Shown piece by piece: positions 1 to 27,474 of a stretch of DNA of 27,474 nucleotides (position 1 is the first letter of the stretch; the number at the start of each line of letters is the position of its first letter). The notes beneath the pieces were generated by a model. The model ran no database searches and had not been told where the DNA came from. It saw only the letters and a list, made by a program, of their open reading frames with translations. A program made the translations under genes and the position numbers. Source of the DNA: a virus; IMG/VR virus record IMGVR_UViG_3300006870_000065, positions 1-27,474 of that record; one strand, 5' to 3'.

Positions 1-1
1 A

Positions 2-76
2 GCAATCACTCTGACTGCTGGTGGTGCTGGAACAGTAGCAACAGGACAATTCGTAACAGAACTGACTGTAAGATAA
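2..76 (+). CDS. 3' end of a truncated upstream gene
   Basis: Only the last 24 codons are inside the window, in the frame starting at base 2. They end in a TAA whose last A is the A of the next ATG (TAATG). The visible tail is Gly/Ala/Thr-rich and ends TELTVR. A one-base stop/start overlap is typical of translationally coupled phage genes. The product cannot be identified from this fragment. Confidence 0.6.
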   Translation, partial: AITLTAGGAGTVATGQFVTELTVR

Positions 77-492
77 TGAAAAGGTTATTTGTTATTTTGG
101 CACTGCTTGGGTCTCCTGCCTATGCGGTGCCTGTGGTTCCTAATTTTACTCAAGGGAGTATGACGAGCCACACAGAAACTAGACAGAAAATAACAGAGAC
201 CATCAATTCGATGGACTATAACACTGGATATCAATATTCTGTATCTGGGACTGGTATCACTGCAACTGGTGCATTATCACCATCTACATCTACTTCTACA
301 TCAACCATAGACGGAGTGAATTCTACATGGACAGGCATAGGAACCAAAGTAAACTTTACACAAACAACTCCAGGCGCAGCATTTCAATTCTCAGAAACTT
401 ATCTTGGTCCTGGTCTAAGCAATCAAACGATCATTCAGAGAACAACAGAAATAGAATCAATTACAGATACTCAAAGTATCTTCTCCCAATAA
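76..492 (+). CDS. Small exported protein of unknown function
   Basis: This 138-residue protein starts with a textbook signal peptide: MKR, then a hydrophobic stretch, then a likely cleavage site after AYA at about residue 17. The mature part is rich in Ser and Thr, including a run of alternating S/T at about residues 70-77, with no Cys and no recognised catalytic motif. Its ATG overlaps the stop of the preceding gene by one base, and its 3' end overlaps the next gene in another frame. I do not recognise the family. An envelope-facing or virion-associated role is an inference from the signal peptide and its position beside structural genes. Confidence 0.7.
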   Translation: MKRLFVILALLGSPAYAVPVVPNFTQGSMTSHTETRQKITETINSMDYNTGYQYSVSGTGITATGALSPSTSTSTSTIDGVNSTWTGIGTKVNFTQTTPGAAFQFSETYLGPGLSNQTIIQRTTEIESITDTQSIFSQ

Positions 493-1211
493 TTCTAGGA
501 CTCTATCCAAATGTCAGCATTGCCCAAACTGTTGGCGGTGTATCTGCTACTGCTGCTCCTGTTGCTAATAGTTCAGGGAGCGTTACCAATCAGGCGATCC
601 AGGTGCTGCAAGGTCCGTATATTACGAACACTTATGGAAATGGAATTCAGTGTCAAGGACCAACTAGAAACTTCACCCCCTATGTAACTGGTAGTGCTTC
701 TGCTACCAAACCATATGAACCTTATTATAATGATCCAATATATGATATGAGGGATCTTGATGAGGATGGAGCACCAGATAATCCTGGCGATGTCTTGTAT
801 CGTATCCCTATTAGAACAGGTCAGAAAGATAACTACAATCTTGGAGTTGGATTCTCAATCACATGGTCAACACCAATAGACAAAGAACTCCAAGACAAAT
901 GCAAAGAAGCAGCTAATGCTAACATCGAGATGATGAAGCAACTAACTGCTAATAAGAGACTTGATTTTGAGATCGCAAGACTCAAGAACTGCGGCGAACT
1001 AATGAAGCAGGGTATCATGTTCCACCCCAAGAGTCCTTACTATAAAGTTTGTGCAGATGTTGTGGTCCAGAATGTAACTCAGGTTCCTAAGCACGAACAT
1101 CCACACTTACATGCTATCCCTTCGGTTTCAGAGCAGATCTCAGTTCCCGAATCACCCGAGTCCTCTCTCGCTGAAGATCTTGGCGCTCCTTTACAGATAA
1201 AACAGGAGTAG
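456..1211 (+). CDS. Exported protein of unknown function, start codon unclear
   Basis: The coherent part runs from about base 468 to the TAG at 1209-1211. It opens with a signal-peptide-like stretch (KYLLPIILGLYPNVSIAQT, cleavage probably after SIA) and holds a Lys/Glu-rich probable helix at about 890-990 and four Cys. The only in-frame ATG is at 327, but the codons from 327 to about 455 merely shadow the preceding gene and give an unlike, basic sequence. No GTG or TTG lies between. I place the start at the ATC codon 456, which would give a well-shaped n-region (NYRYSK); this is inference. The last 98 bases overlap the convergent - strand gene. Family not recognised. Confidence 0.65.
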   Translation: MNYRYSKYLLPIILGLYPNVSIAQTVGGVSATAAPVANSSGSVTNQAIQVLQGPYITNTYGNGIQCQGPTRNFTPYVTGSASATKPYEPYYNDPIYDMRDLDEDGAPDNPGDVLYRIPIRTGQKDNYNLGVGFSITWSTPIDKELQDKCKEAANANIEMMKQLTANKRLDFEIARLKNCGELMKQGIMFHPKSPYYKVCADVVVQNVTQVPKHEHPHLHAIPSVSEQISVPESPESSLAEDLGAPLQIKQE

Positions 1212-1890
1212 TTTTACCTCTAATAGCAGCAATCTTTTTCATAACTTTCTTTACTGTTGGTTTGATAACCTTCAGTAAGATATCTGCTAATGGCTTTGCC
1301 ATGATGGCAGATCCTGTAGCAATAACAGCAATACTACCAGTCATAATAATAGATCCAGCACTAGGAAGACCAGCAACTATCTGCTGAGGTGCTGATACTT
1401 TCTCTGTTATTTGAACACACTCATTACCAATCAATTTATATTCTACTACTTTCTTTCTGTATCCTTCAAGATATGTACCAACGGGTTCCTTAGCATCTTG
1501 TGCTGGTGTTGGACACTTGGTAGCAGAAAGAACAGGGGGAGTTTTAGGTATCGGTAACTCAGGAACAGGGAGAGTTTTAGGTTGCTCTTTTGTTCTAGTA
1601 TCAACTCCAGCAGGATAGGTAGGAATTATCTGCTGTGGTTCAAAATTAATAGGATTATAACTGGGGACACCGCTATCGCAGTAAGTAACCAATCCTTTAG
1701 GGTCATCCCTACCGATTGTCTTGGATCTGGAGTTCGTCTCATGCGCTTCTACGCACCCAGGAATATCTACTATGGGCACACCAATATTTACCACGACAGG
1801 TGGTTCAAATGGCAGGGATGTGTAGTTTTCTGAAGCAGTTATTGGGGGTGGTATATTGATAGTACCGATCTTTATCTCTCTTATCTCCAT
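1114..1890 (-). CDS. Proline-rich protein with C-terminal hydrophobic segment, unknown function
   Basis: 258 residues from the ATG at 1890, chosen because this ATG overlaps the preceding gene's TGA (TGATG); the frame is open further upstream but that part shadows the neighbour. The N-terminal half is rich in Pro and Ile/Val (IPPPI, FEPPVVV, PVPELPIPKTPP). A hydrophobic Gly/Ala/Ile segment lies at about residues 177-205, followed by a strongly basic, probably helical tail (KVMKKIAAIRG, RERTRVIRELR). It is the last gene of a four-gene coupled operon and its final 98 bases overlap the convergent + strand gene. A membrane-linked or virion protein seems likely; no family is claimed. Confidence 0.75.
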   Translation of the reverse strand: MEIREIKIGTINIPPPITASENYTSLPFEPPVVVNIGVPIVDIPGCVEAHETNSRSKTIGRDDPKGLVTYCDSGVPSYNPINFEPQQIIPTYPAGVDTRTKEQPKTLPVPELPIPKTPPVLSATKCPTPAQDAKEPVGTYLEGYRKKVVEYKLIGNECVQITEKVSAPQQIVAGLPSAGSIIMTGSIAVIATGSAIMAKPLADILLKVIKPTVKKVMKKIAAIRGKTTPVLSVKERQDLQRERTRVIRELRSALKPKG

Positions 1891-2531
1891 CAGCAATCGT
1901 TGAATACTGAACCTATTTCTGATCCTAGACTGGACCCTGCCTTCTGCCCCAGCAAGACCGCCCAACCTGCCGCTAACCAACCGACGTAAGGGATACCCGA
2001 AAGGACAGGAGCAACGGCACCTGTGGCGATGCTAGCGCCCGCTATGGCACCTTGTGAGCGTGCTCCAGCGTCCGCCCGAATACACTCTTCGCTTTTGGCA
2101 TTCTGCTTTCCCTCGTCATCAACAGCACCTCCTACATTTCTAGTGCCATCCATGGTATATTCATCACGACGATACTCAGATCTCTTCTCACTACCACCAC
2201 CAAAGATTCCTTTCTTGGTAGCATCAACTTCAAGAGATCTCTCAGATGACAATACCTTAGGATCATTTGCTTTATACTTTATTGAGTATCCATCCCTTCC
2301 AACATTCACATCCCATGATGAGTATTCACCTGTGGGAATGTTGATAGCAGGATACTGTGGTCGGTTGGCATACTTTTCAGTTAGACTTATTAGATGACCT
2401 AGCACTCCAATATGTGCAACACCAATAGCACTACCAATAACTAACGCAGCAATTTTTACTGGGGATGTTTTCTTTGGTTCGTCCAATTTATTCTCCTCAG
2501 TAGGTGTTACCTTAGACCTCCTCATGATCAT
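1890..2531 (-). CDS. Membrane protein with glycine-rich C-terminal region, unknown function
   Basis: 213 residues. A charged N-terminus (MIMRRSK) is followed by one transmembrane segment at about residues 26-50, a charged middle region with repeated SEKRSEYRRDEY-type sequence, and a Gly/Ala-rich hydrophobic C-terminus at about residues 160-205 resembling glycine-zipper membrane segments. The start codon overlaps the upstream gene's TGA as ATGATCATGA, where either of two ATGs (2531 or 2525) could be used. The stop overlaps the next ATG. This spacing implies one polycistronic message. A role in membrane passage or lysis is possible but unproven. Confidence 0.75.
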   Translation of the reverse strand: MIMRRSKVTPTEENKLDEPKKTSPVKIAALVIGSAIGVAHIGVLGHLISLTEKYANRPQYPAINIPTGEYSSWDVNVGRDGYSIKYKANDPKVLSSERSLEVDATKKGIFGGGSEKRSEYRRDEYTMDGTRNVGGAVDDEGKQNAKSEECIRADAGARSQGAIAGASIATGAVAPVLSGIPYVGWLAAGWAVLLGQKAGSSLGSEIGSVFNDC

Positions 2532-2752
2532 AAAGGAACATTAGGTCCCGTTGTAGTAGGAAGATTGGGAGTAGCTGCATCAATCATCTCAGGTAGTGCT
2601 TTCTTTATTGCCTCAATAGCAGCAGAACTAACCTTCTTTCTAGCATCTTCAATTAGAACATCAGCATTTTTGTATAGATATATACCACTTCCAAGTACAG
2701 ACAAGGAAACTAAACCAGATAATAACGCTACAACATTAATTAGTTTTTGCAT
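2528..2752 (-). CDS. Small single-pass membrane protein, unknown function
   Basis: 74 residues from the ATG at 2752 (MQKLINVV); an in-frame ATG at 2779 would add nine residues but lies deeper in the upstream gene. One transmembrane helix covers about residues 5-27, then an amphipathic, charged helix (ADVLIEDARKK) and a Pro/Thr-rich end. The sequence AAGAAAG just before the ATG may act as a weak ribosome site. It overlaps the upstream gene by 17 bases and the downstream one by 4. Size and topology would fit a spanin, a holin accessory or a small virion membrane protein, but nothing here distinguishes these. Confidence 0.7.
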   Translation of the reverse strand: MQKLINVVALLSGLVSLSVLGSGIYLYKNADVLIEDARKKVSSAAIEAIKKALPEMIDAATPNLPTTTGPNVPL

Positions 2753-3065
2753 CTTTCTTATTGTCAATCGCAGAAACAACTTCTGGTTCTTTCTTTGCTT
2801 CTATTTTTTTAGCGACTGCAGCTGCACCATTCTTTGCAGGACTCAATCCAAATGCTGCGAGAGATCCAGAGAATACTGAAGCGATAAACGTAGGATCAAA
2901 GTCTAAAATCTTTTGACCATTTGGAAGTCTTACGTAACTAAATGTGAGCAAAGAAGCAGACCATATTAAAACGACAAGCTTCACCAAATCAGCTAACCAT
3001 TCTCTAGATTCTTCATGATCTTTTTCAACCTTGACACTTGCTTCTTTTTCTATTTTATCTACCAT
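2736..3065 (-). CDS. Small membrane protein, holin-like topology
   Basis: 109 residues, first gene of the four-gene - strand operon. After a charged N-terminus (residues 1-25, Lys/Glu-rich) come two hydrophobic segments at about 27-45 and 59-80 separated by a short loop (RLPNGQKILDFDPT), then a long Lys/Glu-rich C-terminal tail. Two helices with a charged C-terminus is a layout common among phage holins, but many unrelated phage proteins share it. It starts 26 bases downstream of a CTAAATA late-promoter-like element. No strong ribosome site is visible. Holin is a hypothesis only. Confidence 0.7.
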   Translation of the reverse strand: MVDKIEKEASVKVEKDHEESREWLADLVKLVVLIWSASLLTFSYVRLPNGQKILDFDPTFIASVFSGSLAAFGLSPAKNGAAAVAKKIEAKKEPEVVSAIDNKKDAKTN

Positions 3066-3090
3066 GATAGACTAAAAAAAGAACCTCTAT

Positions 3091-3098
3091 TATTTAGG
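3091..3098 (-). promoter_or_regulatory. Putative late promoter for the four-gene membrane operon
   Basis: The - strand reads CCTAAATA, close to the T4-type late octamer TATAAATA. It sits 26 bases before the ATG at 3065, leaving room for a short leader. It is back to back with a second element pointing the other way in the same 66-base intergenic gap. Confidence 0.5.
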
Positions 3099-3099
3099 A

Positions 3100-3107
3100 A
3101 ATAAATA
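3100..3107 (+). promoter_or_regulatory. Putative late promoter for the 774 aa fibre-like gene
   Basis: The + strand reads AATAAATA, one mismatch from TATAAATA, 24 bases before the ATG at 3132. T4-like cyanophages use late octamers of this form. Together with the opposite-strand element at 3091-3098 it makes a divergent late-promoter pair. Confidence 0.55.
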
Positions 3108-3131
3108 GTGAATAGAAACTTTCTTTCATAA

Positions 3132-5456
3132 ATGGCAAAGGTCTTCACAAAATTCGGACTGAAAAGAGATTTGAATCTGTCCGATCTACCAAATAGAACT
3201 GATGCTCTCAACAATATTCTGAAAGGTCTGCAGCAAGGAACAGAAAGTTTCACGGCAGAAGATATAGAATTGTTGAAAGATATCTTCGTATCAGATATCA
3301 CAAAGACTACATTCACGGATGCATCTGATGCTACTGTATTAGAACTAAAAGAATCTGGTATTAGTGCTCCTTATGATCCTTTGATTACATTCTCTAACAG
3401 AATCGACAAAGCATATTTCACCACATCTGAACCATTTTTCTTTGGTGGAGATGGTCCAACAACAAGATATTATGATAATGCTGCTATTGTTAGATCAACC
3501 CCAGGAAATGCTGCGACAAACTTTGAAGGTTTTGAAGAAAATAGTGTTGCGGAAACAACTTTATTCTGGGAGAGAGGCAACTTCTTTTTTGATGGGAAGT
3601 TTCTAGCAGAATTAGTATCAATATATGGTGCAGTAGAATGGACTGGTTACTTCAAACCAGTTCAAAATGGAGTTCACAATCTAAGAATAATTACTAGAGG
3701 ATTCTTGAAAGTAGAATTTGACGATCTCTCGCAGACAAGAGACTTTACATTTGATCCAGGAACAGGTACGTTTAATTATAACAATAACGACTTTGATCTA
3801 TTGAATGTTGTTGTTGATCAAACAAGATTAGATCAATCAACAAATTTATCAACCGCAACTATTGTAAATACAAACAATAGTCCTTTGGGAGATGCGAGAA
3901 CTGTCACCATAAACTTAGGATCTCTATCTGCATACGAAGCTTATAAAATAAGAATCACACATTTCATAAGTGAAGATGCGGTTCCAACAGGTGTAGACAT
4001 ATCGAGAGCAATCAACTTTGACATTCTACCTCCATCATCAGGATCATACATAGATCTAAATTATAAGTATCTTTATAGCGAATCATATTTCACCAACTAT
4101 AATATTGGCGATTTCAAAGCGTTTATCGATAAAACAATCTCGTTAGGAGGAACAGAGATTGGTTCTAATGGAACTATTGGAGATGTCTCTGGATCTTTTA
4201 TTGAATCTACTGAAACACCTACACTAGGAGATAGTTATAAAAATCTCAATAATTTATTTCCAATTATTTCCTATTACCAATTTCCAAACAATATTTCTAG
4301 CGTTGAAAAAGATGTCGCTGGATGTTCTTTAGTTAGCGGAAGAAGCATTATAAGTTTCGATGAGAACGTAAACACAGAACCAGATCCCACAGAAAATATA
4401 GAAATTGGAAACTATGTATTTGGTACTGGCATACCAGTTGGATGCAGAGTAACAAAAGTCATTCAACAATCTTCAATAGAAGTAAGTCCTACACCAACAA
4501 CAACTGGAACAGTAACTCTAACATTTGTAAATCATCGTGGTTTGGTATCATATGGAATTGGTGATGTTGCAAATAATAATGTTACAAACATTACAGATTC
4601 ATTTAGTCTTACAGATATAAAGACAAATCAAATTCTTTTATCTAATGGACTTTCTTTTACATATAATGACGATACTATAGGAGTACCTGGAAGTACTGCA
4701 GATGGAAAATTGATACAAGAATATGATGGATCTCAAATCATATTAAAAAATACAGATACACCAGCAGCAATCGGCAATCAAAAGTTTTACATCTACCAAA
4801 CTTCTGGATTGAATAGTGATGGTCTTGATTTCTTCTGTCAAGATGCAGTAAAAACGAGACTACTTGCAACAAATAATGATACAACTTCTGATACTGTTAT
4901 TTTACAAGTAGAAGATACATCAGAAATATCTTTGGGTGATTATGTACATGCTTTCCCAACCATAAATTACGGTACTAGATCAGATGGATCTGTAACCGAA
5001 ACTTTTAGCAGAGTTCAAGTAACTGAAATTGACGTAGCTGGAGTTCCAAATACAGTAAAGATAACAAGGACTGTCGGAACAGGCGCAGCTTTATTATCTG
5101 GTTTAGAATACAATCCAGACAAAATAAAAAATATAGTATTTACAACTTCAGATATAAACAAAGAAGTTTGTTTTAGACCAACCGATACTTCACCACCATT
5201 TAGTGCAAACTCCACAGGTCTTACAACACCAAATGATGTTTCATTTGTTGATGACTTTACAAGTAATGGTGGTGGAAATTTCAATCCAGATTCAACCATC
5301 ACATATTCAGATTTGAATATAGTTACAAACGAAAATAATTTATATCTCATAAACCCTGCTATTGACAGAGTAACAAAGTACATACCAATAACAGATAGCA
5401 CGGGTACAGAGTATTATATTATGATGGGAGATGATCCTACAGAACCAATAACATAA
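3132..5456 (+). CDS. Virion structural / tail-fibre-like protein
   Basis: 774 residues, no signal peptide, beta-rich Ser/Thr/Asn/Gly composition as in phage fibres. Residues about 8-50 (FGLKRDLNLSDLPNRTDALNN, then a short acidic helix) match the starts of the 471 and 1057 aa proteins across the convergent junction, suggesting a shared virion-docking module. At about residues 143-200 the pattern EWTGYFKP...G.H.L.I...G..KVEFDD resembles a PA14-type carbohydrate-binding fold; this is tentative. The C-terminus (KYIPITDSTGTEYYIMMGD) resembles that of the 471 aa protein (HKLPVIINGEEYNILLAEA). It is the only + strand gene in the structural block and ends directly against the stop of its neighbour. 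Confidence 0.8.
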   Translation: MAKVFTKFGLKRDLNLSDLPNRTDALNNILKGLQQGTESFTAEDIELLKDIFVSDITKTTFTDASDATVLELKESGISAPYDPLITFSNRIDKAYFTTSEPFFFGGDGPTTRYYDNAAIVRSTPGNAATNFEGFEENSVAETTLFWERGNFFFDGKFLAELVSIYGAVEWTGYFKPVQNGVHNLRIITRGFLKVEFDDLSQTRDFTFDPGTGTFNYNNNDFDLLNVVVDQTRLDQSTNLSTATIVNTNNSPLGDARTVTINLGSLSAYEAYKIRITHFISEDAVPTGVDISRAINFDILPPSSGSYIDLNYKYLYSESYFTNYNIGDFKAFIDKTISLGGTEIGSNGTIGDVSGSFIESTETPTLGDSYKNLNNLFPIISYYQFPNNISSVEKDVAGCSLVSGRSIISFDENVNTEPDPTENIEIGNYVFGTGIPVGCRVTKVIQQSSIEVSPTPTTTGTVTLTFVNHRGLVSYGIGDVANNNVTNITDSFSLTDIKTNQILLSNGLSFTYNDDTIGVPGSTADGKLIQEYDGSQIILKNTDTPAAIGNQKFYIYQTSGLNSDGLDFFCQDAVKTRLLATNNDTTSDTVILQVEDTSEISLGDYVHAFPTINYGTRSDGSVTETFSRVQVTEIDVAGVPNTVKITRTVGTGAALLSGLEYNPDKIKNIVFTTSDINKEVCFRPTDTSPPFSANSTGLTTPNDVSFVDDFTSNGGGNFNPDSTITYSDLNIVTNENNLYLINPAIDRVTKYIPITDSTGTEYYIMMGDDPTEPIT

Positions 5457-6872
5457 TCAAGTAGAAGCTTCTGCCAATAATATATTATATTCTTCCCCGT
5501 TTATAATAACGGGTAATTTATGAGTGAATTTGGCAGCGATACCAGCAGGGAATAAAATATATCTACCAACAGGCAGACTAGGATTTTCTGGATCAAAATC
5601 AGTTGCATTTTCAGGGATAGATCCAGATCTATATAAATCTTGAATCTCTTCTATAGTAATGCAACCAGTAGCAGAAGCATCTCCTAGAATAAGATTTCCG
5701 ATGCTTGCTTCTTGTTGAGTTGGATCGCTAATTGTTGCAGCAGAGTATTCTAATACCCCACCATTCAATTCCCAAGGAGAACTATTATCAGAAAAAGATC
5801 TTAGTTTTGTCACATTATCTAGAGAAGAACTAGGGTCAATAATAAAAACTCCAGGACTAGCATCAAAAAATAGTTCTTCTGTGCCACTAATAAAATTATC
5901 TGGGTCAATAGTTCTCAAAGCACCTTCTAGTTTTATTGGATTCTCATTAAAAGTATTACTCAAAGATCTCACATACTTCTTAGACTTGAAGAAATTTCCA
6001 GAGTCTAAGATAGATTCTAACCTATCAAAATTTTCGTTGAAAGTAGAATCAAGTATGCCAAATCCATAAACAGGTCCTGTTCCGCCATCAGTATCTTCAA
6101 ATCTAGGTTTCACTAAATTCAATATGTTGTCTTGCGTTACAGAGTTATCTCTGACAAAGACTATAGGATAATCTATAGTAGGAGTGGTTGATATTGATAT
6201 CGGAAATACTAATTTTGTTCTTTCATAAAAAGAAGTCAGTTTGAATTCGTTGATGTTGTTTGAAAAGGCAATAAAATAGTCTTGAGAATAAGCGAGAGGA
6301 GACGGAAGAGTAAACAATTCACATAAACAGTAAGGGTATCTATCAGTAGGATCAAAACTTCCAAGGGGACTATTCTCCTTGAATACATCAGAATAACCAG
6401 TACTAGTAACATTTAGACTGGTGGTAGTTGGGACACTAAGTATTCTAAAATCTTTTCCATTAAAAAATTCAGCTACACCGCCACCAAAAAAAGAATCCTC
6501 TATACGTAGAGTTTGAGTTATTGCAATTTGAGATGATGTAATTCCATGTCCAATATCAAATTGCAAAGTGAGAACATCAGTAGATACATTATACTGTAAA
6601 TCTGTAATTTTTCTTGCTGCTTTTACTCGTACTTTATCTCCATTTCCATAACAAGATATCAAATCAAAAGTAAAAGTATTTTCATTAGTAATAGAAAATC
6701 CAGGTTCATTTACTTTATAAATGATGCTACTAGTGTTCTTTGTATTTCCAGAAAATATAGACAGGTCGGTTGATATGCTACCACCTGCAAGGTTGTTTAT
6801 TGACTTGACTCCATCAATTGTTTCAGAAAGATTGAACCTCCTGACGTAACCTTGATTAACTGAAAGTGCCAT
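5457..6872 (-). CDS. Virion structural / tail-fibre-like protein
   Basis: 471 residues. The N-terminus (about 10-45, RRFNLSETIDGVKSINNLAGG) aligns with the same module in the 774 and 1057 aa proteins, and the last 20 residues also resemble the 774 aa C-terminus. The rest is beta-rich with many Ser/Thr/Asn/Asp. The ATG overlaps the upstream TAA by one base, with AGGAG about 12 bases before it. The TGA at 5457-5459 abuts the stop of the convergent gene with no intervening base. Probably part of the tail/fibre assembly; the exact position in the virion cannot be told. Confidence 0.8.
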   Translation of the reverse strand: MALSVNQGYVRRFNLSETIDGVKSINNLAGGSISTDLSIFSGNTKNTSSIIYKVNEPGFSITNENTFTFDLISCYGNGDKVRVKAARKITDLQYNVSTDVLTLQFDIGHGITSSQIAITQTLRIEDSFFGGGVAEFFNGKDFRILSVPTTTSLNVTSTGYSDVFKENSPLGSFDPTDRYPYCLCELFTLPSPLAYSQDYFIAFSNNINEFKLTSFYERTKLVFPISISTTPTIDYPIVFVRDNSVTQDNILNLVKPRFEDTDGGTGPVYGFGILDSTFNENFDRLESILDSGNFFKSKKYVRSLSNTFNENPIKLEGALRTIDPDNFISGTEELFFDASPGVFIIDPSSSLDNVTKLRSFSDNSSPWELNGGVLEYSAATISDPTQQEASIGNLILGDASATGCITIEEIQDLYRSGSIPENATDFDPENPSLPVGRYILFPAGIAAKFTHKLPVIINGEEYNILLAEAST

Positions 6873-9800
6873 TAGCTATTTACTCCTATTGACCATCCAA
6901 CTTGTCTTAATAATTCCGCTGCAGCAAATCCAGTAAACACAGCAGTATTCTGTCTCTGAGTAATGCCATCAACATCAAAGAATATATTTCCAAGAGCAAT
7001 ATCACCAGCAGAATTTTGGAATTGAATAATATTAGGGGTTCTCAAAGTCTCTCCACTCAAGAATCCAGAACCACCATTATTTATTTGAGTGATGGTATAA
7101 GTTGCACTATTATAAAAAGTTAGTTGAACATCTACTACACCAACTTCCAGATCATAATTTTCTGGTCCAGAATATCCAAGATCAGATGCAGAAATTACAA
7201 TTGTGTCTCCAATCTGATAACCACTACCTCCAGATACTAAACTTATAACAGTTATTTCACCATTAATATTACTCTCAACTTGAATTTGTGCTCCAGATCC
7301 AGAAGACTTAGTACCACTATCAGTAAATATAGAATTTATTGATGCCGTATAAGCCCGAGCTGGATTGCCAGGAGAAGTAAACGTTTCTGCTAGAGCAGTT
7401 ACTATTCTCTCAGTAGTATCAACCGCAACCTGAACCGTTGCAAAAGCTCCTACACCATCACCAGCAGCACCATTATAAGCAAGAGAAACAGAAGGGTAAG
7501 TTTGACTGACAGGAAAATATCCTGCAGGAACACTTCCACCTACAGACCCTAAGGATGTAATGTTTCCATTTACAATTGTTGGATCAGCAGGATCTGTAAG
7601 AGAAGAAATAATTCCAGAAATTGTAGGGAATGGAGTTGGAGCAGAATTGTTTCCACCCCTCAAGTTTACAGATACCCCTCTTCTAGGGAAAGCTTTATAA
7701 TTATCAACCAAATCAAACAAAATATTGTTGACTGATTGCTCAGAAAGATTGTTTACAGAAATATCTAACTGCCTAAGTCTAGATAGTCCAGCGAAACCAG
7801 AAACATATCCAGTATAGTTATTATTATTCAACGAAAGTATCTCAACGTTGGGACAAATTTCAGTAAAGTCGGGAAGATTGCCACTCAAACTATTTGAAGA
7901 TAAAAATAGTTCTAAGAGTCCAGGAAGATCACTTGTCTGAGATATTAGTGTTATATTGTTTGATTCATAATTGATATAATTCAAAGAAGTTTTTTGTATA
8001 TACTCAAGTGTTCCAGTAAAATTATTGTTTTGTAATTGTATTCTTCGGAGATTGAATGCAGATGCAAAGCTCGGAACATTACCAGTCCATCCTTGACCAT
8101 CACTTCTAACATCCGTGAGACTAATAGCAGCACTAAGGTCTGGGAAGTTTCCAGTAAATCTTCCTGCTCCAAATAGGTATAGAACTGAAAGAGTGTCTTT
8201 TACAGGAGTGAATGTATTTGGATCAATAGGTCCAGCAAAATTTTCATTATCAACACTCAATAAAAATGTAGATACATTAGTAGAGTCCTGAAAAGTATCT
8301 TCATAAAGACATTTAGGAGATTCCCCCGGAGGTAGTCCTGGTCTTCCTGCTATCAATCCATTACATCTACGAAGATCTATTCTCTGCAGATTAGAATTAT
8401 TAGCAAACTTCGGTATATATCCAGAGACACTAGAAGATTCCAAATCAATAGCAGTCAAAGATTGACAACCAGCAAAGACATAATTTGCATCAGATACACC
8501 TGGATCTGGATCTGTACCATCCCACCCAATATAAAATGATCCAAAATTAGTATTTGCACGTGCATCAATAGAAGAAAGAACACTTCTATTTTGTAAATTA
8601 GGACATCTCAGTCCAGTACGAGATATAGAAACAGTTTCTATGTTTTGACTTGCGATGCTAAAATTATTATCAATAAGTCTTGGGTTATTAGAGAGATTTA
8701 GATTTACAAGAGATGTAATAGTTTTTACTGTAAATTGTCCTGCTCCTGGAGATCCAAAAGATCTAAAGTCATTATCATTTGCATTAAATGTTCTTAGAGA
8801 ACCTTGAGCAAAGAAAGGCAACTCACCATCTACATTAGTACTATCTGGATAAAAGTATGGACTTCCAGATCTTTGAATATTAAGTGTTTGAAGATTTGCA
8901 AATGGTACAAATATACCTTGCTCAATTCCTCCTTTGAAAGATCCTCTTATACTCAGAGATTTCAAAGTATTTGGCAACTTAGCAGTAATATTAGCATTCA
9001 ATCTTCGCTCATCGGAAATACTAGAGTTGAAAAATTGATTATTGTTTATACTAAGTGTTTCTAAGCTTGGACTAAACTCATTAAAATCTGGAAAATCTGT
9101 TAGTCCATTATTGTCAAAGATAAAAATTTTAAGATTTGATAATACTACTTTCGGAAGTTCTCTAATATTATTATTAGGAATACTCAGAGAAGTTATTTTA
9201 GTAGGACTATAGTATATTTCAATAACTCTTTCTGCGCTGAAAGGTGAGGTGTATTGCAATCTAGAAGAAGTATCTTCTCCAAAATCTGGAAAGTCCTGAT
9301 CTCCTCCTATGCCGTCAGTTCTGTATATTCTCCAACTTACTTTATTACCATTATCATCTGGAACGAATCCAATAGAAGCATCAAAATTTCTAAAGAAAGA
9401 TTTGAATCTCAGAGGTATTCCTTTCATCGCATAGATGTATCTAATGTCACGCTGACCAGCAGGAATAGTAGGATCACCAGTATCAGTAAGCACTCCAAGA
9501 TCAATCTTTATTTTATGAGTTGGAATTTCTGAATTGAAAACTTTTCTAGATGCAGTTGCCCTAGTCTTTATTTTTCCTACTTTTAGTTTACCAGAAATTG
9601 ATACATCAGCACCGTAAGAAATAGTACTTCCAATAGTACTCCAAGAACTAACTCTTGATGTAGATATGTCACCCCACTTTAGAACTGGTGTAGACCCTCC
9701 AAAGTCGGTATCCAAAACTTTATATCTAAATGCAGTTGCCGATAATCCGCCAGCAACAGTTAGATTGCCTCTAAGTTGAAAATCTGCTCCACCAGATAGT

Positions 9801-10045
9801 GTTAGACTATCATTATATGTGTCTACATCACTAGTATACCTATCAAATAGTTTCCATATTGGTTCATCCAATCTAGAAATTGTTTGTAAATCATCCGAAT
9901 CAAATCCAGCATCAGAAATTCCTCGTATGATTTCTAGGTCTTCCTGATTTATCCCAAGATTCCTCAGCGCCGTCCTTCTGTTAACAACATCAGTCAACGA
10001 TACAGGAACTGCTAAACCAAAAACTCTGTTATTTTTAATAGACAT
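6872..10045 (-). CDS. Leucine-rich-repeat tail-fibre-like protein
   Basis: 1057 residues. Residues about 8-45 (FGLAVPVSLTDVVNRRTALRN) are the virion-docking module shared with the 774 and 471 aa proteins. Residues about 280-790 are a long array of leucine-rich repeats with the pattern L..L.L..N.L.G..P: LSIPNNNIRELP, LNLSNNP, IQLQNNNFTG, LFLSSNSLSGNLPDF, LSLNNNNYTG, LDISVNNLS. After it come two GGSGY/F..G(D/E)T motifs at about 938 and 986. LRRs are protein- or glycan-binding surfaces, so host-receptor binding is the natural inference. TAAAGG lies just before the ATG; the upstream gene ends 4 bases earlier. Confidence 0.85.
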   Translation of the reverse strand: MSIKNNRVFGLAVPVSLTDVVNRRTALRNLGINQEDLEIIRGISDAGFDSDDLQTISRLDEPIWKLFDRYTSDVDTYNDSLTLSGGADFQLRGNLTVAGGLSATAFRYKVLDTDFGGSTPVLKWGDISTSRVSSWSTIGSTISYGADVSISGKLKVGKIKTRATASRKVFNSEIPTHKIKIDLGVLTDTGDPTIPAGQRDIRYIYAMKGIPLRFKSFFRNFDASIGFVPDDNGNKVSWRIYRTDGIGGDQDFPDFGEDTSSRLQYTSPFSAERVIEIYYSPTKITSLSIPNNNIRELPKVVLSNLKIFIFDNNGLTDFPDFNEFSPSLETLSINNNQFFNSSISDERRLNANITAKLPNTLKSLSIRGSFKGGIEQGIFVPFANLQTLNIQRSGSPYFYPDSTNVDGELPFFAQGSLRTFNANDNDFRSFGSPGAGQFTVKTITSLVNLNLSNNPRLIDNNFSIASQNIETVSISRTGLRCPNLQNRSVLSSIDARANTNFGSFYIGWDGTDPDPGVSDANYVFAGCQSLTAIDLESSSVSGYIPKFANNSNLQRIDLRRCNGLIAGRPGLPPGESPKCLYEDTFQDSTNVSTFLLSVDNENFAGPIDPNTFTPVKDTLSVLYLFGAGRFTGNFPDLSAAISLTDVRSDGQGWTGNVPSFASAFNLRRIQLQNNNFTGTLEYIQKTSLNYINYESNNITLISQTSDLPGLLELFLSSNSLSGNLPDFTEICPNVEILSLNNNNYTGYVSGFAGLSRLRQLDISVNNLSEQSVNNILFDLVDNYKAFPRRGVSVNLRGGNNSAPTPFPTISGIISSLTDPADPTIVNGNITSLGSVGGSVPAGYFPVSQTYPSVSLAYNGAAGDGVGAFATVQVAVDTTERIVTALAETFTSPGNPARAYTASINSIFTDSGTKSSGSGAQIQVESNINGEITVISLVSGGSGYQIGDTIVISASDLGYSGPENYDLEVGVVDVQLTFYNSATYTITQINNGGSGFLSGETLRTPNIIQFQNSAGDIALGNIFFDVDGITQRQNTAVFTGFAAAELLRQVGWSIGVNS

Positions 10046-10049
10046 GCCT

Positions 10050-13000
10050 TTACTGCTGCTCTATGTAATTTAATGTTGATTGAACTTGCACAGAATTATT
10101 TTCTTTAGATGTAGCTAGAATAAAATATGCTGTAGTATTTAGAAGATCTGGAGTAATTGCTTCCTTATTATAATCAAATATATTCTTCAAAGAAAGTGTT
10201 TTTGTCCCTTGACCGACATATACTTTATCAATTATCTCATATGGTCTTATTTGAGATTGATTTTGCACATCAACTAATGCAGAAGACAATCTATTTTTAT
10301 CAATAAAGTTTGGTGGTATATCAGTTAGATTCCCAGTAGTAGTTTTAGTGTCTCCTATTGGTCCAACCGCAATATTATCATTAGAAACAATCATTCCATT
10401 AGAAGAAATCCAATTTGGGTTATATGAATTCGTTACTTGTCCAATTTCTTTTATAACTGCTCCATTAATAGCTGCACTATCTCTCATTTCTATAAAGAAA
10501 TAAAGAGGGAAAGGATTGAAGTTGAAAGTTCTAGTTACAAGTTTTCTGAAGGTTTCTAAAGAAACAGGAACGTACCACAAGGTAACAGGTGTTGCAGTAT
10601 CCTGCGTTTGTCCTGGAAGATTAGTACTCAATTCAATTAATTGATAATCAATTCTATTACCTTCTTCATCCACATCATTATAAGATATTGCATTTGATGT
10701 GAAAGTCACTCCCGATCCAATATCAGGAGCTTGATCACTTCCTGTAGGATCAGTTGGATTAAAACCAACTTCTGCGCCTATAACATCATAAGTGAATGGG
10801 AAAGATCCTTCCGTTCTTATGTACCAGTTGTTAGCATCAAAACTAGGGTAATTTGTAGTAATACTATCATTTGGCAATAATTCACTACCACGTATTTGGT
10901 CACAAACAAAGAATTGTGCTGGATTTACGGTGATATTCAGGAATGAACATATTCCCGTATTTGTTCCTACTGGACGAGGAATTCTATAGTCAACTGTAAA
11001 TGGTCTTATTCTACCAAAAGAAGTTTCACCTGCTTCAAATCCGTCAATATCTCTAAAGATACCTTCACTAAAATACTCAGCATATAACTTTAGATCATCA
11101 GTTAGTTGTTTAGGATTATTCTGATTATCAAACCATTCAATCCCACCACTACCATCAGACTGCGGTCTTAATGAAGTAACACCAATTCGCCAGTCTGCTC
11201 CATGACCTCCAGCATATATTCCGCTATCATTATTAAATGTAGAAAGAAATAATATATTATTTTTTCTACCACTTACAGGAATTGGCGATGCCACTATCTT
11301 ATCATATTGAGATAATCTTCCAGGGAATTGTATTGGTGTTGGTACTACTGCAACAGATCTTCCAGCTGGTATTTTATACAAAGATGGAAGTTCTCTTTCT
11401 ATCTGATATAAAATAGCATTTTTTGTTTGTGTTCCTGATACTTGAGTGGGATCTGTAGTAGTGAGATTTGCAATCTTATATCTATCTTCTTCTCCACTTA
11501 TTTGTATCAAAGATTCTCCAGTAGTATCAAACTCACCAATATAAGTATTCCACACTCGTGTTGCAATCAATTTAGCAAAGTAATCTTTCTGCAAAAATAC
11601 TGGTTGGATTTCAATATCACCAGAAACAGATCCAGTTAAATTATTACTTAGTGTTATTTCATTACCAATAATAGAAACGATGAGTGTATCTGTTGGTATT
11701 GAAGTATTATCTCCATCAGGATCTACGATATCACCCTCACGCAAATACTGCACATCATCTAATGTAATAGTGTTTGTAGTTGATGCAGAAGCATTCTTGG
11801 TTAGTTTTGGTAGTTCAACCTTACTCCTATCTACTGCATCCCCCAAAGGAGGATTTTTGAATAGTCTTATAGATCCATTTACTTCAGAGTTTACATTTGG
11901 TTGATAAGTATATCCAAATCCAGGACATGATTTACATTTTACTATTGACAATTCAAGTAGTCCTTCTGTATTTACAGATATCTCTCTAGGGAAAATTAGT
12001 TTTTTATTCTTTACTAAGATACCCAAAGGATTTAGAATACCACTCTTTGGTTGTATTGAAACAAGAGATGTAGATCTTTGAACTCCAGCAGTTTCAATAG
12101 GTGCTGTCTTTACATCAGATGTAGCGGTGTTTACCGATATAGTTCCCTCATCTCCACCATCAATATAGCAACTCGTTCCATACTTATAAATGAATTGTGG
12201 AGTTCTTACGTTGAAGAAGTCATCAATAGATAATTTATATTTGAATTTATAGTATGGATCGCCCATACATGGTTCTCCAAGTTTGTTTTCAATAACAAAC
12301 CTATGAAGTTTTACCCATCTTGCTTCACCATTTTCAATAGGAACGTATGCATAGAATTGAATACCAATAGCACCATACCATCCGAACTCAATCTTATACA
12401 TGGTTACTTTATCTGCTTCCCAGAAGTATCCACTAGGACCATTACCATTTAGAGGATCGCCATTCCAATTATCTCTACCAACAACAATCTCATATACCTG
12501 TTTGTTTTCAATACCAGTAAACACAGTATTATTTTTACTGTCTTTTGTTATCAATCTTTGGTCTTGTGGATCCAATCCATTTTCTTCTAGAAGTGCATCT
12601 GTAAATGGCACTACGCTTCTTCTAACAATACTAAATGAAGCGCCCCTAATTTGAAACAACAAATCATCGGTTTCATTTCCAATACCCCATTCTAATATAA
12701 CGTTATTATCATCAACTGCATCATTAGATGCTCTCACACCAAAAGTATATCCGCTGATCCTTCCTGGTTGATATCTAAACGCTTTCCTAGATTCTAAATA
12801 TGCTCTTGTAGGTATAACAGTAGAATATCCAGGTCTAGTATTTTGATCACTAAATATATTAGTTCCAGAAGGAATTGAAAATAGAGGACTTCCAGATCCA
12901 GGTTTATATTCAATAAGATATCTCTGAACAGATGGCAAGCTGCGAACATAATCATTATTAAAGGGAGATCCACTAGGTCTAGTAAAACTATTTCTTACAA

Positions 13001-14609
13001 TATCTCTATATATTTCAGTCCAAGTATCTACCTGAGAGAAAAAATCTTCCTGACTTGAGTAAGCAGGGTTTAGTGGTGTTACTAAATTAGAGAAAAATCT
13101 TTCGTCATCATTATAAGTGAGATCATATTGAATATTTGCCGTTGCTCCACTAGTCTCTCCTCGTATAGGTATTAGTGGATCGTCAAGAAGAGGACTATTA
13201 GGATTTGTGTTCTTAATTTCATCTATATATTCTGATAGCAAGTATCCAACTTCTTCATTAAAGTGCAACACTCCCGTAGAACCAGTAACAAATCGGTAAG
13301 CATAAACAGTTCCGACTACTTCATTTGTATCCAAACGAATAATATTTTCTTCTGGTAAAAAGACGTTAATCACATTATCAAGTTCATCTCTACTAGACCC
13401 ATCTCCAGCAGCAACATTTCCAAGAGTCACATGATTTGCAACATATCTCAGAAAATTGTTTGCGTATCCTGGATTAGTATCTTTGAATTCATCATATAAC
13501 AAACATCCCAACTTCAAAAAAGTATTGAACTTTGGATATTGTTCAGAGTTATATCCATTAGAACCTCTTGGTCCAAATGGATATCCATATGGTGTTCTAT
13601 ATGAACGTAATATAATAGCAGACTCATCAGTTTCTTCTACATATTGCGACCTATAGTGGTTTCCATATAGTCTATTTTTTCTTGTTGTCCATACGGTTGG
13701 TTCTCCACCAAATGCAGAGTCATCTGTATAAAACAGAAAGTCATCCTCATCTAATCCATAACTAGAAACATTAGAGAATAATCCCAATTGCTCTTCTGCT
13801 TTTGGTATTCCAAGTATGGTTGAACTAACTTCACTAAACTCAGGAAACTCTTCTGCTACTTTTAGTACAGGATCAATTCTATTTTTTACTAACTTTATCA
13901 GTTCTCCAAACAAATCTAGATTTGAAGTAACTTCTAATGAAACTTCAAAACTATCATCATCAATAACTCTACTTACAACTCTAGTCTCATATACTTTAGT
14001 ATCGCCAGTAAGACCAGTAGGCAGTAAGACTAGATCTCCAATAGATAATTCACCCTCTTCTTTTAAAGATGTTACGTCCAGGCAAGTAAAACTTTTTGTA
14101 ATTCCGCCATCGTCATATTCAAATTGATCTCCTATTGATATAGGAAAAGAATAATTTATAATAACAAGAACACCAAACGAGAGATTAGTGTCAGTAAATT
14201 GTACCGCTTCAATCTCTCCAGTCTGTATTGTATCTACCAAATTTATTTGTGTTCCAGTAGCAAGTCCATCCAAAGAAACTGCTGAGGAAAAAGATACTCT
14301 ATATTTCTGACTACCTTTGAATTTTCCTGTGCCAGGTGCTGCGCTAATTACTTTATCCTGAGCAGAAAAATTTTTACCTTTCAATCTAACATTTTTTGTT
14401 TGAGTAAAAGGTTTATCCTTCGTATATACAATAGAAGTAGACTTCTTTGAACTTGTTTCAGAAGTGAGGAAGGTGTCTTCTCTAGATACTAGAGGAGTGC
14501 CACCTTCATCAACGAGGATTTCACCAGTTTGCAAATTATATAATGGTACATTTGCTTCTACTAACGGAGCAGGTTGTTTGTCATTACCAATCTTGATCTC
14601 TCTTGCCAT
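10050..14609 (-). CDS. Large virion structural protein (1519 aa)
   Basis: The largest ORF in the window. It shares ordered blocks with the 1216 aa protein next to it: LGIPKAEEQLGLFSNV at about 265, FRYQPGRISGYTFGVR at about 606, VTMYKIEFGWYGAIGI with GEARWVKLH at about 730-765, YGTSCYIDGGDEGT at about 808, and a C-terminal FDYNKE...ILATSKE. The two are therefore paralogues; this copy carries an extra ~340 residues between the first two blocks. An excellent GGAGGAG sits about 10 bases before the ATG, inside the end of the upstream gene. The function is probably a tail or baseplate-associated structural subunit; no enzyme motif was seen. Confidence 0.85.
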   Translation of the reverse strand: MAREIKIGNDKQPAPLVEANVPLYNLQTGEILVDEGGTPLVSREDTFLTSETSSKKSTSIVYTKDKPFTQTKNVRLKGKNFSAQDKVISAAPGTGKFKGSQKYRVSFSSAVSLDGLATGTQINLVDTIQTGEIEAVQFTDTNLSFGVLVIINYSFPISIGDQFEYDDGGITKSFTCLDVTSLKEEGELSIGDLVLLPTGLTGDTKVYETRVVSRVIDDDSFEVSLEVTSNLDLFGELIKLVKNRIDPVLKVAEEFPEFSEVSSTILGIPKAEEQLGLFSNVSSYGLDEDDFLFYTDDSAFGGEPTVWTTRKNRLYGNHYRSQYVEETDESAIILRSYRTPYGYPFGPRGSNGYNSEQYPKFNTFLKLGCLLYDEFKDTNPGYANNFLRYVANHVTLGNVAAGDGSSRDELDNVINVFLPEENIIRLDTNEVVGTVYAYRFVTGSTGVLHFNEEVGYLLSEYIDEIKNTNPNSPLLDDPLIPIRGETSGATANIQYDLTYNDDERFFSNLVTPLNPAYSSQEDFFSQVDTWTEIYRDIVRNSFTRPSGSPFNNDYVRSLPSVQRYLIEYKPGSGSPLFSIPSGTNIFSDQNTRPGYSTVIPTRAYLESRKAFRYQPGRISGYTFGVRASNDAVDDNNVILEWGIGNETDDLLFQIRGASFSIVRRSVVPFTDALLEENGLDPQDQRLITKDSKNNTVFTGIENKQVYEIVVGRDNWNGDPLNGNGPSGYFWEADKVTMYKIEFGWYGAIGIQFYAYVPIENGEARWVKLHRFVIENKLGEPCMGDPYYKFKYKLSIDDFFNVRTPQFIYKYGTSCYIDGGDEGTISVNTATSDVKTAPIETAGVQRSTSLVSIQPKSGILNPLGILVKNKKLIFPREISVNTEGLLELSIVKCKSCPGFGYTYQPNVNSEVNGSIRLFKNPPLGDAVDRSKVELPKLTKNASASTTNTITLDDVQYLREGDIVDPDGDNTSIPTDTLIVSIIGNEITLSNNLTGSVSGDIEIQPVFLQKDYFAKLIATRVWNTYIGEFDTTGESLIQISGEEDRYKIANLTTTDPTQVSGTQTKNAILYQIERELPSLYKIPAGRSVAVVPTPIQFPGRLSQYDKIVASPIPVSGRKNNILFLSTFNNDSGIYAGGHGADWRIGVTSLRPQSDGSGGIEWFDNQNNPKQLTDDLKLYAEYFSEGIFRDIDGFEAGETSFGRIRPFTVDYRIPRPVGTNTGICSFLNITVNPAQFFVCDQIRGSELLPNDSITTNYPSFDANNWYIRTEGSFPFTYDVIGAEVGFNPTDPTGSDQAPDIGSGVTFTSNAISYNDVDEEGNRIDYQLIELSTNLPGQTQDTATPVTLWYVPVSLETFRKLVTRTFNFNPFPLYFFIEMRDSAAINGAVIKEIGQVTNSYNPNWISSNGMIVSNDNIAVGPIGDTKTTTGNLTDIPPNFIDKNRLSSALVDVQNQSQIRPYEIIDKVYVGQGTKTLSLKNIFDYNKEAITPDLLNTTAYFILATSKENNSVQVQSTLNYIEQQ

Positions 14610-14612
14610 TAT

Positions 14613-17600
14613 TTACTGCTCCTCCCAAGTAAGACTTGCTAAAATTTCTCCTCTATCTATATAAGTATTAGTTCCGCCTTCATCGTTATAGAATGATTTA
14701 GAAGATGCACAAATGTAAAGTGAATCAACTAGATCTGTAAGTGGGAAGGAAAGATAATCTTTGTTGTAATCAAAGTATGCTTGCAACTCATATTCTTCAC
14801 CAGAATTTGGAGTGAATAAAGTAGTAATCTTTGTTCCAGTTCCAGGAATAGGTGATCTCTGCTCTGTATCAATAAGAACTCCAGACAATCTTGAGAGAGT
14901 TGAAGTAAAGAAAGGATCTGTAATTGAAGAAAGATCTGGATCACTTGGATTTGGTCCCGACCATCTTCCTGCAGGCAAGAAACTTCCTCTGATATTGATT
15001 TCTTCCAGAGTTACTTCATTAGCAGCAAAGTAATAATCACTACCTTCTCTTTGCAATAAACCTAGAGTTGTTAGTGCTTGACCAGAAGTATCACCTTCTA
15101 CAGTATATCTAAAGTATCCATAAATCTTTTCACCATCTTGTAGATAAGTTCCAGTTAATGTAATATCAGCAGATGGAAGGAGAACTTTCTTTCCTCTCTT
15201 TCCGATATTGATTTTATCGTTAATTGAGATTGAAGCACCTGCACCAGGATTTACAAACGTTTGGAATATAGGAGACTTGATTAGTTCAACAACAAGTGAT
15301 TCTGAATTAGAAGTTAGACCAGTAGATAATCTAGTTGGATAAATCTGTACTCTATTTCTTACTCCGTTGATTTCTCTTCTACATTTTACTCCAATCAAAG
15401 GTTGAGGTCTATCAACAACAAGAGATATATCACCAGAAGATGCGTTGATTCCTCTACTCAAGTAAAGAAGGTTACCTTCTGCCCAAACAACTCTAACATC
15501 TTGATCTGTTGGGTCTCCAGTAATTACTCTAGCGTTGATATAATAATCACTAATTAGTGGACCACCATTAGTATCTACGATTGTAAGTGCTGGGGCATTT
15601 ACATAAGTTGCTCCAGGTGTTACATTTAGTTTGGTTGCTCTGTTGGCAAAAAGACTTGAATTGGTAGAAGATTTAATTAGATATTTGGATCCACCAATTG
15701 GCTTTAGAGTTTCAGAAGCATAACTGAATAGTCTTACAGTTCCTCTATCTCCACCATCAATATAGTAAGAAGCACCATACTTGACTAATTGCTCAGAATA
15801 GGAACCATATCCAGAAGCATTATTTGGATCTCTTGTGGAATTACGATATCCATATCTGTTTTGACTACCACCACCATAAGTTAGATAAGTGATAGGTAGG
15901 GTAGCGTTACCAAGAGAAGCAACCTTCAACTGGTTAGATGCTCTGATATGATGTAGTCTGACCCATCTTGCTTCACCATTATCAACAGGAACGTATGCAA
16001 GGAAGATAGCACCAACAGCACCATACCACGAGAATTCAATCTTATACATGGTAACCTTTGTTGGATCTAAGTCCCAAACGCTATCTAACTGTAACTGCTC
16101 TCCAGTTGTCTCTTCAACGACAGGATCTCCAGCCTTCTTATCAATTACGTTGTCACTATAAACAATAGGAGTTTCAATACCGTTTAGTTTTTCTCCACTA
16201 AATCTAGTACGAGGTACTCTATATTCATAAACTTTGTAGTAAACAGGATCTACATTAAACCAAACCCAGTTCTTATAAAGTCTCTTATTTACATAATTGA
16301 TTTGTGATTTTAGTGTTGTAGTATCTGTGGTTGTGCTATCAATATATCCAACTGAGTTTGGATCATCAGCACCTCCGCTAGGATACAGATATGGGAAACA
16401 ACCATCAGAGAAAGAATTAGGTTGATCGTTCAAAGATCCATCTGTGTAATTAGATCCTCTATATGCTCTACCATCAGAAGGAAGAAGGAAAGGAGTAGGT
16501 GTCTGTAAAGTAAATCCAGCAGTCTGAATATTAGTTGCGGTTTGTATATCAAATACTTCTATCTCAGCATAAGCAGGATTATCATTACCAGTCCATGGGT
16601 TTGATGAATTAGCAGTATCTCCACCTCCTACTGATGTATAAACTTCTTCGTTAGAAGGATTCTTTGAAAATCTTACTTGTTGAAATACTCCATCACCACT
16701 TACAATTATGTCTCTAATAGCAGAGACAAACCAGATAGATCCGTCTGGCAATTTATCACTACTAGTATCAAGAATATTTTCTGCAGATCCATTCTTATTG
16801 AAATAGAAACTTTGTCCTACTCTTAGTAACTCTTTTCCAGAAGGAACTTGAATTTCTAGCCAGTTCGTACTATTTCCATCATTAAATAAATTAACTACAT
16901 CATAATTTACCTTCTCTTTCAATAGTGAGGTGTCATGTGCTGCAGCATGAGTTAGAACCAATCCATCTCTAATAACACACATCTCTCCAGCTGCAGATCC
17001 AACTGGTTCTGGAATAGAAGAATATTGACCACCATTATCAAGTGCTGTTCTAAGAATATCAATCAAAGAATTGACAACAGCATCAGAACCAGATTCAACT
17101 GATGGTAGATTTGTTCCTGCTGGTTTTGCTGTTACGGTGGTAAGTCCTGGTATATCAGTTATACCAGTTATTGCAGCAGGAGTTTCCCCACTAAAAATTG
17201 TGGTGATAGCATCTTTTATTGCTTGATATCTATCAATCTCAAATTGAGGATTATCAAGGTATAATTGAATATTTGTAGGGTCATTTGTATTAAAGAATCT
17301 CAAAGTATTATATACGGTACTAGCATTACCGCCATACTTCAAGTCATGCAATAAACCATCAATAACCAATCCAGAGTCTCTACGACACTTTTCAGCCTCT
17401 GAACTTCCAGATCCATCATCAAGTCCATCAAATGCAGTTGGATCAATCGTACCTACAGCAACTTCCTGAAGATATCTTCTGTTTGCTTTCAATACCTCAT
17501 AAGCATTTGGGTAAGTTGGAGAATTAGACTCTACTTGAGGGACACCAACCCACACATAATCTTCTGTTTGTTCTCTAGATCCAGTACCATATGGAAGAGG

Positions 17601-18263
17601 ATTGTCTCTTACAATAGACTGAGTTCTTCTTACACAACAAAAGTTGTCTCCATATCCATCATTTCTAGACTCAAAATAATATCCATCAAACTTATCAAAG
17701 ATACCATACTTTTTGATAGCTGGATTTCTTACAGCAAAAAAGTTTGTATCGTTAGGATCGTATGTATAAGGTGCTCTATTTACTCTAACACCAAATGTAG
17801 CAGCAGAAACACGTCCTGGTTGATATCTAAAAAATCTCTTTGAAGTTAGAACAGCATATTCATCTGCTGGTGCTTCAATAAGAGCACCTGCTTCTTCTGC
17901 GATATGAGTGAGACCCCAATCCTGATCTCCACCATACCCAGCATACTTCTCTAGTAATGTAGTTCCATCAGATTCATATTGATTTAGAGTAGAGAACTGC
18001 TCAGGAAATGCTGTCCACTCAGAAGGGTTTACATCATATGTGTTTACGTCCGCAAAAATACCAAGAGCAACTTCAGAACGAGGAATACCAAGCAAAGAAA
18101 GAGCAACTTCAGATTGCTGTTTATTCTGTTCTGCTACAGGAATTGCAGACTGATCGCTAGCGATTACAACTGGAATTGATCTTGCCGATGTTTGTTGTCC
18201 TGCAGGAACTGGGGCAGTTCTTCCAACGACAACAACCGAAGAATTATTATTTACAGCTGCCAT
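14613..18263 (-). CDS. Large virion structural protein (1216 aa), paralogue of the 1519 aa protein
   Basis: The N-terminus includes ARSIPVVIASDQSAIPV, a phrase common near the start of tailed-phage structural proteins. Shared blocks with the 1519 aa neighbour: LGIPRSEVALGIFADV near 58, FRYQPGRVSAATFGVR near 143, VTMYKIEFSWYGAVGA and GEARWVRLH near 735-770, YGASYYIDGGDRGT near 826, and FDYNKD...ICASSKS near the C-terminus. The spacing differs, consistent with insertions or deletions after duplication. A perfect TATAAATA late promoter lies 27 bases before the ATG. The next gene starts three bases after its stop, so both are probably on one late transcript. Confidence 0.85.
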   Translation of the reverse strand: MAAVNNNSSVVVVGRTAPVPAGQQTSARSIPVVIASDQSAIPVAEQNKQQSEVALSLLGIPRSEVALGIFADVNTYDVNPSEWTAFPEQFSTLNQYESDGTTLLEKYAGYGGDQDWGLTHIAEEAGALIEAPADEYAVLTSKRFFRYQPGRVSAATFGVRVNRAPYTYDPNDTNFFAVRNPAIKKYGIFDKFDGYYFESRNDGYGDNFCCVRRTQSIVRDNPLPYGTGSREQTEDYVWVGVPQVESNSPTYPNAYEVLKANRRYLQEVAVGTIDPTAFDGLDDGSGSSEAEKCRRDSGLVIDGLLHDLKYGGNASTVYNTLRFFNTNDPTNIQLYLDNPQFEIDRYQAIKDAITTIFSGETPAAITGITDIPGLTTVTAKPAGTNLPSVESGSDAVVNSLIDILRTALDNGGQYSSIPEPVGSAAGEMCVIRDGLVLTHAAAHDTSLLKEKVNYDVVNLFNDGNSTNWLEIQVPSGKELLRVGQSFYFNKNGSAENILDTSSDKLPDGSIWFVSAIRDIIVSGDGVFQQVRFSKNPSNEEVYTSVGGGDTANSSNPWTGNDNPAYAEIEVFDIQTATNIQTAGFTLQTPTPFLLPSDGRAYRGSNYTDGSLNDQPNSFSDGCFPYLYPSGGADDPNSVGYIDSTTTDTTTLKSQINYVNKRLYKNWVWFNVDPVYYKVYEYRVPRTRFSGEKLNGIETPIVYSDNVIDKKAGDPVVEETTGEQLQLDSVWDLDPTKVTMYKIEFSWYGAVGAIFLAYVPVDNGEARWVRLHHIRASNQLKVASLGNATLPITYLTYGGGSQNRYGYRNSTRDPNNASGYGSYSEQLVKYGASYYIDGGDRGTVRLFSYASETLKPIGGSKYLIKSSTNSSLFANRATKLNVTPGATYVNAPALTIVDTNGGPLISDYYINARVITGDPTDQDVRVVWAEGNLLYLSRGINASSGDISLVVDRPQPLIGVKCRREINGVRNRVQIYPTRLSTGLTSNSESLVVELIKSPIFQTFVNPGAGASISINDKINIGKRGKKVLLPSADITLTGTYLQDGEKIYGYFRYTVEGDTSGQALTTLGLLQREGSDYYFAANEVTLEEINIRGSFLPAGRWSGPNPSDPDLSSITDPFFTSTLSRLSGVLIDTEQRSPIPGTGTKITTLFTPNSGEEYELQAYFDYNKDYLSFPLTDLVDSLYICASSKSFYNDEGGTNTYIDRGEILASLTWEEQ

Positions 18264-18289
18264 TTTTTCGCTATTATATTACCTTGCTA

Positions 18290-18297
18290 TATTTATA
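18290..18297 (-). promoter_or_regulatory. Late promoter, perfect TATAAATA
   Basis: The - strand reads TATAAATA, the T4 late consensus without mismatch, in the 44-base gap between the 956 and 1216 aa genes and 27 bases before the ATG at 18263. It is well placed to drive the 1216-1519-1057-471 aa gene row. Confidence 0.75.
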
Positions 18298-18307
18298 ATT
18301 AGACTTA

Positions 18308-21178
18308 CTAGCGAACCGATATGATACCTCTGGCAATAACAAACTTGTTTCTCTTCTGGAAATAACCACCCCCAGAACCAGTTGTAGTAGCTACGGGAAG
18401 AGCAAAAGGAGTTAGATTTCCATTTAATGAATTTTGCTGGTATGCTCTTAGTATTAGTTTTGGTTGCAACCCTGCGGAATTTTTATCAACTATTTGCCAA
18501 ACATCAAAAGGTTGCGATGCAAATGCCAAAGGATACTCATGTCCCAATAACTTCACATAGTCTCCAATTATAAATGATTTGTAAATATTGTCATCCAGTA
18601 TGACAATTTCATATGGATTAGTTATAACACTATTGTCTGGAAGAGTATAACTTGCCAGTTGCTGTCCCCCATCAATTACAGTAATGATATCACTTCCTAC
18701 ATTATCATAATCTATTCCAGAAATTTGATAAACAGTATAAGAGTTAATAGTTCTTTCTGGAATTATGTTACTACTACCTGAAGAAATTTGGAATTGTACT
18801 TCTCCAATAGTAACATCATTAATAGGTAAATTATCTCCATCAACTGGAACATAATATTGGAACAAAGGATTTCCACCAGAAGTTATTGGATTTTCAAAAT
18901 CAACTGTTTCTAATCCATTCGCAACAGAAGCAGTATAAACATCAAAATTCAAGATGGTGTTTGAAAGATCTTTCGGTACACCAAATTCCTGATATGAATA
19001 TACAGGAGTTTGAGAATTAGCATTTCTTATTACTGAAATATTAACTCCATCATAATCACTATCATATAAATCTGCTACAGGAATAAACTCATCTGCTGGA
19101 CCAAGAATAACGTTATTCAAAACGTCAGTATTTACAGATCCAAATACCTTGATTCCTGATCCACAATTTCTAATAGTAGATCCATTTACAACAATAACTT
19201 TTCCTGTAGTAAAATCTAATGCCCCAGGATAATTTCTAAATACAGATCCTGTAATAGTAAGGTTCTCGCAGTCCGATAGTAACAAACAATCTGTCTCGTA
19301 TCTTTCTGTGTCGCACCCATCAAAGAATGTAGATGTTGATATTGATAGGTTTGTAGAACCTTCTGCAAATAGTGCAGGTCCAGGACTATTTCTAATCTTT
19401 ACATTTTGAATAGTAACGAAATCACTATTAGGGAATGATAAAAGTGTATTGTTTGTTTCAACACCAATATCACTAAAGTCATATAGAATTTGATTCTCTA
19501 CATTACCATCAATAACCAAATCCTTTAGAGTAAAATTAGATATTTTCCAGTCAATAGGGGAACCTGATGCGTTGAAATTTTTTCCAATAAGCAAAGAATT
19601 CTTTACACCATCTAAGTTAGATACATTTATTTTCTCAGTTGACCAATATTGTTTCTTGAGAATAGTAGCATCGTCCAATCCGCTTAGGGAGAATCCATCA
19701 GGGATTCTCAATTGATCAATTAGATAAGTACCTCCAGGCAAGAACAAGAAGTTTACTCCAGTATTACTCAAAGAATCAATCGCATTCTGCAGAGCCTCAG
19801 TATCATCATGATATATCTCAGTAATATAAACTTCTGCTCCTGGTATATCTGTTCCTGGTCTCAATCCAGGAACATCAATTATAAAAGATCCTTCTGTTCT
19901 ATTGAAATCACGAATACTTCCAGTAGTCCATCCTCTCTTTTTAGCGATGGGAGGATTTAGAGGGAAATGAACTGTTCCTGCTTTGTATGTTCCATCTTGA
20001 TTTTTTCTAGTCCATGGTGTGAGATCATATTCACCATAATCAATATACTGAGAAAACAAACTACCACTTACAAACTCTTTTGGACCTAGTGCAGCAATCA
20101 AATCAAATGGTTCATTTGATCCGTTATTTATTAATCCAGTAATTGCATCAGCTGAAAGACTTTCCGTAGTAAATATTCCTCTGTAAACTAATACGCCTTC
20201 ATTTGAACTGTTTCTATTGATATTCAGAGTATTGAAGTTTGCTTCATTCATCTGATCAACAGATACATTATTAATTGGTGTAGTATAAACATTATAAGTT
20301 CCTACATCACCAGTCAATAGAGAATAAGGAGCAAATGCATATACATACCATGATTTCGGAATTTCATCATTCAAAAATAACTCATTTTCAAATGAAGGAA
20401 CGGCAGTATTTCCAGTTACAGTTCCAGGTAGACTATTAGTTTCTGTGACAGAAGCGTTGAAAATTTTTATGTTTTGACCAGGATCAAAATTATTAATATC
20501 AGATTGGTTTTGTAAAGTTACCCTCAAATAAGTTTGAGAATTTTCAACCACAAAGGAAGTTGAATCTACCAAATACCCATTTGGATCTGCAGAAGCTCCA
20601 AATTGCTTTGCAACATCATATACAGTTTCAGTTGGAAGTAAGAAGTTATAAAAATTAGTACCATCATTAGTGAACTGCCACTTTTCACTATCAGAGTTAT
20701 ATAAAAGCTTTCCCGCAGTACCACCCGAAATCAATTCACCAAATATAGTTAAATTTCCAGATGAAACAATTGTGTTAAAAGTTACGTCAGATGTGGTTAG
20801 TATATTTTGTGCTAAGGTTAGGGTAATTGTATCGTCATTACCACTAATAGAAATATTAGTGTCTCCAGTTATTGTTACATCATCAGTAATGCCTGGGTTC
20901 GATCCACCAGAGGTCAATCGTAGTACTCTGGAATTACTTACTTCTGTAGTTGCAGATGAAATAGAATATGTTGTGTTTAAATCTTGAGGATCTAACCACG
21001 CAACACCAGTACCTGTTGAAGTTAGAACTTTTGAAGTGTCTCCAGATTCCCCATCTTTATCAAGTAGTGGTCCCCCGAGACTTAAGTTTTTTCCTACAGG
21101 TATCGTAAGTCCTTGAAGGACTTCAACAGGACCATTATTGCTTAAGTTCGTTAGTTGATCTGTCTTTACTAGGGACAT
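18308..21178 (-). CDS. Tailspike-like fibre protein with right-handed beta-helix region
   Basis: 956 residues. Residues 1-160 have repetitive fibre-shaft-like sequence (SGDTSKVLTSTGTGVAW, TGDTNISISGNDDTITLTL). At about 465-700 the pattern DDTEALQNAID ... FLPGGTYLI ... LKDLVIDGN ... VTIQNVKIRNSPG ... LTITGSVFRN ... VIVVNGSTIRNCGSGI is that of pectate-lyase-type parallel beta-helices found in phage tailspikes. A third region (about 720-956) is beta-rich and may trimerise or bind. Beta-helix spikes commonly bind or cleave surface polysaccharide; whether this one is enzymatic cannot be told. A perfect late octamer precedes it. Confidence 0.8.
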   Translation of the reverse strand: MSLVKTDQLTNLSNNGPVEVLQGLTIPVGKNLSLGGPLLDKDGESGDTSKVLTSTGTGVAWLDPQDLNTTYSISSATTEVSNSRVLRLTSGGSNPGITDDVTITGDTNISISGNDDTITLTLAQNILTTSDVTFNTIVSSGNLTIFGELISGGTAGKLLYNSDSEKWQFTNDGTNFYNFLLPTETVYDVAKQFGASADPNGYLVDSTSFVVENSQTYLRVTLQNQSDINNFDPGQNIKIFNASVTETNSLPGTVTGNTAVPSFENELFLNDEIPKSWYVYAFAPYSLLTGDVGTYNVYTTPINNVSVDQMNEANFNTLNINRNSSNEGVLVYRGIFTTESLSADAITGLINNGSNEPFDLIAALGPKEFVSGSLFSQYIDYGEYDLTPWTRKNQDGTYKAGTVHFPLNPPIAKKRGWTTGSIRDFNRTEGSFIIDVPGLRPGTDIPGAEVYITEIYHDDTEALQNAIDSLSNTGVNFLFLPGGTYLIDQLRIPDGFSLSGLDDATILKKQYWSTEKINVSNLDGVKNSLLIGKNFNASGSPIDWKISNFTLKDLVIDGNVENQILYDFSDIGVETNNTLLSFPNSDFVTIQNVKIRNSPGPALFAEGSTNLSISTSTFFDGCDTERYETDCLLLSDCENLTITGSVFRNYPGALDFTTGKVIVVNGSTIRNCGSGIKVFGSVNTDVLNNVILGPADEFIPVADLYDSDYDGVNISVIRNANSQTPVYSYQEFGVPKDLSNTILNFDVYTASVANGLETVDFENPITSGGNPLFQYYVPVDGDNLPINDVTIGEVQFQISSGSSNIIPERTINSYTVYQISGIDYDNVGSDIITVIDGGQQLASYTLPDNSVITNPYEIVILDDNIYKSFIIGDYVKLLGHEYPLAFASQPFDVWQIVDKNSAGLQPKLILRAYQQNSLNGNLTPFALPVATTTGSGGGYFQKRNKFVIARGIISVR

Positions 21179-21212
21179 AATTTCCCGTCAATTATAAACT
21201 TCTATTCTTTTG

Positions 21213-21220
21213 TATTTATA
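21213..21220 (-). promoter_or_regulatory. Late promoter, perfect TATAAATA
   Basis: The - strand reads TATAAATA 34 bases before the ATG at 21178 and three bases past the 3' end of tRNA-Gly. The octamer is also part of an inverted repeat (21192-21198 TTATAAA with 21215-21221 TTTATAA), so in read-through RNA it would form the 5' arm of a 7-bp hairpin next to the tRNA. Confidence 0.75.
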
Positions 21221-21223
21221 AAG

Positions 21224-21294
21224 AGCGGACAACGGGGATCGAACCCGTGATTCAAACTTGGAAGGATTGCGTGTTACCGCTACACTATGTCCGC
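21224..21294 (-). tRNA. tRNA-Gly (anticodon TCC)
   Basis: 71 bases forming a full cloverleaf on the - strand. The acceptor GCGGACA pairs perfectly with TGTCCGC; the D-arm is GTGT/ACAC; the anticodon loop CTTCCAA gives UCC, which reads GGA; the T-arm is ACGGG-TTCGATC-CCCGT. The discriminator is U, as usual for bacterial-type tRNA-Gly. One T-T mismatch occurs in the anticodon stem. The 3' CCA is not encoded. Confidence 0.93.
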
Positions 21295-21560
21295 AAGTGG
21301 AGGGATGTCACCCCTCCGTGCTAGGCTCGCCACCTGTTTTAGTTCAGTTGCAAAACAGGAAATCAACCACACGGAAGGGGTTTTACCACCACAATTTTTT
21401 GACTGGAAATTGTAAACCAGGCGGGAGAGAGTCCCATCCGCACCACTTGCTCTTTAGAGAAGCAAGAAACTCCAGGGGTCATAAGACCATCCCGACCAGT
21501 GCTGTTAACGTCCATCCGTGACGGGCATATCGGGGATGACTCCACCAGGATAAGTTTATA
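21295..21560 (-). ncRNA. Candidate structured noncoding RNA / structured leader of tRNA-Gly
   Basis: About 265 bases with no convincing gene. G+C over 21301-21540 is about 52 percent by hand count, clearly above the AT-rich neighbours. On the - strand consecutive hairpins can be drawn: CATCCCCGA with TCGGGATG; GGTC/GACC; CTTGCT/AGCAAG; GGGACTCTCTCCC; ACAATTT/AAATTGT; CCTGTTTT/AAAACAGG; GGAGGG/CCCTCC, the last immediately before tRNA-Gly. A late-promoter-like ACTAAATA lies just upstream. Short ORFs on both strands here look accidental. It resembles no RNA family I can name and has no T-loop, so it is not a tRNA or tmRNA. Confidence 0.4.
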
Positions 21561-21578
21561 GTCATTCCAGGACTGAGG

Positions 21579-21586
21579 TATTTAGT
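21579..21586 (-). promoter_or_regulatory. Late-promoter-like ACTAAATA
   Basis: The - strand reads ACTAAATA, six of eight matches to TATAAATA, overlapping the TAA stop of the 79 aa gene. Transcription from it would cover the structured stretch and tRNA-Gly. Position fits, but the element is weaker than those at 18290 and 21213. Confidence 0.35.
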
Positions 21587-21821
21587 CAAACTTACGATAG
21601 GCACCTACCTCAGGATCTGGATCCAACCACTTAACATACTCAGGGTCTTCAAGGCAGGTGTCAAGTTGCATTTGATTATCAAGATAATACATGTCAGTAT
21701 AACGTTTAGTCCATTCGTTGAATTTTTGAATGCGGTAATCAGGTTTACCATTGATCTCTAGCAAACCACACTGCACATAACGATAAGGAGAACGTTCAAG
21801 AATAACGATGGGTTTGATCAT
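21582..21821 (-). CDS. Hypothetical protein (79 aa)
   Basis: Its ATG overlaps the TGA of the Phd-like gene (ATGA), so it is probably translated by coupling; no separate ribosome site is visible. The protein is Tyr/Asp/Glu-rich, acidic at the C-terminus (LDPDPEVGAYRKFD), soluble and Cys-poor. Its place directly after an antitoxin-like gene is where a toxin often sits, but it shows no RelE/YoeB, Doc or PIN motif and I do not call it a toxin. Confidence 0.7.
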   Translation of the reverse strand: MIKPIVILERSPYRYVQCGLLEINGKPDYRIQKFNEWTKRYTDMYYLDNQMQLDTCLEDPEYVKWLDPDPEVGAYRKFD

Positions 21822-22024
21822 GAGGCATCATCGTGCTGACTGAATATATTATACCAGTCTTCCTCTCCCACTTGTTCTGCTAGGTGTTCCAGTTCTCCAA
21901 CTGGCACAGCAACGACTGCTTTACCATCTTGGTTTCTAATCAAAAACTCTTCACCTTCATTTTCAATAAGGTCCATATACTTATCAAAATTTTTCTCAAA
22001 ATCTTCAACGCTTACTTCGGTCAT
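21818..22024 (-). CDS. Phd/YefM-like antitoxin-domain protein
   Basis: 68 residues from the ATG at 22024, chosen because it overlaps the glutaredoxin TGA (ATGA); an upstream in-frame ATG at 22075 shadows that gene. The sequence follows the Phd/YefM pattern: V-S-V-x-x-F at residues 4-9, a helix with a regularly placed Tyr (DKYMDLIE), then FLIRNQDGKAVVAVPV, matching the ITR.GKPVA.L strand of the family, followed by a helical acidic tail where the toxin-binding region normally lies. Family members repress their own operon and neutralise a toxin. No toxin is recognised next to it. Assignment is by pattern only. Confidence 0.65.
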   Translation of the reverse strand: MTEVSVEDFEKNFDKYMDLIENEGEEFLIRNQDGKAVVAVPVGELEHLAEQVGEEDWYNIFSQHDDAS

Positions 22025-22266
22025 GGCACACAACAAATTTCTTTTTCTTGCATATAACGAATAGATTCTTGACAACCTCCTAAATGAATGTCATCAAGAA
22101 CAATTTGTGGGAAGGTTGATCCTTCACCAAACTCTGAGTAAAATTCTTCAATTGTAAAATCTTCATCCAGTTTATAAACAACATGCCGAAGATCTTCATG
22201 TTCTACAATTGCGATAAATTTTTCGCAATAGAAACATCCTGGTTTTGAATAGATTGTGAATGCCAT
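22021..22266 (-). CDS. nrdC: Glutaredoxin (NrdC-type)
   Basis: 81 residues from the ATG at 22266 (MAFTIYSKPG); the longer open frame upstream runs into tRNA-Pro and is not coding. The redox motif C-F-Y-C is at residues 11-14 after the first beta strand, and STFPQIVLDD carries the cis-proline, followed by a GG turn, all as in glutaredoxins. T4 NrdC (87 aa) has similar length. It would donate electrons to the ribonucleotide reductase encoded a few kilobases upstream on the same strand. No clear Shine-Dalgarno precedes the ATG; an AT-rich hairpin (22270-22296) lies in the short leader. Confidence 0.88.
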   Translation of the reverse strand: MAFTIYSKPGCFYCEKFIAIVEHEDLRHVVYKLDEDFTIEEFYSEFGEGSTFPQIVLDDIHLGGCQESIRYMQEKEICCVP

Positions 22267-22269
22267 AGA

Positions 22270-22296
22270 TGTGAATAAAAAATTATATATTTCACA
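22270..22296 (-). other. Hairpin directly 3' of tRNA-Pro
   Basis: TGTGAA and TTCACA can pair as a 6-bp stem with a 15-base AT loop. It lies two bases past the tRNA-Pro 3' end and four bases before the nrdC ATG. It could act in tRNA 3' processing or in nrdC translation; stability is modest. Confidence 0.3.
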
Positions 22297-22298
22297 AG

Positions 22299-22369
22299 TC
22301 GGGGCGGCAAGAATCGAACTTGCATTTCTGCTTCCCAAAAGCAGCGTGATACCATTTTACTACGCCCCG
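22299..22369 (-). tRNA. tRNA-Pro (anticodon TGG)
   Basis: 71 bases on the - strand. The acceptor CGGGGCG pairs with CGCCCCG; the anticodon stem CTGCT/AGCAG closes the loop TTTGGGA, giving UGG (codon CCA) with the G37 usual for tRNA-Pro; the T-arm is GCAAG-TTCGATT-CTTGC; the discriminator is A. CCA is not encoded. It is separated from tRNA-Ser by three bases, so the two are probably cut from one precursor. Confidence 0.93.
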
Positions 22370-22372
22370 AAG

Positions 22373-22458
22373 AGGAAGAAGTGGGATTTGAACCCACGGA
22401 GGCTATTAACCTCTCCAGTTTTCAAGACTGGTGCAATCAACCGCTCTGCCATTCTTCC
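22373..22458 (-). tRNA. tRNA-Ser (anticodon TGA)
   Basis: A class II tRNA on the - strand. The acceptor GGAAGAA pairs with TTCTTCC; the anticodon stem CCAGT/ACTGG closes CTTGAAA, giving UGA (codon UCA); the long variable arm is GAGG-TTAATAG-CCTC; the T-arm is GTGGG-TTCAAAT-CCCAC. The discriminator base is U, whereas bacterial tRNA-Ser normally has G73. The first 22 bases also encode the end of the 68 aa gene upstream. Confidence 0.9.
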
Positions 22459-22643
22459 TTGTATTTGAATTGTTGTTCTAGATCATACACCAACTTGTGG
22501 TGTTCTGTCAAGACATAATATCCTGTAAGATCTTTTCCATCATCACACCAACCATATCCAATTACCTTTTCGTTTATATCTTGTAAGTCTATTTTTTTGT
22601 CAGTATTTAGATAGTGGTTGAAGTTTTGGTGGAGATTGATCAT
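22437..22643 (-). CDS. Hypothetical protein (68 aa) ending inside tRNA-Ser
   Basis: The ATG shares one base with the preceding gene's TAA (TAATG), indicating coupling. The product is soluble with several aromatic residues (GYGWCDDGKDLTGYYVL). Its last seven codons and the TGA lie within the acceptor and D-arm of tRNA-Ser, so mRNA and tRNA share sequence. Function not recognised. The single-base coupling to a well-formed neighbour favours a real gene. Confidence 0.65.
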   Translation of the reverse strand: MINLHQNFNHYLNTDKKIDLQDINEKVIGYGWCDDGKDLTGYYVLTEHHKLVYDLEQQFKYKEEWQSG

Positions 22644-22894
22644 TAGCGTTCCTCAAAATCAAGTTTGCGGACCTTACGTTTCCTTCGGTCCTCTTGGTAT
22701 TTTAGGTCAGCATTTGATAACATAGGTTGTTTCTTCACAATCTTTTCAGAATTGAGCAATAGAACTTCAGACAAATCTAATGCTGTAATTTTGTCTGCTG
22801 TAACTGTAGTCATGTTGGGACAACCACAGCATCTAGTTTTGATTGGGTGAGCCACGAGCTCTTTGCCACATAAGCGGCATCTTACAGATAACAT
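22643..22894 (-). CDS. Small zinc-ribbon-like protein
   Basis: 83 residues. C6-x2-C9 and C22-C23-x-C25 make a probable four-cysteine metal site (CRLCGKEL then RCCGCPN), followed by a hydrophobic beta/helix section (TALDLSEVLLL) and a strongly basic C-terminus (EDRRKRKVRKLDFEER). Nucleic-acid or protein binding is plausible for such a layout, but no family is claimed. It begins 29 bases past tRNA-Val and is coupled to the 68 aa gene after it. Confidence 0.75.
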   Translation of the reverse strand: MLSVRCRLCGKELVAHPIKTRCCGCPNMTTVTADKITALDLSEVLLLNSEKIVKKQPMLSNADLKYQEDRRKRKVRKLDFEER

Positions 22895-22904
22895 TTTTCA
22901 ACTT

Positions 22905-22922
22905 TTAACCTCTAGAAGTTAA
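22905..22922 (-). other. Small hairpin directly 3' of tRNA-Val
   Basis: TTAAC and GTTAA can form a 5-bp stem with an 8-base loop that touches the tRNA-Val 3' end. An alternative pairing, AACTT with AAGTT, uses nearly the same bases. It is weak alone but matches the pattern at the other tRNA 3' ends. Confidence 0.25.
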
Positions 22923-22994
22923 TGGGCGATGAGGGATTCGAACCCCCGACCAATTGCGTGTAAAGCAACTGCGCTACCGCTGCGCTAATCGCCC
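22923..22994 (-). tRNA. tRNA-Val (anticodon TAC)
   Basis: 72 bases on the - strand. The acceptor GGGCGAT pairs with ATCGCCC; the D-arm is GCGC/GCGC; the anticodon loop TTTACAC gives UAC (codon GUA); the T-arm GGGGG-TTCGAAT-CCCTC has one G-U pair; the discriminator is A. CCA is not encoded. Its first ten bases also encode the last codons and the TAG of the 48 aa gene. Confidence 0.94.
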
Positions 22995-23131
22995 TTTTTA
23001 TATTGTTCCAACTTAATCCAGTTGATCAGAGTGTTAATCTCTGTCTTGTCACCATCATTCTTGACGAATGAATTATAATATTCTAGTGCTCTGATCGTAA
23101 GTTCACGATCTCTTTTAGAAAGTAATGACAT
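22985..23131 (-). CDS. Very small hypothetical protein (48 aa) ending inside tRNA-Val
   Basis: Reading the - strand from the ATG at 23131 gives a 48-residue protein starting MSLLSKRDRELTIRALEYYN and ending WIKLEQYKKGD. It is highly charged and likely two-helix, with natural-looking composition. The TAG stop is the TAG of GGGCGATTAG at the start of tRNA-Val. The gene fills the gap between tRNA-Leu and tRNA-Val that is otherwise unexplained. Function unknown. The same stop-in-tRNA arrangement is seen at tRNA-Ser. Confidence 0.6.
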   Translation of the reverse strand: MSLLSKRDRELTIRALEYYNSFVKNDGDKTEINTLINWIKLEQYKKGD

Positions 23132-23133
23132 GG

Positions 23134-23153
23134 TTTCAACTAGTAAGTTGGAA
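23134..23153 (-). other. Hairpin directly 3' of tRNA-Leu
   Basis: TTTCAACT and AGTTGGAA pair as an 8-bp stem (one G-U) around a 4-base loop AGTA. It abuts the tRNA-Leu 3' end with no spacer and ends two bases before the 48 aa ATG. It is the strongest of the tRNA-adjacent hairpins. Confidence 0.4.
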
Positions 23154-23235
23154 TGTCGCTGAAAGGACTTGAACCTTCATGCCTCTCGGCACATGAGCCT
23201 AAATCATGCGTGTCTACCAATTCCACCACAGCGAC
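23154..23235 (-). tRNA. tRNA-Leu (anticodon TAG)
   Basis: 82 bases, class II, on the - strand. The acceptor GTCGCTG pairs with CAGCGAC; the anticodon stem CATGA/TCATG closes TTTAGGC, giving UAG (codon CUA); the variable arm is TGCC-GAGA-GGCA; the T-loop is TTCAAGT; the discriminator is A, as usual for leucine. CCA is not encoded. Its 5' base directly follows the encoded CCA of tRNA-Arg. Confidence 0.94.
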
Positions 23236-23311
<76 letters not shown>

Positions 23312-23317
23312 ATAAAA

Positions 23318-23334
23318 GTGGGGACTATGCCCAC
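23318..23334 (-). terminator. Possible hairpin terminator or processing hairpin before the tRNA run
   Basis: The - strand reads GTGGG CATAGTC CCCAC followed by TTTTATG, a short GC stem with a small T run. It spans the stop codon of the lysozyme gene and ends seven bases before tRNA-Arg. A stem of only 5 bp makes efficient termination doubtful; tRNA 5' processing is an alternative. Confidence 0.3.
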
Positions 23335-23939
23335 ACTAGTTTTTTAGAATAATCGTATGCATATTGCTCACGATAACCTTTGATTCCCCATCCCAACCAA
23401 TAATAGGCAGGAACCATATATTGAGAGACTGTCCATCCACTACCCTCAAATTCTGGTAGGACTTTTTGAAATTGTGATTCGTTAATCATGTAACGAACTT
23501 GTCCTTCAAGACTACTCGGATCACAACCATATTTATTACAGAATGACCCAAGACCTCTATAGCGATTTATAGAGGTCCACTGGATCAATCCATATCCTCC
23601 AACGTAACACTTATCATAAGAAACTCTTGCTCCACCTTCGCAAATATCAGATTTGAAATTGGATTCAGATTTGATATTACCCATGATGGTTGCAAGGGCA
23701 TTACGATCAGAGATTTTAGTTTTCTCTTGAAGTTGTTCTAGAACGTACTTTTCGTTTTCGTTACAAGTAGGACACTTCCAATCCTTTACTTCAATTACAA
23801 TAGGTTCTACAACTTTCTCAACAACCTCCTCCACAACTTCAACAGCAGGAGGAGGATTATCAATCTCACTAAGTGTGGGATACGCACACGCAGCGGGGAT
23901 CAAAGTAAGTAGTGGTAAAACAAATAGTTGTCTAAGCAT
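23325..23939 (-). CDS. Exported phage tail-lysozyme-type muramidase
   Basis: 204 residues. A signal peptide (MLRQLFVLPLLTLIPAACA) is followed by a Pro/Glu/Val linker at about 29-52, a CPTC pair at 56-59, and a catalytic domain from about 64. This has the hallmarks of the phage tail lysozyme family (Pfam Phage_lysozyme2): ALATIMGNIKSESNF with Glu92 as likely catalytic acid, then GGYGLIQWTS and RYRGLGSF. The reaction would be cleavage of peptidoglycan glycan strands. The leader implies export to the periplasm, which suits lysis more than a virion-borne lysozyme; the Cys in AACA could alternatively be a lipid anchor, though Pro at -3 is non-standard. The ATG lacks a clear ribosome site. Confidence 0.8.
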   Translation of the reverse strand: MLRQLFVLPLLTLIPAACAYPTLSEIDNPPPAVEVVEEVVEKVVEPIVIEVKDWKCPTCNENEKYVLEQLQEKTKISDRNALATIMGNIKSESNFKSDICEGGARVSYDKCYVGGYGLIQWTSINRYRGLGSFCNKYGCDPSSLEGQVRYMINESQFQKVLPEFEGSGWTVSQYMVPAYYWLGWGIKGYREQYAYDYSKKLVWA

Positions 23940-23973
23940 TTGGATTAGTAGAATTCAACATTCACCTCTTGCC

Positions 23974-24435
23974 TCAAGGCATGGGTGACTCAAAGTAGTC
24001 TTTGCGGTAGTAACGTCCGAGGATGTTGCTATTATAGTATGCAGGGGTGCCGTCTGTCAAGCGTTCTGTCAGGACATCGTGAAGAAACAATTGTCTCGTT
24101 TCTTCATAATTCACTCTACCTGGGGTGGAGTGTAAGGATAGTATCTCTCTAGTAAAAGATTCTCGTCCGTATTGTTTAACATCTGCTGAAAGCTCTGGAC
24201 AAGACCCATAGTAGTTACGCCAGTTGCTTTCAGATGTAACTCTTCGCCGTTTGACAGTTTTATCCGTACATCTAGGCTTTCGTTTTTGCCAGAAGTACTT
24301 GCGTCCGATGTATTGTCGGTTGGTGACTTTACAGGCAATAAGGTAAACAAAGCCGTAGTTGTCCCCAATATCACTCCCGTCAAACACCCTGCCACAATAG
24401 GTCCAGGGATTTGGATATTCTTTACTCTCTGCCAC
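23974..24435 (-). CDS. SegE-like GIY-YIG endonuclease
   Basis: 153 residues. The nuclease motif is GFVYLI at residues 28-33 and YIGRK at 42-46, followed by the basic stretch YFWQKRKPR, the family-typical NWRNYYGSC (71-79), VKQYGRESFTREIL (86-99) and NYEETRQLF (109-117), which supplies the probable catalytic Glu. This matches the free-standing SegE-type GIY-YIG enzymes of T4-like phages, which cut double-stranded DNA and spread with their flanks. The start appears to be GTG at 24435, 16 bases beyond the nearest AAGGAG, so initiation may depend on upstream translation. Almost all of the N-terminal two-thirds is also open in a second frame. Confidence 0.85.
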   Translation of the reverse strand: MAESKEYPNPWTYCGRVFDGSDIGDNYGFVYLIACKVTNRQYIGRKYFWQKRKPRCTDKTVKRRRVTSESNWRNYYGSCPELSADVKQYGRESFTREILSLHSTPGRVNYEETRQLFLHDVLTERLTDGTPAYYNSNILGRYYRKDYFESPMP

Positions 24436-24443
24436 AATTTCAT
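24111..24443 (-). CDS. Overprinted ORF: possible small membrane protein (110 aa)
   Basis: This reading frame lies on the same strand as the SegE-like gene but shifted, sharing 325 bases. Its ATG at 24443 overlaps the TGA of the 61 aa gene (ATGA) and has AAGGAG eight bases upstream, a better start than the nuclease has. The product has a basic N-terminus, a transmembrane segment at about residues 13-37 (GPIVAGCLTGVILGTTTALF), a Ser/Thr linker, and a soluble part with DVRIKLSNGEELHLKATG. It looks like a natural protein, but the nuclease frame is the one with known homology, so this ORF may still be accidental. Confidence 0.4.
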   Translation of the reverse strand: MKLWQRVKNIQIPGPIVAGCLTGVILGTTTALFTLLPVKSPTDNTSDASTSGKNESLDVRIKLSNGEELHLKATGVTTMGLVQSFQQMLNNTDENLLLERYYPYTPPQVE

Positions 24444-24625
24444 AACGATCTCTCCTTATTTATTCGTTGCCAATTTGCTGCTGCATCATTCCAATCACCT
24501 TCCCATGGATCTGGAAAGATATTTTTTTCAGGTTCTCTCTCAGAATCTGAGAGAGATTCAACCTTAGATATATAAGTATCTTCTTTTTTAGAGTTGGAAA
24601 CCAGCGAAAGTATCTTTCTTAACAT
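24440..24625 (-). CDS. Hypothetical protein (61 aa) between nrdB and the GIY-YIG gene
   Basis: The ATG at 24625 is the only plausible in-frame start near the end of nrdB; the gene overlaps the nrdB 3' end by 38 bases. A GGGAG about 13 bases upstream may serve as ribosome site. The product is short, charged and acidic in the middle (KVESLSDSEREPEK), with an aromatic C-terminal part (DPWEGDWNDAAANWQR). The TGA overlaps the next ATG. Function unknown. Confidence 0.6.
   Translation of the reverse strand: MLRKILSLVSNSKKEDTYISKVESLSDSEREPEKNIFPDPWEGDWNDAAANWQRINKERSL
24452..24457 (-). promoter_or_regulatory. Shine-Dalgarno AAGGAG shared by two overlapping starts
   Basis: AAGGAG stands 8 bases before the ATG at 24443 (membrane ORF) and 16 bases before the GTG at 24435 (SegE-like nuclease). 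The spacing strongly favours the ATG. Confidence 0.6.
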
Positions 24626-25778
24626 CTTGTTTAATAGCTCCCATAAGATATGATTCAACCTCTGTTTCTTGGGGAGCGACTTGCATACTCTTGGAAGATA
24701 ACCAGTGTTCTGTCCAGGGGAGAGGATTGTTAGATACTGGAGTATCAAAGATTGCCTTGAGACCGATAGATCTCAGACGACGATTGGCAGTCCATTCAAC
24801 ATATTTAGAGAGCAATTTATCATTCAAACCGATGATAAAACCATCTTTGAACGGTAGATACTCTGCCCAGAGTTTCTCTTCTTCTACACACTGACGGAAC
24901 ATGTCATAGACATTTTCCTCTTCTTCCTTGGCGATTTTTGCCATGTCAGGATCATCGCCCTCCTTCCATTTATTTAGAATGTTCTGAGTGATTGTCATGT
25001 GTTGACTTTCATCTCTAGCAATAAGACCGATGATTTTGGCAGATCCCTCCAGGAGTTTAAGTTCGCCAAAGGCGAAACTACATGCAAACGAGACGTAGAA
25101 TCTAATTCCCTCAAGAATGTAGACATTAGCAACCGCTCTGTAGAGTTTTCTCTTGAGTTCATAAAGTTCCCATTTAGCAGAATCAACTTGTTCTAATGCT
25201 TGTTCCCAACGATTACCAGCACCCCACTCCTGTGCTGCTTGTAAGAATTCATCATACGCTTTAGTTACAGACTGTGCTCGTGAGAGGATCTTCTCGTCGT
25301 CTAGAATCTTGTCAAAGACTTCAGAAGGGTCAGCATACACATTCTTGATGATATGCGTGTAGGAGCGACTATGGACCATCTCCATGGTCTGCCAGATGTT
25401 CATGGCACCCTCAAGCTCGGGTAGACTGCAGTAAGGCATGAAAGCCATACCAGGACCACGACCTTGTACAGAGTCCAAGAGAATTTGGTACTTAAGGTTT
25501 GACGTGAAAATGTGTTTCTGAGCATCATTTAGAACCTGATAATCTGCACGATCTTTTTGAAGTGATACTTCTTCAGGACGCCAGAAGTATCCTAGTTGTT
25601 GCTGTGTAAGTTTATCAAATACAGGATACTTGAACTTATCATAACGCTGGACCCCCAGCGGGGGTCCGAAGAACATCTTTTGTTTTGTGCTGTCAACTTT
25701 ATTCGTATTGAATACAGTCATTCCTTCTACTTGTGTTGGCATGTAATTACTATCAGTTCTAAATTTTGCAGCTGTCAC
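24588..25778 (-). CDS. nrdB: Ribonucleotide reductase class Ia small subunit
   Basis: 396 residues, full length. It houses the diiron-tyrosyl radical cofactor that generates the radical for NrdA during NDP-to-dNDP reduction. All ligands are in place by comparison with E. coli NrdB: D102 (in LLDSVQGR), E133 and H136 with radical Tyr140 (E-M-V-H-S-R-S-Y), E223 (LEGIRFYVSFACS), E257 and H260 (RDESQH). The C-terminus ends FAGFQL, the tail that docks into NrdA. The start is GTG at 25778 with GGAGG nine bases upstream; an internal ATG at 25742 lacks a ribosome site. It overlaps the nrdA 3' end by 20 bases, so the subunits are coupled. Confidence 0.96.
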   Translation of the reverse strand: MTAAKFRTDSNYMPTQVEGMTVFNTNKVDSTKQKMFFGPPLGVQRYDKFKYPVFDKLTQQQLGYFWRPEEVSLQKDRADYQVLNDAQKHIFTSNLKYQILLDSVQGRGPGMAFMPYCSLPELEGAMNIWQTMEMVHSRSYTHIIKNVYADPSEVFDKILDDEKILSRAQSVTKAYDEFLQAAQEWGAGNRWEQALEQVDSAKWELYELKRKLYRAVANVYILEGIRFYVSFACSFAFGELKLLEGSAKIIGLIARDESQHMTITQNILNKWKEGDDPDMAKIAKEEEENVYDMFRQCVEEEKLWAEYLPFKDGFIIGLNDKLLSKYVEWTANRRLRSIGLKAIFDTPVSNNPLPWTEHWLSSKSMQVAPQETEVESYLMGAIKQDVKKDTFAGFQL

Positions 25779-26859
25779 AATCTTCTTCCTCCGTTGTAAA
25801 GATATCGTCTAACAGATCTTGAATAGATGCTTTCTTTTCTTCTGTGAGTTGTGGTTCATCTGTCTTATTATCATATGTGTTCTGATAGTAAGATGTTTTC
25901 CAACCATACTTATAGGTCTTCAAAAGATCACCTGCCATAACAGAAACTGGCACTTCATTATTCTCATAGTTCTCTGGATTGTAACTCCAGTTTCCTGAAA
26001 TTGCTTGGTCAAAGAACTTTTGCATGGCAGCAACAACTTTGATATAACCATCGTTGTCTTTCATGTCCCAGAGAAGAGTGTAATTATTCTTGAGACTACC
26101 ATACTGAGGAACGATTTGCTTGAGTGGTCCTTTCTTTGATTTCTTAACGGACATGTATGCTCTAGGTGGTTCAATTCCATTTGTTGCGTTTGACACAACG
26201 GAACTGCTCTCCGATGGCATCTGTGCGGACAACGTACTATGTCGCAGTCCATATGTTTGAATCTCGGTACGTAGAGTTTCCCAATCATAGTTCAACTCTT
26301 CTCCACAGAACTCATCAATATCACGCTTGTAAGTGTCAATTGGGAGGATGCCATCAGCATACTTGGTGCGAGAGAAATATTCACATGCACCTTTCTCCTT
26401 GGCAACTGCGTTACTGGACTTGAGTAGATAGAACTGGAAAGCTTCAGACAAGTCATGAACAAGTTTCCATGCTCGTGAGTCATCATAGTGTTCTCCTTGC
26501 TTGGCAAGATAGTGTGCTAGACCGATATAACCAACACCGAGAGAACGGCGAGCAAGAGTGCTAATGCGTGCTGCTTCAACAGGATAATCTTGATAGTCAA
26601 TCAGTTCTTCCAAACCACGAACTGCTAGATCACAAAGGTTTTCCAACTCATCAAGTTTGTTGATCTTGCCAACGTTGATAGCAGATAGAATGCAGAGAGC
26701 AATCTCACCTTCCCCATCAATATGCTGAAGAGGAGTTGTTGGAAGAGTAATCTCCTGACAATTATGAACTAGAATATCATTTGCGAAGAAATTATGAGTT
26801 CCTTCTACAGTAATATCATAAACTGGAATTTCTTCTTCAAGATATTCAATCTTTAACAT
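25759..26859 (-). CDS. nrdA: Intein C-fragment fused to the C-terminal part of ribonucleotide reductase large subunit
   Basis: 366 residues. Residues 1-33 are an intein C-terminal fragment (MLKIEYLEEE, then VYDITVEGTHNFF and NDILVHN) with the splice signature His32-Asn33 and +1 Cys34. Residues 34-366 are the C-terminal half of class Ia NrdA: C34-x-E36 equals E. coli C439/E441, C56 (ALCILSA) equals C462, STLSAQMPSESSS and NATNGIEPPR are conserved barrel segments, YYQNT holds the radical-transfer tyrosines, and C361-x2-C364 is the swinging redox pair. The ATG has AGGAG at ideal spacing. The N-terminal half of NrdA and the intein N-part are not in the window and should lie upstream on the - strand. 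Activity requires splicing with them. Confidence 0.92.
   Translation of the reverse strand: MLKIEYLEEEIPVYDITVEGTHNFFANDILVHNCQEITLPTTPLQHIDGEGEIALCILSAINVGKINKLDELENLCDLAVRGLEELIDYQDYPVEAARISTLARRSLGVGYIGLAHYLAKQGEHYDDSRAWKLVHDLSEAFQFYLLKSSNAVAKEKGACEYFSRTKYADGILPIDTYKRDIDEFCGEELNYDWETLRTEIQTYGLRHSTLSAQMPSESSSVVSNATNGIEPPRAYMSVKKSKKGPLKQIVPQYGSLKNNYTLLWDMKDNDGYIKVVAAMQKFFDQAISGNWSYNPENYENNEVPVSVMAGDLLKTYKYGWKTSYYQNTYDNKTDEPQLTEEKKASIQDLLDDIFTTEEEDCDSCKI
25788..25792 (-). promoter_or_regulatory. Shine-Dalgarno GGAGG for the nrdB GTG start
   Basis: GGAGG nine bases before GTG 25778, inside the 3' end of nrdA. It decides the start in favour of GTG over the ATG 36 bases further on. Confidence 0.65.
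26761..26859 (-). mobile_element. Split-type intein C-terminal fragment (IntC) in nrdA
   Basis: 33 codons with intein blocks F and G: YDITVEGTHNFFANDILVHN ending His-Asn before Cys. A C-part of this length beginning with its own Met is the usual size for natural split inteins. Established phage precedents have nrdA, nrdJ and gp41 split this way with a nuclease gene between the halves. Confidence 0.85.
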
Positions 26860-27474
26860 TTTTTTCTCCTATTTTGTTCTAAAAGTTGTTTAGCAAGTTT
26901 TCTTTGAGTTTCGTCTCTATAATATGGATTATACATCAATCCAGTTTGCTCTTCAATACATTTATAAAAGTTTTGATGGTTTCCCCCAAATCTGTTTTTG
27001 GAAAAATGTTTTGGAAACTTTATATTCAATTCATTAAGAGCAAACTCAACTGTTCTTTTTCTTCCGCCAATAAATCCATATTTTTTAGCAAACTTTACTC
27101 CTATTTCTATAAGTTGTTCATCAGTAAGTCCAGAATAGTTTGGATTATTATAACCAGTAGTTCTTACAGAAATATTGTTTCTCCACTCTTCCTGAACCTT
27201 TTGTGAGCATCTGGGAAGCATCCAACCACCAGTTCCACCTGCAGTAGCATTATAACCTTTTTTAGTATCACTCTCAAAAAGTTTGATAAAGTGAGATTCC
27301 TTTTCATTAATAAAGTTTGCATCTTCAGTTTGATAAGTTTCAATAACTGATAGGTCCCAACAATCTTCACCATATTTTCTAATTGCAGAGTGAAATCTAA
27401 ATTTAGACCCATTTTTTGCCGATGATAAATGACGATTCCAACGGTGCTCTAAAGAATATTCAGTTTTTCCTATG
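26853..27474 (-). CDS. GIY-YIG homing endonuclease, 5'-truncated by the window edge
   Basis: 206 codons are visible in the frame beginning at 27473; the N-terminal GIY strand is outside. The visible part starts IGKTEYSLEHRW, the YIG strand plus the conserved Arg, then SKFRFHSAIRKYGEDCW, NEKESHFIKLF with the probable catalytic Glu, and KGYNATAGGTGG, all diagnostic of GIY-YIG homing nucleases. A DNA-binding tail follows (GLTDEQLIEIGVKFAKKYG ... NRFGGNHQNFYKCIEEQTG). It ends TAA, in a different frame from IntC and overlapping its ATG. The enzyme would cut intein-free nrdA alleles so that repair copies the insert. Whether it starts on its own or continues from the intein N-part cannot be seen. 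Confidence 0.85.
   Translation of the reverse strand, partial: IGKTEYSLEHRWNRHLSSAKNGSKFRFHSAIRKYGEDCWDLSVIETYQTEDANFINEKESHFIKLFESDTKKGYNATAGGTGGWMLPRCSQKVQEEWRNNISVRTTGYNNPNYSGLTDEQLIEIGVKFAKKYGFIGGRKRTVEFALNELNIKFPKHFSKNRFGGNHQNFYKCIEEQTGLMYNPYYRDETQRKLAKQLLEQNRRKKC
26859..26865 (-). promoter_or_regulatory. A AAA AAA slippery heptamer at the endonuclease/intein junction
   Basis: In the endonuclease frame the codons are AGA AAA AAA TGT TAA, giving a perfect A AAA AAA heptamer. A -1 slip makes the next codon ATG of the IntC frame, fusing the two ORFs. Slippage, by ribosome or polymerase, is possible but unproven; the same run is also where a read could lose an A. Confidence 0.4.
26866..26870 (-). 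promoter_or_regulatory. Shine-Dalgarno AGGAG for the IntC-NrdA ORF
   Basis: AGGAG followed by six A bases and then ATG 26859. This ideal spacing supports independent initiation of the intein C-part and hence a genuinely split gene. It lies in the last codons of the endonuclease. Confidence 0.7.

Follow-up and report, generated by a model that had tools for sequence, protein, structure and literature searches.

A phage nrdA gene fractured by a predicted split intein with a GIY-YIG endonuclease gene between its halves

Introduction

Fractured genes, in which split inteins occur with free-standing endonucleases, were reportedly named by Dassa et al. in 2009. A Vsr-like nuclease is said to be present in half of those loci, and the abstract is said to state that gene control elements arrive with the nuclease and that the loci are a missing link in the making of split inteins. 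In ocean data, seven nrdA and two nrdJ fractured cases have been counted (PMC3653736). How a cis intein becomes split has mostly been argued from single examples, and split inteins are widely used tools.

Several described systems resemble parts of the locus reported here. In AceL NrdHF, a fractured nrdHF carries an intervening GIY-YIG putative homing endonuclease, and the intein is split at the usual HEN site (PMC7891396). That system concerns the beta subunit and a class 3 intein with Ala1 and an IntC of 48 aa (PMC7891396), whereas ours concerns nrdA and a class 1 intein with Cys1 and an IntC of 33 aa. The nearest solved intein by sequence is the NrdJ-1 split intein (PDB 8ubs; E=4.6e-22), also of metagenomic split-intein origin but from another RNR class and with another insertion gene. 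T4 I-TevI shares the GIY-YIG catalytic domain and has a hairpin and a late promoter before its gene (PMC2988022); however, it lies in the td group I intron, its RBS is sequestered, and its C-terminal DNA-binding part is unlike that of our nuclease. Finally, in the cultured Yersinia phage vB_YenM_TG1 (KP202158), nrdA is split at the same SNL|C motif by homologous IntN and IntC parts.

We analysed a complete 27,474-base viral record (the window). With the Dassa-type fractured genes and AceL NrdHF as precedents, its arrangement belongs to a known kind: as in the 2009 loci, a split intein interrupts a phage enzyme gene, and a nuclease gene of its own lies between the two intein parts. The lineage differs from those loci in its GIY-YIG nuclease and in having nuclease-free, cis-intein and empty states at the same site. 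What is new here is the set of allelic states, a deletion scar in one contig and two kinds of transfer footprint.

Results

The window ends within a nuclease gene that precedes an intein-NrdA fusion

All features of the locus lie on the minus strand. A 366-aa ORF with an ATG start (26859-25759) consists of a 33-residue split intein C-part (IntC, MLKIEYLEEEIPVYDITVEGTHNFFANDILVHN; 26761..26859) fused to the C-half of NrdA (the C-extein; 25759..26760). Alone, IntC matches the C-end of the intein splicing domain PF14890 at 33.0 bits (profile 125-155/155), slightly below the 35.8 cut-off; the same part occurs in joined form in a related contig described below (L149). From residue 33 on, the ORF matches PF02867 (216 bits, profile 210-522), and uninterrupted homologues are continuous across the break point. 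AGGAG, the Shine-Dalgarno sequence (SD) of the fusion gene, is at 26866..26870. Directly upstream and in a different frame is a GIY-YIG homing-endonuclease gene (26853..27473; PF01541, 28.6 bits), whose 5' end is truncated by the contig end at 27474 so that residues 19-224 of 224 remain. IntC starts and the nuclease ORF ends within a shared 7-nt sequence, ATGTTAA (26853..26859), and translational coupling of the two genes is possible. Downstream in the same operon is NrdB (24588..25778; PF00268, E=1.9e-53); beyond it are another short ORF and a GIY-YIG gene of the SegE type. The first-pass annotation had described an IntC with its own Met and AGGAG on the NrdA C-half, with an out-of-frame GIY-YIG ORF upstream, and both ORF reading and Pfam show that description to be accurate.

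The first codon of the C-extein (26760-26758) encodes the +1 Cys. From the motif SNL|C, we take this to be the catalytic radical cysteine of class I RNR, equivalent to Cys439 of E. coli. As the intein lies between SNL and this residue, the +1 residue of splicing would be the enzyme's own essential cysteine.

A near-identical contig supplies the missing upstream half

A scan of viral contigs (metagenomic assemblies) with the nuclease as query gave 80 loci. One contig, IMGVR_UViG_3300034375_003655 (L002/L083), is 99.98% identical to window positions 20762-27474 over 6.7 kb and extends further upstream. There, the N-half of NrdA runs up to ...KVNMSNL and is followed by an intein N-part (IntN, CVAGDTKIEIRYVKPQYDDVGEVCGEELFDENIQIKELEPYIGNDNGVEVLSYDVETGEKKWKPITAFAETSPKAKVMRITDEESGKSIVVTPEHQVFTKNRGYVMAKDLTENDELVIN) and then a stop. 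This IntN has 119 aa (CVAGDTKIEI...VTPEHQVF...ENDELVIN), including Cys1 and TPEH. After its stop come a 59-nt spacer, a complete GIY-YIG ORF of 224 aa (L002:1527-2201) and the IntC-NrdA C-half fusion with its HN|C junction. The earlier prediction, made from the window alone, was that sequence past 27474 would contain the NrdA N-half, an IntN and a stop before the nuclease; these were found in the near-identical contigs, where there was no uninterrupted nrdA upstream and the IntN had both Cys1 and block B. Together with the relatives below, this supports the claim that nrdA is fractured by a split intein with a GIY-YIG gene between the halves.

The whole arrangement is carried by 54 distinct loci (L002/L083 and 53 more). 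Every one has Cys1, TPxH and HN|C, and hence the Cys1, block B TxxH, C-terminal His-Asn and +1 Cys that mark a class-1 intein. Likewise, in all 54 a stop lies ahead of the nuclease, which begins with ATG, is 220-240 aa long and is never in the IntC frame; IntC has an ATG with GGAG at most 20 nt before it, and the nuclease stop is past the IntC start codon. IntN and IntC are thus in separate ORFs, and between them is an endonuclease ORF that is fused to neither and has a start of its own, as in other fractured genes. Because all of these features are present in 54/54 loci, the arrangement is not a product of chance.

The nuclease resembles I-TevI

IntN scored 39.8 bits against PF14890, and the mini-intein of L149 scored 67.4 bits, both above the cut-off. 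The complete nuclease scored 44.8 bits against PF01541. A profile comparison matched its residues 6-96 to the catalytic domain of I-TevI (E=1.5e-6), and its predicted fold resembles the I-TevI domain 1mk0 (E=1.0e-4, TM to target 0.75), in a model of modest confidence (mean pLDDT 71, pTM 0.40). R29, E77 and N93, which correspond to R27, E75 and N90 of I-TevI, are invariant among 18 relatives. The C-terminal half is helical in the model, with moderate confidence, and gave no match when compared with the PDB by fold. The protein is therefore predicted to be a GIY-YIG homing endonuclease of the I-TevI type. The first-pass annotation had called a GIY-YIG enzyme at a split-intein site an unusual pairing; this did not hold, as AceL NrdHF is a precedent (PMC7891396) and GIY-YIG is the rule in this lineage.

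This nuclease was not found inside nrdA in any cultured phage, the best matches being <50% identical; the single context inspected among those was free-standing. In cellular genomes, 36 pattern matches were obtained, with 0 relatives by tblastn. The uninterrupted NrdA homologues are from marine Synechococcus T4-like phages, e.g. S-H9-1 and S-RSM4, and the host group is for that reason probably cyanobacterial.

A hairpin with a late-promoter-like loop precedes the nuclease

The spacer between IntN and the nuclease is 54-61 nt long in nearly all loci and can form a hairpin (in L002, -26.3 kcal/mol, z -8.4), the 3' arm of which extends to the nuclease start codon. The motif ATAAATA lies in the spacer, in the hairpin loop, in 53 of the 54 distinct loci, mostly as TATAAATA, a T4-type late -10 sequence. 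Among the loci, 95% of the pair cells were paired, compared with 42-49% when the structure was slid by 1-3 columns. A covariation test recorded zero compensatory changes among the loci, so that the support for the hairpin is conserved pairing alone. In one locus, L222, the hairpin and promoter-like site are mostly lost. Within the window, TATAAATA is not in excess (2 found versus 2.8 expected); the two sites (18290-18297 and 21213-21220, minus strand) each precede a long tail-type ORF by 27-35 nt.

Hairpins that cover the start signals are known from T4 I-TevI, I-TevII, I-TevIII and segB and from Aeh1 mobE, and late transcripts of I-TevI lack the 5' arm of the hairpin through the arrangement of promoters (PMC2988022). 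At the level of sequence, our loci have the hairpin over the translation start and the promoter-like site between the arms. The 3' arm CACTTCCTATAATG includes the start codon region; on inspection, it has no SD ahead of the nuclease ATG, and the sequestered consensus SD of T4-type control of homing endonuclease genes is thus not seen. The parallel with I-TevI is for this reason imperfect, but by analogy its control logic fits the spacer hairpin and promoter-like site.

Related contigs carry five states of the nrdA site

State A, without an intein, occurs in many contigs and in cultured cyanophages. State B has an intact cis mini-intein: in L149, a 925-aa NrdA includes a 161-aa intein in one frame, and the same state was seen in L166, L169, L179, L181, L189, L212 and L213, with more from a later scan. 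State C (L164, L172 and others) combines a cis intein with a second insertion ~15-20 codons downstream that has a GIY-YIG-like ORF and breaks nrdA without an intein. State D is a split intein without a nuclease: in L220, the IntN stop is followed by TTTATAGGAAGTGTAATTTCT, AAGGAGAGAACAAAATG and then IntC. As TTTATAGGAAGTGTAATTTCT is the 5' arm of the hairpin that otherwise precedes the nuclease, half a hairpin is left, and on this sequence evidence the junction is a deletion scar formed upon loss of the nuclease. A wider pattern search for similar scars recovered L220 alone, so this state, with its hairpin remnant, is represented by one contig. State E, the split intein with the nuclease, is that of the window.

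We infer that state B was converted to E by insertion of a cassette and E to D by its loss. Alternatively, L149 could be a state E allele that re-fused after losing its nuclease, since its linker IIQKKKVLKIEY is closer to the nuclease-bearing form than to the other cis inteins (NEKTSTLIIEY).

In more distant RNR genes, adjacent split inteins without a nuclease were also observed (L292, L301, L306, L307 and L337).

Identical elements are found in diverged genes

The median synonymous difference was 0.72 for the N-extein and 0.67 for the C-extein, compared with 0.34 for the nuclease and 0.37 for IntC, although the base composition of the element may somewhat reduce its synonymous differences. 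In the pair L018/L020, IntN, spacer, nuclease and IntC are identical (1.2 kb, 0 mismatches); identity stops 25 nt before the element and 41 nt after it, and the exteins beyond differ at 71/450 nt (16%) and 134/450 nt (30%), respectively. We read this as the complete element having moved, together with short co-converted stretches of flank. In L030/L031, the nuclease is identical while IntN is ~35% different; identity runs from within the hairpin to 8 nt past IntC, with 2 mismatches in IntC. Here, the hairpin, nuclease and IntC appear to have been transferred into an allele with a different IntN. Exteins that have diverged thus flank an identical element or cassette, which is the sign of mobility between alleles expected of a homing endonuclease, and cleavage by the nuclease was presumably the driver of both transfers. 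The IntN of the scar contig L220 is 87% identical to that of L017, while the N-extein is 65% identical.

Discussion

These comparisons very probably reflect a fractured nrdA that is repaired by trans-splicing and harbours a late-expressed homing nuclease; the splicing, the cleavage specificity and the late expression are deduced from sequence. As nrdA is broken in two, the enzyme is probably joined after translation. The N-half would be translated as NrdA-N fused to the 119-aa IntN, and the C-half as the 33-aa IntC fused to NrdA-C from its own SD and ATG, the latter overlapping the nuclease stop. IntN and IntC would then associate and splice in trans as a class-1 split intein, by an N-S acyl shift at Cys1, transfer to the +1 Cys and Asn cyclisation, which would leave no scar in NrdA and restore its radical cysteine. 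In five large contigs of this type (genome fragments of 56-133 kb), the sole matches to the NrdA barrel were the two halves, with no second nrdA; as each has one nrdA, in two pieces, it is a fair inference that NrdA is made solely by trans-splicing. In transcripts that read through from nrdA, the nuclease start would be buried in the hairpin. The T4-type late promoter in the loop would give late transcripts without the 5' arm, so that nuclease synthesis would fall in the late phase, when homing-target DNA is plentiful, and the enzyme could spread the whole element or the hairpin-nuclease-IntC cassette among diverged phages.

The two NrdA halves could instead assemble non-covalently, with the intein parts as relics. 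The NrdA of Aeromonas phage Aeh1, split by the insertion of mobE, is active without splicing (PMC2988022), and the second, intein-less break of nrdA in state C (L164 and L172) would also favour this reading. However, relics would not be expected to keep Cys1, TPxH and HN|C invariant in all 54 loci, nor to have a conserved IntN part and an IntC under purifying selection. At the median, pN/pS is ~0.15 in the nuclease and ~0.17 in the conserved part of IntN, so both are maintained by purifying selection. Furthermore, the break adjoins the radical cysteine, and the intein tails would occupy the active site. We consider non-covalent assembly very unlikely.

A similar break in Campylobacter phage CPt10 was annotated as a pseudogene (PMC3653736), which would here mean a degenerating nrdA inactivated by insertion of the nuclease. 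In dozens of independent contigs, both halves have kept their reading frames open and their start signals in place, with low pN/pS, which makes decay of this kind extremely improbable here. That a nuclease-bearing group I intron has been misread as an intein has next to no chance of being true: GIY-YIG nucleases are frequent in group I introns of T4-like phages (PMC2988022), but IntN and IntC are protein-coding and are joined in one ORF in L149. No Rfam intron model reached its gathering score in L002, L149, L220 or TG1.

Returning to the trans-splicing model, we lean slightly towards the hairpin, nuclease and IntC forming an independent mobile cassette that splits nrdA mini-inteins and whose loss leaves a scar of the L220 type. 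The stop, promoter and start codon that it brings would turn a contiguous mini-intein into a trans-splicing split intein, and it would pass from one intein allele to another whose IntN is unrelated. If true, the lineage is a live record of both the making of split inteins and the origin of orphan split inteins that lack a nuclease.

At one nrdA site in related phages, empty, cis mini-intein, split with nuclease and split without nuclease states occur together with transfer footprints, and these relatives document nearly every step of how the arrangement arises, spreads and loses its nuclease. Dozens of new split inteins come with them, in which IntN is diverse and IntC hardly varies.

The cultured phage TG1 shares the nrdA break, has a late-promoter hairpin of the same layout and offers a system for testing the model. 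Its hairpin before the nuclease (TGATGCTCCTTATAAATAATTAAAAAGGAGCATCA) is unrelated in sequence to ours, with TATAAATA in the loop and an SD in the 3' arm; its nuclease is annotated as HNH and its IntC starts with GTG. The TG1 control region thus appears to have the same layout with a different nuclease family. The KP202158 annotation lists two alpha subunits and no intein.

Fractured and interrupted RNR genes in other phages

The cultured T4-like Yersinia phage vB_YenM_TG1 (KP202158) carries a split nrdA (L272:1208-4855) that is interrupted by a gene annotated as HNH. Its split intein, inserted at the same site as that of the window, is missing from the annotation, and a putative late promoter lies within a hairpin 5' of the nuclease gene. 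In Campylobacter phage CPt10 (FN667789), the nrdA region (L347:3401-4960) is annotated as a pseudogene. Here an IntN beginning CLAGDTIVE and ending in a stop is followed by two hypothetical ORFs and then by MIKITKKTEKIPVYDIEVKDNHNFFANGLCVHN|CEISVP, which has a start of its own; the insertion point is one residue later than that of the window's nrdA intein. The CPt10 "pseudogene" looks like a working fractured gene.

Five more distant RNR genes (L292, L301, L306, L307 and L337) contain split inteins without a nuclease, the IntN ORF adjoining the IntC ORF.

In three relatives, nrdA has a second break ~15–20 codons 3' of a cis intein (L164:3529-4581; L172:3526-4632; L159:3487-5561), with a foreign tail ending GGVLYDHE. 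Neither an intein nor an Rfam intron was found at this break, and in L164 and L172 there is a GIY-YIG-like ORF. The break resembles the genes-in-pieces case of Aeromonas phage Aeh1, where NrdA is split by mobE insertion.

Other features of the window and of contig L002

A second, SegE-type GIY-YIG gene (23974-24435, - strand; PF19835, E=4.7e-49) lies 3' of nrdB, as do similar ORFs in the relatives L079 and L149; its PHROG 447 name, NAD synthetase, is probably a misnomer. Also adjoining the nrd region is a gene for a phage tail lysozyme-type protein (23325-23939, - strand; PF18013). On L002, a viral contig 99.98% identical to the window over 20762-27474, five tRNA genes are clustered 3' of the nrd region (L002:5743-6755).

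The sequence TATAAATA occurs on the - strand at 18290-18297 and 21213-21220, immediately 5' of long tail-type ORFs with starts at 18263 and 21178, respectively. Both sites are thereby placed as T4-type late promoters would be expected to be.
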